Below are positions 1-64,000 of a stretch of 64,000 nt of DNA, one piece after another (the stretch's first letter is position 1; every line of letters starts with the position of its first letter). The DNA comes from Candidatus Poribacteria bacterium (GTDB taxonomy: Bacteria; Poribacteria; WGA-4E; WGA-3G). Under the pieces are notes generated by a model. The model saw only the letters and a program-made list of their open reading frames with translations, did not search any database and was not told the origin of the DNA. The position numbers and the translations under genes are program-made. The stretch lies in assembly GCA_026706025.1 (NCBI GenBank), contig JAPOZO010000030.1, positions 29,844-93,843 of the forward strand, given 5' to 3'.

Positions 1-1061
1 ATCGTTCGGGTAATAAATTCACGCCGTGGTAGAACATCAGGAAATACATCGCCGAGCAGTTCGACAACGTTATCAACGAGTCGGTAGATAAAGGCTTCGT
101 CCATCTCTAATTTTTTGCCGTAAAGCACGGCACGTCGTAAAATTCGACGGATGACGTAACCGCGTCCCTCGTTAGAGGGCATCACACCGTCCCCGATTGC
201 GAACGTCAGACACCGGATATGATCCGCGATAACTCGATGGGGTAAGCCACGTTCATCATCAAAATAGGCGGTGTCTGTCATATCAGCAATAGTTGACAAG
301 AGCGGTGTAAAGAGGTCCGTCTTGTAGTTTGAATCGACACCTTGCAATATGGAGGTAATCCGCTCAAAGCCCATGCCTGTATCTACATGTGTCGCAGGCA
401 GCCGTTCAAGCGCACCGCTTTCGTTGCGATTGTATTGAATAAACACCAGATTCCAGATTTCTCGGAACCGATCGCTGATGTTCGGACCGGTGTTCGGGTC
501 ATTCGCGGTTTCAGGATAGGCTTCAACACCCATATCAACAAAAAGTTCGCTGCAGGGGCCGCAAGGGCCCGTCTCTCCCATTTCCCAAAAATTGTCCTTA
601 TCGCAGCGACGGATACGCGAGAGCGGGATGTCTGTCTCTTGGAGCCAAAGTTTCTCTGCTTCGTCATCTTCAAGATAAACTGTTGCCCAGAGGAGTTCCT
701 TTGGAATCTGCCAGAGTTCGGTTACCAGTTCCCATGCAAAGGCGATCGCTTCCTGTTTGTAATAATCGCCAAATGACCAGTTTCCTAACATCTCAAAGAA
801 GGTATGATGGCTTGGCGAATAACCGACCTCTTCAAGATCATTATGTTTACCACTGACGCGTAAACATTTTTGCGTATCCACAGCACGCGTGTACTCCCGC
901 TGCCCGATACCGAGAAACACATCTTTGAATTGGTTCATACCGGCGTTGGTAAACAACAGCGTCGGATCATCTGCTGGTATCAAGGATGCACTCGGAACGA
1001 TCGCGTGTCCGTGTTTGCGGAAGTATTCTAAGAAACTATCTCTGATTTCATCTGATGTCAT
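1..1061 (-). CDS. alaS: Alanine--tRNA ligase, N-terminal part (runs off the left edge)
   Basis: Charges tRNA-Ala with alanine in the cytoplasm. The minus-strand frame is open from an ATG at 1059-1061 to the window edge, about 353 codons, and so has no stop in the window. The N-terminus carries the class II core: the motif 1 region [14 protein letters not shown], the [20 protein letters not shown] block and the [11 protein letters not shown] block, followed by the helical region with FERI and GRGYVIRR. The start is supported by an AGGAGA ribosome-binding site a few bases upstream. recX lies upstream in the same direction, 115 bp away. alaS next to recX is a familiar bacterial arrangement. The editing and C-terminal domains lie outside the window. 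Confidence 0.97.
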
Positions 1062-1176
1062 GTGTGAATTTTCTCCTATCACGCCTATTCTCATTATAAT
1101 CTATATCTTATAGATAAATCAAGATAAAACAGATACAAAAATCGATTGTGTAGCTTGTGTATGATGTGCTAAAAGG

Positions 1177-1857
1177 TTAAAAGATCTCCTCAAGTACCTG
1201 CCGAACAATGTCAGAACCGAACCCGCGCCGCGCCAAGAATCCGTGGAGTCGTCGCTTCGCGACATGGGTCGGCAGTCTTTTATACTGCTTCGCTCGTTTT
1301 TGGGCGATTTCAAGTGCGACTTTTGTCTCGTCTTCAACCTCTACTGTTGCTATGACCTGTTCCGCTATTTCTTTGTCTATACCTTTGTCAACCAATTCGT
1401 GCTTGAGCAGCGTTTTCCCTCGCGGATTTGATTTTTGTCTGCGGGCTATCCAATTCTCTGCGTACTTCCGGTCGCGAATATGCCCTGAACGAATCAATTC
1501 CGTAATAGATGTTTCAATCGCGGTTGCCGAAAAACCTTCCCGTTCGAGGTGCCGTTTCATTTCACTTTTGGTATATATTTTCGGCTTAAGTGTGGGGCGC
1601 GGGGTTTCTTGTTCATCCGCTGTGGTATTATCTTTCGCTTCACGGAGCAACCTTAGCGCATGGTTCTTCGCGCGCATCACTTCATCCGCTGCAATTATCT
1701 TTTCGATGGCTTCGGGGTCAATCTCTAAACCGATACGCAGCCCAAATTTTTCAATTAGGGCTGCATGAATCACAAGAAACGGAGCACCGTTGAGAAAGAG
1801 TTGTTGATGTGAAGGCAATTCAGGTGATGCCTGAATATCAGTAATTTTTTGTTTCAT
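1177..1857 (-). CDS. recX: Regulatory protein RecX
   Basis: 226-residue RecX-family modulator that limits RecA filament activity in the cytoplasm. The C-terminal two thirds show the three-helix RecX repeats: a basic R-x-Y-A-E-x-W-I/A-R-R block around residues 135-145, the NPRGKTLLKHELVDKGI segment that follows it, and the terminal KRRLHGFLARRGFGSDIVRQVL block. The first ~95 residues are less conserved and look like the usual variable N-terminal extension. It lies just upstream of alaS on the same strand and may be cotranscribed with it. The family assignment is firm; regulation cannot be read from the sequence. Confidence 0.9.
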   Translation of the reverse strand: MKQKITDIQASPELPSHQQLFLNGAPFLVIHAALIEKFGLRIGLEIDPEAIEKIIAADEVMRAKNHALRLLREAKDNTTADEQETPRPTLKPKIYTKSEMKRHLEREGFSATAIETSITELIRSGHIRDRKYAENWIARRQKSNPRGKTLLKHELVDKGIDKEIAEQVIATVEVEDETKVALEIAQKRAKQYKRLPTHVAKRRLHGFLARRGFGSDIVRQVLEEIF

Positions 1858-1861
1858 AATG

Positions 1862-2019
1862 GCTCTCGGCTTTCGGAGACTATCAGCCGTCAGCGGTCAG
1901 AAATCTGAGTCAACGCCGAATGCATATATGGCGTTCAGCAGGTAGACTGTGGCAGTTAACATTTCTGCCGCTGCCACAGGTTCCTCTTTGCCGAAAGCCG
2001 ACTGTTGACGGCTATTCGT
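1862..2019. repeat. Intergenic repeat with TCAGCCGTCAGCGGTCAG-type ends
   Basis: The gap between recX and the ThuA-like gene holds imperfect inverted copies of a short word. TCAGCCGTCAGCGGTCAG lies near the left end, and CCGACTGTTGACGGCT near the right end is its approximate complement. Related words recur at about 2785-2805 and 19945-20025. It looks like a dispersed palindromic element rather than a gene. Confidence 0.5.
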
Positions 2020-2652
2020 CTATTCACCGCCGTTGCTGCCGGCCCAGAGGGCACCGCGCTCCAACAGCGTCCCAAACATCTCATGCTGACATGCTGAGGC
2101 ATCGTGACCGAGTGCAAGGTAGAAAACTTTACCTTCACCCCAATTCTTTGTCCATGCCACGGGGGCTGCGGCACCTTTCCACAAGGCTGATGCCAGTATA
2201 TGATTCCGAGGATCATAATCGAGGATGTACTGCTCGTCCGTCACGACGAATTCGTCGAGCCCTTCCGTAATTTCGTGTTCACTATCAACAATGCTAACCT
2301 GATAGTCGCGGTAACGTGGATGTGTAACGAAATAGCCACCTACCATTGAACGGTATTCTGGGCAGCCGCGAAACGAGTCTGCCGCCGAATGTATACCGAC
2401 GTATCCCTTACCCGAAGCAATATGATTGAGCAAACCGTTCTTCTGTGCGTCCGAAATCTCGCCTATTGTGTAATAGAAAACGATGAGATCATACGGATCC
2501 AAGTTCGGTGAAACAAGCGCGTCAAGGTCTTCCTCGACTCTCGTGATCTCAAATTCATCTCGCTGTGAAAGCACATTCACGATTGCGTCGCTACAACCTT
2601 TCCAATCGTGAATTGCGCCACCCGCAAAAACAAGTGTGTTGATTTTTCCCAT
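2020..2652 (-). CDS. ThuA-like domain protein
   Basis: 210-residue single-domain protein of the ThuA-like (glutamine amidotransferase-fold, trehalose-utilisation) family. Seen in the sequence: an N-terminal beta-alpha start (NTLVFAGGAIHDW), the central YDLIVFYYTIGEIS segment, the GKGYVGIHSAADSF nucleophile-elbow-like block, and near the end the family's PVAWTKNWGEGKVFYLALGH motif. No signal peptide, so cytoplasmic. Homologues are common near sugar dehydrogenases and secreted glycan-degrading genes in marine bacteria, but the biochemical reaction is poorly established. A TTGCCT / TATAAT promoter lies upstream and the ribosome-binding site is AAGGAGG. It appears to be its own transcription unit. 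Confidence 0.85.
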   Translation of the reverse strand: MGKINTLVFAGGAIHDWKGCSDAIVNVLSQRDEFEITRVEEDLDALVSPNLDPYDLIVFYYTIGEISDAQKNGLLNHIASGKGYVGIHSAADSFRGCPEYRSMVGGYFVTHPRYRDYQVSIVDSEHEITEGLDEFVVTDEQYILDYDPRNHILASALWKGAAAPVAWTKNWGEGKVFYLALGHDASACQHEMFGTLLERGALWAGSNGGE

Positions 2653-2681
2653 GAGTTAGCCTCCTTGCTAAATGATATGCT

Positions 2682-2711
2682 ATTATAGCACACCTGCAAA
2701 AATGCAGGCAA
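2682..2711 (-). promoter_or_regulatory. Predicted sigma-70 promoter of the ThuA-like gene
   Basis: On the minus strand, TTGCCT (2706-2711) and a perfect TATAAT (2682-2687) are separated by 18 bp, about 30 bp upstream of the ThuA-like start codon. Confidence 0.6.
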
Positions 2712-2817
2712 ACTTTTTTTGGCATTAACAGCATCACTCAGTTCCACCATAGTTCCGATTCCTTGTAGGAGCGATTCCACTAACTGCCGACTGCTGACGG
2801 CTGACTGCCTCTCTAAT

Positions 2818-2846
2818 TTGCACCATAAGAGGTCTTGTGATATAAT
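2818..2846 (+). promoter_or_regulatory. Predicted sigma-70 promoter of the WD40-protease operon
   Basis: TTGCAC (2818-2823), a 17-bp spacer and TATAAT (2841-2846) lie about 50 bp upstream of the first WD40 gene. No comparable promoter was seen ahead of the next two genes, consistent with one operon. Confidence 0.6.
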
Positions 2847-2897
2847 GAAAGGAATGTTAGAAACACCCACTGCCTCGGTATCTCTAAAGGAATTAAA

Positions 2898-4961
2898 ATG
2901 GAACGAAGAAGCGTTTTATCTCGATCCCTTATCGTAGTTGCTGTACTCATCGGCATATTTGTTCTACTTTCATTGCGCCGGTGGAACATCGATCACCCGC
3001 GACTGACACCGCGTACAGTTGAAATCCCAAGCGCAATTCGTCAGAAATTCTCAGAGCCACCACACAAACCTGAGCTGCTCGCAACGTCAGAGCACGGTAG
3101 TTCTATTGACGCTGTCGCATTTTCACCTATGGATGCGTCACTTGTTGCCAGTTCATCTGTGGTGGGTCGTGCAGCACGGACAGTAAAGTTGTGGAATTTA
3201 AACGGGACGAGCGAACCTGTGGAAGTACTCGGTGGTAATACTTTCGCTTTTTCTCCGGATGGCGGATCCCTTGCTATTGCAAGTGGCGTGAGGGCGAGTC
3301 GGTTGTGGCATATAGATACGAAGAAATCTATCAGTAACTTTGGTTCAGGTGCTTATGAAATCGCCTTTTCGCCAGATGGACGATGGATTGCAAATGATAG
3401 TATCGGGGTGAAGTTGTGGGACGCTCGCACGCCGAGAGCGGTAACAGCAGGTGTTGTTTTGTCGCGTGGGGGCTCTGTGGAGAAACTTGCCTTTTCACCC
3501 GATGGCAAGTTATTGGCCATCGCGAAACGAATCAGTGGCGACGTGACTATTTGGGATATTGAGAGTCAACAGGTTATCAAAACACTAAAGCAAGATGCAA
3601 GGTGGACGCGGGCTCTCAAGTTTTCGCCGAACATGGAGAATCTATTGCTTGCCGTGGCAGACAATAACGGAAACATTGAACTATACACCTTGCCGGACTG
3701 GCATCTCCACGCCACAATCACAACAGCACCTGTCAAGGATCTTGCCTTTACACCGGATGCAAAGATACTTGTCAGTGGTGGTATTGGAGATGTAGAGTTT
3801 TGGAATTTGGAGAGTGGTGAGCGTATCGCCTTTATAGAAGGCCCCACCCGTTGTTGGGCTAATGCTGTTGACTTCTCAGCAGATGGAACCGCACTCGCAA
3901 GTGGTTGGAGTGATGGCGTCTTGCGCGTCTGGAATACTTCGCAGTATCTGAACCTACAGGAATCAGTTTCCCAAGATGTCGTACGGTTAATCTATTTTCT
4001 GCCGAGTGACCGCGCCGCTCAGCCGGATATCACCGAGAAGTTGGACAAGTTGATAAAAGAGGTGCAGCAGTTTTACGCCGACCAGATGGCGCACCACGGA
4101 TTCGGAAAAAAAACCTTTACTTTTGAGAAAAATGAGGACGGGCGCGCGAAGGTGTATCTTGTGGAAGGTCAGTACACTGATAAATACTACCTTAAGGGAA
4201 CCTCTGGAAAAATCAGAAAAGAAATTAATGAGAAATTTGATGCGTCAAAAGATGTCCATCTTATTGCTGTGGATATCAGTAGTGAAAGAATTAACCTTCA
4301 GCGTGAAGGCGTAATCGCCGTAGGTGGTCTCACACCCGTTGGACTCGACTATAAAAAAGGCTTATGGAGCGCACGAGCAGGCGGTGCTATTGTGCCAGCG
4401 TCCGGCGATGATGGGTTCAATTGGGAAACGATTGCCCATGAACTCGGACACGCCTTTGGGTTAAAACACGATTTTCGGGATGCCAGCTACCTGATGTCCT
4501 ACGGTCAAGCCCAAAAGCGGTTGTCCGAAGGCAATGCTGAATGGTTGGATAAAAGCCGCTACTTTAATCCCGGTCGACTGTTTTTTAATCAACCCGCCGC
4601 AATTGAGATAGTCCCTTTCTCGGTCAATTCTTCTAAGTTGAAAAACCTCCGATTTCATCTCAAAGATGTTGATGGTCTCCATCAAGCAATGTTGCTAATC
4701 CCTCCGACTGCGGATACGCCACCGCCAGGGTACCAGTGGGACAAAAACCCAGAAGACAATAAGAGAAGTTGGAAAAGGCAGCAGAGAGGAAAATCCTTTG
4801 TGCTACATGACTACCGGTCTCTGGATGCCCAGAAAGAGGTTACTGTTGAATTTAACCTACCAGAACCGAGAGAGAACCGTCTTGAACTTCGGATTATTGA
4901 TGTACACGGCAATATCACCTATCGGAGGTTTGATCTCAAAGAGATAAGCAGAAAAAAATAA
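2898..4961 (+). CDS. Membrane-anchored WD40 propeller with C-terminal metzincin-type zinc protease
   Basis: 687 residues. Residues ~8-27 form one hydrophobic segment that anchors or exports the protein. Residues ~60-350 are WD40 blades with recurring FSPDG and LWD/VWN motifs. Residues ~360-560 form a zincin domain with HELGHAFGLKH starting at H514 (H514, E515, H518, H524), followed by a Met-turn YLMSYG. HExxHxxGxxH plus Met-turn is the metzincin signature, so an active zinc endopeptidase outside the cytoplasm is likely. The last ~110 residues look like a beta-sandwich. The start is supported by AAAGGA before the ATG. It is the first of four tandem paralogues; the next gene begins 10 bp after the stop. 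Substrate unknown. Confidence 0.88.
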   Translation: MERRSVLSRSLIVVAVLIGIFVLLSLRRWNIDHPRLTPRTVEIPSAIRQKFSEPPHKPELLATSEHGSSIDAVAFSPMDASLVASSSVVGRAARTVKLWNLNGTSEPVEVLGGNTFAFSPDGGSLAIASGVRASRLWHIDTKKSISNFGSGAYEIAFSPDGRWIANDSIGVKLWDARTPRAVTAGVVLSRGGSVEKLAFSPDGKLLAIAKRISGDVTIWDIESQQVIKTLKQDARWTRALKFSPNMENLLLAVADNNGNIELYTLPDWHLHATITTAPVKDLAFTPDAKILVSGGIGDVEFWNLESGERIAFIEGPTRCWANAVDFSADGTALASGWSDGVLRVWNTSQYLNLQESVSQDVVRLIYFLPSDRAAQPDITEKLDKLIKEVQQFYADQMAHHGFGKKTFTFEKNEDGRAKVYLVEGQYTDKYYLKGTSGKIRKEINEKFDASKDVHLIAVDISSERINLQREGVIAVGGLTPVGLDYKKGLWSARAGGAIVPASGDDGFNWETIAHELGHAFGLKHDFRDASYLMSYGQAQKRLSEGNAEWLDKSRYFNPGRLFFNQPAAIEIVPFSVNSSKLKNLRFHLKDVDGLHQAMLLIPPTADTPPPGYQWDKNPEDNKRSWKRQQRGKSFVLHDYRSLDAQKEVTVEFNLPEPRENRLELRIIDVHGNITYRRFDLKEISRKK

Positions 4962-4971
4962 CGAGCCTAAT

Positions 4972-6264
4972 ATGCAATTCAAAAAACCGTTACTGCTGTT
5001 CATCGCGTCTGTTTTTGTTCTCGGTATCTTGGGATTTTCCATCTGGTATCGGTGGAACACCGATCAGAAATTAGCGCAACAACGAATTCCAGAACTGACA
5101 CCGAGTGCCGAGTTTAATCACAGATCCCCTCAGATTGGAGATGTTGCAATTTCACCTGTCAACTCAGATCTGATCGCGAGTGTGGGTCCTATAACTTCAG
5201 ACACCTTTACAAGCAACGGTGAGGGTAGCGTCCTAAAAGCGTGGGATCCACGTGACAATAAGGGTAGCAGCATAAAAGTATGGAATCGCAATAACACAAA
5301 AACTCCAGTCCTAACGCTGATCGACCACCGCGGCAAAGACGATCGGGGTTTCAACATGATTGACTATATCGCGTTTTCGGCGATGGGTGAACGGCTTATC
5401 AGTAGAAATGCTTCCACACTTGTGTTTTGGGATGCAGCTTCAGGTGCTAAAATTGATGTTTTTGATATCCCCTATGGCACAGCGGCTTTTTCACCCAACG
5501 GACACCTCCTCGCGACTGCCTCTAACGACATCAAACTCTGGGATATCCGCAACCTCAAAGAGATAAAACCGATAGTCGTATTACCACCAAAGATGGGCGG
5601 ACAGCCGCTGTCACATGAAGAGGCACGGTCAGCCCGTCATCACAATGAGACAATCTACGAGAGATATGATTTGGTTGACTTTTCATCAGATGGAAAGTGG
5701 ATCGCCGCTGGTGGAAGCATGAACAAGTTTAATAACATAGGGCAAGGTGTGGTGAAAATCTGGGATCTACAACACAGGCAACTTGTCAAAATTTTTCCAA
5801 GAGAACTGCCGAAAGGTGTCGAAATTAAACCCAAAACGGATTACACCGATATCCAATCCATTAAATTCTCTCCGGACAACCGTTTTTTTGCGAGTGTAGG
5901 TTCGTACGGATACACGATATGGACACTTCCAGGGTGGTATATCCACTGCAATGTCCGCGCGCAAACCGCTGGCGAACCGATATTTTTTTTACTTGATGAT
6001 GGGACACAAATCGGCACCGGTGTCGGTGAACCAGTTCAGTTCTTCAAAGATCTGGCATTTTCACCTGATGGTAAGATGTACGCAGTTGCAGAGAGTAGGA
6101 CAGTAACCCTCTACTCAACTGAAAGTGGTACCCCTATCGCCTTACTGAACGGTGGCAGATTTTTAGACGTAGTGAAATTCTCACAGGACGGTAGCACACT
6201 TGTCAGTGGAGGCATTGATGGCATTGTCCGGCTTTGGGGTGTAGGAGGGCTAAATGAAAAGTAA
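4972..6264 (+). CDS. Membrane-anchored WD40 propeller lacking the protease domain
   Basis: 430 residues, a paralogue of the flanking genes that stops after the propeller. Residues ~5-25 are a hydrophobic anchor, and the rest carries WD40 blades (AFSPNG, LWDIRN, KIWDLQ, FSPDN, LAFSPDG, VRLWGVG). It has no HExxH region, so it is either a naturally shorter relative or a copy that lost its protease half. The frame ends cleanly in TAA and the next gene starts inside it (11-bp overlap), which argues for a functional, translationally coupled gene. It may act as a non-catalytic partner or scaffold of the neighbouring proteases; this is inference. Confidence 0.85.
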   Translation: MQFKKPLLLFIASVFVLGILGFSIWYRWNTDQKLAQQRIPELTPSAEFNHRSPQIGDVAISPVNSDLIASVGPITSDTFTSNGEGSVLKAWDPRDNKGSSIKVWNRNNTKTPVLTLIDHRGKDDRGFNMIDYIAFSAMGERLISRNASTLVFWDAASGAKIDVFDIPYGTAAFSPNGHLLATASNDIKLWDIRNLKEIKPIVVLPPKMGGQPLSHEEARSARHHNETIYERYDLVDFSSDGKWIAAGGSMNKFNNIGQGVVKIWDLQHRQLVKIFPRELPKGVEIKPKTDYTDIQSIKFSPDNRFFASVGSYGYTIWTLPGWYIHCNVRAQTAGEPIFFLLDDGTQIGTGVGEPVQFFKDLAFSPDGKMYAVAESRTVTLYSTESGTPIALLNGGRFLDVVKFSQDGSTLVSGGIDGIVRLWGVGGLNEK

Positions 6265-8311
6265 AAGATTGTTCCTGTTGTTCGTGATTTTGGCTATAGT
6301 TGTTGGCGGCGTAGTATTTTTTAAGGTGCGTCCACAGTATCAAGCTTTGGGCCCGCAGGAGTTCGCGAAACTTCCCGAAAAGCCTGCGCTCCTTGCTAAG
6401 TTTAACCACGGGCCCAGTCCTATTAACTCTGTGGTATTTTCACCAGTCGATGCTTCTCTTGTCGCAAGTGCAGGTATTCATGGAATCATAAAGTTGTGGA
6501 ACATAAATAACACAGACCTTCCATTGAGGATCCTCAATCACCCCGCAAATTATACATTCATTGCTTTTTCTCCAAATGGAGAATTGCTGGCGAGTGCAGG
6601 CAATGGTGAGGAACTCATTTTGTGGGATGTCGCCTCAGGAAACAAAGTTAACACTATTAAGGGCAATTTTGGATCTTTTGCCTTTTCGCCAGATGGAGAT
6701 CAATTGGCGACATCCTATAAGTATGGAAAGGAAGTGAAACTCTGGAATATTCGGAATCCAAAGAAAATCATTGAGGTGGCTACCCTACCCTTCGATGAAG
6801 CAAAAAGAGTCAATAGTTATACATGTACAGTAGACATTTCACCAGATGGAAAATTGATTGTTATTGGATACGCGAACGGAACGGTGAACGTTTGGAATCT
6901 ACAGACGAAACAACATGTAAAAACATTGAAAACGACTTTTGCAGAGATGGAGATTCTCAAGTTTTCACCAAACAACAGATTCTTGGTATGTAGCGGCCCT
7001 GAGGGTTACATGCGTGACGGTATCCGCTATAAAGGGAACACCGCTATGCGCTACATTATGTGGTCATTACCTGAGTGGCAACGCCACAACGAGGTGCAAA
7101 ATGGATATATTGAAAATTTTACCATTTCGCCTGATGGGAAAATGTGTGCCCGGGCAAATACATATCTTGGGTTTCTTTCTCGTAGAGGAGTAGAAATCTG
7201 GTCAACTGCAAGTGGAGCAACGATTACCTCACTACCGACCAAGGCGCGGGATGTTGCCTTCTCACCCGATGGAAAAATGCTCGCGACTGCTGGTGAAGAG
7301 GGTATTCTCCGGTTGTGGGAATTTACACCGCAGCAATTAACATATACCACTGCGCCTGCTGATGTTATACGGATAGTTTACCTCCTGCCAAAGGATAAAG
7401 AACCACGGATAGGTATCTCGAAGAAACTGGACAAATCAATAAGAAAGGTTCAAGACTTCTATGCCAAAGAGATGGAACGCCACGGATTCGGTAGAAAAAC
7501 TTTTGGGTTTGAAACGGATGAAAATGGCAGGGTAAAGATTTATTTTCTTAAAGAGGGACAAATTATACATTATGATATGTCAAACGGTATCTGGCTCGCA
7601 GTAGCAGAGGACCTCTCAGGATCTATTGCTTGGGGACCGAAAATAATCGATGCCGGTCATAACCAGACATTTGCATACCCAAAAAATAATGTGGACCGTG
7701 TTAAAGACAATATCTGGATGGACGGAATTGAAGGTGCCTTTCATGGTAAACTTATATTTTATGCCGCTAAAGTTTTCAATTGGAAAACTATCGCGTATAC
7801 ACTTAGGGAGGCATTCGGTTTGTCCTATGATGATTTTGTATATGAGCCAGACGCTTTGAAACGTTTCTTGTCCCGTGTAAACAGTATGATGCCTTGGGAA
7901 ATAGACAGGGAAAAATTGTCCAAATGTGAAGCCGAGTGGTTGGATAAGAGTCGTTTCTTTAACCCAAACCAACCCTTCTTTAATAGATGCCCCGAAATTG
8001 AAATGAGTGTGTCCGAACCGGATGTAAAAAATTCGCGACGTTTTCAATTTGAGATTGCAGATGAAGATGGGATATATCAAGCACAACTGTTTGTATCAAG
8101 ACAAGTTCAGAATCGATATATGACATGGCAAAGGGAGTTTCATGAAGGATGTCATCTGTTAAACGGTAAAAAGAGGGCTATGGTTGAATTTAGGATAACT
8201 GATGCCGCTGTCAAAGATGTTGAACTTCGGATGATTGATATATTTGGTAACATTGCGTCAAGAAAATTCCAAATTAAGGACGAGACATCGGAATCACCAG
8301 AAAACCTTTAG
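6254..8311 (+). CDS. Membrane-anchored WD40 propeller with a degenerate (probably inactive) metzincin domain
   Basis: 685 residues with the same plan as the first and fourth copies: hydrophobic anchor (~5-23), WD40 blades, then the protease-like domain. At the position of the zinc motif it reads Y515-TLREAFGLSYD. All three zinc-ligand His and the catalytic Glu are replaced (H to Y, E to T, H to E, H to Y), and the Met-turn is not recognisable. The remaining fold signals, such as the FNWKTIA lead-in and the later EAEWLDKSRFFNPNQPFF block, are conserved, so this is a pseudoenzyme rather than random decay. The start ATG follows GGAGGG inside the previous gene. A role as decoy, regulator or substrate-binding partner is inference. 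Confidence 0.85.
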   Translation: MKSKRLFLLFVILAIVVGGVVFFKVRPQYQALGPQEFAKLPEKPALLAKFNHGPSPINSVVFSPVDASLVASAGIHGIIKLWNINNTDLPLRILNHPANYTFIAFSPNGELLASAGNGEELILWDVASGNKVNTIKGNFGSFAFSPDGDQLATSYKYGKEVKLWNIRNPKKIIEVATLPFDEAKRVNSYTCTVDISPDGKLIVIGYANGTVNVWNLQTKQHVKTLKTTFAEMEILKFSPNNRFLVCSGPEGYMRDGIRYKGNTAMRYIMWSLPEWQRHNEVQNGYIENFTISPDGKMCARANTYLGFLSRRGVEIWSTASGATITSLPTKARDVAFSPDGKMLATAGEEGILRLWEFTPQQLTYTTAPADVIRIVYLLPKDKEPRIGISKKLDKSIRKVQDFYAKEMERHGFGRKTFGFETDENGRVKIYFLKEGQIIHYDMSNGIWLAVAEDLSGSIAWGPKIIDAGHNQTFAYPKNNVDRVKDNIWMDGIEGAFHGKLIFYAAKVFNWKTIAYTLREAFGLSYDDFVYEPDALKRFLSRVNSMMPWEIDREKLSKCEAEWLDKSRFFNPNQPFFNRCPEIEMSVSEPDVKNSRRFQFEIADEDGIYQAQLFVSRQVQNRYMTWQREFHEGCHLLNGKKRAMVEFRITDAAVKDVELRMIDIFGNIASRKFQIKDETSESPENL

Positions 8312-8437
8312 CTTCAAAAATCATATCATAAACAGATTGTATAACGAGCACCGAGGATTTCATAAAATAAAATACTATTATGAGATAATCGCTAACATCT
8401 GCTATTTCATTATTTCTAATGCTAAAAGGAAAATGAA

Positions 8438-10405
8438 TTGCGTTCCAAAAAACTTTTACCTTTCTATGTGTTAATCACGCTTCTTGTCTCTGGTCTCATC
8501 GGTCTCTATATCTTTTGGAAAATCGACCCATCGAACCAAAAATTTGCGCAACCACCAGAAAAACTCACGCCGATTGCCGAGTTCAACCACGAAGCTCGGA
8601 TTTACGATGTCGCTTTTTCGCCTGTGGATGCCTCGCTTGTCGCGGGTGCCGACGATAATAACACAATAAAGTTGTGGCACTTCGCCAACACTGTAGCACC
8701 TCAAGCAATTCTCAGGGGGCACATTGGTCCGGTTAAATCAATTGCTTTCTCACCTGATGGGAAATTGCTCGCGAGTGCGGGTTTCTTTTATAGTCGGGTT
8801 ATATTATGGGATGTGCTTTCGGCAACGAAAATCAATTCCCTTGAGACTCCCGCCATAGCAGTCGCTATTTCGTCGGATGGGTACTATTTGGCGACTGCCG
8901 GTAGGCACTTGAAACTCTGGGACATTCGTAATCCAAAGGAGATAGCGGAGGTTGAGACGTTCCCACACGATAAATCGGTGCTACTTTGGACGGTTAACTT
9001 CTCACCCGATGGGAAGTGGCTCGCGTGCGGAGATGAAAATGGCAGACTCAAAGTTTGGGATATACAGCATAAGAAACTTGTCCGATCCGTGAAAGCAAAT
9101 TCCGATGAAATCCGATCTGTTCGATTTTCTGCTGACGGTCGCTTTCTCGCGAGTACTGGATTATATAGCCATACGCTATGGCGTTTACCAGAGTGGCAAC
9201 TTCACGGCAAGATAATTGGCGAAGGGATAGGCGTAGATGTCGATTTTTCTCCTGATGGCAAAATGTACTCGACCCCTAATCTCAGAGGAGTGATCCTCCG
9301 TTCCGCTACGAGTGGTGCGCGAATTGTTTCGCTTGAAAGTACTACAGGCGCAATCAGATCTATTGATTTTTCACCAAATGGGAATATGCTTGCCAGTGGT
9401 GGTAAAGATGAGACGCTTCGTTTGTGGAATGTTTCAGCACAGCAATTAACAAGGATTGACACCACCCAACACGATGTCGTTCGACTGATCTACTTTCTTT
9501 CCAAGGAGCGTCCACCGCAGCGCAGCATCATTGTCAAATTGGATAGACTGATAAGACAAGCCCAACGTTTTTACGCCATTCAGATGAAAAGCCATGGGTT
9601 TGAGAGAAAAACCTTTACTTTTGAGACTGATGCCCATCGTAAAGCAAAGGTATATCTCCTCAAAGCACAACGTCCTGACGATTATTATCACGAAGATACT
9701 ATTAAAAAGATCAGAACAGAGGTCACCAAACATTTTGATCGCTCAAAAAACATCCTGCTCATTGCTGTAGATATTAAAAGTGGTATATTTTTTGGCAAAG
9801 ATAGCACAACATCTGGGGTAGGTGGTGTTACACCCTTTACATACGACAATGAACTGAACAGATCACTCCATGGTGGGAGTGCTTTCGTTTCTGCTTCCCA
9901 TAACGATTTAGAGTGGGATACGATTGCCCATGAACTCGGGCACGCTTTTGGTTTACAACACGATTTTCGTGGACGTAATCGCAGCATTATGTCTTACGCA
10001 AGTGGAAGGTATGAATTGTCGAAATGTGCTGCTGAATGGTTGGATAAAAACCGATTCTTTAATCCGAATCAACCCTTTTTTGATAAACGCGCCACAATAG
10101 AGATGCTCTCACTCTCCAATGCTTCTGATGCCCCCACCCTCCAATTTGAGGTTACTGATGAAGATGGGCTTCATCAAGTCCAACTGATTGTGCCAACAAC
10201 CCGGCGCGACCCCGTCACGAAACAAGGTTTCAAGCTGCACAGTTGTCAATCGCTAAATGGAGCGGAAAAGGCTACAGTTACATTTGAATTGCCAAAAACT
10301 TCTGTCAAGGAAATTGAACTCTGGATGATGGACCTGCACGGAAACATTGTATGGAGAGAATTTGACCTCAGCAAGGATTCAGCACAACTGTCTGAAGAGC
10401 CTTAG
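8438..10405 (+). CDS. Membrane-anchored WD40 propeller with C-terminal metzincin-type zinc protease (TTG start)
   Basis: 655 residues. The start is taken as TTG at 8438, preceded by AAAGGA. The ATG five bases upstream is in another frame and hits a stop after 13 codons. The N-terminus from the TTG (MRSKKLL) matches the paralogues' MKSKRLF. It has one hydrophobic anchor, WD40 blades, then a zincin domain with HELGHAFGLQH (H498, E499, H502, H508) and a Met-turn SIMSYASG, so the zinc site is intact. The shared AEWLDKNRFFNPNQPFF block follows, then a C-terminal beta domain. It lies 126 bp after the third copy and 22 bp before coaD. The protease target is unknown. Confidence 0.87.
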   Translation: MRSKKLLPFYVLITLLVSGLIGLYIFWKIDPSNQKFAQPPEKLTPIAEFNHEARIYDVAFSPVDASLVAGADDNNTIKLWHFANTVAPQAILRGHIGPVKSIAFSPDGKLLASAGFFYSRVILWDVLSATKINSLETPAIAVAISSDGYYLATAGRHLKLWDIRNPKEIAEVETFPHDKSVLLWTVNFSPDGKWLACGDENGRLKVWDIQHKKLVRSVKANSDEIRSVRFSADGRFLASTGLYSHTLWRLPEWQLHGKIIGEGIGVDVDFSPDGKMYSTPNLRGVILRSATSGARIVSLESTTGAIRSIDFSPNGNMLASGGKDETLRLWNVSAQQLTRIDTTQHDVVRLIYFLSKERPPQRSIIVKLDRLIRQAQRFYAIQMKSHGFERKTFTFETDAHRKAKVYLLKAQRPDDYYHEDTIKKIRTEVTKHFDRSKNILLIAVDIKSGIFFGKDSTTSGVGGVTPFTYDNELNRSLHGGSAFVSASHNDLEWDTIAHELGHAFGLQHDFRGRNRSIMSYASGRYELSKCAAEWLDKNRFFNPNQPFFDKRATIEMLSLSNASDAPTLQFEVTDEDGLHQVQLIVPTTRRDPVTKQGFKLHSCQSLNGAEKATVTFELPKTSVKEIELWMMDLHGNIVWREFDLSKDSAQLSEEP

Positions 10406-10427
10406 TTTCATCAGAAAGGAAATCATA

Positions 10428-10940
10428 ATGCCGAAAAAAATCGCTATCTTCCCCGCCAGTTTCGACCCTGTCACCAACGGACACGCTGACCTCATTGACC
10501 GTATTTGCAACCTTGATGTCTTTGACCAACTCATCGTTGCTATTGGTGTAAATCCAGAAAAACCAGCGCGTTTTACGCTTGAGGAGCGCACTGAGATGCT
10601 TAAAACCGTCATTGAACCGTATCCGCAAGCCACAATTGATGGTTATACCGGGTTGACGGTACATTATGCACAAACACGTGGCGCGTGTGCTATCATCCGA
10701 GGACTCCGCGAAATCTCCGATTTTGAATGGGAATTCAAGATGGCACGGATGAATCAGCAGATCGCACCAGACATTGATACCGTCTTTATGATGGCAAATA
10801 CACAATATGCGCACATTAGTTCAACGCTCGTGATGGAGGTCGTCCAGATGGCACAGCAAAAGTTAAGCGAGAAGAAGTTACAAGAGATGGTGCCAGCAAT
10901 TGTGGTCGAATTTATCAAGAAGAAATTTGATGTATTATAA
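10428..10940 (+). CDS. coaD: Phosphopantetheine adenylyltransferase
   Basis: 170 residues. Transfers AMP from ATP to 4'-phosphopantetheine in coenzyme A synthesis; cytoplasmic. The N-terminus has the nucleotidyltransferase signature ASFDPVTNGH with the T/HxGH motif. Further on are AIIRGLREISDFEWE and the C-terminal YAHISSTLVMEV (the ISSxxVRE-type motif). Length is normal for the family. The start at 10428 follows AAAGGA; a longer in-frame ORF from 10347 is an upstream extension into the WD40 gene. Downstream of the WD40-protease operon and probably read through from it, an unexpected partner for a housekeeping enzyme. Confidence 0.96.
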   Translation: MPKKIAIFPASFDPVTNGHADLIDRICNLDVFDQLIVAIGVNPEKPARFTLEERTEMLKTVIEPYPQATIDGYTGLTVHYAQTRGACAIIRGLREISDFEWEFKMARMNQQIAPDIDTVFMMANTQYAHISSTLVMEVVQMAQQKLSEKKLQEMVPAIVVEFIKKKFDVL

Positions 10941-10962
10941 AGGGTTATCACGCATCAGAGGC

Positions 10963-11080
10963 CGATTATTAGTTAAGAGATGATTAGCGACAATCATACC
11001 AAACTTGGAGGGCACCACGGAGGGGTAAATTGTTACAGAGTCCTCTTAACTGAAAACTGATAACCGATAACTGAAAACTA
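10963..11080. repeat. Dispersed intergenic repeat (TTAAGAG...CTCTTAACTGA type)
   Basis: AGTTAAGAG near the left end pairs with CTCTTAACT near the right end, followed by short direct words such as AACTGATAACCGATAACTG. Similar sequence lies at 27397-27500 and 40448-40550, always between genes. It has no coding content and looks like a MITE-like or REP-like element. Confidence 0.55.
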
Positions 11081-13438
11081 TTAAAACCGATTGTCCAAAC
11101 TCACACTCACATTAAAGCCGGGCGCGTTTACGCCGGAACCGTGCGGACGATACCGCTGGTTGAGCAGGTTTTCAAGTGCTAATGTCAAACGTGTGGATTC
11201 AAAGAGTTTGACCCCGCCACGAATATTGAGCGTCCACCATCCCGGTGTACCGGCATCTATAGCATTGCCATTAGCGTCAAATTCAACTTCCGCCGGATCG
11301 CGTGTCTTTCCTTGTATCCGCGGGTCGCGGATGTCGCTCCGGTTTAGTCGCCGCTGTTCCGCTGCACCCCGTACATAGAACGTTCCCCAAAACTGGGTGT
11401 TCAACGGTTCCCACTGGATACCGACAATACCGTTCAACGGCGGTTCTCTTCGAGTACGTGCTTCCCACGGTTTCTCCGGATCGGGTGCTTTGCCACCAAT
11501 CTTGAGGACTTCGCCACGTAGGAGTGCTGCATTACCAAAAACCGACCAAGCGGGGAGAATTGGGATGCGTCCGGCGACTTCAACCCCCTGATATTGTGCC
11601 TCATCAACGTTATCAAACACGAGGACATCAATACCATCGTATTCCTTGATTAGGTCTTGGTGGAGTTGCGGTAGCGTTTTCCCTTGATACGCTTCTTGAA
11701 CAGATTTGCGCGCAACTAAACCACTAACTCGACTGTAGAACAGTGTTAAGGCACCACGGAAGTAGGAATGTTGTGCCTTGAGACCACCTTCAACTGTCCA
11801 TGAAGTCTCAGGTCTCAGGTCCGGACTCGGTGCCGTGACACCCTCATTGGTGACTTCCACCGCCGTTGTATCGTTCAACGAAGGCGCACGGAAGGCTGTG
11901 CCAAAATTGCCGACGACATTCAAGTACTCCGTCAAACCGACGACCACCCCGGCACTTCCTGTTAAACTGCTGTCGAATACATTGAACTCGTCAAAAGCCG
12001 GATCTCGGACGGAGAGGTCTGCATTGGTTTGATAAAACGTCGCGCGTCCACCCAGTATGAGTTCTACCCGCTCATGAACCTGAATTTCATCTTGAAGATA
12101 CAGGCTTGCATCCCAAAACTGAGATCCGCTAATAAAGCGTCCCTTTTCTTCGTCAATATCTTCTTTGCCCGCATCAGTTTTGACGGTACGGCTCTGTATC
12201 GTATCAAGGTAGAATTCAGCACCACCGACCAAACGTTGACGCGGAAGGATCGAACTGACCGTTTGCGTACTCAAACCGAGGGTGTTAACAGTATCGTATC
12301 GCTGCCGTCGAGCTGTTGCACCGCGTACCACCTCGTTTCGTCCCTCTTTTTGACGATGATAAGAGGCTGTCACTCGGAACGTGTCAATGTTCGCTTCTAC
12401 TGGATTAACTATATAGTTGGCATAAGCGAGGTCACGATCTTGCGGTTCAAAAAAGAACTCGGCAAACTCCTGCGGTGCGATCTTATCATACCGCGGTGTT
12501 TGCGGCTGCCGCCACATCTGGTAAGCAATGTTGATAGTGCTTGTGTCGTTAAGTTGATACCCAAATTTTGCATCGGTGTTAAAGGCACTCCAACCTAACG
12601 GACCTTCAGTGTCAATAAGCCATCTGTCAGGAATATTATCCTTTGGTAGTTCACGCACCTCATCATAATCATAGAGCTTCACCCCACTCGGCATATCGTC
12701 CACTATTTCATACTTCCGATTCTTGTAGTGGAGGTCATATCCACTTCCGGGATTTACGTCACCGTAGTCTCGCACGCCGCCACCAACGATGAATCCGAAT
12801 CGACCTCGGTTCCCTGTTACCTCTAACCGACCGAGTTTTTCCTGTGTGGCAGTTGAGTAGCGAGCAAGCAGTCGTGGATGTATAGCCAAAGTTTCTTGCG
12901 ATGGATTGATCGGTACTGCTTTTGTAAAGAAACTAACAACACCTCCCATTGCACCACTACCATATAGCATAGAACTTGAACCGAGTAATACTTCAGCGCG
13001 TTCTAACATTTCTGGTGCGATGGTTGCTGTGTATTGGTTTGGTCCTGAGCGAAATGTCGAATTATTGAGACGGACCCAATCAACCTGTATCAACGTCTGG
13101 TAACCGGTTAAGCTTCGGAGCATCGGTGAACCTTGTCCGACTGTCGTCTCCTGAGCGATTACGCCGACAGAATCACGAAGTAGGTTCGGCGCGTGTTCTA
13201 CGTTGGACCGTTCCAATTGTTTTAAATCCAGAACTGTAATGGCGTTAGGGGTTTTGAAAGGCTCTTTCTCAGCACGTATGGCTGTTACCGTCACCTCCGG
13301 CACCTCCACAACTTTCTCCTCGTCCACAATTTTTTTGTCGGCTTTTTTATCAGCATGTTTTCTCGCGACCGTAGATGGCATCCAAATTGTGAATAGCATT
13401 AAGTTTAGAATAATAAAAAAATAAAGCGATTTTTGCAT
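11081..13438 (-). CDS. TonB-dependent outer-membrane receptor
   Basis: 785 residues. Outer-membrane beta-barrel for active uptake of a large substrate (siderophore, cobalamin or glycan) powered by TonB. There is an N-terminal signal peptide (~1-25), a Lys-rich linker, then the TonB-box-like VPEVTVTAIR and the plug domain (~55-180: ITVLDLKQLER, GQGSPMLRSLTGYQTLIQVDWVRLNN, LGSSSMLYGSGAMGGVVSF). The barrel follows and ends in the typical LALENLLNQRYRPHGSG block with a terminal aromatic (DNRF). The start is supported by TAGGAGAAAA before the ATG. It stands alone; no TonB, ExbB or periplasmic binding protein lies beside it, so the substrate cannot be deduced. Confidence 0.94.
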   Translation of the reverse strand: MQKSLYFFIILNLMLFTIWMPSTVARKHADKKADKKIVDEEKVVEVPEVTVTAIRAEKEPFKTPNAITVLDLKQLERSNVEHAPNLLRDSVGVIAQETTVGQGSPMLRSLTGYQTLIQVDWVRLNNSTFRSGPNQYTATIAPEMLERAEVLLGSSSMLYGSGAMGGVVSFFTKAVPINPSQETLAIHPRLLARYSTATQEKLGRLEVTGNRGRFGFIVGGGVRDYGDVNPGSGYDLHYKNRKYEIVDDMPSGVKLYDYDEVRELPKDNIPDRWLIDTEGPLGWSAFNTDAKFGYQLNDTSTINIAYQMWRQPQTPRYDKIAPQEFAEFFFEPQDRDLAYANYIVNPVEANIDTFRVTASYHRQKEGRNEVVRGATARRQRYDTVNTLGLSTQTVSSILPRQRLVGGAEFYLDTIQSRTVKTDAGKEDIDEEKGRFISGSQFWDASLYLQDEIQVHERVELILGGRATFYQTNADLSVRDPAFDEFNVFDSSLTGSAGVVVGLTEYLNVVGNFGTAFRAPSLNDTTAVEVTNEGVTAPSPDLRPETSWTVEGGLKAQHSYFRGALTLFYSRVSGLVARKSVQEAYQGKTLPQLHQDLIKEYDGIDVLVFDNVDEAQYQGVEVAGRIPILPAWSVFGNAALLRGEVLKIGGKAPDPEKPWEARTRREPPLNGIVGIQWEPLNTQFWGTFYVRGAAEQRRLNRSDIRDPRIQGKTRDPAEVEFDANGNAIDAGTPGWWTLNIRGGVKLFESTRLTLALENLLNQRYRPHGSGVNAPGFNVSVSLDNRF

Positions 13439-13739
13439 AGTAGTTTTCTCCTACGGAATTTACTTTTCTGTGTCCTCGGCATCCTATGCCATCTACAACC
13501 AACCTCTATCAATGTTATAATATGCAAATTGCATGCCACCCAAAATTTTGCTTGAAATTGGTGAATTTCAACCCATTTTCGTCATAATTTGTGCTATGGT
13601 GTTCATTTTTTGAACAATTTTTATCAGATGCGGTCCGGCATATCCGCATCTCGCGTCAAAAATTAACGCTTGCGTTTTGCCATAGTTTGTGATAGGTTAC
13701 ACATTATATAACTCCGTAAACCCAAAAGAGGTTCAACAA
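13439..13739. promoter_or_regulatory. Divergent intergenic control region
   Basis: The region separates the TonB receptor (minus) from the next secreted protein (plus). It holds a TATAAT at 13516-13521 and, directly after it, a small dyad ATGCAA-A-TTGCAT (13522-13534) that could be an operator. No coding signal was seen. The assignment to either gene is uncertain. Confidence 0.35.
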
Positions 13740-14768
13740 ATGGCACATTTCAGGTTGGCTTTCGTTTTAATGGCATTCGCGATCCTGTATACGGGGATCG
13801 CTGTGCCGGAAGATCAAGATACGTCAAAGGGCGGTACAATCATAGGGGATATTCAAGACACAACACTTCGTGAAAATTACCTGGGCGGGGTTCGGGTTGT
13901 ATGTGTAAACGCAGACGGTGCAGAGTTTGAAACGCACTCTGATAAAGACGGACATTTTGAACGTGCAGGTTTACCCGCAGGTCAGTACGTTGTCAACATC
14001 TATAAGCCCGGATACGAAGACCGTGTAGGAAAACCTGTTTCAGTTATTGATGATGGACGGCATTATGTCCCACTAACGATGAACATATCCAAGAACCCCA
14101 ACGGTAACAGCAACGGGGGCGGTGTCCTTCGGTTCTGGGCTTACAATCGCACTAAATCCGGAGGGCCAATGGAGGGGCTTGAGATTATAATTACCGGAAC
14201 TGTTGGCGTTGATTCACCAGTAGTGACTGGTATTTCCGGCGCACACGGACTATTTCAAAGTGACAAATTGTCTCCGGGAACCTACATCGTAACGCTCATC
14301 AAAAATGATTATTCTCTTGTTTGCCCAATGACTGTTCAGGCGGGCAGAATTACCGATGCCCGTATATTCCTCCCAATTCCCGATAAAAACACGGATGCCA
14401 ATGTTCCACAAGCACAGGAATCGGAGTGGGCAGATGCAAAAAATGTTATCCACGGCAGGATTTTTGAAATGGTGCCTTCTTATACTTTGTTGAGTAATGT
14501 TAAGGTTGTGATTGAGGACGCAAACCGGATTGTGTTTAGTGACACATCCAATGCCGATGGTGAATACGAGTGTCGGGGTTTGTCAGCAGGTCGCTATCTC
14601 ATTAGCCTCCATAAAGACGGATATATTGAGAAAGAAGGGATGCCCCTAATTGTTACGAACAATGGAAACCATGCTCTGGGGGTTACTGAAGAAGGTATGT
14701 TTGTCAGTTATGCCGTGGTTGCCGACGGAAGCACCTTTAAACTCACACATGGAATGCGGAAAAAATAG
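13740..14768 (+). CDS. Secreted protein with three carboxypeptidase-regulatory-like domains
   Basis: About 342 residues from the ATG at 13740, which follows AAGAGG and begins directly with a signal peptide (MAHFRLAFVLMAFAILYTG). An in-frame ATG at 13689 would add 17 non-signal residues. Three CarboxypepD_reg-like beta-sandwich repeats are visible, each with a GxVxVxxxDGxxFxTxSDxxGxFxxxGLPAGxYxVxxxKxGY pattern, at about residues 30-115, 140-215 and 240-335 (for example AGLPAGQYVVNIYKPGYE, LSPGTYIVTLIKNDY and LSAGRYLISLHKDGY). Such domains are adhesive or structural modules. It is paralogous to the next coding gene downstream. No anchor was seen, so periplasmic or secreted. Confidence 0.75.
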   Translation: MAHFRLAFVLMAFAILYTGIAVPEDQDTSKGGTIIGDIQDTTLRENYLGGVRVVCVNADGAEFETHSDKDGHFERAGLPAGQYVVNIYKPGYEDRVGKPVSVIDDGRHYVPLTMNISKNPNGNSNGGGVLRFWAYNRTKSGGPMEGLEIIITGTVGVDSPVVTGISGAHGLFQSDKLSPGTYIVTLIKNDYSLVCPMTVQAGRITDARIFLPIPDKNTDANVPQAQESEWADAKNVIHGRIFEMVPSYTLLSNVKVVIEDANRIVFSDTSNADGEYECRGLSAGRYLISLHKDGYIEKEGMPLIVTNNGNHALGVTEEGMFVSYAVVADGSTFKLTHGMRKK

Positions 14769-15196
14769 AATTGCTAAATGGACGCGCTTTCAAAGCGTCC
14801 TTACCGATGATAGGTTGACTGGGGGATTTAAAAAAGAAAAAAGATGGGGCATTTTAGGGGACCCTCATAAGTGTCAATTTTAGAAACAACAACCGTCTCA
14901 GACCCAGGTCCGGTAGGTTCGGTTTTGCGGCGTACGCGAAGAAACACTTTCTTCGCATTGGATTTTAGCGTTTGCAATACGCAGAAATACCCAAACAAAA
15001 ACACCCCAAATGCGATCTGCATTCCTAACCGAACCGGATACGACGCGGAAACCTTGAAGACTTCAAAACCCTCTTCAGTCCCGTAGGGAGGTTATGTTTA
15101 TAGAAGGACGTTTGAAAGAAGTATTCAACCCTGTAAGGGTGGCATGTTTATATTATGTATGCTAAAGTGCTGCAAAAAATCGCTAAATTGACACCT
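14769..15196. repeat. Intergenic repeat block with GGTAGGTTCGG inverted ends
   Basis: This is 428 bp without a convincing gene. At its left is a GGACGC/GCGTCC hairpin (about 14780-14800), a possible weak terminator. An element of about 130 bp (14909-15038) begins TCCGGTAGGTTCGGTT and ends AACCGAACCGGA, and shares these words with copies at 24455-24491, 33715-33747 and 63511-63580. CAATTTTAG and GGGGACCCTCAT words flank it and recur around the start of the next gene. Two GTAGGGAGGTTATGTTTATAGAA-like hairpin units follow near 15083-15155. Confidence 0.5.
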
Positions 15197-16375
15197 ATGG
15201 TACATTTTAGGGGGACCCTCATTTTAGTTGTGTGTATAGCTCTGTATATCGCTGGAGCCACCGCGCAGGAATCAGACACACTGGATGAAAAAGGCATTGT
15301 CCGTGGATATATTATAGATACAACTCCCGCGCAGCTGCCTATTGCTGGTGTGCGTGTTCAGATTGACAACGGAGAAGGGCATATTTTTGAAACAACGACT
15401 GCCGAAACAGGTGTATTCGTATACACAGATATACCCGCGGATGATTATCTGATTAATATCCACAAGTCTGGATACCAGAGTCGAATGGGAAAGCCTTTGG
15501 TGGTCACAAGCGGTGGTGTTCATTCTGTTCCACTTACAATGAACAAACAAGAGGATATATTTACCAAATTCCGGAATTTGTTCAGATCTGAAGAACAGCA
15601 AGGCGGCACGCTTCAATTACAAGTTACAACACCATCTCCGCAATCTGTTCCGATTGAAAATGCTAAAGTTACAATTTCGCAAATTCGTGGCAAAGGCAGC
15701 TTCCCAACAAATAATATCCGAATCACAGACGCGAGCGGAGAGTATCGGCACGACAATTTACCATCAGGGCACTACTTCGTTACCGTTCGTAAGGACAGTT
15801 ATCATACTACTTTTCCAATACCTGTCGAAGAAAATCGGATGGTGACTGCTGCTGTAGAATTTCCTATCTCTAATGGGACCGCGGACATCAACGTTTTACC
15901 TCCACACGAGACAGAAACAAAATGGGTGATTCGTGGTAAGATTTTTGAGATCGACTTCCAACAAACGCCAGTAAGCGATGTCGAAGTCCGGATTAGGGGT
16001 AGCAACTTGAAACACCCTAAAGTTGCTTATTCCAATGCGGATGGCGAATATGAGTTTGGCTTGCTTCCAGAGCACTACAGCATTTTCCTTGATAAAGATG
16101 GGTATGAGGAGGACGCAAGTGTCCGTACTGAAGTAGCTGTTAAGATTAGGCAAAGCAGTGTCACTGTGATTAAAGAAGGCATGTTCGTTGTTTACGAGAC
16201 AGTTGCGAAAGGGAATGTACTTGCGCTTAAACACGGCATATCGAGAAAAAGTTTTTTCAAGAAATATGGAAAAACGATTGAGGGCGCGCTTTTCGGAGCA
16301 ATCATCAGTGGTATATTAAGCTTTTTTATTTCAAGGTATTTAAACAAACGTCAACCAAAACACAGTTGGGAGTAA
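15197..16375 (+). CDS. Exported protein with three carboxypeptidase-regulatory-like domains and a C-terminal membrane anchor
   Basis: About 392 residues from the ATG at 15197, where a clear signal peptide starts (MVHFRGTLILVVCIALYIAG). An ATG at 15155 gives 14 more residues; neither has a strong ribosome-binding site. Three repeats match the previous protein (DIPADDYLINIHKSGYQ, LPSGHYFVTVRKDSYH, GLLPEHYSIFLDKDGYE). Unlike its neighbour it ends in a glycine-rich membrane segment (GALFGAIISGILSFFISRYL) and a short basic tail, so it should be anchored with the domains outside. The start region overlaps dispersed-repeat sequence, which may explain the poor start. The next gene begins 2 bp after the stop. 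Confidence 0.75.
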   Translation: MVHFRGTLILVVCIALYIAGATAQESDTLDEKGIVRGYIIDTTPAQLPIAGVRVQIDNGEGHIFETTTAETGVFVYTDIPADDYLINIHKSGYQSRMGKPLVVTSGGVHSVPLTMNKQEDIFTKFRNLFRSEEQQGGTLQLQVTTPSPQSVPIENAKVTISQIRGKGSFPTNNIRITDASGEYRHDNLPSGHYFVTVRKDSYHTTFPIPVEENRMVTAAVEFPISNGTADINVLPPHETETKWVIRGKIFEIDFQQTPVSDVEVRIRGSNLKHPKVAYSNADGEYEFGLLPEHYSIFLDKDGYEEDASVRTEVAVKIRQSSVTVIKEGMFVVYETVAKGNVLALKHGISRKSFFKKYGKTIEGALFGAIISGILSFFISRYLNKRQPKHSWE

Positions 16376-16377
16376 AT

Positions 16378-17379
16378 ATGGCAAAAGAGAAATTAAACTT
16401 TGCGTTCATAGGATGCGGTGGCAATGCACGTGGACACGGACGCAGCGTCTCAAGCGTCGAAGACGTGGAGATTGTTGCGCTTGCAGATCCGAGCGCGGGT
16501 TCACTCAATGCGTTCAAAGAGACTGTCGGTTTAGACGATTCGGTACCGACCTACGCCGACCATGTTGAGATGTTAGCCGCTGCCAAACCCGACGCTGTCG
16601 TCATTAGTTCGCCGCACGGTCTACATTTCCAACATATCATGGATGCCCTTGATGCCGGATGCCATGTTCATACCGAGAAGCCGATGGTTTGCACGGTGGA
16701 TCATGCTAAGCAGGTGATGGCGAAGGTGGAAGAAACCGGCTTGCACCTGATGATCGGCTACCAACGCCATCTAAGTCCTACCTACCAATACTGCCGCAAA
16801 GTTGTCCAGAGTGGTGAACTTGGACCTGTCAACTTCGTCTCCGCACATCAATCGCAGAATTGGTATCGCAATCAGCAGGGAAAATGGCGACAAGACCCAT
16901 TCCTCGGTGGTGGCGGTCAACTGAACGACTCTGGCAGCCATCTTATTGACATCTTGCTCTGGGTGCTGGAAGCGAGTCCGGATACCGTCTTCGCGATGAT
17001 AGATAACTTAGACATTGAAGTGGATGTCCTCACGGCAATGTCAATCAAGTTTGATACGGGTGCCTTGTGCAATATCAGCATTGTCGGACATGCCTACGGT
17101 GGCGTGCAAGAAGCATTTTCTATCTGGTTAGAGGAAGGCGCGCTTCACCTTCGCGAAGGCAAACTCCTTCGTCAGGAACAGTCAGGATCGCCAGAACCTG
17201 TTGACGCATCTGAACTGCCGGCATCAGGGAACAAGGATGTTGCCTTCATCGAGCTGATTCGCGGTGAACGGACGGAGAACCCGATCGGTGTCGAAAACGG
17301 GTTACGTGTCATCCAATTAACTGAAGCCGCTTGGCAGTCTGCCGAACTCGGTAAACCCGTCAAGGTGGATCTGAGTTAA
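16378..17379 (+). CDS. Gfo/Idh/MocA family NAD(P)-dependent oxidoreductase
   Basis: 333 residues. The N-terminal Rossmann domain starts FAFIGCGGNARGHGRS, and the family's conserved EKP triad is seen in HVHTEKPMVCTV. The C-terminal domain contains the GGGGQLNDSGSHLIDILLW block with the usual catalytic D/H region. These enzymes oxidise or reduce hydroxyl groups of sugars and inositols in the cytoplasm. The start at 16378 is set by GGGAG seven bases upstream. It is the first gene of a tight run with the ABC ATPase (4-bp gap), PhyH (1-bp overlap) and a second Gfo/Idh/MocA gene. The exact substrate is unknown. Confidence 0.9.
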   Translation: MAKEKLNFAFIGCGGNARGHGRSVSSVEDVEIVALADPSAGSLNAFKETVGLDDSVPTYADHVEMLAAAKPDAVVISSPHGLHFQHIMDALDAGCHVHTEKPMVCTVDHAKQVMAKVEETGLHLMIGYQRHLSPTYQYCRKVVQSGELGPVNFVSAHQSQNWYRNQQGKWRQDPFLGGGGQLNDSGSHLIDILLWVLEASPDTVFAMIDNLDIEVDVLTAMSIKFDTGALCNISIVGHAYGGVQEAFSIWLEEGALHLREGKLLRQEQSGSPEPVDASELPASGNKDVAFIELIRGERTENPIGVENGLRVIQLTEAAWQSAELGKPVKVDLS

Positions 17380-17383
17380 GCTA

Positions 17384-18148
17384 ATGTTTGATGTCCAAAA
17401 CCTGTGCAAGTCTTTTGGAAAAAAGCCGTTTCTCATGGAACTTACGTTTCAGGTGCCAGCCGGTGGGTGTCTCATTCTGCTCGGCAGAAACGGCGCAGGT
17501 AAAACGCTTCTGCTCAACATCTTGGCAACTTTAGTTGAGCCGACATCGGGTAGCGTTTCTATTGATGGTGTTGATGCGCTTGCAAATACAAAACAGGTCC
17601 GTCCGTTGATCGGATATATACCGGTAGCATTTCAAGGATACCCTGAGTTACCTGTCGTAGATTATCTCAATTTTTTCGCAGCTGCATACAAATTAGAGAA
17701 ACGCGAACGTGCCTCAGCAATTGATGCTGTACTTGAATTAATGGACATCCAACACCTGCGCGACATCAAAATTGAGGTGCTGTCAACTGGGGAGCGGCAA
17801 CGCCTCTTATTTGCCAAAACTTTTCTTCATGAACCGCAACTGTGGCTGCTCGACGAACCGCTCGCCCCTCTTGATCCCGGCGGACAGGTCGAGATGTTAG
17901 AATTGATCGGTGAACTCCAAGCGATGGGCAAGACCGTCGTAATTGCTACCAATCGTCTTGAAGATGTTCATCGGTTGTGCGATACGGGTTCACAAGACGG
18001 GACGTTTGTGGGAATACTGAAAGATGGACAATTTACTGCGTTCAAGAAATTTAACGAATTGCGCAATGAGAATGCTGAAGCCGATACCGCAGATTCCCTC
18101 TCATCAAATTGGTTTTACGAATTCTACTTGGAGGTTACAAAACCGTAA
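17384..18148 (+). CDS. Orphan ABC transporter ATP-binding protein
   Basis: 254 residues. Walker A GRNGAGKT at G34-T41, signature LSTGE at 133-137 and Walker B LWLLDEP at 153-159 (D157, E158), so ATP binding and hydrolysis are expected. The H-loop position reads IATNRLEDV, with Asn190 where nearly all exporters and importers have His; this could lower hydrolysis. The overall pattern resembles the CcmA/NodI class of efflux ATPases. No permease gene is adjacent. It sits between an oxidoreductase and a PhyH oxygenase and its stop overlaps the next start (TAATG). The partner permease must be encoded elsewhere. Confidence 0.85.
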   Translation: MFDVQNLCKSFGKKPFLMELTFQVPAGGCLILLGRNGAGKTLLLNILATLVEPTSGSVSIDGVDALANTKQVRPLIGYIPVAFQGYPELPVVDYLNFFAAAYKLEKRERASAIDAVLELMDIQHLRDIKIEVLSTGERQRLLFAKTFLHEPQLWLLDEPLAPLDPGGQVEMLELIGELQAMGKTVVIATNRLEDVHRLCDTGSQDGTFVGILKDGQFTAFKKFNELRNENAEADTADSLSSNWFYEFYLEVTKP

Positions 18149-18921
18149 TGTCAGATATAGGACAATTCTTTCAGGAAAACGGATACTATTTCGCCAAAGG
18201 GGTCTACGCCGCCGAAGAAATTCAGGCGATGGAAAGCGACTTTGATCGGGTCGTGGACCAGCTCCTCAAAAGCGATGAGAATGTCAACGCACGGTGGGGT
18301 GGCAGATTGATGGATGCCCTTGACGGTGGCGAATCTGTTATCATCCATACCCACAATATCCAGAGTTTCTCTGGGGTCTGGATGCAGGCGTTCTTGCAGG
18401 AGAAGTTTCTTGATGCCACAGAAGCCATCCTCGGACCGGATATTATGCTCCACCATTCCAAACTCTTCTGTAAGCCACCGGAAACAGGCGCGCCCTTCCC
18501 GATGCACCAAGATTGGCAATATTTTCCGTCTGTCAAAGACAGCATGATAGCCGCGATTATCTACGTCTCGGAGGCTACCGATGAAATGGGGTGTGTACGC
18601 GTCTATCCCGGTTCCCACAAGCAGCTCGGACGCACAGATGGCATGATGGGCAGTGGGAAAAACGCTGAAGTTACGGACCGATACCCGATTGAGAACGCAA
18701 CCGTTTTGGAGGCGGAACCCGGAGACGTGCTTTTCTTTAGTTACTTCACGCTCCACGGTTCGATGCCGAACCATTCCAACAAAACCCGAAAAAGTGTACT
18801 CGTTCAGATGCTCGCTGGTGACGATGAAATTGAAGGTGAAAACCGACACACCAATGTCAAACTGGTGCTTCGTGGCTGGAACCATCTCGCAACCCGATCC
18901 TCTGTTGGAAGAATTATATAA
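18148..18921 (+). CDS. Phytanoyl-CoA dioxygenase (PhyH) family protein
   Basis: 257 residues. Fe(II)/2-oxoglutarate-dependent oxygenase of the PhyH family. The facial triad is visible as H120-Q-D122 (PMHQDWQYFP) and H203 in TLHGSMPNHS, with the following basic TRKS segment for 2-oxoglutarate binding. It begins with the usual FFQENGYYFAKGV helix. The start at 18148 overlaps the preceding stop by one base and follows GGAGG, so it is translationally coupled to the ABC ATPase. Flanked by two Gfo/Idh/MocA dehydrogenases, it probably hydroxylates a small metabolite in a catabolic pathway; the substrate is unknown. Confidence 0.9.
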   Translation: MSDIGQFFQENGYYFAKGVYAAEEIQAMESDFDRVVDQLLKSDENVNARWGGRLMDALDGGESVIIHTHNIQSFSGVWMQAFLQEKFLDATEAILGPDIMLHHSKLFCKPPETGAPFPMHQDWQYFPSVKDSMIAAIIYVSEATDEMGCVRVYPGSHKQLGRTDGMMGSGKNAEVTDRYPIENATVLEAEPGDVLFFSYFTLHGSMPNHSNKTRKSVLVQMLAGDDEIEGENRHTNVKLVLRGWNHLATRSSVGRII

Positions 18922-18939
18922 CAAAAGGAGAATTAATAA

Positions 18940-19935
18940 ATGATTAGAGTGGGTAAGATTAGTATGGCGCATGTCCACGCTGGTGGCTACGCCCGAAGAA
19001 TCCACGAAAACCCTGAAACTGAACTTGTCGCTGTCTGGGACGAAGAAGAATACGGCGGTAGAAGTGCAGCGGAACAATACGAGGTTCCATTCTACACCGA
19101 TCTTGATGAGATGCTCAGCCGCGACGACATAGACGCAGTCGCTGTTGACGCAATCACATCCGACCATCCGCGGGTAATGATCGCCGCAGCTGAAGCCGGT
19201 AAACACATCTTCACCGAGAAAGCACTCGCGATTACCGTCGCGGAGTGCGATCCGATTATTGAAGCCGTTGAGAAAGCCGGTGTAAAGTTCATGATTTCGC
19301 TGCCTTCTCGCGCGAACCCCGAAATCCTGTTTGCGAAAAAGGCAATCGACGACGGACTCCTCGGTGACATCACATTCGGTAGAGGACGGATTGCACATTC
19401 CGCTGCACTGGACAGTTGGTTCAGCGGCACGAGCGCATGGTTCGCAGATCCAGTACGTGCCGGTGGCGGCGCACTTTTCGATTTAGGGTGTCACCGCGTT
19501 GATGTTATCCGATGGTTAATGGGTGAACCTAAGAGTGCTATCGCCAAAATTAACAACTTTACAGGCAATTTCCCGATCGACGACAACAGCGTTTCGGTTG
19601 TTGAATTCGCCAACAAAGCACTCGGTGTGATTGATGTTGCGTGGACGCACCGCTCCGGTCCAAATATGCTTGAGATTTACGGCACAGAAGGTTCGTTTGC
19701 TGCAGGGCACGGCGAAATGCATTTTGAAACCCGAAAACTCTCTGATGAAGAAAAGGCAGAATACATCGCCAACGCACCAGCTGCACCTCCCGAACCGATG
19801 CAACAGTGGATCAACGCGATCCTTCGCGACGAACCGATGACGATTACGATCCAAGATGGACGTAACCTCACGGAGTTAATGCAGGCATTCTACATCTCCT
19901 CTGAACAGGGAGAGTCAGTCGATTTCCCACTCTAA
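18940..19935 (+). CDS. Gfo/Idh/MocA family oxidoreductase
   Basis: 331 residues. The N-terminal nucleotide-binding segment is atypical (VGKISMAHVHAGGYA, lacking the classical GxGxxG), but the rest follows the family: DIDAVAVDAITSDHPRVMIAA, HIFTEKALAIT at the EKP position (here EKA), then GGGALFDLGCHRVDVIRWLMGEP in the C-terminal domain. The loss of GxGxxG and of the Pro in EKP suggests altered cofactor handling. AAAAGGAG precedes the start. It is the last gene of the run that begins at 16378, separated from PhyH by 18 bp. The substrate is probably a carbohydrate. Confidence 0.85.
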   Translation: MIRVGKISMAHVHAGGYARRIHENPETELVAVWDEEEYGGRSAAEQYEVPFYTDLDEMLSRDDIDAVAVDAITSDHPRVMIAAAEAGKHIFTEKALAITVAECDPIIEAVEKAGVKFMISLPSRANPEILFAKKAIDDGLLGDITFGRGRIAHSAALDSWFSGTSAWFADPVRAGGGALFDLGCHRVDVIRWLMGEPKSAIAKINNFTGNFPIDDNSVSVVEFANKALGVIDVAWTHRSGPNMLEIYGTEGSFAAGHGEMHFETRKLSDEEKAEYIANAPAAPPEPMQQWINAILRDEPMTITIQDGRNLTELMQAFYISSEQGESVDFPL

Positions 19936-19944
19936 ATAGCCATT

Positions 19945-20025
19945 AGCCATCGGCTTTCAGCAGGACGTGTGGCTGTTGCTATCGTTTTGGCCGCCACGAA
20001 CGGTTCTTACTGACAGCCGATGGCT
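19945..20025. repeat. Palindromic intergenic element
   Basis: AGCCATCGGCT (19945-19955) and its exact complement AGCCGATGGCT (20015-20025) bound a 59-bp centre, and outer GCCAT/ATGGC words extend the dyad. It belongs to the same style of element as 1862-2019. It could also form a long RNA hairpin ending the upstream operon, but there is no T-run. Confidence 0.6.
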
Positions 20026-20055
20026 GACCGCTGATGGCCAAAATTGAGGTGCATT

Positions 20056-22551
20056 ATGCAAGACTACCAACCTATTTCACTTTCTGCTTTGTGCAATGTC
20101 GGTACAGAGATTATCGGCGAGAACGCAACGCCAAGTGTCGGGGCACAGACATTCCACGGGCTTCCTTTTGAAATTGCTGAAGGGGCAACCTGTTTCTTAG
20201 GATTCGGCGAAGGTGTTAACACCGACCCCATTCAAGTCTCTGTCAGTGCAAGTCCGAAGCGGGTGATTTTTGTGCATCGGCTGCTTGAGTCGCGCATCCC
20301 TGAAGGCGAACCGATCGGTAGGCTCATTGCCAATTATGTTTTCCATTATACCGATGGTGAAACCGAGAGTGTACCGATTCGCGAACGCTTTGAGATTGGC
20401 AGTGTGCCACAGGGATGGGGACAACAGACGTTCCTTGCGATACCTGACCGGCAGGAAAGTTTGGCATCTCGGCACGAGGGACCTTGGGGATCCGCGGGCA
20501 ACCGGCAAACCGAGGTGAGCCAAGGAACACCGCGCGACTACTATCTGTGGATCTGGAAGAATCCGAGGGACGGCGTTGAGGTCGCCTCAATTGAAATCCA
20601 ACCGCAGGAACGGCGTTTTATTATTGCGGCAATCACGCTCGGTTCTCTCGACGAAGACCCGATACCGCGTCGTCCCCGCCGCGAAGTCAAGATCACGCTT
20701 CCTCAGTCTGATGATGCCGACAAACCGTTTGATATGGAAGTCAATGTTGACCGGGGCGTTGCGACTTATCCGTATCCGTTACCGGAGAACGCCCCGGATG
20801 CCTTTATCAACGATGATTTCAAAGGCTGGGGCGAATCCCAAAACAACAAAAGCAGCCCTGCCTATGTTGAAGTGTCCGCGACTCCCTCCGCCAGTGTTGA
20901 AGTTAAGAACCAAGGTGAGACACTCGGCACGGTCAATTGGGGAGAAGTAGAAGAAAAGGGTGTCGTTCAACCCAACGAACGCGTCAAGGTAGAGGTTATC
21001 GACTCTGGCAGGAACTGGGTGCATACCACCGTGATTGATGAAGACACAGGCGAACCCGTGCCGTGTCGCGTCCACTTCCGTTCCCCACACGGCGTGCCTT
21101 ACGCACCACATGGACACCACGCACACGTCAACTCAAACATGGGCACATGGCACGTCGATGTTGGCGGTGATGTACGACTCGGACAGATTAGCTACGCCTA
21201 CATTGACGGCACGTGTCAAGGATGGCTGCCTCGCGGAGACGTTATTGTTGATGTCGCCCGCGGTTTTGAATACACGCCTTTGCGAACCACCGTCAACATA
21301 AAACCGGGGCAACGTGAGTTGACGCTCCGCTTAAAGCGGTGGTGCAATATGAACGCCGAACGCTATTTCAGCGGCGATACACACGTCCATTTTCTTTCTA
21401 CGCAGGGCGCGCATACCGAAGCGCAAGGCGAAGACCTCGGCGTTGTGAATCTTCTCCTCTCGCAATGGGGGCATCTCTTCACGAATACAGAGGAATTTAT
21501 CGGAAGACCTACGACCTCCGCCGATGGACGAAGCATTGTCTATGCGACGCAGGAAAACCGTCAGCACCTTCTCGGGCATCTCACGCTCCTCGGTTTAAAA
21601 GAACAGGTCGCACCGTGGTGTTCAGATGGTCCCGGAGAAGCCGAACTCGGTGGGAACATGGAAGTCACACTCTCGCACTGGGCGGATGCATGTCACGCGC
21701 AGGGTGGCACCGTCGTCTTACCGCACATTCCGAACCCAAATTGCGAACCAGCAACACTCATCGCTACTGGACGTGTAGATGCCGTCGAATACCTCACCAA
21801 TGCCATGTATGGGCACCTTGAGTACTATCGTTATCTCAACTGTGGGTATAAACTGCCGCTCGTCGGTGGCACGGATAAAATGAGTAGCGATGTCCCGGTA
21901 GGTGTTTATCGCACCTACGTTCACATCCCTGACAACGAAGAATTCAATTACGATAACTGGTGCAAATACATGAGTGCCGGAAACACTTTCCTCAGCGGCG
22001 GTCCCATGATACGGCTTACTGTTGATGGACAACCCATCGGTAGCACGATTAACCTACCCGGTAACGGCGGCACTGTGGAAGTGGAAGCCGCCGCGGATTC
22101 TATCTTCCCGATCCATACCTTGCAGATTATTCAGGCAGGGCAGGTCGTCGCTTCCACTGAGGAGAAAGATGGCAAAGCGCATCTACGCCTGAAAGCGAAT
22201 CTGAAAGTGGACAAACACTCCTGGATTGCGGCGCGATGCGGTGGACCTAACTACGCCCAAGCGGTTCCACACCACGACGGATGGGGACGCGGTATCATTG
22301 CGCATACCTCGCCGGTCTATATTGCTGTTGGCGGTGAATGGTGGATGTTTGACCCAGAAACAGCAAACTATATGCTGACCTTGATTGAAGGTGGATTGTC
22401 CTATATTCAGCAGACAGCACGCCATCATGAACACGGCACTGTGACACACCACCACGGCGAGGATGACCATCTGGAATTCCTCTCTCGTCCGTTCCAAGAG
22501 GCACGAGAGGCAATCCACCGCCGGATGCATCACTTGGGTATCCCGCATTAG
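20056..22551 (+). CDS. CehA/McbA-like (PHP-domain) metallohydrolase
   Basis: 831 residues. The C-terminal half holds a PHP-type metallohydrolase: RYFSGDTHVHF with D441, H443 and H445, later VVLPHIPNPN, DAVEYLTN and LVGGTDKMSS metal-ligand blocks, which is the pattern of CehA/McbA family proteins. The N-terminal ~330 residues are beta-rich, followed by a region with an NVDRG and prealbumin-like segment (EDTGEPVPCRVHFRSPHG). No signal peptide is apparent. The start at 20056 follows GAGGTG; an ATG four codons earlier is less likely. The family includes carbaryl hydrolases, but most members have unknown, probably ester or phosphoester, substrates. It lies downstream of the PhyH/Gfo run. Confidence 0.82.
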   Translation: MQDYQPISLSALCNVGTEIIGENATPSVGAQTFHGLPFEIAEGATCFLGFGEGVNTDPIQVSVSASPKRVIFVHRLLESRIPEGEPIGRLIANYVFHYTDGETESVPIRERFEIGSVPQGWGQQTFLAIPDRQESLASRHEGPWGSAGNRQTEVSQGTPRDYYLWIWKNPRDGVEVASIEIQPQERRFIIAAITLGSLDEDPIPRRPRREVKITLPQSDDADKPFDMEVNVDRGVATYPYPLPENAPDAFINDDFKGWGESQNNKSSPAYVEVSATPSASVEVKNQGETLGTVNWGEVEEKGVVQPNERVKVEVIDSGRNWVHTTVIDEDTGEPVPCRVHFRSPHGVPYAPHGHHAHVNSNMGTWHVDVGGDVRLGQISYAYIDGTCQGWLPRGDVIVDVARGFEYTPLRTTVNIKPGQRELTLRLKRWCNMNAERYFSGDTHVHFLSTQGAHTEAQGEDLGVVNLLLSQWGHLFTNTEEFIGRPTTSADGRSIVYATQENRQHLLGHLTLLGLKEQVAPWCSDGPGEAELGGNMEVTLSHWADACHAQGGTVVLPHIPNPNCEPATLIATGRVDAVEYLTNAMYGHLEYYRYLNCGYKLPLVGGTDKMSSDVPVGVYRTYVHIPDNEEFNYDNWCKYMSAGNTFLSGGPMIRLTVDGQPIGSTINLPGNGGTVEVEAAADSIFPIHTLQIIQAGQVVASTEEKDGKAHLRLKANLKVDKHSWIAARCGGPNYAQAVPHHDGWGRGIIAHTSPVYIAVGGEWWMFDPETANYMLTLIEGGLSYIQQTARHHEHGTVTHHHGEDDHLEFLSRPFQEAREAIHRRMHHLGIPH

Positions 22552-22644
22552 TTAACCGAATTTGCGAAATAGGCGTTTTAGACGGATGTATGAGAAAAGT
22601 CTACACTTCAACTAATCCGCGATCATCCGCGATTCAAAAGTAAT

Positions 22645-24123
22645 ATGATGAAAAACCGCTTCTACCCAATCTTAATAACCCTGTTTATGACACTTTCCTT
22701 CACAAATATCGGTTGTGTCCAGGATTCGCCGCAATGGCCTTTACCTGAAGGGGCTAAAGCACGACTCGGGAAAGGAAGCACACATGAGATTAAGTATTCA
22801 CCAGATGGTGCCACGCTGGCAGTAGCGAGTAGTATCGGAATTTGGCTCTACGATGCCGAGAGTGGTGAAGAGGTGTCGCTGCTGACAGGGCATACGAATA
22901 AGGTCAGTAGCATGGCGTTTAGCCCCGATGGACAGACAATCGCAAGCATAGGGGATTGGGATGACGACACGATCCGTCTGTGGGATGTTGACATAGAGCA
23001 ACAACTGAAAACACTCACTGGGCATACGGGTGATGTCAATAGCATATCGTTTAGCCCCGATGGACAGACAATCGCAAGCGCGAGTGAGGACGGTACCATC
23101 CGTCTGTGGGATGTTACTACAGGGCGGAACCTGAAAACAACACTCATCTGGCATGCAGATAGGGTCAGGAGCGTGTCGTTTAGTCCTGATGGACAGACAA
23201 TCGCAAGCATAGGGGATTGGGATGACGACACGATCCATCTGTGGGACGTTGACATAGAGCAGCAACTGAAAACACTCACTGGGCATACAAGTGCGGTCAA
23301 TAGCGTATCGTTTAGCCCCGACGGACAAACGATCGCAAGCGCGAGTGAGGACGACACGATCCGTCTGTGGGATGTTGGCACAGGGCAGCAACTGAAAACA
23401 CTCATTGGGCATACGGATAGGGTCAGGAGCGTGATGTTTAGCCCCGACGGACAAATGATCGCAAGCGCGAATGAGGACGATATCATCCGTCTGTGGGACG
23501 TTGATACCGGTGGAGAGATAAAAACTCTTATAGGGTATACGAGTGATGTTGAGAGCGTAGCGTTCAGTCCTGATGGCAAGATGATCGCATCAGTGTATAA
23601 GTCTGATATCGTGCGGCTGTGGCATTTTGACGCGGCTTATTCGCAAATACCATTTTCACAATATTCTCTTCTTGACGACCTATTGCCTTTTGAGCCTACC
23701 GTTAGTTTGTGGGACGTTGTTACTGGTAGAGAGATATTGACACTCACTGGACATGCGGGCCGAGGTGAAGTCTTGAGCGTGTCGTTTAGCCCTGATGGAA
23801 ATACGCTCGCAGGCGGGAGTTCGGAAGGTACGATCCGTTTGTGGGACGTTGACACGGGGCAGCAACTGAAAACACTCACTGGGCATACGGATGATGTCAA
23901 TAGTGTATCCTTTAGCCCCGATGGAAACACACTCGCCTCGGTGAGTGATGACGACACTATTCGTTTATGGGACGCTGCCACTGGCAGAGAGATACTGATA
24001 CTCACTGGGCATACGGATGATATCAATAGCGTATCCTTTAGTCCCGATGGAAATACGCTCGCATCAGGGAGTAGGGACGGAACCGTGCTGCTGTGGGAAC
24101 TCGCGCCGACACTCGTGGAGTAG
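22645..24123 (+). CDS. WD40-repeat lipoprotein
   Basis: 492 residues. The N-terminus is a lipoprotein signal (lipobox TNIGC, Cys at about residue 24), so the protein is tethered to a membrane outside the cytoplasm. The rest is WD40 blades of very high mutual identity, each carrying FSPDGQTIAS, DDTIRLWDV and LKTLTGHT words; about ten are countable. An irregular insert (IPFSQYSLLDDLLPFEP) interrupts the series at about residue 335-350. The DNA of several blades is nearly identical, so the array probably expands and contracts by recombination. ATG codons at 22645 and 22648 are both possible; no strong ribosome-binding site. Likely a protein-interaction scaffold. Confidence 0.85.
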   Translation: MMKNRFYPILITLFMTLSFTNIGCVQDSPQWPLPEGAKARLGKGSTHEIKYSPDGATLAVASSIGIWLYDAESGEEVSLLTGHTNKVSSMAFSPDGQTIASIGDWDDDTIRLWDVDIEQQLKTLTGHTGDVNSISFSPDGQTIASASEDGTIRLWDVTTGRNLKTTLIWHADRVRSVSFSPDGQTIASIGDWDDDTIHLWDVDIEQQLKTLTGHTSAVNSVSFSPDGQTIASASEDDTIRLWDVGTGQQLKTLIGHTDRVRSVMFSPDGQMIASANEDDIIRLWDVDTGGEIKTLIGYTSDVESVAFSPDGKMIASVYKSDIVRLWHFDAAYSQIPFSQYSLLDDLLPFEPTVSLWDVVTGREILTLTGHAGRGEVLSVSFSPDGNTLAGGSSEGTIRLWDVDTGQQLKTLTGHTDDVNSVSFSPDGNTLASVSDDDTIRLWDAATGREILILTGHTDDINSVSFSPDGNTLASGSRDGTVLLWELAPTLVE

Positions 24124-24180
24124 GAGAAAAGACTGGTTCCAAGGTTGACATTAGAGTATTAACCTGTCAGGATATATGAA

Positions 24181-24342
24181 TCTCGGAGCCGTGCGGCGTA
24201 TTCGGATGGCAAGAACGCAGTGGGTGAACCTATCGCCAGTGGTATCTACTTCTATACCCTCACGGCAGGTGATTTCACGGCTACCGGCAAAGTGTTGATA
24301 CAGAGGTGGATTTATGCGGTGGGCATTCTGTCCGCCGCATAA
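24181..24342 (+). pseudogene. C-terminal remnant of a secreted protein with a FlgD/T9SS-like tail
   Basis: An open stretch with no start codon reads ...AVGEPIASGIYFYTLTAGDF followed by TATGKVLIQR and ends in TAA. This resembles the last ~50 residues of large secreted proteins with a FlgD-like Ig-type C-terminal domain (the xSGxYFYxLxAGxFxxTxKxxI pattern). Nothing upstream continues the frame, so it appears to be a broken gene end left after a deletion or recombination. Confidence 0.55.
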
Positions 24343-24554
24343 ATCCTATTTTCTACCAGTTCTGTGTTGGTATTACCTGACACCCTTCAAGACAGGGTTA
24401 TTTAGTTTTAAATAAATTATCGGATTCTCTAAATTTTTGATTTTTCTTTTTCAAGCCCGGTTCGGTTAGGAAACCGAACCTACCGGGCCTGGGTGTCCAA
24501 AATTGGACTCAAAAACAGAAAACTAAATCGTCCTGACCTTCAAGATGATACCGT
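24343..24554. repeat. Intergenic palindrome GCCCGGTTCGGTT...AACCGAACCTACCGGGC
   Basis: A near-perfect palindrome at 24455-24491 pairs GCCCGGTTCGGTT with AACCGAACCTACCGGGC (one extra base on the right arm). It is the compact form of the element seen at 14909-15038, 33715-33747 and 63511-63580. The rest of the stretch shows no gene. Confidence 0.6.
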
Positions 24555-24584
24555 TTGCTATCTAAATTCTGTGTATGGTATAAT
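24555..24584 (+). promoter_or_regulatory. Predicted sigma-70 promoter of the toxin-antitoxin pair
   Basis: TTGCTA (24555-24560) and TATAAT (24579-24584) with an 18-bp spacer lie about 115 bp upstream of the antitoxin start at 24700. Confidence 0.5.
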
Positions 24585-24699
24585 AACTGAGGTTTCGTGG
24601 TCCTTGTATGCTCGACGTGTGGCAGTGAAAACCACGTTTCGGTGTCATTGATAGATTACACAAGCGGACGAATTGAGACCTATACGGAGGAATTTGATA

Positions 24700-25049
24700 T
24701 GGGTACCCCTACTAAAAAGTTGAAGAAAGAGGAAGTTGAAGCAAAACAGCCCCTTGAGGAGCGCGCGTCTGCGCGCGGCTTGGAAGGTGCTTATGATGAT
24801 GACGAACCCGAATATACACTCGATATGCTCATCGCAGTAAATCCTGACTATAAAGGCTCTCCCGAGAAGTGTAACGCCACATCACACCTCCCCGCGCGTG
24901 GTTTGGAAGGTGCTTATGATGATGACGAACCCGAATATACACTCGATATGATCGCTGCACTAAACCCTGACTATGAAGGCACTGATAAGAAATGTGCTTC
25001 CGAGAAACGCGAGTGTACAACAGAAAGGAAACCTAATGAAGGAGCGTGA
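24700..25049 (+). CDS. Putative antitoxin with an internally duplicated acidic motif
   Basis: 116 residues from the ATG at 24700, which follows AGGAGG; the frame is open further upstream (24597). After a Lys/Glu-rich stretch, the segment ARGLEGAYDDDEPEYTLDM + IAxNPDYxG occurs twice (about residues 25-55 and 66-95). The two copies share almost identical DNA, so the duplication is recent. The gene overlaps the following MazF-like toxin by 14 bp, which is the usual arrangement for an antitoxin. Acidic tandem motifs could each bind one toxin molecule. The family is not recognised; the antitoxin role rests on context. Confidence 0.65.
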
Positions 25050-25377
25050 TGTAATTGTTGTCTATTTAAAGGATACCGAGGGCCAGCTAAAGCTGAGACC
25101 AGCGGTTTGCCTACGACAGTTGCCACACAATTATCACGCTTTCATTGCTTGTGGCCTAACGACGAGATTACAATATTGTGTTGAAGGTTTCGACGAAATT
25201 GTCACGCCTCAAGACGATAATCTCGAGAGGCTTAGGGAAACCTCCCTAATTCGACTTGGCTTTCTAAGTCAAATACAGATGGATGAGATCGTAGGACACA
25301 TCGGCTCTATTTCGGAGGAACGGCACAAACGGCTGTTGAAAAAATTGAGCGATTATCTCGAAGAAGTGAGCGAATGA
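25036..25377 (+). CDS. MazF/PemK-like toxin
   Basis: 113 residues. The start at 25036 is chosen because AGGAAA lies just upstream and the family begins near the RDVIVVYL strand; a longer frame from 24973 lies inside the antitoxin. Seen: the MazF-type opening KERDVIVVYLKD..LKLRPAVCL, the middle strand IACGLTTRL, and the end segment LRETSLIRLGFLSQIQ as in PemK-like endoribonucleases, followed by a helical tail. The expected action is mRNA cleavage when free of its antitoxin. Overlapping genes indicate coupled translation. Family identity is good at the fold level, but the subfamily is divergent. Confidence 0.72.
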   Translation: MKERDVIVVYLKDTEGQLKLRPAVCLRQLPHNYHAFIACGLTTRLQYCVEGFDEIVTPQDDNLERLRETSLIRLGFLSQIQMDEIVGHIGSISEERHKRLLKKLSDYLEEVSE

Positions 25378-25446
25378 TGGATAGCCTGGTAGACTTGGAT
25401 TATGACCTTGTTCTTAACCGTGCTGATTGAAACATAGGAGACCAAC

Positions 25447-26421
25447 ATGCCAAAAGAATTAGTAGCTATCGCCCCTCGGCAACCCGTCTTGAGGGAGTAC
25501 GAGGATGGTCCCGTCCCCGCGGATAGCGTCCGCGTTCAAGTCGAATTCGGCGCACCCAAACGCGGCACCGAACTGACAGCATACTACGGATACAACAGCG
25601 CAAATTTTCCGATGGGACTGGGGAATATGTGCGTCGGAAAAATTATTGAAATCGGGGACGAGGTTGAAGGTTTTGAGATTGGGGAACGCATCACCAGCCA
25701 CGGGCACCTCAAAGAAACGCATACCTGGCGCGCAGGTAGCGTCCTCAAGATGCCCGACCACATGACATGGAAAGAGGCGGTCTGCTATGATCCATTACAC
25801 TTTGCCATGTCTGCGATTCGTGATGGAAAAGTCCGCGTTGGTGAGCGGGTCGCTGTTTTTGGATTGGGTGCCATTGGATTGATGACGGTGCAGATGGCAC
25901 GGGTCGCAGGGGCTGATTTCGTCGCTGCTGTGGACCCGCTCGAAAGACGGCGGAGAGTCGCCGAAAAGACCGGCGCGGAACTTGTTATTGATCCCACTGC
26001 CTCCAATACTGGCGAAGTGCTCAAAGAAGCGACGGGTGGGCTTGGCGTTGATGTGGCTGTAGAAACCAGTGCAGTCTACCCAGCACTTGATGACGCGCTC
26101 CGCAGCGTCACTTTTGAAGGAACAATCGTCTACGCTGGACGCGCAAAAGAATGCACAGGTGGACTCGACCTCGGTGCTGTCGCGCACGTTAACATTCCGA
26201 ATATCATCTTTGCGCGTGCTAACAGCGACCCGAACCGCGATCATCCACGTTGGAATTTCAGACGTATTGTTGATACTTGCTGGAAATGGCTTGAAGAAGG
26301 GCGATTTGACTGTGAAGGTGTCGTTGACCCGGTCGTACCGTTTGAAGATTCCGTTGAAGCATACATAGAGATGGACAATCACCCCGAACGGAGTGTCAAA
26401 TTGGGAGTGTCCTTTGGGTAG
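25447..26421 (+). CDS. Medium-chain dehydrogenase/reductase (zinc-type alcohol dehydrogenase-like)
   Basis: 324 residues. N-terminal GroES-like domain with GNMCVGKIIEIGDEVEGFEIGER and the HGHLKETH segment, then a Rossmann domain with VAVFGLGAIGLMTVQMAR (GxGxxG) and the downstream acidic VDPLERRR. The four-Cys structural zinc loop of classical ADHs is absent, as in the threonine/sorbitol-dehydrogenase-like minor branches and quinone reductases. Cytoplasmic. GGAGACC lies before the ATG. It stands alone between the toxin-antitoxin pair and the transporter. The substrate is probably a polyol or sugar acid; this is inference. Confidence 0.88.
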   Translation: MPKELVAIAPRQPVLREYEDGPVPADSVRVQVEFGAPKRGTELTAYYGYNSANFPMGLGNMCVGKIIEIGDEVEGFEIGERITSHGHLKETHTWRAGSVLKMPDHMTWKEAVCYDPLHFAMSAIRDGKVRVGERVAVFGLGAIGLMTVQMARVAGADFVAAVDPLERRRRVAEKTGAELVIDPTASNTGEVLKEATGGLGVDVAVETSAVYPALDDALRSVTFEGTIVYAGRAKECTGGLDLGAVAHVNIPNIIFARANSDPNRDHPRWNFRRIVDTCWKWLEEGRFDCEGVVDPVVPFEDSVEAYIEMDNHPERSVKLGVSFG

Positions 26422-26451
26422 ATATACGGAAGCAGCCTGTCCGTTGATGGG

Positions 26452-27342
26452 CTACTGATATGCAATCAAAAAAATGCCAAGTACCATCACGACAGCTGCG
26501 ATCAAGCGGCGTTTTGTATACGCCTCTTTCAAGGCGTACCCACCGAGCAAGACAACGAAGATGACAGAACACTGCCGAACCGCGGTCACATAACTAACCT
26601 TTTCTGTCATCAAAACGTAGAGGATGAGCGAATAGGAGGTCAATGAAAGTCCAACAACAACAAGACTCCGCTTCCATTCTGTTCGTCCAATCTCTGCAAT
26701 CTGCTGGTGTGGAAACCGGGCGAGGCAGGACAGACCGTAAAAGACTTGCGAGATACTGTTCTCCATTAAATAGTAGGTCACGGCTCGCCACAAAGGAACA
26801 TCCGTAGAATAGCGATGAAATTCGGACATCCCCTGCTTGTCTATCAGTGAATATCCAATGACGCTTGCCAGGGTTGCATAAGCCCAGAGCGCATCCGGTT
26901 CGCGAAGGAAGCGAAGGAACGTTTTGAATTGGATACGTGCTTCGCGTTGTTGACAGAGTACTATGGATGCCATCACACATAGGATACCTATCAAGCCTTG
27001 TGCGGAAATGCGTTCGTTGAGAAAAATAAAGGCAAATAGTGGTAAGAATGCTGGTGCAGCGCGCGTAATCGGATAAACAAACGAAATCTCGCCAACTGTA
27101 TAGGCATGCGTCAAAAACAGACGGTAGAACAGATGAACCAGTGCGGAACCAGCAATATAGACCCATACGGATTTGGGAATTACCGGTTGCTTGATACCAA
27201 AGGCAACGAGTGCTATCGCTACGGTGTAAAACCCACACCAAAAAAAGAGGATGCGTGTGTCTCTGCTGGATTTGCTATAGAAATTCCATAAAGCGTGGCA
27301 AAATGCTGACAACAGAATTAAAGCAATTGAAGTAAATGCCAT
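26452..27342 (-). CDS. EamA/DMT-superfamily transporter
   Basis: 296 residues with about ten hydrophobic segments arranged as two five-helix halves, typical of the drug/metabolite transporter superfamily (EamA domains). Conserved-looking turns include VYPITRAAPAFLPLFAF + IFLNERIS in the first half and YVTAVRQCSVIFVVLLGGYALKE in the second (the P-T-x-A and the E after the fourth helix of each half). Inner membrane. GAAAGG precedes the ATG. No operon partner is apparent; the flanking genes are on the plus strand. The substrate cannot be read from the sequence. Confidence 0.88.
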   Translation of the reverse strand: MAFTSIALILLSAFCHALWNFYSKSSRDTRILFFWCGFYTVAIALVAFGIKQPVIPKSVWVYIAGSALVHLFYRLFLTHAYTVGEISFVYPITRAAPAFLPLFAFIFLNERISAQGLIGILCVMASIVLCQQREARIQFKTFLRFLREPDALWAYATLASVIGYSLIDKQGMSEFHRYSTDVPLWRAVTYYLMENSISQVFYGLSCLARFPHQQIAEIGRTEWKRSLVVVGLSLTSYSLILYVLMTEKVSYVTAVRQCSVIFVVLLGGYALKEAYTKRRLIAAVVMVLGIFLIAYQ

Positions 27343-27396
27343 GGGACCTTTCGTTATTTGTAGATACAGGGTCTGTATCTGTTCGTTAATAACTGT

Positions 27397-27500
27397 CAGC
27401 CACCGGTAATCAGTTAAGAGGAGTTCGTTTAGTATTAATCTCTTGAAACTGACTGCTGAAAGGATTTTTGAAAAAATCCGCCCTGACTGCTGACTACTAT
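27397..27500. repeat. Dispersed intergenic repeat
   Basis: It contains TCAGTTAAGAGGAG, ATCTCTTGAAACTGACTGCTGA and a hairpin GGATTTTTGAAAAAATCC. Related to the elements at 10963-11080 and 40448-40550. Not coding. Confidence 0.5.
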
Positions 27501-27514
27501 TTCAGGAGGTAATT

Positions 27515-28471
27515 ATGTTCAAAAAATGGAAAAAATACCAGCCTTTTATTCTGTTTGGGCTTGTCTTTGGCGTACTTGCCCTCACAGCAACCGTTACCCT
27601 CACACAAGAATCGTGGTTCCCTTCCGAATGGGGGGCGGATGATCGGCGCGGTGCCGTCAACCGTCTAACACCAGAGAAAGTATTGGAAGCAGCGAGTCTG
27701 ATTAAAACCGGTGAAGTCTTTCAACTCGGTAGAGTTTATGAGAGTGGTATTCCTGTCTTTGGGACGCGGCACTATAGTTTACGAATTCCGGCGATGTCAG
27801 GACCTCTCGGTGAAAACAAAACAACGTGGTTCGAGGAAATCTTCAGCGGCGAAATCGGTCAGATCGGCACCCAATTCGATGGTCTCGGGCACATCGGGAT
27901 CGGCGACCTCTACTACAACGGGTTAGACCAGCACGATTTCGCCAAAGCCGAAGGACTCACGGAACTCGGTGTTGAGAATGTGGGCCCCATTGTAACGCGA
28001 GGTGTGCTAATTGATGTCGCTGGCTATAAAGGCGTTGAAGTCCTCGGCGATAGTTATGAGATTACACGCGCCGACCTGGAGGGTGCCCTGAAGAAGCAGG
28101 GGGTCGAGATTACCCCCGGCGATGTCGTTATCATCCACACCGGTTGGGGTAAATTCTGGATGATAGATAATGATCGTTACGGCACCACAGAACCCGGCAT
28201 TGGCTTGGAAGCAGGGCAATACCTCGTTGATCAGAAAATTGTGATGCTGTGTGCCGATAATTGGGGCATCGAGGTCGTCCCGAACCCTGATGAAACGCTT
28301 GCGTTTCCGGTGCATCAACTGTTTATTGTCAAACACGGTATTTACAATCTTGAAAATATCATCACAGAGGAGTTAGCGGCGGCGAAGGTTTACGAGTTCG
28401 CCTTCAGTTTCGCACCGCTGCGTCTCAAAGGCGCGACGGGTTCCCCCGGCAATCCGATCGCCATTCGATAG
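27515..28471 (+). CDS. Exported cyclase-family (kynurenine formamidase-like) hydrolase
   Basis: 318 residues. Residues ~8-30 form a signal peptide or anchor, then a cyclase-family domain (PF04199 type). The family's metal motif GTxxDxxxH is present as GTQFDGLGHIG, with Gln instead of the first His as in a known subgroup. Also visible: the opening SEWGADDRRGAVNRLTPEKV, the ITRADLEGALKKQG block, GDVVIIHTGWG and the later LCADNWGIEVVPNP. Members hydrolyse amides or lactones, often with Mn or Zn. Strong AGGAGG before the ATG. The gene is followed by a strong inverted repeat, so it is probably monocistronic. Confidence 0.87.
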   Translation: MFKKWKKYQPFILFGLVFGVLALTATVTLTQESWFPSEWGADDRRGAVNRLTPEKVLEAASLIKTGEVFQLGRVYESGIPVFGTRHYSLRIPAMSGPLGENKTTWFEEIFSGEIGQIGTQFDGLGHIGIGDLYYNGLDQHDFAKAEGLTELGVENVGPIVTRGVLIDVAGYKGVEVLGDSYEITRADLEGALKKQGVEITPGDVVIIHTGWGKFWMIDNDRYGTTEPGIGLEAGQYLVDQKIVMLCADNWGIEVVPNPDETLAFPVHQLFIVKHGIYNLENIITEELAAAKVYEFAFSFAPLRLKGATGSPGNPIAIR

Positions 28472-28481
28472 TTTCTTATAG

Positions 28482-28520
28482 TGGGACAGCAGTGCTGCTG
28501 TCCCATAATCCCTTCTTTTT
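28482..28520 (+). terminator. Rho-independent terminator after the cyclase gene
   Basis: TGGGACAGCAG (28482-28492) pairs perfectly with CTGCTGTCCCA (28495-28505) over a 2-nt loop, followed by a T-rich stretch (CTTCTTTTTTC). Confidence 0.7.
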
Positions 28521-28693
28521 TCTATCTGCGTCTGCACAAATCCGTGCAGCTATCTTCCCGTTTGCCCCGTTTCGTGCAGTCTGTACACACGCCAAACCCA
28601 CTAAATCCGCTATATCTCCGGTTCTTTCCCTTATTTTATATTGGCACAGAAATTGCTACCTATTTGACAACATAACTTTAGGGGAGATTTTCC

Positions 28694-29653
28694 ATGAAAC
28701 TGCTACGTGTTTTCTTTTTCTACTGCTTAAGTTTAGGATTACTGTGTTCTGTTTCTGCGAAACCGCTCACGACTGAGAAAATTGTATTTTCGTCAAATCG
28801 AAATGGCAACTTTGAAATTTATATGATGAATCCCGATGGCAGTCAACAGGTTAGATTAACTAAGCATCGCGCGAACGATTTAGATCCGGTCTTTTCACCG
28901 ACAGGAGAAGAGATCCTCTTTGTTTCCGAGCGAAGCGGAGAGCGTGATCTTTATATTATGCGTGCTGATGGACTCGGTGAGCGACCCGTGTTTCGCACGG
29001 CACCTGCATACAGAGATGACCCCGCCTGGTCCCCTGATGGGAAAAAAATTGCTTACATGCAACTTGACCATGAGGCTAAACAGACAAGCGTCTATACTGC
29101 CAGAGCAGATGGAACGTCGGTAACCCGCGTTGTTGAAATGGAAAAAGCGAACGGCGAAGAGCCCGTTTGGTCCCCAGATGGAACAGAAATCGCGTTTGTT
29201 GTGGTAGATGAGATCCGTTGGGCGAGTCGTCAAATACGATTTATTAACCTAAAAACCCGCAAACAACGGACATTCCTGCCGGAGGATACTCCGAGAATGC
29301 GGCAACCCGCGTGGTCACCTGCTAATAACAAAATCGCCTTTGTTTGGATTAGACCAGAACATCGTCAACAGTCCATATTTATTGCCAACCGAGATGGCAG
29401 TGGACTTCAACAGATTGTTGACGTGCTGGCACTCTCACCCGCTTGGTCGCCGTCTAGTGATGAACTGGTCTATTCACAAGCGACCGGAAACGGGACGCAA
29501 ATCTTCAAAATCAATTTGGTGACGCATGGTGTCACACAACTTACGCATGATGGCAGCAATTATGCCGGCGATTGGTTTGACCCATCTGCTTTACCCGTTT
29601 CACCACAACCCCAGTTGTTCACAACCACATGGGGTGAAATCAAAACTGAATGA
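28694..29653 (+). CDS. Secreted TolB-like (PD40) beta-propeller with conserved C-terminal tag
   Basis: 319 residues. Signal peptide (~1-23), then PD40-type propeller repeats with the F/WSPDGxxIxF and D/RxDGxxxxRLT words (SNRNGNFEIYMMNPDG, PVFSPTGEEILFVSERSG, PAWSPDGKKIAYM, PVWSPDGTEIAFV, PAWSPANNKIAFVW, PAWSPSSDELVYSQ). Six blades fit the TolB propeller. The last residues, QLFTTTWGEIKTE, match the C-terminal ends of five LamG proteins in this window although the folds differ. The start follows GGGGAG. Expected in the periplasm or outside the cell. Function: binding, partner unknown. Confidence 0.85.
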   Translation: MKLLRVFFFYCLSLGLLCSVSAKPLTTEKIVFSSNRNGNFEIYMMNPDGSQQVRLTKHRANDLDPVFSPTGEEILFVSERSGERDLYIMRADGLGERPVFRTAPAYRDDPAWSPDGKKIAYMQLDHEAKQTSVYTARADGTSVTRVVEMEKANGEEPVWSPDGTEIAFVVVDEIRWASRQIRFINLKTRKQRTFLPEDTPRMRQPAWSPANNKIAFVWIRPEHRQQSIFIANRDGSGLQQIVDVLALSPAWSPSSDELVYSQATGNGTQIFKINLVTHGVTQLTHDGSNYAGDWFDPSALPVSPQPQLFTTTWGEIKTE

Positions 29654-29764
29654 TTATGTATGCCAAAAATGCTAAATCCATCTATTCTATCAATATCGCG
29701 TAAGTCCTATTGGCATAGAAATCGCTATTTATCTGATAAAGTTAACAGGGAGGTGTTCATTGTG

Positions 29765-30247
29765 ATGACCCGAATTTTCCAGCAGACCTTTTTAAAAATA
29801 AGCAGGTTTGCGTTAACTTTACATTTCACGTTTATTGCGAGCATTTTACTGATAGGGTGTACAGCACCGGCGCATTTGAGGCATGGGGCACATCCTTCTA
29901 CTTCAGAACTCTCGCCAGATGAGAAAATGCAGCAAACTATAGCCAGATGGAAAGGTATACACATCTCAAAGGCTGTTCAGAAATGGGGATCACCGGATGA
30001 GGTTAACGGTGACGGGACAGGATCGCACATCTATATCTGGCAGGTGCCCGTGCAGACATTCCTTGCCCCACAGCGTCACCGAATCCTTTCCAAGCGATAC
30101 CCCAACGGCTTAAACGGAGTATCAGGAACAATTTTACAGACAGATTACACCTACGAACTCACATTTTATGCGCGTCCAGACGGTATAATTTCCAAAACAC
30201 TCATCAAGAAGAATTATGACCCCGCGAGTGAACTCAAGTGGAAGTAG
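29765..30247 (+). CDS. Small lipoprotein, paralogue 1
   Basis: 160 residues from the ATG at 29765, preceded by GGGAGG; a GTG one codon earlier is equally well placed. The lipobox LLIGC (Cys near residue 32) marks a lipoprotein. The mature part has a Trp/Gly motif AVQKWGSPDEV, then HIYIWQVP, and ends in a beta-rich ELTFYARPDGIISKTL. The same order of motifs occurs in the next gene (AIQKWGTPHGI, KIYIWQKP, LMFYTDPKGVIYKI), so the two are tandem paralogues. The KWGxP...G...YxW pattern resembles SmpA/BamE-like small lipoproteins in layout only; no function is assigned. Confidence 0.7.
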   Translation: MTRIFQQTFLKISRFALTLHFTFIASILLIGCTAPAHLRHGAHPSTSELSPDEKMQQTIARWKGIHISKAVQKWGSPDEVNGDGTGSHIYIWQVPVQTFLAPQRHRILSKRYPNGLNGVSGTILQTDYTYELTFYARPDGIISKTLIKKNYDPASELKWK

Positions 30248-30285
30248 GGGCAAATTTCCTTTAAAAGTAGGATAGGAGTTTTGAA

Positions 30286-30774
30286 ATGAACAGATTCACA
30301 TTCGCTTTATATTTTTTGTTTATCGCAGGCTTCTTGGCTGCCGGGTGTACGGCATCGAAGCATTTGATGAATGCCCCCGAACCTTCACGAGAGCAGAAAG
30401 AAATACAACGGAAAGAAGTACAGCGAATCTTGGAAGTGTGGCACGGAAGGCGCATTTCAACAGCGATTCAAAAATGGGGGACACCTCATGGAATCAGTAA
30501 CACTGACACAGGTTCAAAAATTTACATCTGGCAGAAACCCTCGTTGACTTTTCTACAGCAAGCACATCGCGAGATCATTTCCGATAGACAGCCAGTGAAC
30601 CTCGGACGCCGGGTAACACAGACACCCGATACAACAATTAAAATGTATCAACTTATGTTTTATACGGACCCAAAGGGTGTAATTTACAAAATTTCGGCGA
30701 AAAGAGATTTGAACCCCAGTGCCGGTTCTCGGAGTTCCCATTTTTCTCAAGAGAAGCCGGGGGGCACAAAATAA
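30286..30774 (+). CDS. Small lipoprotein, paralogue 2
   Basis: 162 residues. Signal peptide with lipobox LAAGC (Cys about residue 21). It shares with the previous gene the KWGTP and YIWQKP motifs and a final FYTDPKGVIYKISAKRDLNP segment. TAGGAG precedes the ATG. The next gene starts 4 bp after its stop, so the lipoprotein pair and the barrel/methyltransferase genes may form one transcript. The C-terminus is extended by a Ser-rich tail. No assigned function. Confidence 0.7.
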   Translation: MNRFTFALYFLFIAGFLAAGCTASKHLMNAPEPSREQKEIQRKEVQRILEVWHGRRISTAIQKWGTPHGISNTDTGSKIYIWQKPSLTFLQQAHREIISDRQPVNLGRRVTQTPDTTIKMYQLMFYTDPKGVIYKISAKRDLNPSAGSRSSHFSQEKPGGTK

Positions 30775-30778
30775 TACG

Positions 30779-31642
30779 ATGAAACTACCGACGATCTCCA
30801 TCGCATCCCATCGCGTCACGCGCCTCATTATCGGTGGCAATCCGTATAGTGGCATCTCGCACCGCTCTGCCGCGGCATCCAAAGCCATGATAGATTACTA
30901 TACGACGCACCAAATTATCGCAGACCTTCGGCAAGCGGAGGAGAACGGCATTAATACTGTCCTCGCGCGTGCCGATAGGCATATCATGCGTGTCCTCAAC
31001 GAATACTGGAACACAGGTGGTACAATCCAGTGGATTGCCCAGACTCCGAAGGATACAGAATACGCCGATCTCGACGAATACCTACAGATTATCGCACGTT
31101 ATAAACCAATTGCTATCTACCATCACGGTGGCACGACCGATAAATTGTCCGCAGAGGGACGACTCGGTTCATTACGCGAAGGTCTCAAATACATCCGCGA
31201 TCTCGGTTGTGCTGTCGGACTCGGTACGCATGATCCGCAAGTCCTCAAGTATTGCTACACTGAAGGATATGATGTTGACTTTTATGTCTGTGCGTTGTAT
31301 AATCATACAAGACATAGAGAACTCTATCTACCGGATGATCGGTACGCGGCATTTGCCGCTATAAAGGCGATACCGCTACCGATAATCGCTATAAAGGTAT
31401 TAGCCGCTGGCAGGAACAAACCGCGTGAGGCATTTCAACTCGCGATCGAAAATATTAAACCGACAGACGCAATGGCAGTCGGAATGTACACGCAATTTCA
31501 GCCCGACCAGATCCACCAGAATGCAATAACTGTTGCTGAACTCATTGAAGAAGTAGACAATGAAACGAATTGTAGAACCGGAAGTTATGGACACAGCGGA
31601 AGCCGCCGAGGCATACGATGCGATGGGGCACGGGGAGGTTGA
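30779..31642 (+). CDS. Probable TIM-barrel protein, aldo/keto reductase-like, of unknown activity
   Basis: 287 residues. Barrel-like alternation of strands and helices: TRLIIGGNPYSGISH at the start, GINTVLARADRHIM, QWIAQTPKD, PIAIYHHGG, CAVGLGTHDPQVLKYC, VDFYVCALYNHTRHRELYLP and PIIAIKVLAAGR. This layout fits aldo/keto reductase or related barrels, but the Asp-Tyr-Lys-His tetrad is not obvious. No signal peptide. The last 27 codons overlap the start of the methyltransferase gene by 83 bp in another frame, and their composition looks unlike the rest. A frameshift near the 3' end, or a read-through of an original stop, is possible. Confidence 0.6.
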   Translation: MKLPTISIASHRVTRLIIGGNPYSGISHRSAAASKAMIDYYTTHQIIADLRQAEENGINTVLARADRHIMRVLNEYWNTGGTIQWIAQTPKDTEYADLDEYLQIIARYKPIAIYHHGGTTDKLSAEGRLGSLREGLKYIRDLGCAVGLGTHDPQVLKYCYTEGYDVDFYVCALYNHTRHRELYLPDDRYAAFAAIKAIPLPIIAIKVLAAGRNKPREAFQLAIENIKPTDAMAVGMYTQFQPDQIHQNAITVAELIEEVDNETNCRTGSYGHSGSRRGIRCDGARGG

Positions 31643-32213
31643 CCAAGCCTTTGTTAACCGCGTTGTCGCACTCGGTGCCAGCACTGGACATTTTCTTGAT
31701 GTCGGCACCGGTCCCGCCCAGATACCCATCCTCCTCGCGCAATGCTGTCCCAATATCCACATCACCGCCATCGACCTATCCGAAGAGATGCTAAAAATAG
31801 CCAAACGCCACGTCGCAGATGCCGGTCTCACCGATAGGATAACCCTTGAACTCGTCGATGCCAAAACCTTACCCTATCCCGACAATACCTTTGACGGACT
31901 CATCTCCAACAGCATCGTGCATCACATCCACGACGCGATGAAAGCACTCCAAGAGATGGGCAGAGTTGCGCGGCCCAAAGGGGTTGTTCTCATCCGCGAC
32001 CTCATCCGCCCTGAAACACCCGCAGATGCACAAACCTTTGTGGATCTATATGCCGCAGATGACACCCCATATCAACAGAAGTTGTACTATGACTCCTTCC
32101 GCGCCGCCTTCACCACTGCCGAAGTCGATGAAATGCTGACCCAGATAGACATGCCGGATGCGGTTGTCGTTCAAAGCACCGATAGGCATTGGTCGATTGA
32201 GCGTGTTGGATGA
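31560..32213 (+). CDS. Class I SAM-dependent methyltransferase
   Basis: 217 residues. Methyltransferase fold with motif I FLDVGTGPAQIPILLA, motif II ITAIDLSEEMLKIAK, the post-II acidic ELVDAKTLPYPDNTFDGLIS and motif IV region SIVHHIHDAMKALQEMGRVARPKGVVLI (the SAM-binding UbiE/COQ5-like pattern). Cytoplasmic. The start at 31560 keeps the family-like MKRIVEPEVMDTAEAAEAYD opening and overlaps the preceding frame by 83 bp; a start at 31587 is possible. The substrate is unknown. Ends in TGA, one of several genes here that show UGA is a normal stop. Confidence 0.87.
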   Translation: MKRIVEPEVMDTAEAAEAYDAMGHGEVDQAFVNRVVALGASTGHFLDVGTGPAQIPILLAQCCPNIHITAIDLSEEMLKIAKRHVADAGLTDRITLELVDAKTLPYPDNTFDGLISNSIVHHIHDAMKALQEMGRVARPKGVVLIRDLIRPETPADAQTFVDLYAADDTPYQQKLYYDSFRAAFTTAEVDEMLTQIDMPDAVVVQSTDRHWSIERVG

Positions 32214-32551
32214 TTGTCTGAATCAGGATTTACAAGATGATAGGATTTATAGGATAACCCAACTTGCTACCTAACGCGTTTTATACATTTGATGAAACCG
32301 TTTTGGTCGGTTCTCCACTCCAGCGGAGTGATATATCTATAACCCAAGTCGCTACCAACAGGTTTTACACACTTCAGAAAGGGTTTTTCGTCTTTTTCCC
32401 CACCCCAGAGGGGTGATATATCTATAGAAAATGGTATATTTACGCGATTGCACTCCAGCGGAGTGCTATGTGGATAAAAAGGTGGCAACTTGCGTTAGGA
32501 TAACGGAAGTTCGCGCGGTTGGGCACTCCCTATGTAATGACAGGTTCATAT
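32214..32551. repeat. Array of three hairpin repeats (CACTCCAGCGGAGTG...ATATATCTATA)
   Basis: Three similar units each contain a short palindrome, CACTCCAGCGGAGTG, CACCCCAGAGGGGTG and GCACTCCAGCGGAGTGC, the first two followed directly by ATATATCTATA and the third by a variant of it. Around them are ACCCAA(C/G)T(T/C)GCTACC words. The left flank also holds TTGTCTGAATCAGGATTTAC, a word that recurs inverted near 38950. Not coding; the regular spacing suggests a dispersed REP-like family. Confidence 0.65.
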
Positions 32552-32806
32552 TCAATCACTAATGAAATCTCCAGTTTGCCATTCGATGCGTTCGTCTGCC
32601 GTTTCTTCATAATGAGTTTTCATTTCTTCCGCCTGTTGTGCCAGAACTTGGCGACGTTCGTCTACCGAAAGACGCATGAACGCCGCTTGAGGTGACTGTA
32701 GGTCCCCTACTGCTAACTCAGCCAACAAGCAGTACGCTAACGGTAACTCCGTTTCTGGGATTTTTGTGACTAACTGCTGGACCTCAGCGTATGTGATTGT
32801 TTTCAT
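32552..32806 (-). CDS. Small protein, possible orphan antitoxin
   Basis: 84 residues, mostly helical: MKTITYAEVQQLVTKIPETELPLAYCLLAELA at the start, then an SVDERRQVLAQQAEEMKTHYEE segment and an acidic C-terminus. The Y-x-x-V-x-x-L-x-x-x-I/L-P pattern at the N-terminus is like that of many small antitoxins in cyanobacteria and other environmental bacteria. No toxin-sized gene follows on the same strand, so if it is an antitoxin it stands alone. AAGAAAAG precedes the ATG. Low certainty about function, moderate that it is a gene. Confidence 0.5.
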   Translation of the reverse strand: MKTITYAEVQQLVTKIPETELPLAYCLLAELAVGDLQSPQAAFMRLSVDERRQVLAQQAEEMKTHYEETADERIEWQTGDFISD

Positions 32807-32932
32807 TTTCTTTTCTTGTCATAATTGTGATAAAGTACACAACACGTTACAACGCAACATTTTCAACTCCGATCGCCCGTAGGTGAAAAATTTTATCCTT
32901 TCGTTAGTTTTTGTATAAGTTCAACAAACTAT

Positions 32933-33487
32933 TCAATTACCCACTAAACTGCATTCTCCAAGGATTACATAAAAAAAACTTTTACCTGTATTTGTATAAG
33001 TGCCTTTGCGCAATCCTCCAAACTTTACGTCCCGCAAATCTCCGGAGAAATTGGGATCCTGTTTTATCACATACCCCCGTATTTTTACAAAATCACCCAC
33101 CTTGAGATTATTCAGTGGATCCACCGCTGGCCTAAGGAGGAATTTACAAAGGACCTCAGCAGAAGGATTGTTGTTGTTACCCGAATAAAGTTTCGATTCA
33201 TCAACATGCAACCAAATAGAATGATTGAATTGGTTAACGTAGTTATCCGATTCTTCTTTACGGTGTTGTTTTATAGTTCCTGTTACTATGAAGGAACGTC
33301 CACTATAGAGAGAGCCTGCATAGGTTTCGTCGGCGTGACTTGCATCCCTCATATAATGAGACATCAATTCTGTAGCACTCACGGATCGCTCTACAAAACG
33401 CTTCTGTTTCTGTGATTCACAACCCTGTAGCATACCTATTTCCAACACCAATAGAACAAATACCATAATTTTACTAAAAAATTTCAT
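32933..33487 (-). CDS. Lipoprotein with an OB-fold (tRNA_anti-like) domain
   Basis: 184 residues from the ATG at 33487, set by GGAGGT nine bases upstream; an ATG three codons earlier overlaps that site. Lipobox-type signal GMLQGC (Cys about residue 23). The mature part follows the tRNA_anti-like/OB family: VSATELMSHYMRDASHADETYAG (the short helix before the strand), SFIVTGTIKQ, SIWLHVDES, VLCKFL and NLKVGDFVKIRGYVI. Such proteins are exported OB-fold modules of unknown ligand. No operon partner. Confidence 0.7.
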   Translation of the reverse strand: MKFFSKIMVFVLLVLEIGMLQGCESQKQKRFVERSVSATELMSHYMRDASHADETYAGSLYSGRSFIVTGTIKQHRKEESDNYVNQFNHSIWLHVDESKLYSGNNNNPSAEVLCKFLLRPAVDPLNNLKVGDFVKIRGYVIKQDPNFSGDLRDVKFGGLRKGTYTNTGKSFFYVILGECSLVGN

Positions 33488-33496
33488 CGGAAACAT

Positions 33497-33821
33497 ACCT
33501 CCATTGGTTAGTAAACTACCTTTTTAACACCAAAAAGGCACTGACAATAGAAGGTTGACAGAAAATAATGATGCTATAGCAGATCGAGAACCCTCTAATC
33601 GGGCACCATTGCAGTTTATTATGAAAATCATATCATATTATGTCGAAACTATCAAGAACCGAATCGGGCAGAGCTATTTATAGTGAATTTTAAAAATAAA
33701 GAGACACTTTCATTCCCCGGTAGGTTCGGTTTCCTAACCGAACCGGTGCGGAGTGTCCTATTAATTCTAAACTTTACTATAATTTTCGGTTTCCTTCCTT
33801 GTCCGGAGCGGACGAAATGCC
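33497..33821. repeat. Intergenic stretch with GGTAGGTTCGGTTTCCTAACCGAACC palindrome
   Basis: No gene was seen. At 33715-33747 lies the compact palindrome CCGGTAGGTTCGGTTTCCT + AACCGAACCGG, a copy of the family also present at 14909-15038, 24455-24491 and 63511-63580. Confidence 0.6.
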
Positions 33822-33850
33822 TTGACATTCACCTTGGAGTGTGTTAATAT
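33822..33850 (+). promoter_or_regulatory. Near-consensus sigma-70 promoter for the unknown two-gene unit
   Basis: TTGACA (33822-33827), a 17-bp spacer and TAATAT (33845-33850), 38 bp upstream of the start codon at 33889. This is among the strongest promoters in the window. Confidence 0.7.
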
Positions 33851-33888
33851 GTGATTATTGAATTTGGAGCAAAGGATGTGAGAGAAGA

Positions 33889-35523
33889 ATGAACGATGGG
33901 TTTGACGATGAACAGGACTCATCGCAATCACCGAGTGAAATAGAGGGTCGTGTACCGGAATTAAACGCTCGACAGCGTGAAATTTACCAAAATCTGAAAT
34001 CTATTGGTCCTGAAATAGCAGCCTATTATCTGGATGGAATCCGAATTCTACAACGCGAAGACTTAGAAACAGCAGCAAGTCTTTTAGCACATGTTGCTCG
34101 GGAAATTGACGGTGGTTTAAGAGATATTTTATCCAGTGACGAAGTCAAGAGACATATACAAAGCCAACTCACAGAAGCAGTCTTAGCTAATTTAGGAGAT
34201 TATAGCCAATTAAGGAACCGTAAAGGTCATATTGCCTCAATTTTGGCAGCACTCGGTATTGATGATGCCCTTGCCTTTCTTTCTTCCGATGATGTCCGTG
34301 TAAATTTTGTTATTAGATGGATAAATGTTTCTATTCAATTTCATAGGTTCGCCCATCGCCACGGGGCTTGGAGGGTTCCTCGAGCTAGAGAAGAATTTGA
34401 AGTTCTCTGGTATGAATTTGAGGGTATATTGTCGAATTTGGTAGGTAGCTTTCTTGACCTTCTCAGCCGACTGGATCGTATTCTTGCCTATAAGGAACCG
34501 ACAAGCGAAATAAGAAGTACTCTTCCCAATCTATTGGGATCTGAGGAGAGACGTGCATACTTTTTTAGTAAACTTGAATCTCCAACTTGGTTGGAACCCT
34601 TAAAAGAGGATGGATGGTTCGATCCTGATTGGAATCCTATGCCTCAAGAATCTCCAGATCAGCCCGGGTATTATTACAGTTCCCGTTGGCATGCCCTGGA
34701 GTATGTGGTGAAGATTGCTACTCATCCAGAGTGTCCCGTTGATATCCTTGTGGATATTGTCAATGCGATTACAGACGAAAGCAGAGAGCGGATTGATAAT
34801 GGCCGGACAGACTTAGATACTATCAAAATTATTGGCACACTTCCTATAGACCAAATGGAACCTCGGTATATTACTTTTATGGCAGCTGCATTGAAATCCA
34901 CCCAGAAATACGGACTGATGGAGCAGGAAATAGGTCAAACGATTCTGCCTAAACTTCTTGACGGTGGTAAGCGGAAACTAACCCTTGCCCTTCTCTCTAT
35001 AATACTTGAAGTCGAATCCGTTAATGGCCGAATCCGACCAATAATGAATGAACATTGGCTTGAGGAGGCACTCAAGAAAAATTGGGAAACTATTGCGAGT
35101 GTGTGTGACGTTGAGGCAGCACAGATTACACTTGCACAAATCCGAGCACTTGAGGCTGAAGATTCCTCCGTGTGTCGCTTTATACACCCTGTTGAGAACG
35201 ATCTTTCGCATCTTTCGCGTGCAGATTACGCCAAACTTATCGTAAATTTTACCAGCAGTATCTTTCAATCTGCTGAACCTGTGAGTATTACAGAAACAAT
35301 TCAAGGTTTGCTACAAGAATCCAGCGTTATTATTAAACGGATTGCAGTCAGGGCGATTACCGACCATTACAGCGATTTGAAACACCTATTTTGGAAGTGG
35401 GAAGGCAATCCGCTTGATGCTATTGAGTTGGAACCCGAAATATCCCAATTAATTCAAGCCAATAGCCACACATTTAATGAAGACGAAATGGAGCAGATAC
35501 TACAATGGATAGAATCAACCTAG
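33889..35523 (+). CDS. Large cytoplasmic protein of unknown family (first of a coupled pair)
   Basis: 544 residues, no signal peptide or membrane segment, acidic N-terminus. Largely helical. A block FFSKLESPTWLEPLKEDGWF + DPDWNP at about residues 225-255 is a distinctive motif. It is followed by HEAT/ARM-like helical pairs (YVVKIATHPECPVDILVDIVNAI, IKIIGTLP, LALLSIILEVE). No P-loop, nuclease or protease motif was found by eye. Its last 19 bp overlap the start of the next large gene, so the two products are probably made together and may form a complex. A role as sensor or scaffold, for example in a defence module, is speculation. Confidence 0.75.
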   Translation: MNDGFDDEQDSSQSPSEIEGRVPELNARQREIYQNLKSIGPEIAAYYLDGIRILQREDLETAASLLAHVAREIDGGLRDILSSDEVKRHIQSQLTEAVLANLGDYSQLRNRKGHIASILAALGIDDALAFLSSDDVRVNFVIRWINVSIQFHRFAHRHGAWRVPRAREEFEVLWYEFEGILSNLVGSFLDLLSRLDRILAYKEPTSEIRSTLPNLLGSEERRAYFFSKLESPTWLEPLKEDGWFDPDWNPMPQESPDQPGYYYSSRWHALEYVVKIATHPECPVDILVDIVNAITDESRERIDNGRTDLDTIKIIGTLPIDQMEPRYITFMAAALKSTQKYGLMEQEIGQTILPKLLDGGKRKLTLALLSIILEVESVNGRIRPIMNEHWLEEALKKNWETIASVCDVEAAQITLAQIRALEAEDSSVCRFIHPVENDLSHLSRADYAKLIVNFTSSIFQSAEPVSITETIQGLLQESSVIIKRIAVRAITDHYSDLKHLFWKWEGNPLDAIELEPEISQLIQANSHTFNEDEMEQILQWIEST

Positions 35524-37223
35524 TACTAACATCTATCGAAAATGATGAAAGGCGCGCGAAATCAATAGCATATAGGAGGCGAGAATGGCTTTCTAAACTC
35601 TTGAAAACCGGCAATAAAAAAATTATTGATGCTTACGAAAAATATGATCGTCTTTGCGCAGAAGATACTGAAAGTTCTGGGATTATGCCTAAGTCAGGAG
35701 CAGTCGCTCCGGTGAGACCATTGACGATCAGAGAACTCGCTAAGATGTCAAATGCTCAAATTGCCGATTATTTAAACAATTACCAAGAGACAGAAATTAT
35801 AGGTATGCCTTTTCTTGCAGGACGCGGCCTCGCAGATACACTTGCAGAGTATGTGGAAGAAAAACCACAACGCTTTACGGGTGATCTACTGCCTTTCCAA
35901 AGTGTTCGGAATTTATACCAATCTTCTCTACTGCGGGGTTTCCTGAATGCATGGAAGGATAAGAAAACATTTGACTGGGCTGCACTGCTTGGATTTATAC
36001 GTTCCATTCTCGTATCAGAACACTTTTGGAATGAGCAATACGAGGATGGTTTCAATTACAGGAATTGGGTGCTTTCCGGTGCAGCAGATTTGATAGCAGA
36101 AGGCACAAGAGATGATACACACGCGTTTGAGGCAAAACTCTTGCCTTTTGCTGAAGAGATCCTCTTGATTCTCGTAGATAAGGCACAACAAAGTGTTTCA
36201 AATCTTGATAATCTACCCACTGATGTTTTGAATTCAGACAGGGGTAGAGTGTTTTCAGCAATGGTAGGTTACGCCTGGCGATTCGCTCGTACCAACGAGT
36301 CTGAGTACACAGATTGCCGATGGTCCTACGCCATCAGGGCAGATTTCACCAAAAGATTAGATCGAAGTATTGAACCCTCGCTTGAATTCTCTTATACACT
36401 TGGGTTTCATCTATCGTATCTGTCGGATCTCGATGAGGAGTGGGTTCGCCTTAACATAAATCGCATTTTCCCACAGCGTAATGAAGACCATTGGCAAGCC
36501 GCTTTTTCCGGGTACCTGTTATACCCAAGGGTCCGAGAGGAGTTTTATTTTCTGCTCAAAGCACATGGACACTATCAGAAGGCATTAAGCACCCACTTTG
36601 ATGATACAGCCGTACTGGATGGACTCGTCAGACACATCTGTACGGGGTGGATAGAGAACAGTGAAACCTTAGATGACAAAACCAGTCTCATTTATCAGTT
36701 GATACACAGTGGCAACCCAAATCTTCTTGCAGGTATGGTCTACTTTTTCTCCGGACGCGCTGATAACCCATCTGACAAGGTGAAGCTAAAGGTTATGCCT
36801 GCGTGGCGTGCTTTGTTTCAAGTTATTTCCAAAAACACCACTGTAGCTACATATCAGGAAGCGTCATGTCCTCTATTAGGATGGCTGGGCCTGGTTGACA
36901 CCATAGATATGGAAGTGTTGGGTTGGGTAAAAGGTTCAATAGAGAATATTGACAAAGTTCCAGGGTATTATATGGTATTATCACGCTTTATCAAAGCCTT
37001 ACGGAAACATGCTCTGAAAACGCCACGATCAGTAGGAGAAATCTATCTGGCAATCCCTCAGCGTGTCATACGGCATTTGGAAACGGAAGAAGACGAAATT
37101 AATGAAACTGTTCGGATTCTGTACAATGCGGGGCATAAGGATATTGCTAACCAGATTTGCAACCAATTCGTAGAAGCAGGTGTTGACTTCTTAAGGTCTG
37201 TTTATGGGAAATATCAGACTTAG
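35505..37223 (+). CDS. Large cytoplasmic protein of unknown family (second of a coupled pair)
   Basis: 572 residues, helical throughout, no signal peptide or membrane segment. The start at 35505 lies inside the end of the previous gene (19-bp overlap). Features that can be seen: a basic N-terminal stretch (RRREWLSKLLKTGNKK), a Ser/Pro-rich gap at ~60-75, then LTIRELAKMSNAQIADYLNNYQ and long helical-repeat-like segments to the end, with Trp-rich blocks (FLNAWKDKKTFDWAALLGFIRS and MVGYAWRFAR). No catalytic motif was recognised. It may be a split continuation of the first gene's helical array. Function unknown. Confidence 0.75.
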   Translation: MDRINLVLTSIENDERRAKSIAYRRREWLSKLLKTGNKKIIDAYEKYDRLCAEDTESSGIMPKSGAVAPVRPLTIRELAKMSNAQIADYLNNYQETEIIGMPFLAGRGLADTLAEYVEEKPQRFTGDLLPFQSVRNLYQSSLLRGFLNAWKDKKTFDWAALLGFIRSILVSEHFWNEQYEDGFNYRNWVLSGAADLIAEGTRDDTHAFEAKLLPFAEEILLILVDKAQQSVSNLDNLPTDVLNSDRGRVFSAMVGYAWRFARTNESEYTDCRWSYAIRADFTKRLDRSIEPSLEFSYTLGFHLSYLSDLDEEWVRLNINRIFPQRNEDHWQAAFSGYLLYPRVREEFYFLLKAHGHYQKALSTHFDDTAVLDGLVRHICTGWIENSETLDDKTSLIYQLIHSGNPNLLAGMVYFFSGRADNPSDKVKLKVMPAWRALFQVISKNTTVATYQEASCPLLGWLGLVDTIDMEVLGWVKGSIENIDKVPGYYMVLSRFIKALRKHALKTPRSVGEIYLAIPQRVIRHLETEEDEINETVRILYNAGHKDIANQICNQFVEAGVDFLRSVYGKYQT

Positions 37224-37303
37224 CCACTCCCTTAAGTAGAAGAAATTTTCTATTTCAGATAGGAAATTCTATTCTACTCCACTAAAGACAGAGGACGACA
37301 TTT

Positions 37304-38869
37304 ATGAAGCAGTTTAATGACATTTCCTTAATTTTACTCCTGATTTTTACAATCCCTCTACTTTGCTACAGCTGCAGTGAACAGGTAAACGCTGCTAACA
37401 GAGCCATCATTGCCGAATTTGAGTGGCGAGGGAAACAACAAATCACTTTTGAGGAAATGATGAAAGAAATTAGTATGCTTCCTAAATATAAGCAACGTCA
37501 ATATCAGGATAAAAGGGGACTTGAGAGCTATATCCAACTCATGGCAGAGAGCCGCTTAATCCTCTGTCTTGCCAAAGACCGAAAACTAAACGAAGATCCG
37601 GCAATTCTCAAGAAAATCAGAGACCACTTTTCAGGTTTTCCTGACACACCAGAATACCGTAAGAAACGGGAAGACTACGTCCATCAACTTATGGTTGAAA
37701 AAATGGTCGAAATGGAAGTTGATGGAAAAATAAGATATACTGATGAAGATCTTAAGTCGTATTATGAAAGGCATAAGAACTATTACATTAGCGAAGCAAA
37801 AGTTCGCGCAACGTGTATTACGCTTGATAATGAAGACTTTGCTAACGAGGTTCTAGATATGATTAAAACTGGCAAAGATATCGTGGAGATAGCAGAGGAA
37901 CTCGCGGAAGCAGGCAGATTAGCAGATGGACCGGGGACTAATCGAGATGATCCCGGTAATACCTACTCCTTTTCTAGGAATGCTTCACCGCGTTGGTCAG
38001 AGTTCATCAATGCTGTTTTTGATATGGATGTTGGTGAGATGACTGATGTTGTCTTTGAAACCGAGGTTGACCAGGGAACCTACTACCTTATTTTTCGGAA
38101 AGAGGAGTATCAACCTGCCCGGAATCAAACGTTTAGCGAGGTCAAAAGGGACATTGAGCAAGTAGTTGTGCAGGATAAGAAGCGTACACGTATCAATAAA
38201 TGGATAACAGAACTATATAAGAAAGGAAAGCTCAAAATCTATCCAGAGAACATACCTGAACCGTCTCATATGGTTGAGTTTACTATACAAACTCCCCAGC
38301 AAATCGCCAAAAAATCTTTAGCCTCCACAGTTCTTGTCGTTATGGAAGATGTTAACGGTCAACCTATCAGTTCGGGGAGTGGCTTCTTCGTCGGTCGCGG
38401 TATGATTGCAACTAACCTGCATGTTGTTGAAGGAGTTTTCAATGGTTATGTCAAGCAGGTTGGCATGAATAAGACATACCGTATAAGAAGCATTGTCGCT
38501 ATGAATGCACAACAGGATTTAGCAATTCTCAAAGTCTCAGATATTGGGGCACCTATTCTTCCACTTGGCAACAGTGATGAACTACAAATTGGTGAGCCAG
38601 TTTACGCCGTGGGCAATCCAAAGGGTTATTTGGAAGGCACCTTCACGGAGGGTGTTGTAAGCGGCGTGCGAGAATTTCAGGTTGATAGCAAACGTATCCA
38701 GATTAGTGCACCGGTTTCTGAAGGTAGCAGCGGCGGTCCCGTGCTAAATAGCAGGGGTGAAGTTATCGGTGTGGCAGTGTCGAAACTCACCGAGGGACAA
38801 AATCTCAACTTTGCAATACCAGCAAACTACCTCAAGGAATTGCTCTCCAAGGCGGGTGTGGGAAAATAG
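37304..38869 (+). CDS. Exported fusion of a parvulin-type prolyl isomerase and a trypsin-like (HtrA-type) serine protease
   Basis: 521 residues. Signal peptide with Cys-rich end (LLCYSC), possibly a lipoprotein. Residues ~40-310 resemble SurA/PpiC chaperones: an N-terminal helical part, then the rotamase-like region DEDLKSYYERHKNYYISEAKVRA, MIKTGKDIVEIAEEL, GPGTNRDDPGNTYSFSRN and MDVGEMTDVVFETEVDQGTYYLIF. Residues ~340-515 form a trypsin-like protease with triad H373 (TNLHVVEG), D405 (QQDLAILKV) and S476 (GSSGGPVLN). No PDZ domain follows. The combination suggests one exported quality-control enzyme that binds unfolded proteins and cleaves them. Own ribosome-binding site AGAGGA. Confidence 0.87.
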   Translation: MKQFNDISLILLLIFTIPLLCYSCSEQVNAANRAIIAEFEWRGKQQITFEEMMKEISMLPKYKQRQYQDKRGLESYIQLMAESRLILCLAKDRKLNEDPAILKKIRDHFSGFPDTPEYRKKREDYVHQLMVEKMVEMEVDGKIRYTDEDLKSYYERHKNYYISEAKVRATCITLDNEDFANEVLDMIKTGKDIVEIAEELAEAGRLADGPGTNRDDPGNTYSFSRNASPRWSEFINAVFDMDVGEMTDVVFETEVDQGTYYLIFRKEEYQPARNQTFSEVKRDIEQVVVQDKKRTRINKWITELYKKGKLKIYPENIPEPSHMVEFTIQTPQQIAKKSLASTVLVVMEDVNGQPISSGSGFFVGRGMIATNLHVVEGVFNGYVKQVGMNKTYRIRSIVAMNAQQDLAILKVSDIGAPILPLGNSDELQIGEPVYAVGNPKGYLEGTFTEGVVSGVREFQVDSKRIQISAPVSEGSSGGPVLNSRGEVIGVAVSKLTEGQNLNFAIPANYLKELLSKAGVGK

Positions 38870-39056
38870 AATTTTGCAGTGAAATTCTATCTATAATTCC
38901 GAAAACCTGTTTGTCAATCCTGTTCATCTTAAAATCCTCTAAATCCTGATTCAGATAATATTTTTTTCTACACTTCCTTTCCAAAAATATGTTATAATAG
39001 TGACAAATCCCCAAGATACAGATCCAAAATTTCGCGCTTACATAGGAGAACCTATA

Positions 39057-39806
39057 ATGCTCAAAATTACCTTTGTTTTGTCGCTATGTGCGCTCCTGAT
39101 CATTCCCTGCCTCAGTATCGCTAACGTTGCAGAAGACGGACTCGTCGCCTACTGGCCCTTTGATGAAGGCGATGGTAAAAAAGCCGAAGATGTCACTGGC
39201 AATGGACATGACGGAGAATTTAACGGAAATCCCAAGTGGATTGATGGAAAATTCGGTACCGGACTCGAATTTGACGGTGAGGAGGACCACGTCGTTGTCG
39301 CGGATGATGCCGCTTTAGCAATTGAAGAAAATATTACCCTCATGGCGTGGTTCAGCCCAAATGATGTACTCACCAGACGACGCTTGATGGTCAAAAACGA
39401 CTCTATCTTCGTTATCTTTGACTTCGGCAACGTAGATAGTATTGATTTCCTCGTCAAACCGAACAACACTTTTGCTGAATCAACAACAACCGATTGGAAA
39501 GTCGGCGAATGGTATCACTTCGCTGGAACATTCGATGGAAAAACAATGAAGGTCTACGTGAACGGTAAACTCGAAGGCGACGCTGACAACGGTGTGCCGA
39601 TCGCACCTTCCGCATTAGAACTCTGGATCGGTGGTGACGATTTCGGCCGACCAACAGATTTTTTCCCCGGTAAAATTGATGAAGTCCGACTCTATGAGAA
39701 AACCTTGAGTGAAGCCGACATCCAAAAGGTCATGGAGACACCTCAAGATGTGGAGGCACGTGGGAAACTCACCACAACGTGGGGAAAATTGAAGGTAGGA
39801 CTTTAA
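39057..39806 (+). CDS. Secreted LamG-domain protein with C-terminal tag
   Basis: 249 residues from the ATG at 39057 (after ATAGGAG); a longer frame from 39000 lacks signal character. Signal peptide (~1-22), then one concanavalin A-like/LamG domain: GLVAYWPFDEGDGKKAED, GNGHDGEFNGNPKWIDGKFG, GLEFDGEEDHVVV, ITLMAWFSP, WYHFAGTFDGKTMKVYVNGKL, and KIDEVRLYEKTLSEADIQKVM. The protein ends GKLTTTWGKLKVGL, the tag shared with other secreted proteins here. Probably binds carbohydrate outside the cell. It stands alone, 57 bp ahead of an Uma2 gene. Confidence 0.87.
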   Translation: MLKITFVLSLCALLIIPCLSIANVAEDGLVAYWPFDEGDGKKAEDVTGNGHDGEFNGNPKWIDGKFGTGLEFDGEEDHVVVADDAALAIEENITLMAWFSPNDVLTRRRLMVKNDSIFVIFDFGNVDSIDFLVKPNNTFAESTTTDWKVGEWYHFAGTFDGKTMKVYVNGKLEGDADNGVPIAPSALELWIGGDDFGRPTDFFPGKIDEVRLYEKTLSEADIQKVMETPQDVEARGKLTTTWGKLKVGL

Positions 39807-39862
39807 AAAATGTCCGCCGTTCAAATCGTTTGGTAGGAAAACAGAGCCTCACGGAGCCACTT

Positions 39863-40441
39863 ATGTCAACGCTTACAGCACAAACCTATCTGACACCTGA
39901 GGAGTACCTCACTTGGGAACGCAAGCAGCCCTTTAAGAACGAATACCACAACGGACAGATCATTGCGATGTCCGGCGCAAGCCGCTGGCACAATCGTATC
40001 ACAGTAGATACAACAGTTCAGCTTAGCAATCAATTGATGGAGAGCGAGTGTGAAGTCTTCGCTGGCGAGATGCGCGTACGGACGAGTCCCACTGTCTCTT
40101 ACTACTATCCAGATGTTATCGTTGTCTGTGGTGAGCCCCGTTTTGAGGATGACACTTTTGACACGCTCCTTAACCCGATAGTTGTTATAGAAGTGCTGTC
40201 ACCCTCAACCGCAGCGTTTGACCGTGGTGAAAAATTTGAGCACTATAAGCAGCTGGCATCCTTACAGGAATACATCCTTATTTCCCAAGACAGTGTGCGC
40301 GTTGAGCACTACCAGTGCGAAGGGTCGCAATGGACCCATAACAGGTTTCAGCATCTTGAAGATACGCTATCACTCGCCTCAATTGAATGTGAGGTGCCCT
40401 TGCGTGCCATCTACAGACGTGTCGTGTTCAATACATCATAA
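39863..40441 (+). CDS. Uma2-family (restriction-endonuclease-fold) protein
   Basis: 192 residues from the ATG at 39863, placed by GGAGCC; the upstream in-frame extension is inside the LamG gene. Uma2/DUF820 pattern: YLTPEEYLTWERKQPFKNEYHNGQIIAMSGAS, HNRITVDTTVQLSNQLM, VFAGEMRVRTS, YYYPDVIVVCG (the D of a PD-(D/E)xK site), then IVVIEVLSPST (E-x-x-S). The fold is that of restriction-type nucleases, but the cellular role of Uma2 proteins is not settled. A second family member is at 53779-54366. Confidence 0.88.
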   Translation: MSTLTAQTYLTPEEYLTWERKQPFKNEYHNGQIIAMSGASRWHNRITVDTTVQLSNQLMESECEVFAGEMRVRTSPTVSYYYPDVIVVCGEPRFEDDTFDTLLNPIVVIEVLSPSTAAFDRGEKFEHYKQLASLQEYILISQDSVRVEHYQCEGSQWTHNRFQHLEDTLSLASIECEVPLRAIYRRVVFNTS

Positions 40442-40447
40442 AAATTG

Positions 40448-40550
40448 TCAGTTCGCTTCGCTTTCAGTTAAGAGGGTCTCTGTAGCGGCTACGGCAAACA
40501 GGACTGCCACAAGAGGTTTCTTAACTGATAACTGACAACTGATAACTATA
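40448..40550. repeat. Dispersed intergenic repeat
   Basis: TCAGTTAAGAGGGTCTCTGTAG near the left end pairs loosely with CAAGAGGTTTCTTAACTGA near the right end, followed by AACTGACAACTGATAAC direct words. Same family as 10963-11080 and 27397-27500. Confidence 0.55.
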
Positions 40551-40570
40551 TGCAATAGGAAGGAATTTGC

Positions 40571-42193
40571 ATGGCAACCCATCAGAAACGCCCCGTCGTC
40601 CTCATCATTCGGGACGGCTGGGGCAATAATCCGTATTCTGAATTTAACAACGCCAATGCCGTTCATCTCGCAAAAACACCCGTAGATGATTGGCTACGAC
40701 AGAACTATCCAAACGTCCAAATCCATACCTCCGGTGAAGATGTCGGTCTACCCGCAGGGGTCATCGGCAACAGCGAAGTCGGGCATCAGAACATCGGCGC
40801 AGGCCGTATCGTGAATCAGGAACTCCGTCGTATCAGTACTATGATCCGCTCCGGTGAATTTGCCCAGAACGAAGTGCTTTTGGAGGCAATTGCGCATGTC
40901 AAAAGACACGGAACACATCTCCATCTCATGGGATTGGCAAGCGATGCTGGTGTGCACAGTTCACTTGAACACCTCTACGGGCTGCTCAGGCTTGCTCAGG
41001 CAAATGGACTCAAATCCAACCAAGTCTTAATTCACAATTTCAGCGATGGACGCGACTGCCAACCCGACCTCGGTATCCAATTCTGCGAACAGATTGAAGC
41101 GAAGTTGAAAGAGATCGGCATCGGGCAAATAGCCTCAGTTATCGGACGCTTTTATGCGATGGATCGGGATGACCGGTGGGAGCGTGTTGAGGTTGCATAT
41201 CGTCTCTTAACCGAAGGATGCGGCGACCACGTCAATGCCGCGAGAGATGCTTATCGCGACTATTATGAAAACCCCGATGATGCTAATCGTAAAGGGGACG
41301 AGTTTGTACGGCCGAGTGTAGTTGTCGGAAGGGACGGCGAGCCGCTCCCTCGGATCGCCGATGGAGATGCCGTTGTTTTCTATAACTTCCGAGGCGACCG
41401 ACCCCGTGAACTCACCAAAGCCTTTTGCTTGGACGATTTTCCGTTTCAAGCGGAAGGGAAAGATGGTGTAACACGAGAAATGGGTTTTAAACGGAATTGC
41501 AAACCTGACGTTAAGTTTGTTACAATGACAGAGTACGAGCGGGGAATGCCTGTTGAGGCAGCTGTCAAGAAACCGCCCAAAATGCAGAATACGCTCGGTG
41601 CTTATGTCAGCGAAGCAGGACTCACACAATTCCGATGTGCAGAGACTGAGAAATTCCCGCATGTTACTTTTTTTTTCAATGACTATCGAGATGAACCCTA
41701 TCAAGGTGAAGATCGGCAAATCATCGCCTCTCCACGCGATGTGACGACCTATGATCAGAAACCCGAAATGTCCGCACCCGGCGTTACCGCAGAGATGCTG
41801 CGTCGGATCGGCTCCGACAAATATGACCTGATCGTACTCAACTATGCCAACGGCGACATGGTCGGGCATACAGGTTCTCTCTCAGCTGCTATCAAAGCTG
41901 TTGAAGCAGTTGATGTTGGCGTAGGTAAAATTGTTGATGCCGTACTTAGAAAGGACGGCGCGCTCATTGTCACCGCCGACCACGGGAACTGTGAGCAGAT
42001 GATCGATCCCGAAACCGGCGGTATCCACACCGCACATACGACTTATGACGTAGATCTCGTCGTTGTTGATAACCAACGCAACGGACGACAACTCCGAACC
42101 GGAGGCAGACTTGCCGATATCGCACCGACAGCACTCCGCCTCCTCGGTTTAGATCAACCCACTGAAATGACAGGCGAATCACTCATTTATTAA
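40571..42193 (+). CDS. gpmI: 2,3-bisphosphoglycerate-independent phosphoglycerate mutase
   Basis: 540 residues. Interconverts 3- and 2-phosphoglycerate in glycolysis; cytoplasmic, two metal ions. The opening PVVLIIRDGWGNN carries the metal-binding Asp (the family usually has LDGWG; here RDGWG). The phosphoserine nucleophile is S68 in GVIGNSEVGHQNIGAG. Later blocks GRFYAMDRDDRWERV, NFRGDRPRELTKAF and FNDYRDEPYQGEDR are typical, and LIVTADHGNCEQM near the end supplies metal ligands. Length is normal. AAGGAATTT lies before the ATG. Confidence 0.96.
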   Translation: MATHQKRPVVLIIRDGWGNNPYSEFNNANAVHLAKTPVDDWLRQNYPNVQIHTSGEDVGLPAGVIGNSEVGHQNIGAGRIVNQELRRISTMIRSGEFAQNEVLLEAIAHVKRHGTHLHLMGLASDAGVHSSLEHLYGLLRLAQANGLKSNQVLIHNFSDGRDCQPDLGIQFCEQIEAKLKEIGIGQIASVIGRFYAMDRDDRWERVEVAYRLLTEGCGDHVNAARDAYRDYYENPDDANRKGDEFVRPSVVVGRDGEPLPRIADGDAVVFYNFRGDRPRELTKAFCLDDFPFQAEGKDGVTREMGFKRNCKPDVKFVTMTEYERGMPVEAAVKKPPKMQNTLGAYVSEAGLTQFRCAETEKFPHVTFFFNDYRDEPYQGEDRQIIASPRDVTTYDQKPEMSAPGVTAEMLRRIGSDKYDLIVLNYANGDMVGHTGSLSAAIKAVEAVDVGVGKIVDAVLRKDGALIVTADHGNCEQMIDPETGGIHTAHTTYDVDLVVVDNQRNGRQLRTGGRLADIAPTALRLLGLDQPTEMTGESLIY

Positions 42194-42236
42194 TAGCATG
42201 TGTTAAACAATTACAACGTGCAAATAAAATTTTAAA

Positions 42237-42548
42237 ATGAATGACTCTCAACAGCATCGGACCACAGTAGATGTTGATACGGCTGCTGAACAAGACGCAG
42301 GATACGATGTCAGAAAGGTTCATTGGTTTTTCATCGGTTTCTGTGGAAATATACTCGGAATCCTTATCGCTTCTGTCTATGAGCCGACTCCACCTGCCTC
42401 GCGGCTCCTTGGGAAATCACCTGAATATGTAGCTTCCTATACGGATAGTTACAAAGAAACAGGTCGAAGGATTCAAGTAAACCAAGCCCGGATTGGATTA
42501 CTTATCGTGTTCGGCCTCGCGATCCTATTTACTGTTATCACTTCTTGA
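42237..42548 (+). CDS. Small membrane protein of unknown function
   Basis: 103 residues with a hydrophilic N-terminus (~30 residues), a first hydrophobic segment (VHWFFIGFCGNILGILIA), a loop containing SVYEPTPPASRLLGKSPEYV and a second segment near the C-terminus (ARIGLLIVFGLAILFTVI). Two transmembrane helices are likely. There is no obvious ribosome-binding site. It lies between gpmI and prs on the same strand. Not recognised as a known family. Confidence 0.6.
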   Translation: MNDSQQHRTTVDVDTAAEQDAGYDVRKVHWFFIGFCGNILGILIASVYEPTPPASRLLGKSPEYVASYTDSYKETGRRIQVNQARIGLLIVFGLAILFTVITS

Positions 42549-42648
42549 AATGCACCTAACTCAACAAAATGATCGAAATCTGAGATTTTCCGCTCCAGTG
42601 AAAGCGTATATGACGAATCAGATTAATTTAGTGTAAGGAGGTTGTAGC

Positions 42649-43644
42649 ATGTCTACACTGACTGACCAGCAAGTTAGCAGCGATTTCAGGCTATTCGCTG
42701 GAAGTGCGAACCCAGCATTAGCAAAAGAGATCGCTGCGATTTTAGGCGTTGAACTCGGTAAAATTACAATCGGTCCGTTTCCCAACCTTGAAACGCGCGT
42801 TCAGATTGAGGAAAGTATCCGAGGCACGGATATCTATATCGTGCAGCCAACAAGTCAACCTGCCAACGAAAACTTGATGGAACTGCTCATCACAATTGAT
42901 GCCATGAAACGAGCATCAGCCCGGCAGATTACCGCGATTATCCCGTATTTTGGATATTCCCGTCAAGATCACAAAACTACAGGACGCGAACCGATTAGCG
43001 CGAAACTTGTAGCCAATCTCTTGACGACAGCAGGCGCGAGTCGGGTCATGGCTCTGGATCTCCACGTACCACAGATACAGGGCTTCTTTGATATTCCTAT
43101 GGATCACCTGACTGCCGTGACGACTTTGGTAAACTACTTCCGCGAGAAACAGGTCGAAAATGGTGTAATTGTTGCCCCTGATGCAGGTCGGGCAAAGTTA
43201 GCAGAGAAATACGCCGATATGCTTGGGCTGCCGTTGGCAATCATGCACAAGCGACGCACAGGTGTCGATGGACAGAGCGTTAAATTCGTCGAACTTGTTG
43301 GTGATGTCAAAGGTAAAACCCCAATTATCACCGATGATGAAATACAAACGGGCGGAACGATTCGCCAACAAGCAATGGCATTAGCGGAGGCTGGCGCAGA
43401 ACCCGCTTATGTGAGTATCGCACACCCTATATTGGTCGGTCCGGCACTGGAACGTCTTGATCACTCATCAATTCGTGAAGTGGTCACCACCAATACGATC
43501 CCTGTGCCAGCAGAGAAGCAGTTAGATGGGAAAATTAAGGTGCTTTCTATCGCGCCACTCCTCTCCCAAGCCATACTTCGAGTCCATCAGCACCGCTCGG
43601 TTAGTCAAGTTTTCAGGGAACAGCATCTCGATTTCCCTGTGTAA
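42649..43644 (+). CDS. prs: Ribose-phosphate pyrophosphokinase
   Basis: 331 residues. Makes PRPP from ribose 5-phosphate and ATP; cytoplasmic. FAGSANPALAKEIAAILG opens the domain. TDIYIVQPTSQPANENLMELLITIDAMKRASA and ITAIIPYFGYSRQDHKTTGREPISAKLVANLL are classic PRPP synthetase blocks, and VMALDLHVPQIQGFF follows. The flexible pyrophosphate loop and PRPP-binding PIITDDEIQTGGTI are present. Length is slightly above the usual ~315. AAGGAGG lies upstream of the ATG. Confidence 0.95.
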   Translation: MSTLTDQQVSSDFRLFAGSANPALAKEIAAILGVELGKITIGPFPNLETRVQIEESIRGTDIYIVQPTSQPANENLMELLITIDAMKRASARQITAIIPYFGYSRQDHKTTGREPISAKLVANLLTTAGASRVMALDLHVPQIQGFFDIPMDHLTAVTTLVNYFREKQVENGVIVAPDAGRAKLAEKYADMLGLPLAIMHKRRTGVDGQSVKFVELVGDVKGKTPIITDDEIQTGGTIRQQAMALAEAGAEPAYVSIAHPILVGPALERLDHSSIREVVTTNTIPVPAEKQLDGKIKVLSIAPLLSQAILRVHQHRSVSQVFREQHLDFPV

Positions 43645-43713
43645 TCTCAGGTGTCCTTCAATAAAGTGGTCGTTATTGAAAAATTGCGCTTCCTATGTTT
43701 ACTATAGAAATAG

Positions 43714-44808
43714 ATGATTCCGATACTGTACCTCAGCCATTGCGGTTCGAGCATCGGTGGGGGTGAAAAGCAACTCGCTTATCTCGTCACAAATATTGAT
43801 CGAACCTGCTATCACCCCCTTGTCGTCTGTCCTGATGACGGTGTTTTTGCTGAACATCTAAGGCGTGCTGGTATTTCAACGGTCATCCTTGAGCTGCCCC
43901 CGTGGCGAAAAGCGAGATCTGTGGTAGCGAGACGCAGTGCCGCGAAAAAATTAGCCATACTTGCCAAAGCGCATAACACGCAGCTCATCCATACCTCTGA
44001 TTCGTGGTTTAACCCCTATCTATGGTATGTCAAAAATCGGTTAAAAATACCTGCTGTTTCACACGTCCGGAACCTCCTTACGCCGACACAGGTGCGAAAA
44101 TATAAGTTCAATCGGATGGACAGTATTATCGCCATCTCGGAGCAGAGTAGAATTCCGCTAATTCAAGCAGGAATTGATGTTCAAAAGACTGATGTCGTGT
44201 GTAATTGTGTTGATTTATCGGTCTTTCAACCTGCCTTTGGACCCACACACCCGGAGGAATATGTCATCGGTATCGTGGGTAGGATTGAACCCTTTAAACG
44301 TCAAAAGATGTTTGTTGAAATAGCTGCCAAGGTCGCTACGCAATGCAAAAAGGTCAGGTTCCATATTATTGGTGCTGCATTGGATACACCTGAGCATCGC
44401 GTCTATGAACAGAAAGTTCGTCAATTAGTAGCCAAACATCAGTTGCAAGAGGTCGTCCATTTCGCGGGGCATCGTACCGATATGCCCAAGGCAATGCAGA
44501 AGCTTGACCTCCTCGTAACCCTTTCAGCGGGAAGTGTCATCGCCGAGGCGATGGCGACTGGTAAACCCGTTGTTGGTACGCCGATCGGCAGTACTGTTGA
44601 GATGATTGTTCATGGGGTAACAGGATACGTTGTACCCTTAGACCCGATAGACGGTATCGCAAACCAGATTATTAAACTTGCTGGTGATTCGCCGCAAAGC
44701 GTGCGTATCGGTCAAGCCGCGAGAAAATATGCTGAGGAAACATTTAGCGTTGAAATGCATGTTCAAAAAGTACAGGACATTTATGAGAAATTGTTAAATA
44801 AGGGTTGA
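43714..44808 (+). CDS. GT4-type glycosyltransferase
   Basis: 364 residues. Transfers sugar from a nucleotide donor, usually in polysaccharide or glycolipid synthesis, at the cytoplasmic membrane face. The N-terminal Rossmann half begins PILYLSHCGSSIGGGEKQLAYL (Gly-rich donor loop). The C-terminal half has VIGIVGRIEPFKRQKMFVEIAAKVA and the VHFAGHRTDMPKAMQKLDLLV segment. GSVIAEAMATGKPVVGTPIGSTVEMI corresponds to the E-x7-E region of GT4 enzymes (first E in IAEAMA, second in STVEMI). No clear ribosome-binding site. The stop overlaps the -35 of the next gene's promoter. Confidence 0.88.
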   Translation: MIPILYLSHCGSSIGGGEKQLAYLVTNIDRTCYHPLVVCPDDGVFAEHLRRAGISTVILELPPWRKARSVVARRSAAKKLAILAKAHNTQLIHTSDSWFNPYLWYVKNRLKIPAVSHVRNLLTPTQVRKYKFNRMDSIIAISEQSRIPLIQAGIDVQKTDVVCNCVDLSVFQPAFGPTHPEEYVIGIVGRIEPFKRQKMFVEIAAKVATQCKKVRFHIIGAALDTPEHRVYEQKVRQLVAKHQLQEVVHFAGHRTDMPKAMQKLDLLVTLSAGSVIAEAMATGKPVVGTPIGSTVEMIVHGVTGYVVPLDPIDGIANQIIKLAGDSPQSVRIGQAARKYAEETFSVEMHVQKVQDIYEKLLNKG

Positions 44809-44833
44809 ATTTTTTAACGGATTGGTGTATAAT
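44805..44833 (+). promoter_or_regulatory. Sigma-70 promoter of the PhyH gene at 44866
   Basis: TTGAAT (44805-44810), a 17-bp spacer and a perfect TATAAT (44828-44833), 33 bp upstream of the start codon. Confidence 0.7.
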
Positions 44834-44865
44834 AGCAGTATCATTTCGCTTGGAGGAGTGGAACA

Positions 44866-45723
44866 ATGCTCACGCAAGAACAGTGTGATTTTTACGACGA
44901 AAACGGCTATATCGGTGTTGAAGCAGTACTAACGACGGAAGAAGTCGTCGATCTCCAACGAGTTACCGATGAATTCGTTGAGAAATCAAGAGAAGTGACC
45001 GAACATACTGACATCTTTGATCTGGAACCCGGGCATACCGCCGCGAACCCACGCGTGCGGCGTATCAAAAGCCCCGCGCTTTACCACACCGTCTACGACC
45101 AAACCTTACGGCACCCCAAGATACTGGATATCGTGGAACAACTTATCGGATCCGGCGTTCGGTATAACGGGCATAAATTGAATATGAAATATCCAGAATT
45201 CGGAAGCCCGGTCGAATGGCATCAGGATTGGGCGTTTTATCCCCACACCAATGACGATCTGCTCGCAGTTGGGATCGTCATTGACGATATGACTGTGGAG
45301 AACGGCGCGCTGATGATAATTCCAGGGTCTCATAAGGGACCGACTTTAGATCATCACCAAGATGGTGCTTTTATCGGGGCAGTGACAGATCCTGATTTCA
45401 CGCCAGAAGATGCTGTGCCTGTTGAGTTGAAGGCAGGTGGGATTACAATCCATCATGTTCGGGCGTTACACGGTTCTGCCCCGAATACCTCTGACAAACC
45501 GCGACGCTTACTGCTCTTCCAGTATTGCGCGGTAGATGCCTGGCCCCTGAAGGGAATTCCAGATTGGGATACTTTCAACGACTTCATTATTCGTGGCGAA
45601 TCGACAAATCAACCCCGTATGGTAGCTGCACCCGTGCGTATGCCGGAACCGTACGCGGAACTAAAAGGCTCTATCTACGAAGTTCAATCTTTACTTGAAA
45701 ACCCACTTTACACGAACAAGTAG
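44866..45723 (+). CDS. Phytanoyl-CoA dioxygenase (PhyH) family protein
   Basis: 285 residues. Fe(II)/2-oxoglutarate oxygenase: FYDENGYIGVEAVL opening, iron ligands H119-x-D121 in EWHQDWAFYP and H202 in RALHGSAPNTSDKPRRLL, the Arg pair after it binding 2-oxoglutarate. This is the best match to the family consensus among the three PhyH genes here. Strong GGAGGAG ribosome-binding site and its own promoter. The gene is followed by a hairpin terminator region. Substrate unknown. Confidence 0.92.
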   Translation: MLTQEQCDFYDENGYIGVEAVLTTEEVVDLQRVTDEFVEKSREVTEHTDIFDLEPGHTAANPRVRRIKSPALYHTVYDQTLRHPKILDIVEQLIGSGVRYNGHKLNMKYPEFGSPVEWHQDWAFYPHTNDDLLAVGIVIDDMTVENGALMIIPGSHKGPTLDHHQDGAFIGAVTDPDFTPEDAVPVELKAGGITIHHVRALHGSAPNTSDKPRRLLLFQYCAVDAWPLKGIPDWDTFNDFIIRGESTNQPRMVAAPVRMPEPYAELKGSIYEVQSLLENPLYTNK

Positions 45724-45832
45724 TAGCGGGTTTCATAGCGAGAAATTTTTGTGCTTTGCCGATAGCCCTTCTAAAATAGTTGGGTTGTTTGTAGAACAAG
45801 TCTCGTTAGATATACCCTTCACATGAAGAAAA

Positions 45833-45858
45833 ATGGCGAGGTATCAAAACCTCGCCAT
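45833..45858 (-). terminator. Hairpin terminator between PhyH and the HMA gene group
   Basis: ATGGCGAGGT and ACCTCGCCAT form a perfect 10-bp stem over 6 nt. Read on the minus strand the stem is followed by a U-rich run (UUUUCUUC), so it would end the minus-strand HMA transcript; it may also slow the plus-strand one. Confidence 0.65.
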
Positions 45859-45911
45859 ATATTATATAAGGTTAGTTAGGTGTAAGCCTTGTAGTAGATA
45901 GTGATCATATA

Positions 45912-46406
45912 CTACTTATTCAGTCCAAGTTTACGAATGTGGTACGTCCCTTTCTGAGCTTTTATATTTTCTACACTCGCCTCAAAGCCTGTGTCTTTGA
46001 CCGCCTCAATTAACGCTGCTTTTACGCGTGCAGACATTGCATCGTTAACACCATGCACAGGATCTGCTCCTGGGAGTGCCCGAACCGTAACCTTAAAATA
46101 CTTTGGCTCATCAGGCTTGAAATGCCATCCGATTTCATTCTCTAAAACAGATTTGCTTGTTTCACTACTGATTTTGCTAAGTGGAAACCAGGCTGTCGTT
46201 ACCTTGTAGATGGCATCATCAATGACCACGGGATCCATCTTTTCCAGCGACTTCATGACACTGAAGGTAGAAGTGAACCGGGGCATTCCAGTCACTGACA
46301 GCGTGACATCAAAACCTGTGTTACCCATTTTTTCCGAAGTGCATCCGAGTGCAAAAACAAATGGCACAACGAAAAAACAGAGAAATAATCGATTTAACCG
46401 GCGCAT
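45912..46406 (-). CDS. HMA-like lipoprotein without the metal-binding motif
   Basis: 164 residues. Lipoprotein signal (lipobox FALGC, Cys about residue 22). The mature part opens FDVTLSVTGMPRFTSTFSV, which parallels the xVTLSVTGMTUxxC strand-loop of the neighbouring selenoproteins, but no Cys or Sec is present in the loop. It ends VKAALIEAVKDTGFEASVENIK, again similar to HMA C-terminal helices. The middle (~65-120) is a longer insert. It lies 24 bp after the second Sec-HMA lipoprotein, probably in the same operon, with a terminator behind it. It could be a structural partner that lost metal binding. Weak ribosome-binding site. Confidence 0.65.
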   Translation of the reverse strand: MRRLNRLFLCFFVVPFVFALGCTSEKMGNTGFDVTLSVTGMPRFTSTFSVMKSLEKMDPVVIDDAIYKVTTAWFPLSKISSETSKSVLENEIGWHFKPDEPKYFKVTVRALPGADPVHGVNDAMSARVKAALIEAVKDTGFEASVENIKAQKGTYHIRKLGLNK

Positions 46407-46430
46407 TTCAATCTACACAACCTAAAATTT

Positions 46431-46805
46431 TTAGTTAGCAACTGTTGCCTTAAAGCGTGGGTCCGCTTCAACAGCCTTAACTAAAGCATCTGTTGTAACT
46501 TTACCCTTCTCAATCTTTACCACAGCCTTGTTCTCATCCATAGAAACACTGACAACTTCAGAGACACCGGTAACCTTTGTAAGTGCATCCTGCACCGCAC
46601 TGGTACACCCGCCTCACGTCATACCGGTTACAGTAAGCGTCACTTCTTCAATGCTTACTGCTGCCGTTTGGGTTGGCGTTTCTGTCGCTTCTTCTGCCGT
46701 TTGGCTTGGTGTTTCTGCTGGTTTCTTTGACGAGTCTGCGCAAGCGAAAACAAATAAAAGTGCCGCAAAGCAGACAAATAGCATGCTCACGTTTAAATGA
46801 CGCAT
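46431..46805 (-). CDS. Predicted selenoprotein: HMA-domain lipoprotein with UxxC metal site
   Basis: 124 residues if the in-frame UGA at 46614-46616 is read as selenocysteine (U64). Lipoprotein signal (lipobox VFAC, Cys22), a Thr/Ala/Glu-rich linker, then one heavy-metal-associated domain TLTVTGMT-U-GGCTSAVQDAL...VTTDALVKAVEADPRFKATVAN, with Sec in place of the first Cys of GMTCxxC. The frame continues 60 codons past the UGA with full HMA homology to a TAA stop, which excludes a chance read-through. A perfect 5-bp hairpin with GGA loop begins 18 nt after the UGA. Expected role: periplasmic binding of a soft metal or thiol/selenol redox chemistry. AAGGGG precedes the ATG. Confidence 0.85.
46583..46595 (-). 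promoter_or_regulatory. SECIS-like hairpin downstream of UGA at 46614-46616
   Basis: On the minus strand GTGCA-GGA-TGCAC, a perfect 5-bp stem with a loop starting GG, 23 nt between the UGA and the loop. Matches the bacterial SECIS rule of a small apical loop with a G among its first bases within about 16-37 nt. Confidence 0.75.
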
Positions 46806-46932
46806 AAGTTTATTCCCCTTATTTGTAAAAAGCGAACTTCCGATCGCGCCCTTTAATTTTATCTCTAATGAATTAAACTATATCCTGTTGAGGACGCAAA
46901 GGAAATATGATTCGCTCTTCAACTCATATAGA

Positions 46933-46954
46933 AAGGGCGGACAAATCCGCCCTT
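46933..46954 (-). terminator. Terminator after the first Sec-HMA lipoprotein
   Basis: AAGGGCGGA / TCCGCCCTT form a 9-bp stem over a 4-nt loop, 12 nt after the stop codon of the gene ending at 46967, followed on the minus strand by TCTATATG. It may only partly stop transcription into the next HMA gene. Confidence 0.55.
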
Positions 46955-46966
46955 CGCTCTATGCCA

Positions 46967-47266
46967 CTAATTGGCGACCGTCGCCTTAAAGCGCGGATCT
47001 GCTTCAACAGCCTTAATCAAGGCATCAGTTGTAACTTTCCCCTTTTTAACTTCCACCACAGCTGTGTTGTTATCCATAGAAACGCTGATAACCTTAGAGA
47101 CACCGGTGACCTTCGTGAGTGCATCCTGCACCGCACTGGTACAATTGCCTCAGGTCATTCCCGTCACATCGAGCGTTACTTCTTCAATCCGATCGCCCAG
47201 CAATCCACAACCGAGTATGAACGCGAAAGCAATCAGACAAACCAGCGATAATTTGGCGATATACAT
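46967..47266 (-). CDS. Predicted selenoprotein: small HMA-domain lipoprotein with UxxC metal site
   Basis: 99 residues with an in-frame UGA at 47150-47152 (U39). Starts with a lipoprotein signal (lipobox ILGC, Cys20), then directly one HMA domain: VTLDVTGMT-U-GNCTSAVQDALTKVTGV...DALIKAVEADPRFKATVAN, ending in TAG. Closely related to the 46431-46805 protein but with almost no linker. Strong AGGAGG ribosome-binding site. The UGA-following hairpin GTGCA-GGA-TGCAC is identical to that of the other Sec-HMA genes. Divergent from the five-domain gene (246-bp gap). No conventional ORF finder would call it, because the part before the UGA is only 38 codons. Metal chaperone or redox function is inference. 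Confidence 0.85.
47119..47131 (-). promoter_or_regulatory. SECIS-like hairpin downstream of UGA at 47150-47152
   Basis: GTGCA-GGA-TGCAC on the minus strand, same spacing (18 nt to the stem) and sequence as in the other Sec-HMA codons. Confidence 0.75.
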
Positions 47267-47349
47267 CCGGGTAACCTCCTTGAATTAGTTATTTGTTATT
47301 CTAACATGTATTAATTTTTTTTACAACATTTTTTAAGAATGGATTTAAC

Positions 47350-47378
47350 TTGACTTTTTGTTTTCTGTACCGTAAGAT
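47350..47378 (+). promoter_or_regulatory. Sigma-70 promoter of the five-domain Sec-HMA gene
   Basis: TTGACT (47350-47355), 17-bp spacer, TAAGAT (47373-47378). The predicted leader of about 125 nt contains a hairpin TGCACGGA...TTCGTGCA (47472-47493) immediately ahead of the AAAAAGGAG ribosome-binding site, a possible translational control element. Confidence 0.55.
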
Positions 47379-47511
47379 TAATGTAGATTATCAAACAATT
47401 GGATCCAACGCAAGTTCTCAAAATGCTTCTGTAGCCGTAAAAGGTTTTGAAACTTGCAAACGAACAAAAACTGCACGGAGAATCCTTCGTGCAAAAAGGA
47501 GTTTTGAAAAA

Positions 47512-48732
47512 ATGAAACACAGAATTCATCTTGCCTTCCTTGTGGCATTGCTCGTTGTGGGAGCGTTTTTCGTTGTTAACGCCTATCCTACCGATGAAAC
47601 GCAGCCTGCCGATGCAGAGAAGCCAGCCACTGAGGAAGTGACGCTCAGTGTAACCGGCATGACATGAGGCGGCTGTACCAGTCAGGTGCAGGATGCACTC
47701 AGCAAAGTCGCCGGTGTCTCTGAAGTCGTCAGCGTTTCTCGGGATACAAACACCGCTGTTGTGAAGGTAGCGAAGGGAAAAGTAGCAACAGAGGCGTTAG
47801 TCAAAGCCATTGAATCCGTTGAAGGACGCAACTTTTCGGCTACTCCCATCGAGGAAGTGACACTTAGTGTAACCGGTATGACGTGAGGTGGCTGTACCAG
47901 CGCAGTGCAGGATGCACTCAGTAAGGTTGCCGGTGTTTCTGAAGTGGTAAGCGTTTCTATGGATACGAACACGGCTGTTGTGAAAGTGCCAAAAGGGAAA
48001 GTAGCATCAGAGGCGTTAGTCAAGGCTGTTGAGTCCGTTAAAGGGCGCAACTTTTCCGCTGCTCCCATTGAGGAAGTAGCACTTAGTATTACCGGTATGA
48101 CGTGAGGTGGCTGTGTCAGCGCAGTGCAGGATGCACTCAGTAAGGTTGCCGGTATCTCTGAAGTGGTAAGCGTTTCTATGGATACGAACACGGCTGTTGT
48201 GAAAGTGCCAAAAGGGAAAGTAGCATCAGAGGCGTTAGTCAAGGCTGTTGAGTCCGTTAAAGGGCGCAACTTTTCCGCTGCTCCCATTGAGGAAGTAGCA
48301 CTTAGTATTACCGGTATGACGTGAGGTGGCTGTGTCAGCGCAGTGCAGGATGCACTCAGTAAGGTTGCCGGTATCTCTGAAGTGGTAAGCGTTTCTATGG
48401 ATACGAACACGGCTGTTGTGAAAGTGCCAAGAGGAAAGGTCGCATCAGAGGTGTTAGTCAAGGCTGTTGAGTCCGTTGAAGGGCGCAACTTTTCCGCTGT
48501 GGTCATTGAAGAAGTGACGCTTAGTGTCACTGGCATGGTGTGTGATGCGTGTCCGAGCAAGGTACAGGATGCACTCAGTAAGGTTGCTGGTGTCTCTGAA
48601 GTAGTAAGCGTTTCTACCGACACAAACACCGCTGTTGTGAAAATCACACAAGGGAAAGTGACAACAGAGGCGTTAATCAAGGCGATTGCAGCGATTGAAG
48701 GCGGGAGTTTTAAGGCGCAAGTCGCGCATTAG
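47512..48732 (+). CDS. Predicted multi-Sec selenoprotein: exported protein of five tandem HMA domains, four with UxxC
   Basis: 406 residues when four in-frame UGA codons are read as selenocysteine (U52, U125, U198, U271; codons at 47665, 47884, 48103 and 48322). Signal peptide ending VVNA (~1-24), short acidic linker, then five HMA domains repeating every 73 residues. Each begins VTLSVTGMT or close, followed by U-GGC in domains 1-4 and by C344-DAC in domain 5, then QDALSKVAGVSEVVSVS and a KALI/VKA helix. The frame is unbroken apart from the UGAs and ends in TAG. Each UGA has the same hairpin 18 nt downstream. Probably periplasmic, binding up to five soft-metal ions or cycling Se-S bonds. Start: AAAAAGGAG. 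An antisense ORF (47682-48680) is a shadow. Confidence 0.88.
47686..47698 (+). promoter_or_regulatory. SECIS-like hairpin 1 of the multi-Sec gene
   Basis: GTGCA-GGA-TGCAC, 18 nt after the UGA at 47665-47667 and 23 nt from UGA to loop. Confidence 0.75.
47905..47917 (+). promoter_or_regulatory. SECIS-like hairpin 2 of the multi-Sec gene
   Basis: GTGCA-GGA-TGCAC, same offset from the UGA at 47884-47886. Confidence 0.75.
48124..48136 (+). promoter_or_regulatory. SECIS-like hairpin 3 of the multi-Sec gene
   Basis: GTGCA-GGA-TGCAC, same offset from the UGA at 48103-48105. Confidence 0.75.
48343..48355 (+). promoter_or_regulatory. SECIS-like hairpin 4 of the multi-Sec gene
   Basis: GTGCA-GGA-TGCAC, same offset from the UGA at 48322-48324. 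The equivalent site in the Cys-type domain (48562-48574) reads GTACA-GGA-TGCAC and cannot form the full stem. Confidence 0.75.
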
Positions 48733-48744
48733 AATTACATTACG

Positions 48745-48767
48745 GTGGGCGAGCATCGCTCGTCCAC
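48745..48767 (+). terminator. Hairpin after the multi-Sec gene
   Basis: GTGGGCGAGC and GCTCGTCCAC form a 10-bp stem (one G-U pair) over ATC, 12 nt after the stop codon. There is no T-run, so it could be a factor-dependent terminator or an mRNA-stabilising hairpin. Confidence 0.5.
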
Positions 48768-49071
48768 GCCTCATCTGGTATAAATTCAAGCAACTCATGT
48801 GCAAGTTGATGGTTGTGTATTTTCGGATGTGAAGCCCAATAATTTCTTAAAATTGAATGCCTCTATAATCCTTATATTGAATCAAAAAATCACCTTTTTC
48901 TTGACAAAAAGTGAGTTTGATTCCAGCGCGTAGGTTGGGTTGAACGGCGAGCTACTAAAAGTCGCATAGACCCGATGACTTTCGAGTGCCTCTACGGCAC
49001 GGGCGTTGGGCATTGATAGAACCCCCCTTTATCGGAAATCGAAAAAATATAACTTGCTAAAGTAAAAATGC
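48768..49071. repeat. Gene-free stretch with one isolated MITE end
   Basis: GTAGGTTGGGTTGAACGG at 48930-48947 is identical to both terminal inverted repeats of the complete element at 59220-59463, but no second end was found here. No gene was seen in this stretch. Confidence 0.55.
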
Positions 49072-49088
49072 TGTCGCATTTTGCGACA
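49072..49088. promoter_or_regulatory. 17-bp dyad TGTCGCATTTTGCGACA (distal copy)
   Basis: Perfect palindrome TGTCGCA-TTT-TGCGACA, centred about 219 bp upstream of the predicted sigma-54 start site. A likely enhancer site for a sigma-54 activator. Confidence 0.7.
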
Positions 49089-49143
49089 CAACACGCCGGA
49101 ACCTGCTTTATCAAGGCTCCGAAAGCCATATTGCTTCCAAACT

Positions 49144-49160
49144 TGTCGCATTTTGCGACA
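49144..49160. promoter_or_regulatory. 17-bp dyad TGTCGCATTTTGCGACA (proximal copy)
   Basis: Identical to the distal copy, 72 bp further on and centred about 147 bp upstream of the predicted start site. Confidence 0.7.
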
Positions 49161-49271
49161 CTCGCCGAAAAATAACTTTAAGCACCCCTATCACATCGCG
49201 AACAGCCTGGATCCCGCGTGCTGCCTTGACGGACAAAGTTATACCGGAACCGATAAGCACGTTTTCTCCGA

Positions 49272-49288
49272 TTGGCACAGTTCTTGCT
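49272..49288 (+). promoter_or_regulatory. Sigma-54 (RpoN) promoter
   Basis: TTGGCACAGTTCTTGCT has the invariant GG (49274-49275) and GC (49286-49287) exactly 10 bases apart and matches the -24/-12 consensus at nearly every position. Transcription would start near 49299 and run towards the small-protein genes at 49630 onward. Confidence 0.8.
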
Positions 49289-49629
49289 CATACAGTAACG
49301 TGAGTTGTGAGTTTGATAAAAGTGACATGTTGGGTTTTGCTACCGCTATTGGCGCAGAGGGTGCCTTGAAAAACGGCATATCTGTCCACATTGCGAGGTT
49401 TTTGATGTATTTCTACCGCTCTACTTGGGGCTGGGGAAATCCGCAGAAATACCCAAGCAGAAACCCCTATAGGTTTATTTTCAAGCTCACGTTTACTAAA
49501 CATGCCGTGACAACTCGGAAACGCTTTAGAAAGTAATAAATAAACGCAATGAGTAGTTTTGGGATGTCTAATAAAAATCTGAATTTTATTATATGAATTG
49601 CAATGAACTTACCTCATGGAGTTAGTTGT
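49289..49629. other. Leader region downstream of the sigma-54 promoter
   Basis: About 330 nt with no convincing gene. An open frame ending at 49536 contains CGCAGAAATACCCAA, a word also present in the repeat block near 14980, so it is more likely repeat-derived than coding. Confidence 0.4.
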
Positions 49630-49875
49630 ATGGTTACAGCGGCATTGATTATCAGGAAAAATATGTTACCTCTGTTACCGGTTTATGATAGAGAGAAAAT
49701 CTGTGCTTACGCCATTCGGCTTGTCAATCGGTTGGATGCGAATCATGTCCTACAGTTTTTTTACAATCTGGTTAAGAACCTTGAATTTCGGGGAATCTAC
49801 CCCTACACTCTTGATGAACATAAATGGAATCACTACGGTATTCACATGAATAGATGTTTCGTTAGCGATGTATAA
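49630..49875 (+). CDS. Small hypothetical protein
   Basis: 81 residues from the ATG at 49630, which has GGAG eight bases upstream; the frame is open from 49603. Mixed hydrophobic and basic, with a short N-terminal hydrophobic stretch (VTAALIIRKNMLPLLPV) and a His/Asn-rich end (DEHKWNHYGIHMNRC). No recognised domain. It is the first small ORF downstream of the sigma-54 promoter. Confidence 0.4.
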   Translation: MVTAALIIRKNMLPLLPVYDREKICAYAIRLVNRLDANHVLQFFYNLVKNLEFRGIYPYTLDEHKWNHYGIHMNRCFVSDV

Positions 49876-49914
49876 CAGACTATTACTATGCACTGCTAAC
49901 AAGGAAATGATCTG

Positions 49915-50334
49915 ATGGCTTATACAGCCTTGGAGGTTACAGCAATGGCTAAACAGATGAAAAAAGGAACAGACGGGGACTGGTCAGATTTTGGTCATGG
50001 GAGTGGTGAGGTCATGGGTGGCAAACTAAAAGGTCAAACAAGCACGAATTATTTTGAGTTCCTCTGTCCTTGTTGTGATGATGGTCAAGTGATGTATATT
50101 GTTGATGCTCTACAAAATACGGGTACGAAAAAGCATCACGAGCATTTTAAAAAAAGAAACGAAATGCTGAAAGAGCACTCAGTGAAAATGCGTCGGTGTC
50201 TTGTGCATTTATCGCTGAAAATTTATTGTCCTGAATGCAGACTTACAGACATCGTGAAAATCAGCAATCTTGGTGCTGCCTCGTGGAACATAAACAATCT
50301 TACGGTTACGTTAAGTTCGCTTACCCATAAATGA
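49915..50334 (+). CDS. Small cysteine-rich, probable zinc-ribbon protein
   Basis: 139 residues from 49915 (after AAGGAAATG), or 129 from an ATG at 49945 that has a better GGAGG seven bases upstream. Two Cys knuckles, FLCPCCDDG and IYCPECRLT, about 55 residues apart, could hold one zinc. Between them is a basic helical stretch (KKHHEHFKKRNEMLKEHSVKM). The N-terminus is Gly/Lys-rich. No signal peptide, so probably cytoplasmic. Could bind nucleic acid or another protein; family not recognised. Confidence 0.6.
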   Translation: MAYTALEVTAMAKQMKKGTDGDWSDFGHGSGEVMGGKLKGQTSTNYFEFLCPCCDDGQVMYIVDALQNTGTKKHHEHFKKRNEMLKEHSVKMRRCLVHLSLKIYCPECRLTDIVKISNLGAASWNINNLTVTLSSLTHK

Positions 50335-50450
50335 GAGTGATAGCGTGACGACGGGAGTGCGGAGAACCCCGCGCTTCTGTTTTTTCAAGAAGCCTGTACC
50401 TATCAATCTATACGGAAGTCTCTACACGTCAAGATGAAAAGGAGCACTAA

Positions 50451-50504
50451 ATGCGAAGGAAACAGTTTTATCAATTTTCAGTTGTAAAGGGTGTTGTCAA
50501 ATGA
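50451..50504 (+). CDS. 17-residue leader peptide overlapping the next gene
   Basis: ATG at 50451 after AAGGAG, reading MRRKQFYQFSVVKGVVK and ending in a TGA that shares ATGA with the next start codon. Its strong ribosome-binding site compared with the weaker one of the next gene suggests translational coupling. Too short to verify by homology. Confidence 0.4.
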   Translation: MRRKQFYQFSVVKGVVK

Positions 50505-51232
50505 AGAAGATCACTGCCTTTACTATATTGATAGGTTTGACACTGACCGTTGTCATATACTTCGGATACTTGAACCGAGAACCGCAGGCACCTATCGTCA
50601 TTTACAAAGCAACAACACCTCTACCCAAGACGGAAAACCGCACAGAAAAAACGTCAAATACGCAACAGGATACGCGGGCGGGTCGCCTATCCGAAACAGG
50701 GGAAATAACACAAGACGCGATCCATATTGAACCGGTGGATTTACCGCACCGCCTCAATGACTTCGGAAGCTTCAATGATCCGTTGGGTGAAACTGAAGTT
50801 ATACACGCTGAAAATGAGGGAATTCAGGCTGAATCGCCGTTTGGTTATGGTCCCTATCCAGAAGTACCCGCAGACTATCCTTGGCAACCGATCTGGACTT
50901 TATCTGACGAAGACCGCGCCCATTATGCTCAAGCGCATCCTGATGGTGAGCGCGGTATTGAATTAATGCAACGGGTCGGTATAAAGTTGTGGCAAATGGT
51001 GCAAAATTTTACAGGTATCGCTTATTCATCCAATGGTAGGGTATACCCGAATTTCCCGGATACTGTATATGTGGATGTACAGCAAACGGAAACAGGGACA
51101 TCTATATCCGTAACTGGAAGCTTTATATCTGAAGAAGATATGGAGTTGATAAAAAACGGCGGTACGCCCCCTGGCATAACAGTAAAAGATATGTCTGAAG
51201 GTATTGAACCTTTTAGTTTTCTCGATCTCTAA
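50501..51232 (+). CDS. Membrane-anchored or exported hypothetical protein
   Basis: 243 residues. N-terminal hydrophobic segment (~4-22), a Thr/Pro/Lys-rich linker with low complexity (~30-70), then a soluble part with Pro/Tyr-rich FGYGPYPEVPADYPWQPIW, SDEDRAHYAQAHPDGERGIELMQRVGIKLW and a beta-rich end (VYVDVQQTETGTSISVTGSF). The last half may be a small alpha/beta domain. No family recognised. The start overlaps the leader peptide's stop. Followed after 33 bp by another small exported protein. Confidence 0.65.
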   Translation: MKKITAFTILIGLTLTVVIYFGYLNREPQAPIVIYKATTPLPKTENRTEKTSNTQQDTRAGRLSETGEITQDAIHIEPVDLPHRLNDFGSFNDPLGETEVIHAENEGIQAESPFGYGPYPEVPADYPWQPIWTLSDEDRAHYAQAHPDGERGIELMQRVGIKLWQMVQNFTGIAYSSNGRVYPNFPDTVYVDVQQTETGTSISVTGSFISEEDMELIKNGGTPPGITVKDMSEGIEPFSFLDL

Positions 51233-51265
51233 GTTCCAAATGTCATACCATAGGAGGATAAAAAT

Positions 51266-51775
51266 ATGTTTGCAAGAATGAAGATCGCATTATCTATCGC
51301 TCTAATTCTCGTCATGTTTGTGTTCATGTCGGAACACGGAATGACGCACAATTACCAGAATCACGGATATTTGTATGTGATGGTGCATTCTTCCGCAGGT
51401 GTTAGCAGTATCGGTCAAGATATTTTCGGCGACTATACGGAGTATTGGACGTATGGCAGCACTTCGCTTTCAACACCTTCAGACATAGAGGGTGATAACC
51501 TTTATATTGGACAATGTACCCAACGTATTTCTGTGCCCGGTGCAGCACCACATTTTCAGGTTTATGCTTTTCAAGGCTCACAATTTTTTGGGACATCCCG
51601 TTCTGGCACATTCAGACACTATACTGAACGTAACAACAAAAGCAGTGCATGGTGTACCCAAGAGTCGGTCGCATTTTACACCGATCCGACCGGTCAAAGG
51701 CGACGCGTAGACCACGACCATATGGCTGAGGTTGACATCCCGCCCGGCGGCTCATCTGTCAATGAACCTTGGTAA
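51266..51775 (+). CDS. Small secreted hypothetical protein
   Basis: 169 residues. Signal peptide (MFARMKIALSIALILVMFVF, ~1-22), then a mature domain with two Cys (IGQCTQR and AWCTQES), rich in Ser, Thr, Tyr and Gly, and a His-rich end (DHDHMAEVDIPPGG). The two Cys may form a disulfide. TAGGAGG lies ahead of the ATG and a strong terminator follows. No family recognised. Probably the last gene of the unit controlled from the sigma-54 promoter, if that transcript reaches so far. Confidence 0.65.
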   Translation: MFARMKIALSIALILVMFVFMSEHGMTHNYQNHGYLYVMVHSSAGVSSIGQDIFGDYTEYWTYGSTSLSTPSDIEGDNLYIGQCTQRISVPGAAPHFQVYAFQGSQFFGTSRSGTFRHYTERNNKSSAWCTQESVAFYTDPTGQRRRVDHDHMAEVDIPPGGSSVNEPW

Positions 51776-51790
51776 CCTTAGTGAAATCAG

Positions 51791-51822
51791 AGCGGTGGAT
51801 GCCTTGTCCACCGCTTTTTTTT
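51791..51822 (+). terminator. Strong Rho-independent terminator
   Basis: AGCGGTGGA (51791-51799) and TCCACCGCT (51807-51815) form a 9-bp stem over 7 nt, followed by eight T. Confidence 0.9.
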
Positions 51823-51864
51823 ATACTTTACTGAGCATATTTGAAATGGAGGGGAATTTTAAAA

Positions 51865-52065
51865 ATGAGGTTATTTGAAAAATGTGTTGCCCTCTTTGTG
51901 GTGCTATTGATTTTCTTTGTTGTCGGTTGCGGCGATAAGAATGAAGAATCTGAACAGCCACTTGATCCTTCCGTTGATCCCACAATTTCTGAAACAGGTG
52001 GATCGGCGATAAACCCTGGGGAATGGGACACGCTTTCACAATCCCAGAAAACAGTAAAATACTGA
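51865..52065 (+). CDS. Small lipoprotein
   Basis: 66 residues from the ATG at 51865 (after GGAGGGG). Lipoprotein signal FEKCVALFVVLLIFFVVGC (lipobox VVGC), then a ~45-residue acidic, Pro/Ser/Thr-rich mature tail with no fold signal. Ends in TGA. Like an entericidin-type or surface-tether peptide in size only; no function assigned. Confidence 0.55.
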   Translation: MRLFEKCVALFVVLLIFFVVGCGDKNEESEQPLDPSVDPTISETGGSAINPGEWDTLSQSQKTVKY

Positions 52066-52075
52066 TGCCGTTAGT

Positions 52076-52819
52076 TTACCGCCGATGCACATCTAAGAAC
52101 GTAAAGACTTTTTGGATCCGTTGGAGCTGCTTCTGCAACGCCGCAGCGCGCTCAAATTGTAGTGCCTCCGACGCACTATCCCGTTTGGAAACCAGACGCA
52201 CCTGGACTTTTTCATATTCTCCATCCAACAAATCGACGATATCTGTAATCATCTCTCCATAGTTTTCGCGCGTAATGAGTGCTGCACAGGGCGCATCGCA
52301 CCGTTTTAAGTCATACTGAAAACAGGCGCGAAATCCCGGGATTGGTGTAATCTCACCTTCGCACGTGCGAACCGGAAATATCCGCTGTAAAACGTCAATC
52401 GCCTCATCTGTCCAGCGCCGACTCGACAACGGTCCAAAATATCTCGCACCATCTTCTGGTTGGGTTTCGGACACACGATCAAGGCGCGGAAACGCCTCTC
52501 CAACGTCTATCCGAATGTACCAAGATGTCCTTCCATATTTCAGTGCGGTGTTATAGGAGGGTTGATATTCTTGGATCAGTCGCGATTCAAGGAAGAGGGC
52601 TTCCTGTTCTGAACGACAAATTTGATACCGGACATCTGTCGTCCATCGGATAAGCCGTTTGATTTTGCTTGGGCGGTTCTTAGTTTTGTGGAGATAAGAG
52701 CGCACCCGTTTCCGTAAACATTTCGCCTTGCCGATATAGAGGATCGTCCCCGTCGCACCACGAAAAAAGTAGACACCCGGATCCGATGGCACGTCGGCTA
52801 TCATTTCTTGGGTCAGCAT
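52076..52819 (-). CDS. GIY-YIG nuclease with UVR motif, Cho-like (UvrC N-terminal homologue)
   Basis: 247 residues. GIY-YIG endonuclease domain at ~1-95 (PGVYFFRGATGTILYIGKAK, with the R and the E of AEQ/SEQEALFLESRLIQEYQPSYN). This is followed by a Cys-containing segment (RTCEGEITPIPGFRACFQYDLKRCDAPCA, as in UvrC and Cho) and a UVR-type coiled segment near the C-terminus. It lacks the C-terminal RNase H-like nuclease and HhH domains of full UvrC (~600 residues), so it would make only the 3' incision, as Cho does. It may act in nucleotide-excision repair beside a separate UvrC. No truncation scar was seen. It overlaps no neighbour. Confidence 0.85.
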   Translation of the reverse strand: MLTQEMIADVPSDPGVYFFRGATGTILYIGKAKCLRKRVRSYLHKTKNRPSKIKRLIRWTTDVRYQICRSEQEALFLESRLIQEYQPSYNTALKYGRTSWYIRIDVGEAFPRLDRVSETQPEDGARYFGPLSSRRWTDEAIDVLQRIFPVRTCEGEITPIPGFRACFQYDLKRCDAPCAALITRENYGEMITDIVDLLDGEYEKVQVRLVSKRDSASEALQFERAAALQKQLQRIQKVFTFLDVHRR

Positions 52820-52901
52820 AGGTCAATTCATAGAGTAGGACTTATTTTTTAATTTATCATATTTTTCTAAACGATTCAAGAAAAAAGACACATCCACACG
52901 C

Positions 52902-52930
52902 TTGACACATTTCTCCTTTTCTGTTAAACT
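52902..52930 (+). promoter_or_regulatory. Sigma-70 promoter of the LamG gene at 52957
   Basis: TTGACA (52902-52907), 17-bp spacer, TAAACT (52925-52930), 26 bp ahead of the start codon. Confidence 0.6.
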
Positions 52931-52956
52931 CGTATATCATCAAGGGAGGAAAGCAG

Positions 52957-53700
52957 ATGAAACCTATATTTTGGATCACTATCATTGGCAGCTTGTGTAT
53001 GGCAACGTTTCCGCTTTCTGCTGATTTATTGGATGATGCTGTTGGCATTTGGCTTTTTGATGAAGGCAAAGGCGGCATCGCTGCAGATACGTCAGGCAAT
53101 GGGAACGATGGCGCGATCAGCGGCGCGAAGTGGGCGGAAGGCAAATTCGGGGGCGCATTAGAATTTGAACCCCCACATGTTGTGACCGTTGAACCCGCTG
53201 ATAGCCTCAATTTCAAAGATCAGATGAGCATTGCAACTTGGGTCTACATGAATAAGGGCGTTTCCGATACTGCCATTCGACGGAACGGTTCTTATCTTTT
53301 GGAGGTTCAATCGGCAGGCGAAAGAGTACCAGGTGGATATGTGTTCGGTATCTGGTCAGGCGGTGGGTTTACCGGCGGCGTGTGGGGAACTTCCGTCATT
53401 GAACCTGAAAAATGGTATCACATCGTCGGGCTTTACAACGGAAATGAGATGCAACTTTATGTAGATGGTACGCTTGAAGCTGCTGTCAAACAGGACGGTG
53501 ATGTAGATCACGCAGGCGAGCTGCTTTTTGGAACCTTCGGCGGTGAAAAATTCATCGGTAGACTGGACGAAGTTATTTTCTTTGACCGCGGCATCACAGA
53601 GGCAGAGATCACAGAACTCATGAAAGGTGTGGAAGCGGTCCTACCGGTTTCCCCAAACGGGTTACTCACAACAACGTGGGGACAGCTCAAGAATCGTTGA
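52957..53700 (+). CDS. Secreted LamG-domain protein with C-terminal tag
   Basis: 247 residues. Signal peptide (~1-22), then one concanavalin A-like domain: VGIWLFDEGKGGIAADTSGNG, GALEFEPPHVVTVEP, MSIATWVYMNKG, KWYHIVGLYNGNEMQLYVDG and IGRLDEVIFFDRGITEAEITELM. The protein ends LLTTTWGQLKNR, the shared C-terminal motif. AGGGAGG precedes the ATG. Extracellular carbohydrate binding is the likely role. It has its own promoter; an Uma2 gene follows after 78 bp. Confidence 0.87.
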   Translation: MKPIFWITIIGSLCMATFPLSADLLDDAVGIWLFDEGKGGIAADTSGNGNDGAISGAKWAEGKFGGALEFEPPHVVTVEPADSLNFKDQMSIATWVYMNKGVSDTAIRRNGSYLLEVQSAGERVPGGYVFGIWSGGGFTGGVWGTSVIEPEKWYHIVGLYNGNEMQLYVDGTLEAAVKQDGDVDHAGELLFGTFGGEKFIGRLDEVIFFDRGITEAEITELMKGVEAVLPVSPNGLLTTTWGQLKNR

Positions 53701-53778
53701 GGCAAGTGACATACCTGCTTGCAAGTGTTATCATATAAGAAATCGGAAATTGTTAAATATTCTTTTGCGGAGGACATC

Positions 53779-54366
53779 ATGGCAGACACGCAACTCGATC
53801 AACCAACACTTACACCGCGAGCCTCACAGCAACGCCTTTTAACGGCTGATGACTTGGCGAGACAGCCTGATGATTCTCGGTATGAGCTCGTAGAAGGAGT
53901 ACTCCGCAAAATGCCGCCTGCTGGATTTGAACACGGTATCTGTGCAGCTGAAATTGGCAGCAGACTTAACGTGCATGTTAGAACACACCAATTAGGTTAT
54001 GTTTGCGGTGCTGAAACAGGTTTTAAAATTGCCCAAAATCCTGATACAGTTCGGGCACCAGATGCCGCCTTTGTTCGACAGGCATCAATTGAACGTCAGG
54101 GTATCGTCAAAGGTTATTGGGAAGGGGCTCCCGATCTGGCTATTGAAGTCATCTCCCCTGGTGATACCTATGCTGAGGTTGCTGAGAAAGTAGAAGAGTG
54201 GTTAGCTTCAGGTTGCACAATGGTGTGGGTTATCAATCCACGGCGGGAAACAGTGGAGGTTTATCGCTCCAATGAAGATTTTATCGTTTTACGTGGAACC
54301 GATACGCTTGAGGGTGCTGATGTTGTCGAAGGGTTCCAATGTCAGGTTCAAGACATCTTTGCCTAA
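53779..54366 (+). CDS. Uma2-family (restriction-endonuclease-fold) protein
   Basis: 195 residues from the ATG at 53779, set by GCGGAGG; 20 upstream in-frame codons look non-coding. Uma2 pattern: LTADDLARQPDDSRYELVEGVLRKMPPAGFEHG, AEIGSRLNVHV, VCGAETGFKIAQNPDTVRAPDAAFV (catalytic Asp), APDLAIEVISPGDTYAEVAEKVEEWLASG (E-x-x-S) and MVWVINPRRETVEVYR. Cellular role of the family is not settled. A LamG gene precedes it, as at the other Uma2 locus. Confidence 0.9.
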   Translation: MADTQLDQPTLTPRASQQRLLTADDLARQPDDSRYELVEGVLRKMPPAGFEHGICAAEIGSRLNVHVRTHQLGYVCGAETGFKIAQNPDTVRAPDAAFVRQASIERQGIVKGYWEGAPDLAIEVISPGDTYAEVAEKVEEWLASGCTMVWVINPRRETVEVYRSNEDFIVLRGTDTLEGADVVEGFQCQVQDIFA

Positions 54367-54424
54367 CTGATAGGGCGGCATCCCGGACACACCCAGCACT
54401 TACAACGGGAGAAAGAACATTACA

Positions 54425-55282
54425 ATGACGCGATGGCAACCAAACGCTGAACAGAAGGCACACTATGAAACCGAAGGCTACTTTATCCTTCGCAATATTA
54501 TATCCAAAGACTTGGCCGCAGAACTCCGCGGCGTGATCCGCAACCACATCATGCAACCGGATCCTGGACAGTCTGCTGATATGGATCCGATGGATCCGAT
54601 GGACGATTCGCCACAAGGACGTATCGCACGCTATCGTAAACTCAGCAACTTCTGCGTACAAGCACCACTGATATGGCATAACATACATGCCGCCCCCGAA
54701 ATACTCAACATCGCACGCTATTTCCTTGGTGACGACATCATTATGAAGTTCAATAGCTGCTTCCTCAAGCCGCCCCTCACTGGCAGCGCAACACCGTGGC
54801 ACCAAGACAACGGACTCTGGCGCGACGGTGAAACGGAGCCTTTCAACTTCTGGACACCCCTTGAACCCGCAACCCGGGAAAATGGATGCATGCAGTTTAT
54901 CCCCAGTAGCCACAAAACCGAGATCATTGAACACGTCTTGTACCCCGATAGCATACACGGTGAACTGCCACGCGAAACCGTTCAGGAGATGATTGAAAAG
55001 CACGGTGTACACCATATTGAGTTAGATACCGGTGATGTCGTCATCTGGCACAGCAGCCTTTGGCACTATAGCCCACCAAACAAGACTGAGCAGAGCCGTA
55101 TTGCCGTCGCAGGGGTCTATACAAATCCAGAAATCGTCAAAACAAGCAAACGCTTTTGGCACAACTTCCGATGGGTGATGAAGGACGGTACGGTCTGCAC
55201 ACAATTCCCCCCAGAAACCGTTGAGATGAAAATCGAAGATCCTCAGAAACCGAAGCCGTTTCCACCTGCTAAGGACTACTAA
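54425..55282 (+). CDS. Phytanoyl-CoA dioxygenase (PhyH) family protein
   Basis: 285 residues. HYETEGYFILRNIISKDLA opening. Iron ligands H126-x-D128 in PWHQDNGLW and probably H214 in LWHYSPPNKTEQSR (H209 lies five residues before it), with the Arg after it for 2-oxoglutarate. It has a Met/Asp-rich insertion (MDPMDPMDD) in the N-terminal third. The next gene, a sulfatase, starts 3 bp after its stop, so the two are an operon. Together with the peroxiredoxin, isomerase and SGNH hydrolase downstream, a role in breaking down modified sugars is plausible. Confidence 0.9.
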   Translation: MTRWQPNAEQKAHYETEGYFILRNIISKDLAAELRGVIRNHIMQPDPGQSADMDPMDPMDDSPQGRIARYRKLSNFCVQAPLIWHNIHAAPEILNIARYFLGDDIIMKFNSCFLKPPLTGSATPWHQDNGLWRDGETEPFNFWTPLEPATRENGCMQFIPSSHKTEIIEHVLYPDSIHGELPRETVQEMIEKHGVHHIELDTGDVVIWHSSLWHYSPPNKTEQSRIAVAGVYTNPEIVKTSKRFWHNFRWVMKDGTVCTQFPPETVEMKIEDPQKPKPFPPAKDY

Positions 55283-55285
55283 TCA

Positions 55286-56617
55286 ATGGCATTGAAGAAG
55301 CCAAATATTGTTGTTTACCTTTCCGATGACCACGGCTCGGAATACCTCGGTTGCTACGGGAACGGACATATCCAAACGCCACACTTAGATAGCATCGCTG
55401 AAGATGGAATCCGTTTCACGCACGCTTTTACGCCCACACCGACGTGCGCACCCTCACGTTCCACCCTCTATACCGGTCTCTATCCGGCACGACACGGCGC
55501 AATGGGGAATCATACGGAGTGCCACGCGCATCTTAAAGCGTTACCAGGGACACTCCGCGAACTCGGTTATCGTGTCGCAATCGCTGGCAAGACACATGTA
55601 AAACCGGAAACACTTTTCGATTTTGAGTATATCGGAGGTTTCCTACCTAAGCGTGCCGAACATAGACGAAAATACCGCGCCGAAGGACTTGATCCAGTGC
55701 CAGTTGAGCGTTTTCTTTCAAGCCACCGACAAGAAAATCCGGATCAACCTATCTGCCTTATCCTCGGCGATAGCAATCCGCACGTCACATGGGAACCGAA
55801 TAAAACTTATGACCCCGATGCCTTGCCGCTACCACCCTATATCGCCGATACGCCAATTACTCGCAAGGCACTTGCTAACTATTATCAAGACATCAGCACA
55901 ATGGATACCCGTATCGGCGAAGTTGACAAAATGCTGGAAACACACGGATATGCTGACAATATGTTGTTCATCTACACAACCGACCACGGTGCTGAGTGGC
56001 CACACTGTAAATGGACATTATATGATACCGGCACGCGTCTGCCGTTCATCGCGAGGTGGCGCGGTGAGATTCCTGCGAATACTGTCTCCGATGCAATGAT
56101 TTCACACGTCGATTTCTTTCCGACGCTCATAGACATCGCAGGCGGTGAACCGTTGGACGATTTAGATGGTGAGAGTTTTAAGAGCGTCTTATTCGGGCAG
56201 CAGGCAACTTTCCGCGATAAAATCTATGGCACGCACACCCGCGACGGAAACATGAACGTCTTTCCACAACGTTGTGTCCGAGATACCCGCTACAAGTATA
56301 TCTTGAATCTGATGCCTGAGAACACATGGACAACCCATTTCACTGAAGTTGAAGGCATTCCAGAAAGCCACGCTGAGGTATGGAAAAGTTGGCTGAAAAA
56401 AGCGGAGACAGATCCGCAAACCGCGCAGCTCGTCTATCTCACGCAACATCATCCGCTGGAAGAATTATATGATGTAGCGACGGATCCGTATGAGTTCAAC
56501 AATTTAGCGTTCAGGGCGGAGACGCGTCCGATTCTCGAAAAAATGCGCGCCGATGTCCGCCACTGGATGCAATCACAAAACGACGATGGGAGACCTGAAA
56601 CATGCAATCCAAATTGA
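55286..56617 (+). CDS. Sulfatase (arylsulfatase-type, formylglycine-dependent)
   Basis: 443 residues, no signal peptide. Sulfatase fold: NIVVYLSDDHGSEYLGCYGNG (two metal-binding Asp), the Cys-type active site C54-A-P-S-R58 (TCAPSRSTLYTG), where Cys becomes formylglycine, GKTHVKPETLF, NMLFIYTTDHGAEWPHCKW (Asp/His metal and sulfate ligands) and LPFIARW. The C-terminal part is typical. The maturing enzyme FGE is not in the window. It cleaves sulfate esters, presumably from a small imported substrate given the cytoplasmic location. It overlaps the following selenoprotein gene by 16 bp. Confidence 0.93.
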   Translation: MALKKPNIVVYLSDDHGSEYLGCYGNGHIQTPHLDSIAEDGIRFTHAFTPTPTCAPSRSTLYTGLYPARHGAMGNHTECHAHLKALPGTLRELGYRVAIAGKTHVKPETLFDFEYIGGFLPKRAEHRRKYRAEGLDPVPVERFLSSHRQENPDQPICLILGDSNPHVTWEPNKTYDPDALPLPPYIADTPITRKALANYYQDISTMDTRIGEVDKMLETHGYADNMLFIYTTDHGAEWPHCKWTLYDTGTRLPFIARWRGEIPANTVSDAMISHVDFFPTLIDIAGGEPLDDLDGESFKSVLFGQQATFRDKIYGTHTRDGNMNVFPQRCVRDTRYKYILNLMPENTWTTHFTEVEGIPESHAEVWKSWLKKAETDPQTAQLVYLTQHHPLEELYDVATDPYEFNNLAFRAETRPILEKMRADVRHWMQSQNDDGRPETCNPN

Positions 56618-57252
56618 TAATAAATTATCTCATAAACCTGAAACAGCAAACCCCGTTTTCGGGCACTTTTAGTTTAGTGAACCTTTCAATCCTATTAGTT
56701 GCTGTCATCTTCTTGGGACCGGCGTGTGACAATGCCGAACAGACTTTACAAGAGATAGTTTCTATGGGGGAGACAGTCGAGCAACTTCCCTTGGGTGAGG
56801 GACTCGCTATTGGTGCAACGGCACCCGAGTTCTCGTTGTCAGATGCAGATGGAAGTATACATAGTCTCTCAAATTATAATGGACAAAAGTTAGTCGTCGT
56901 CTTCTATCGGATGGGGACGTGAGGTTTCTGTCAAGGGCAACTCGGTGAGTTGCAAACAGGTTATGAGGACATTAAAGCACAAGATGCCGAAATAATCGCG
57001 ATTAGTGCCGATTCACAGGTTCTTACAGGTTTAACAAAGCAGAATCTCAACATAACTTATCTCTTACTCTCGGATGAAAATAAAGAGGCGATTGATGCCT
57101 ATAATGTTATTGACACAGGGAACACGCGTATCGCGCGCCCAGCAACCTATATTATTGACCAAGACGGGCGGATTGCATGGAAGTTCCTTGATGCCAAATT
57201 TGACACTCGCGTCAGTTCCGATCAGATTCTGACTGAATTAAAGAAATTGTAG
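56602..57252 (+). CDS. Predicted selenoprotein: exported peroxiredoxin-like protein with UxxC
   Basis: 216 residues with an in-frame UGA at 56920-56922 (U107). The ATG at 56602 overlaps the sulfatase; a GTG at 56677 would give a cleaner lipoprotein signal (LSILLVAVIFLGPAC). AhpC/TSA-fold peroxiredoxin: GATAPEFSLSDADGSIHSL, KLVVVFYRMGT-U-GFCQGQLGELQ (normally FYRxxWCxxC, so Sec replaces the peroxidatic Cys), AEIIAISAD, and RPATYIIDQDGRIAWKF. The part after the UGA keeps full homology to the TAG stop. A 7-bp hairpin GCAACTC-GGT-GAGTTGC starts 14 nt after the UGA. It probably removes peroxides outside the cytoplasm. Confidence 0.87.
56937..56953 (+). promoter_or_regulatory. SECIS-like hairpin of the selenoperoxiredoxin
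   Basis: GCAACTC-GGT-GAGTTGC, a perfect 7-bp stem with a loop starting GG, 21 nt between the UGA and the loop. Sequence unrelated to the HMA hairpins, but the geometry and the GG loop are alike. Confidence 0.78.
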
Positions 57253-57260
57253 AACCTACA

Positions 57261-57320
57261 CAACGGTTTCAAAAGCCCTGATAAGGGGCGGGGAATGCCC
57301 ATAAGGCATTCATACCGTTG
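57261..57320 (+). promoter_or_regulatory. Possible three-way-junction RNA element
   Basis: Outer stem CAACGGT/ACCGTTG (57261-57267 with 57314-57320) encloses two inner hairpins, GCCC...GGGC (57275-57289) and GAATGCC-CATAA-GGCATTC (57293-57311). It lies between the selenoperoxiredoxin and the isomerase gene, ending 25 nt before the next start codon. Confidence 0.45.
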
Positions 57321-57345
57321 ATGCTGATTCTTTAGGGGGTTAAAA

Positions 57346-58158
57346 ATGATTGATGTCTGTTTTTTTGCTGACGAAGTATCTAAAACTGATTTTGAGGAAG
57401 CCATTAAACTCGGTGTTGAAGCCGGTGCCAACACCGTTGAGATACGTGGCGGTGTTTGGGGCAAACACGTAACCGAAATTGATGATGACGATGTTCAACG
57501 CGTTCAAGATGTACTGAGTGCTTATAATGTCCGTGTCGCCAGTATCGGGTCGCCGTTTGGCAAATGCGCAATCGATGATCCGCAGGAGTATGATCAACAC
57601 CGAAAACACTTCGACCGGATGGTGACACTCGCACACGCCTTTGATACCCAAGTCATTCGTGGGTTTACGTTTTGGAATCCGAATCGTCGGACGAAAGGCG
57701 CACCCCGTCCAGATATTAACGACTATATGGAACGTATTGTCGAGAAACTCTCGCTGGTTGTTCCAGTTGCAGAGAATGGGAACGTTACGCTTTGTTTTGA
57801 AAACGAAAGCGCATGTCTCGCGGGTAGTTGTGAAGAGACGCGTGCCGTCATTGACGCACTCGGAAATAGCCCCGCGCTTACCTCTTGTTGGGATGTCAAT
57901 AACGGGTTACACTGTGGCGAGAATCCGTTTCCAGACGGGTACGCTCATATTAAGGGACTCGTCCGACATCTACATATCAAACCGAATCGTGAGAAGAATC
58001 TTGATCCCATCGGCGACACAGAATTGCGCTATGCTCAGATACTCGAAACGCTTGTTGCTGATGGGTTTACCGGCGCAGCGAGCATTGAACATTGGGGACA
58101 ACCAGAGGATATGTTAGACGGTATCCGGCAACTCTGTGCTGTCATTGGGGCTATGTAA
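57346..58158 (+). CDS. Sugar phosphate isomerase/epimerase (xylose isomerase-like TIM barrel)
   Basis: 270 residues. AP-endonuclease-2/xylose-isomerase-like barrel: FADEVSKTDFEEAIKLGVEAG opening, NTVEIRG, VASIGSPFG, VIRGFTFWNP, NVTLCFENES (metal-binding Glu), ALTSCWDVNNGLHCGENP (metal-binding Asp), VRHLHIKPN and AASIEHWGQP (final Glu). Cytoplasmic. GGGGG precedes the ATG. The SGNH hydrolase starts 23 bp after its stop. Such enzymes isomerise or epimerise sugars or their phosphates, or inosose; the substrate is not given by the sequence. Confidence 0.9.
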   Translation: MIDVCFFADEVSKTDFEEAIKLGVEAGANTVEIRGGVWGKHVTEIDDDDVQRVQDVLSAYNVRVASIGSPFGKCAIDDPQEYDQHRKHFDRMVTLAHAFDTQVIRGFTFWNPNRRTKGAPRPDINDYMERIVEKLSLVVPVAENGNVTLCFENESACLAGSCEETRAVIDALGNSPALTSCWDVNNGLHCGENPFPDGYAHIKGLVRHLHIKPNREKNLDPIGDTELRYAQILETLVADGFTGAASIEHWGQPEDMLDGIRQLCAVIGAM

Positions 58159-58181
58159 CCGCTACAGGTGAAGGAGATACT

Positions 58182-59168
58182 ATGCAACTGAAACCAGATG
58201 CGCCACAATTGACGTGGCAGGGGGCTGTTTCCCTGCAGAAAACTGATGACTCGGTGATGCCGTGGCGCACACCGCATCCAGCGCATGTCCTATTCCCGGA
58301 ACCGTTACTTGAACGTTCAGCGATGCCCGCCGGTGTTCGCATCAGTTTTCGGAGCAATACAACACAGGTTGCGGGCAATATCGTACCGCAGAACGAAAGC
58401 GGGATGCTTGATCTCTGTTGCGATGGGGAATTAATAGATTCAATTGACCTAAAACAAAAGGACAGTTTCGCCTTTGAAAACTTATCTCATGAAGACAAAT
58501 TAATTGAATTGTGGCTGCCCCAGTTCGGAAGGTTTCAACTCCGCAGCTTAGCCATAGATGATAGTGCGACACTGGATCCGTTCACGGATACCCGCCCGCG
58601 CTGGATTACCTATGGAAGTTCTATCACGCAGTGTCGGACGGCGGCATCGCCAACACAAACATGGCCAGGGGTCGTCGCACGTGAACACGGACTGAATTTA
58701 ACCTGCCTCGGTTACGGCGGGCAATGCCATCTCGATGTAATGGTGGCGCGGATGATTCGTGATTTACCGGCTGATTATATCTCAATGTGTCTCGGTATCA
58801 ACATCCAAGGCGCATCCAGTTTAGGACCGCGGGCGTTCCGTCCGGCAATTATTGGTGCTGTCCAGATTGTCCGAGAGAAGCATCCAGATATACCGATCGT
58901 GCTGATGTCGCCTATTTGTTGCCCACCGAGGGAGGAAAATCCGAACACTGTAGGATTTCATCTCAAAGGCATGCGTGAGGAGGTACAAGCCGCCGCCGAA
59001 GCACTTCAAGCACACGGCGACAAACAGGTCTATTACGTTGACGGGTTAAGTGTCTTTGGTGCTGACTATGTCCATTTGCTTCCAGATGACCTACATCCTG
59101 ATGCGGAAGGCTACCGAGTCATGGGTAAGAATTTCACAAGTGTAGTCGCCGAAAAATTTTTCGTGTAA
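58182..59168 (+). CDS. SGNH/GDSL-family hydrolase
   Basis: 328 residues from the ATG at 58182, which follows GAAGGAG; the frame extends upstream into the isomerase gene. N-terminal beta-sandwich (~1-150), then an SGNH domain: block I RWITYGSSITQC (catalytic Ser in GSS), block II LGYGGQCHLD (Gly), block III MCLGINIQG (Asn), block V DDLHPDAEGY (Asp and His). No signal peptide, so cytoplasmic. The two-domain plan is common among acetylxylan esterase-like carbohydrate deacetylases. It may remove acyl groups from sugars in the same pathway. Confidence 0.9.
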   Translation: MQLKPDAPQLTWQGAVSLQKTDDSVMPWRTPHPAHVLFPEPLLERSAMPAGVRISFRSNTTQVAGNIVPQNESGMLDLCCDGELIDSIDLKQKDSFAFENLSHEDKLIELWLPQFGRFQLRSLAIDDSATLDPFTDTRPRWITYGSSITQCRTAASPTQTWPGVVAREHGLNLTCLGYGGQCHLDVMVARMIRDLPADYISMCLGINIQGASSLGPRAFRPAIIGAVQIVREKHPDIPIVLMSPICCPPREENPNTVGFHLKGMREEVQAAAEALQAHGDKQVYYVDGLSVFGADYVHLLPDDLHPDAEGYRVMGKNFTSVVAEKFFV

Positions 59169-59219
59169 ATAACGTAAGTTGTGACCTTTTTATACACCAT
59201 AGGGGTCAGTTTAGGTTTC

Positions 59220-59463
59220 GTAGGTTGGGTTGAACGGTATTGAAAGGGCGGATGTCAGTGTTCCAAACACACCCCAAATCCAAGAAACTGCCCTCTACAC
59301 TCAAGAACATAGTGAAACCCAACTTCATACCGTCAGAGTTGTGGCACTTCACAACAAAAGCGTTGGGTTTCACTCGGTCTCTGGTTGATGTGGTGTGTCA
59401 GGGGAAAAGTTCATTTTTCTATGATTTTTACGGTTTTGCTGGAATCCGTTCAACCCAACCTAC
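59220..59463. mobile_element. MITE-like element with 18-bp perfect terminal inverted repeats
   Basis: 244 bp, bounded by GTAGGTTGGGTTGAACGG (59220-59237) and its exact complement (59446-59463), with an inner 12-bp inverted repeat GTGAAACCCAAC/GTTGGGTTTCAC (59312-59323 and 59362-59373). No transposase inside. One isolated end of the same sequence is at 48930-48947. Confidence 0.75.
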
Positions 59464-59529
59464 GCTGTCATGATACAGTTTTTTCTTAAATTAACGGCTA
59501 TGGATAGGCACAAGACCAGCCCATACAGA

Positions 59530-60288
59530 TTATCTGGCTTTTAATTTCGCCCAAGTAGTCGCTAATTTCCCCTTTGCCGAGACATCCAACGCAGCTTCCC
59601 AACCGTTTTCCATGAGGAGTTGAATGTCTTCCTCCGCTAATGCTACACCTTTTTTCGTGATAAAAACCTCGTCTAACCCACCGATGAGGTTCTCACTGCC
59701 CCATCCACCAAATTTTAGGGCAGCAGGATTATCCATCGTCGCACCGACGTTTCTCTCTGTCTCCTTTTTCCCGTTAACGTATAGCGAGATAACCCCTTTC
59801 TCGCGGACAGCGACGGTGTGATGCCATCCCTTTCCAACAATATCGGTTTTACCGTCGTCAATGTGGTTTCCACCACCCTCGAAGATGAAGAAGCCGGTGT
59901 CTCTATCAATGCTTGAACTCATCGCCCAAAAACCGGCACCCCCGTTCCGTTTGATGACCACATACGCGTCCTTGTTTTCCGAGTTCATCCAGCACCCAAC
60001 AGTAAAATCGTCATCCTCAAAGTTGAAGAGGTCGTTATGCTCAATCGTGACAAACTTCGGACTTCCATCGAATTCCAATGCTTTGCCGAATTTGCCATCT
60101 ATCCATTTGGGGCCGTCAAATTCCCCATCGTTTCCATTCTCAGTAAAGTCACCAACAACTTTTCCTTTACCCTCATCAAAGAGCCACACCCCGGCAAAAT
60201 CGTCAAGATTAATTTCAGCAGTGCTAAGTGGGACCCCGATAAGACTGATACAGATACCGCACAATATTGCGAATCCACGGAATTTCAT
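59530..60288 (-). CDS. Secreted LamG-domain protein with C-terminal tag
   Basis: 252 residues from the ATG at 60288, placed by GGAGGAGGATAGAGGG; 20 upstream codons in frame lie in the intergenic gap. Signal peptide (~1-24), then LamG: FAGVWLFDEGKGKVVGDFTENGNDGEFDG, GKALEFDGSPKFVTIEH, FTVGCWMNSEN, WHHTVAVREKGVISLYVNGKKE and IGGLDEVFITKKGVALAEEDIQLLM. It ends GKLATTWAKLKAR, the shared tag. It begins 4 bp after the stop of the Gfo dehydrogenase gene, so the two form an operon. Confidence 0.88.
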   Translation of the reverse strand: MKFRGFAILCGICISLIGVPLSTAEINLDDFAGVWLFDEGKGKVVGDFTENGNDGEFDGPKWIDGKFGKALEFDGSPKFVTIEHNDLFNFEDDDFTVGCWMNSENKDAYVVIKRNGGAGFWAMSSSIDRDTGFFIFEGGGNHIDDGKTDIVGKGWHHTVAVREKGVISLYVNGKKETERNVGATMDNPAALKFGGWGSENLIGGLDEVFITKKGVALAEEDIQLLMENGWEAALDVSAKGKLATTWAKLKAR

Positions 60289-60292
60289 CCCT

Positions 60293-61354
60293 CTATCCTC
60301 CTCCGATCTCCACAGCAGCTCCTGTTTCTGCGGAGGCGTAAATAGCATCGGTTATTTTTTGAACAACAAGCGCATTTTCCAAACTCGTCAAAGGTTGCCT
60401 GTTTTCGCGTATACCGGCTGCAAAATCAGACAACGGGTTGCTGTGTGGTGATGCCGGTGCCGCTCCTAATTCTGAGAGCGATGTTGACGCTACGCCGTCT
60501 TCTGTCGTTGTACGATTATAAGTAACACTTTCCGATTTTCCATCACCCATAGTCAGCTTAAGAGAACCCTCCGTGCCGATAATTTCCCAATCTTGATGCG
60601 TGTGCATCGTCATAAACTCACCGCGTTCCACGCTGAGCACAATCCCATCCTCACATCGAATGAGCGCAGTATAATGCGTTTCAGCATCGGAGCCAGGGGT
60701 AATATGCGATTGGAACACCTCTGGCACCGTCCATGTCTGGGCAAATACGGTCTGTGGCTTGAGCTGCCACCCCGTAATTCCGAGCAGATAGTCGAGATCG
60801 TAACAGCCCCAGTTAACAAGAATACCGCCACCGTTGAGAGCCTTCGTCAGCCGCCAAGCCGGGCGCGGGGTGTCCGGTTCTTTCCCCGCACCTCTAATCG
60901 CGCGGCAGTGGACACTCCGGAGTTCACCCAAACCACCCGTCGTGATGAGTTGCGTCGCAAGCCTCGCAGCTCCACTGAAACGGTTCCGCGAGGAACAACA
61001 CCCTGAGATTAAGTCGCCACGCGCAGCGATAAGCTGTTCGACCTCAGCAGCGTTCATCGCAATCGGTTTTTCAATCAGAACATGCTTGCCTTTCTCAAAT
61101 GCACGTAAGGCAACTTCTGTCCGGTATTGCGTCGGAAACGCGAGCACCACCGCTTCGATTTCATCGTCGTTGAGTAGTTCGATGTCGTTGCTATACATTT
61201 TGGGTGGGTTGAAGCGTTTCGCAGCATGGGTTCTGTTTTCCTCTATCATATCCGCCGCAGCAACTAATTCAATGTGTGATGCCTCCGATGCGATACCGAG
61301 ATGTCTGCTCCCGATGACGCCACATCCGATTACACCGACTTTTACGGGTTCCAT
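60293..61354 (-). CDS. Gfo/Idh/MocA family oxidoreductase
   Basis: 353 residues from the ATG at 61354 (AAAGGA upstream); 24 further in-frame codons upstream look non-coding. Rossmann domain VKVGVIGCGVIGSRHLGIA (GxGxxG) and HVLIEKPIAMNAAEVEQLI (EKP). The C-terminal domain includes GGGILVNWGCYDLDYLLGITGW. NAD(P)-linked sugar dehydrogenase class, cytoplasmic. A Cys-pair patch (SGCCSSRNRFSG) is unusual. In operon with the LamG gene. Substrate unknown. Confidence 0.9.
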   Translation of the reverse strand: MEPVKVGVIGCGVIGSRHLGIASEASHIELVAAADMIEENRTHAAKRFNPPKMYSNDIELLNDDEIEAVVLAFPTQYRTEVALRAFEKGKHVLIEKPIAMNAAEVEQLIAARGDLISGCCSSRNRFSGAARLATQLITTGGLGELRSVHCRAIRGAGKEPDTPRPAWRLTKALNGGGILVNWGCYDLDYLLGITGWQLKPQTVFAQTWTVPEVFQSHITPGSDAETHYTALIRCEDGIVLSVERGEFMTMHTHQDWEIIGTEGSLKLTMGDGKSESVTYNRTTTEDGVASTSLSELGAAPASPHSNPLSDFAAGIRENRQPLTSLENALVVQKITDAIYASAETGAAVEIGGG

Positions 61355-61588
61355 AATATAATTAAAGGGTCCTTTCTCAAGATGAAGTTTAAGCGGTAGG
61401 AACGAATGCTGAGTCGATGCCAACAATTGGACATTGATCCCAGACTTTATTCACTTTAGTATGGCACAGAGACGAATTGATGTCAAGGAAATTGTAATGT
61501 GCGGATGCGTTTGTAAGAAGTTGGAGAGCGCGACGAGAAACATGAGCGGATATATGAAAATCCGCTCTATGACAGGGAGAAGGTTGCT

Positions 61589-62377
61589 TTAAAACGAGGC
61601 TTTGATTCGTCCCCAACGGGTTGCAAGTTTGCCTTGCGGTTGCACAGGCAGACCGTTCGCTTCAAAAACTTGTTTAACTTCATTTGCAGATAAAGCTTTG
61701 TTATAAATCAGAACCTCGTCGATGATGCCTACAAATCCGCCATCGCCTGCATGCCCAATCTCCATTTCTGAGCCACCCGTTGACATCGGACCATTGTAAT
61801 TCTGTTCTTTCTCCAACTTCCCATCAACATAAAGAAACATCTCTTTGTCAGCGACGACACCGACAAGATGATGCCACTTCCCTTTATCAAACTGAGGCGC
61901 GCCAAAACCGCCGTCCCCTTGCCAACCCGGTTGAACAATGAATTCCATCTCTTGACCGGCATTTCTGCCATCAAACCGCAATGCCCAGCCGTTGACATCA
62001 CGCTGCGCGACTATCGTGCCGCAGCAGCCAGCAACGACACCTTTCACAGGGCTATCGCTATCAGCATTCACCCAAGCGGCAACGCTCATCTCTTTTTCTC
62101 CAGCAAATTCTAATGAAGCCGTGCCGGGAATATGTACAGAATTCGTGCCGTTGAATTCGAGGGCTTTCCCCACTTTGCCAGCGACAGATTTCGGATTATC
62201 CTTAAGTTCTCCATCGTTAGCACCTAAGACATCCTCGACTTTGCCACCCGCGATAGTTCCATCATCAAAGGACCAGTAACTCACCACACCGTCTAACGGA
62301 AGTTGCGCCTCCGTTAAAGGAATCGCGACAAAGAGGCAGGCAATACACAGTATTGATATCGATGTTTTTTTTAGCAT
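61589..62377 (-). CDS. Secreted LamG-domain protein with C-terminal tag
   Basis: 262 residues. Signal peptide (~1-25), then one LamG domain: GVVSYWSFDDGTIAGGKVEDVLGANDGELK, GKALEFNGTNSVHIPG, MSVAAWVNADSDSPVKGVVAGCCGTIVAQRD, KWHHLVGVVADKEMFLYVDGKLE and VGIIDEVLIYNKALSANEVKQVFE. It ends GKLATRWGRIKASF, the shared tag with Arg at the third position. The adjacent Cys pair in the VAGCCGTI segment could form a disulfide with another chain. Likely surface or secreted carbohydrate-binding module. Confidence 0.88.
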   Translation of the reverse strand: MLKKTSISILCIACLFVAIPLTEAQLPLDGVVSYWSFDDGTIAGGKVEDVLGANDGELKDNPKSVAGKVGKALEFNGTNSVHIPGTASLEFAGEKEMSVAAWVNADSDSPVKGVVAGCCGTIVAQRDVNGWALRFDGRNAGQEMEFIVQPGWQGDGGFGAPQFDKGKWHHLVGVVADKEMFLYVDGKLEKEQNYNGPMSTGGSEMEIGHAGDGGFVGIIDEVLIYNKALSANEVKQVFEANGLPVQPQGKLATRWGRIKASF

Positions 62378-62464
62378 GTAATCTTGTTTATCTCCTCATA
62401 TTTATTTCGATTTGACGAAGGGAGGCGGGCAAGGACGAGCATCACCCGCCTACCAAGTAGATTA

Positions 62465-63271
62465 TTAGTATTGCTGTTTAACATCCGCCCAAGTCGTAGA
62501 GAGTTTATCTTGCGGTTCGACGGGTGTCAAAAGCAACGCCGAAAGTCCTTTATCCATCATCATCTGGATCTCATCAGCACTGAGTGCAACGTTGAAAATG
62601 GCAACTTCATCAATAATCGCATTGCCGAATCTGCCATCGCAACAGGTATCTCTACCGATGAATAGCGGACCGTTGTCGGCATCAATAGGATCTTGATTAA
62701 TTGTCATTGAACTTTCCGAAATGCCATCAATATAGATATTCCACTCACCGGTTGCACTGTCAAACGTGGTGGTGTAGAGATGCCAGTCGGTGATGTCGTT
62801 CGGTCCGACTTCGCCATCGCGCCAACCACCGGGCTTATTCCAGCAGCCATTGTTACAAATCGGCCAAGAAACGTTTTTCGTATTTGCATTCGGATGGATG
62901 ATGTACGCGTTCCGTTTTTCGACCATCCAACCGTGCTGATTCCACGTCTCTGTCATGCTTTTAACCCAAAGCGAAACAGTAATGGCATCTGTTGGATTTA
63001 CGTGTGCAGGGACTTCGACATAAGCATTTACGCCATCGAGTTCCAACCCTGAACCAAACACGCCATTAACCCACGACGGGTTTCCTTCTATTGTGGCATC
63101 AAGCGCACTGTCAGATGAATCCGCCGCAAGATTGCCACTGCCTTCGTCAAAGAGCCAGAGACCCGTTAACGTGCTCAACTCAAGTTGTGCGAACGCAGAT
63201 GGAACAGCAAACAGGCAAACACTCAGCAGTAGACCGAGGCCTATGAAGGTTAATTGTCTCATAAATTTCAT
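62465..63271 (-). CDS. Secreted LamG-domain protein with C-terminal tag
   Basis: 268 residues. Signal peptide (~1-28), then one LamG domain: LTGLWLFDEGSGNLAADSSDSALDATIEGNPSWVNG, GLELDGVNAYVEVPAHVNP, ITVSLWVKSM, DWHLYTTTFDSATGEWNIYIDG and NAIIDEVAIFNVALSADEIQMMMD. It ends DKLSTTWADVKQQY, the shared tag. Two Cys pairs (CNNGC and TCC) suggest disulfides. GGAGG is placed before the ATG. 87 bp separate it from the next LamG gene, possibly one transcript. Confidence 0.88.
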   Translation of the reverse strand: MKFMRQLTFIGLGLLLSVCLFAVPSAFAQLELSTLTGLWLFDEGSGNLAADSSDSALDATIEGNPSWVNGVFGSGLELDGVNAYVEVPAHVNPTDAITVSLWVKSMTETWNQHGWMVEKRNAYIIHPNANTKNVSWPICNNGCWNKPGGWRDGEVGPNDITDWHLYTTTFDSATGEWNIYIDGISESSMTINQDPIDADNGPLFIGRDTCCDGRFGNAIIDEVAIFNVALSADEIQMMMDKGLSALLLTPVEPQDKLSTTWADVKQQY

Positions 63272-63831
63272 GAAAACCTCCTAATGTATGTAGGTATTTG
63301 CGTCTGAACAAACCAAATTTGGTTAAGGATGCGAGATTTTTTAAACCTATAGGTACGATTATTATGCCACAAGGTTCCGTTTGTGTCAATCAATTTTTTA
63401 GTATGCGATTGAATTCATTATTCTTTGGGACAGTTACGGACGGTATGTGCACGGATTAACCCGTAGCATAAGGGTCAATTTAAAAAAATAACCGTCGCGA
63501 CCCCCAGACCGGTAGGTTCGGAATGTAATACAAGGAATGGATTTAGTCTATTCCCAGACCAAATCCCCCAACCGAACCATAGGTGTCAATTTAGCGATTT
63601 TCCGTGCCATTCTCGTCCTACTAAGTCTGAACTGTGATTTCTGTGATTTTTCTGATTTTTCTGATAAGATCTCTGATGAAAAATAGGATGCTGAGTGTGG
63701 GGTTGAAGTTTGTTGAAGTTTCTACAGAGAGGGCGTTCCTGCGGAACTGCTAAGTCGTCAGGACTGGGTTTTCAGTTTTCGGTTGCTTGTGATGGGTTCT
63801 CTTATCATGGGCATCATAGCCATCAGAGAAA
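63272..63831. repeat. Gene-free stretch with GGTAGGTTCGG-type element
   Basis: About 560 bp without a convincing gene. At 63511-63580 ACCGGTAGGTTCGGAATG and CCAACCGAACCATAGGTG form an imperfect inverted pair around a 40-bp centre, in the same sequence context (GTCAATTTA words) as the element near 14909. Further right are TGTGATTTCTGTGATTTTTC direct words. Confidence 0.5.
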
Positions 63832-64000
63832 TCACAGTTCAGAACGCAACAGTTGCAGGCGTGTGTCCATTTTGAGGATAAAGGTTTCCGTTGGCAGTGG
63901 CAAGAATGAGGGAGAACACACTACAAAGACAGTCGCCAGTAAAAGCAACGCGCCAGCAATCAAAAGACCACCAGCGCGTCGGTTGAAAAGGGTTGATTGT
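63832..64000 (-). CDS. C-terminal end of a membrane protein (runs off the right edge)
   Basis: About 55 codons open from the window edge to a TGA at 63832-63834. The frame reads RRAGGLLIAGALLLLATVFV, one transmembrane helix, then a short Pro-containing segment and an amphipathic tail ending LRSEL. A second frame is also open here, so the call is tentative. No family can be recognised from this piece. Confidence 0.35.
   Translation of the reverse strand, partial: QSTLFNRRAGGLLIAGALLLLATVFVVCSPSFLPLPTETFILKMDTRLQLLRSEL

Follow-up and report, generated by a model that had tools for sequence, protein, structure and literature searches.

Our analysis of a 64,000-nucleotide stretch of Candidatus Poribacteria DNA (the window; its genome is called G000 here, and other G numbers denote genomes of relatives) shows a gene with four in-frame UGA codons, which very likely encode selenocysteine (Sec). 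The encoded protein, exported by prediction, would bind soft metals through the Sec-x-x-Cys motifs of tandem HMA domains; we give this reading as a whole a probability of about two in three. The features of this gene, which we call the array, are as follows (window positions):

47512..48732, plus strand: poly-UGA HMA array gene, encoding 406 residues, with TAG as stop codon; signal peptide-like N-terminus, then five HMA domains (U,U,U,U,C)
47497..47501, plus strand: RBS-like AGGAG, by sequence, before the ATG at 47512
47665..47667, plus strand: UGA 1, predicted Sec52
47884..47886, plus strand: UGA 2, predicted Sec125
48103..48105, plus strand: UGA 3, predicted Sec198
48322..48324, plus strand: UGA 4, predicted Sec271
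47686..47698, plus strand: SECIS-like hairpin 1, GTGCA-GGA-TGCAC
47905..47917, plus strand: SECIS-like hairpin 2
48124..48136, plus strand: SECIS-like hairpin 3
48343..48355, plus strand: SECIS-like hairpin 4, whose GTG doubles as the start of a mechanical 129-aa ORF
48541..48574, plus strand: fifth domain with TGT (Cys) and a degenerate hairpin, GTACA-GGA-TGCAC, with one mismatch

An initial annotation of this DNA had placed UGAs at residues 52, 125, 198 and 271 of one frame, 219 bp apart, with a Cys in the fifth domain and an identical GTGCA-GGA-TGCAC at equal distance after every UGA, and on re-reading each of these statements was exact. The frame has 407 codons and ends at a TAG at 48730, and its sole interruptions are the four TGAs; the other two plus-strand frames over the array contain 32 and 30 stops. 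The TGA takes the place of the first Cys of GMTCxxC in domains 1–4, and domain 5 has TGT there. With Cys scored for UGA, the Pfam HMA model (PF00403) matches the array in five stretches at 163.7 bits (cut-off 24.8, E 1.2e-48); the family's GMTCxxC motif has both Cys residues, and the first ligand of the array is UGA in four of its five domains. The second motif position is Cys in every domain of the arrays compared (those of relatives are described below), so the motif is UxxC and not UxxU. By eye the N-terminus, MKHRIHLAFLVALLVVGAFFVVNAYP, resembles a signal peptide, and the label 'periplasmic' in the initial annotation depends on that resemblance. Over the 170 bp compared, domains 2–4 are 92–97% identical to one another in DNA sequence, which fits a recent duplication of a UGA domain; domain 1 is 78–83% identical to domains 2–4, and the corresponding range for domain 5 is 75–79%. 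A short inverted repeat, TGCACG...CGTGCA (window 47472–47493), lies just 5' of the RBS-like sequence and is a possible regulatory hairpin.

The initial annotation also treated the array as isolated, and this did not hold up: two further UGA-containing HMA genes adjoin it, and Sec-HMA genes form a family across the Poribacteria genomes searched. The neighbouring genes that concern us here are:

46967..47266, minus strand: gene A, lipoprotein-like protein of 99 aa with a single HMA domain; its UGA is at 47152–47150, with the same hairpin as the array
46431..46805, minus strand: gene B, lipoprotein-like protein of 124 aa with a single HMA domain; its UGA is at 46616–46614, with the same hairpin as the array
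45912..46406, minus strand: gene C, lipoprotein-like protein of 164 aa whose HMA-like stretch has neither Cys nor Sec in the motif
44866..45723, plus strand: PhyH dioxygenase gene, a syntenic marker flanking the array
52076..52819, minus strand: GIY-YIG domain gene (40.6 bits, cut-off 22.6), the marker on the array's other side

Among the best 80 loci with relatives of gene A, the first 12 are Poribacteria assemblies. Gene C is kept downstream of A and B in two other loci (L063, where the copy is at 6855–7352, and L064); it has no Pfam or NCBIfam match, and its L063 relative belongs to no Pfam family. An Rfam search of window positions 45500–49200 gave a single sub-threshold chance match.

The hairpins bear on how the UGAs are read. 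In the array the stem starts 21 nt past the first base of the UGA, and the loop starts 23 nt past its last. HMA sites in the Poribacteria loci were taken where a Met is followed two residues on by Cys or a stop and then by the second Cys; a first set, from which sites with other stops nearby were also excluded, holds 90 UGA sites, 81 of them distinct over 48 nt. At fixed register all five pairs form in 71 of the 81 and the outer four pairs in every one, compared with means of 4.1 (maximum 13) and 8.0 (maximum 18), respectively, in 1000 synonymous recodings with the codon usage of the window. Valine in the hairpin is encoded by GTG at 80/81 sites, whereas in 14 genes of the window GTG makes up 93 of 479 Val codons; alanine is encoded by GCA at 80/81. 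The lone exception (L062) carries GTA on both sides, a compensatory change that alters the amino acid too. Loop positions 27–29 read GGA, GTC, GGC or GGG in all 81 sites, and a G in the apical loop is a feature of bacterial SECIS elements. In a wider set of 107 UGA sites from the Poribacteria loci, 94 have the five pairs and all have the outer four. Five pairs occur in none of the 11 Poribacteria Cys sites (12 rows, less a chance motif outside any HMA gene), two of which have the outer four. Loci from other organisms contributed 97 Cys HMA sites, again without a single case of five pairs. In the array, each of the four UGA domains has a local minimum free energy of −6.1 to −6.2 kcal/mol, against −0.8 for the Cys domain. 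Since the z-scores of the local hairpins against shuffles are only about −1, and 48-nt folds from the UGA often favour other structures, the evidence for the hairpin is its codon choice and register, not its energy. On this evidence, a SECIS-like hairpin is under selection at these sites.

The UGA itself is conserved with the site. Among 68 matches in 40 genomes (from the organism's own genome, genus, order and class), the homologous position is TGA in 63, a sense codon in five and TAA or TAG in none, which is more than chance. Two neighbouring UGA sites lie on one contig in 21 of 23 same-genus relatives; of the remainder, G006 has an array and G015 (78% complete) has no match at the threshold used. 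The arrays of G000 and G006 differ by 64 synonymous and 28 non-synonymous changes, a dN/dS of 0.12 over 846 bp that span three UGAs, showing that coding constraint extends beyond the UGAs. A further member of the family in G000 (contig C10, 33301–33504; L030) is a WD40-HMA protein, about 540 aa long, that begins with a signal-like sequence and has a C-terminal UGA-HMA domain. Its Sec codon is TGA in G000 and in most of the class relatives among the matches listed, and TGT or TGC in G034 and G033, so that Sec and Cys have been exchanged at this site.

TAA or TAG at the Sec position, which the initial annotation had counted as grounds for refutation, is thus absent from the 68 rows, and a later search found it once. 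A lipoprotein-like paralogue in the same genome (G000:C20:25968–26249, of what we call family D; L029, L143; L177, 5969–6250) has TAA there and retains a perfect hairpin. Its nearest relatives carry TGA in seven genomes (G042, G019, G020, G003, G002, G048 and G011; two short pieces in G019 and G020 stop before the site), and because TGA is kept in all seven and the hairpin in the TAA copy itself, that copy looks like one freshly decayed selenoprotein gene and does not overturn the reading of the others. Family D has at least seven copies in G002 (contigs C455, C181, C350, C359, C371, C411 and C144), one of which has TGA three times in frame, twice away from the ligand position, and has probably decayed. 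Unnamed proteins of the type 'FLRKYWLPLSVF...PIVIYK...GGHFHADGTW' adjoin family D Sec-HMA genes in several genomes (L172, L165, L177), with no Pfam family found for them, and a protein with the PIVIYK stretch common to these neighbours is encoded near the array, at window 50501–51232.

These two copies indicate that decay does occur in the HMA selenoprotein family, and one might suppose that the array too is a decaying gene, in which the UGAs are plain stops and what is left is a pseudogene or a series of short pieces, such as those that gene callers predict to start at the GTG behind each UGA. We consider this very unlikely for the array and have rejected a pseudogene there: dN/dS is 0.12 across three UGAs, the hairpin codons are locked, UGA is found at the same site in 63 of 68 rows, and the only stops inside four complete arrays are UGAs.

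The genome of the window has the machinery that decoding would require. The initial annotation had proposed a search for selA, selB, selC and selD in the same genome, and all four are present: selB (352.8 bits, cut-off 242.25) adjoins a tRNA-Sec gene (selC, 78.1 bits, anticodon TCA), and selA and selD score 604 and 359.8 bits. SelD carries a UGA of its own, in CAGUASK. A possible GCTCC-AGG-GGAGC hairpin comes after it, with five pairs and a 3-nt loop that starts 17 nt after the UGA. This candidate shares the 5-bp stem and 3-nt loop of the array hairpins; the minimum-energy fold of the stretch picks another pairing. At a threshold of E 1e-60, selA is missing from 13 of 82 genomes of the class, and nine of these 13 nevertheless have UGA-HMA rows (G004, G013, G037, G046, G047, G062, G064, G067 and G069). 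Seven of the nine are 73–90% complete, and we put the missing selA down to incomplete assemblies, though G047 (96%) and G069 (95%) are nearly complete. In theory, UGA could have been reassigned to Cys, Trp or Gly in this lineage, as in-frame UGAs in several gene families might suggest. We give this next to no credence and treat it as largely refuted, because UGA is tied to the hairpin, selA–selD and a UCA tRNA-Sec are present, and TGA still terminates four of 36 long window ORFs (hand-picked, mostly non-overlapping, from 102 mechanical ORFs), so that the general reading of UGA as another amino acid, against which the initial annotation had cautioned, is not what is seen. On this evidence, which is strong, the UGAs of the array are very likely read as Sec.

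Complete arrays are present in at least four of the 82 class genomes: that of G000, and U-U-U-C arrays in G006, G051 and G063, the last being from another genus. The C-terminal domain is a Cys domain in all four. They sit between the PhyH and GIY-YIG genes, with extra ORFs intervening in the window and in G063. In the loci of seven relatives that were compared, six have the A–B gene pair following the same GIY-YIG-type gene; pair and array were seen together only in G000. A Cys-only piece lies at a contig end in G062. In a tree of the domains (107 rows, 46 columns) the three arrays from this genus have their end domains together in one starred group, and with so few columns and 52 of 104 inner branches open the tree is too weak for dating the array.

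Eight predicted proteins in ENA (P0002–P0009, left out of the tree) have the conserved V of VQxAL as their first residue, with Cys domains following. This would be expected of a gene caller that stopped at a UGA in the first domain, and we infer such a UGA; they are probably truncated mosaic arrays, with Sec in the first domain and Cys in the later ones. Gene callers thus appear to cut Sec-HMA array proteins at UGA, so that these are probably mis-annotated as a rule. A tblastn search of plasmids returned 703 records, all below 60% identity, of which the ten listed are P-type ATPases. The array pattern had no match in viral contigs; one of the patterns used had Cys spelled out and so would overlook UGA.

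The AlphaFold2 model of the array (Cys for Sec; pLDDT 82, pTM 0.64) has five beta-alpha-beta-beta-alpha-beta domains. Of the single-domain structures among 50 listed PDB matches, oxidised MerP has the highest TM score (1osd; TM 0.91, rmsd 1.4), and the tandem matches at the top are pieces of ATP7B and CopA. At E 1e-9 the genome has twelve HMA matches: seven with UGA (four in the array, then gene A, gene B and the WD40-HMA protein), the one with TAA, and four with Cys (the array end domain, plus three that belong to a P-type ATPase or to the C28 pair). Leaving the TAA copy aside, UGA is found at seven of the eight sites in proteins whose start looks by eye like a signal or lipobox sequence, and at none of the three others. 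This concentration suggests an exported selenol–thiol pair for soft-metal capture, and we infer that the array product is an exported, MerP/CopZ-like soft-metal-binding array. A mercury operon is made less attractive by the distribution of MerT, which reaches E 0.001 in only two of the 82 class genomes and was not found in G000. As the ten window ORFs scanned include no transporter for metals, and G000 no MerT, copper is as likely a ligand as mercury.

A second use for such a protein deserves to be weighed. As a poly-selenoprotein it might have no metal role, its Sec-x-x-Cys selenenylsulfides passing electrons or repairing disulfides outside the cytoplasm. UxxC is listed among the redox-related motifs of prokaryotic selenoproteins, and most uncharacterised ones are thought to be redox proteins, in a 2026 review (PMC13188914). 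The oxidised form of the MerP match and the lack of a metal transporter among the ten window ORFs also lean this way. On the other hand, the fold is that of HMA and not of thioredoxin, the HMA metal motif is kept as GMTUxxC in every UGA domain of the arrays, and the same ten window ORFs include no known redox partner; we regard a redox role as unlikely, though well worth keeping in mind. That the Sec residues serve for selenium itself, in a reserve or carrier like animal selenoprotein P, might be supposed from the several Sec per chain and the predicted export. We think this highly improbable, given the retained HMA motif and second Cys, and given how little selenium P0002–P0009, whose visible domains have Cys, would hold, or arrays that have a Cys end domain in four cases out of four.

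If the array is indeed a soft-metal-binding selenoprotein, SelB with Sec-tRNA would bind each hairpin in turn as the ribosome reaches each UGA, and the chain would leave the cytoplasm by its N-terminal signal. Each domain would fold as MerP or CopZ does, and the Sec selenol and the second Cys thiol would hold a soft ion (Cu+, Ag+, Hg2+ or Cd2+) outside the cell membrane. The protein may then act as a multi-site buffer or relay for metal, in storage, delivery or detoxification. Reading four successive UGAs would lower the yield, and truncated products would be expected.

It seems to us slightly better than an even bet that Poribacteria have evolved a modular selenium amplifier, in which whole HMA domains are copied, each bringing along a UGA and, within the coding sequence, the SECIS hairpin that serves it. 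The protein so produced would be exported and, with as many as four Sec in a chain, would act as a poly-selenol sponge for metals. It would belong to a set, found across the lineage, whose HMA domains tend to have Sec when exported and Cys when cytoplasmic, and it would rank as the first in bacteria to have four Sec sites in tandem, each decoded on its own. With UGA and hairpin inside the copied domain, a duplication would add one Sec site and a swap with the Cys-type end domain would take one away, so that the number of Sec sites may shift by whole-domain events. Were four Sec residues indeed made, bacterial Sec insertion could be stacked in one message, and the array would be a natural ladder for measuring the efficiency of successive UGA reading. 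Arrays that vary in the number of Sec and Cys domains would in turn be natural swap experiments for the contribution of selenium to metal binding.

The known systems resemble the array in part. The best NCBIfam match is the CopZ family metallochaperone (NF047957), a model of a single Cys domain of 62 positions that matches all five array domains; the array reaches 209.3 bits (cut-off 85) only by summing repeats, and genes A and B score 56.5 and 54.3. The metal-binding (seleno)protein family UxxU_metal_bind (NF041115, earlier 'putative mercuric reductase') is small and HMA-type, with Sec at the first ligand like the array, and it too matches all five domains, at 180.1 bits (cut-off 95) again only through the sum of the repeats, with A at 51.4 and B at 53.6. 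According to the review, its motif is UxxU, with two Sec in a single domain of 74 positions (PMC13188914), whereas that of the array is UxxC. The MerT/CopZ fusion-like heavy metal transport selenoprotein (NF045683), filed by NCBI as a selenoprotein, shares the HMA/CopZ domain but is fused to MerT; the array scores 144.7 (cut-off 375), with its best stretch at model positions 145–226 of 235. MerP (TIGR02052) gives the array 147.3 bits against a cut-off of 92.55 by summing repeats. The single-domain genes A (45.8) and B (40) fall below that cut-off, G000 has no MerT, and no mer or cop neighbour is among the ten window ORFs scanned, so we do not place these proteins in that family.

MerP and CopZ in their Cys forms have the same fold and motif as an array domain, in a single domain with Cys only. 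The N-terminal HMA arrays of ATP7A and ATP7B are tandem domains on one chain, as here, and the best PDB sequence matches of the array are ATP7B-type chains; unlike the Sec array, they are attached to a P-type ATPase and have only Cys. Animal selenoprotein P has many Sec per chain and is exported, as predicted for the array, but its fold is unrelated. Its decoding is eukaryotic, from SECIS elements in the 3' UTR.

The selenoprotein table of the Global Ocean Sampling survey includes an entry for 'Mercuric transport protein MerP' with the figures 2, 1 and 0, and that entry names no motif and no array (PMC2398784). Among the matches listed from the open-licensed literature, none describes Sec arrays of HMA domains or Poribacteria selenoproteins. 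The vast majority of the 119 prokaryotic selenoprotein families have one Sec and a small subset two or three, according to the 2026 review, an upper range that the four predicted in the array would exceed (PMC13188914). HMA selenoproteins as such were already known (NF041115, NF045683 and the Global Ocean Sampling MerP), and what is new here is the tandem array, with one UGA-plus-hairpin cassette per domain.
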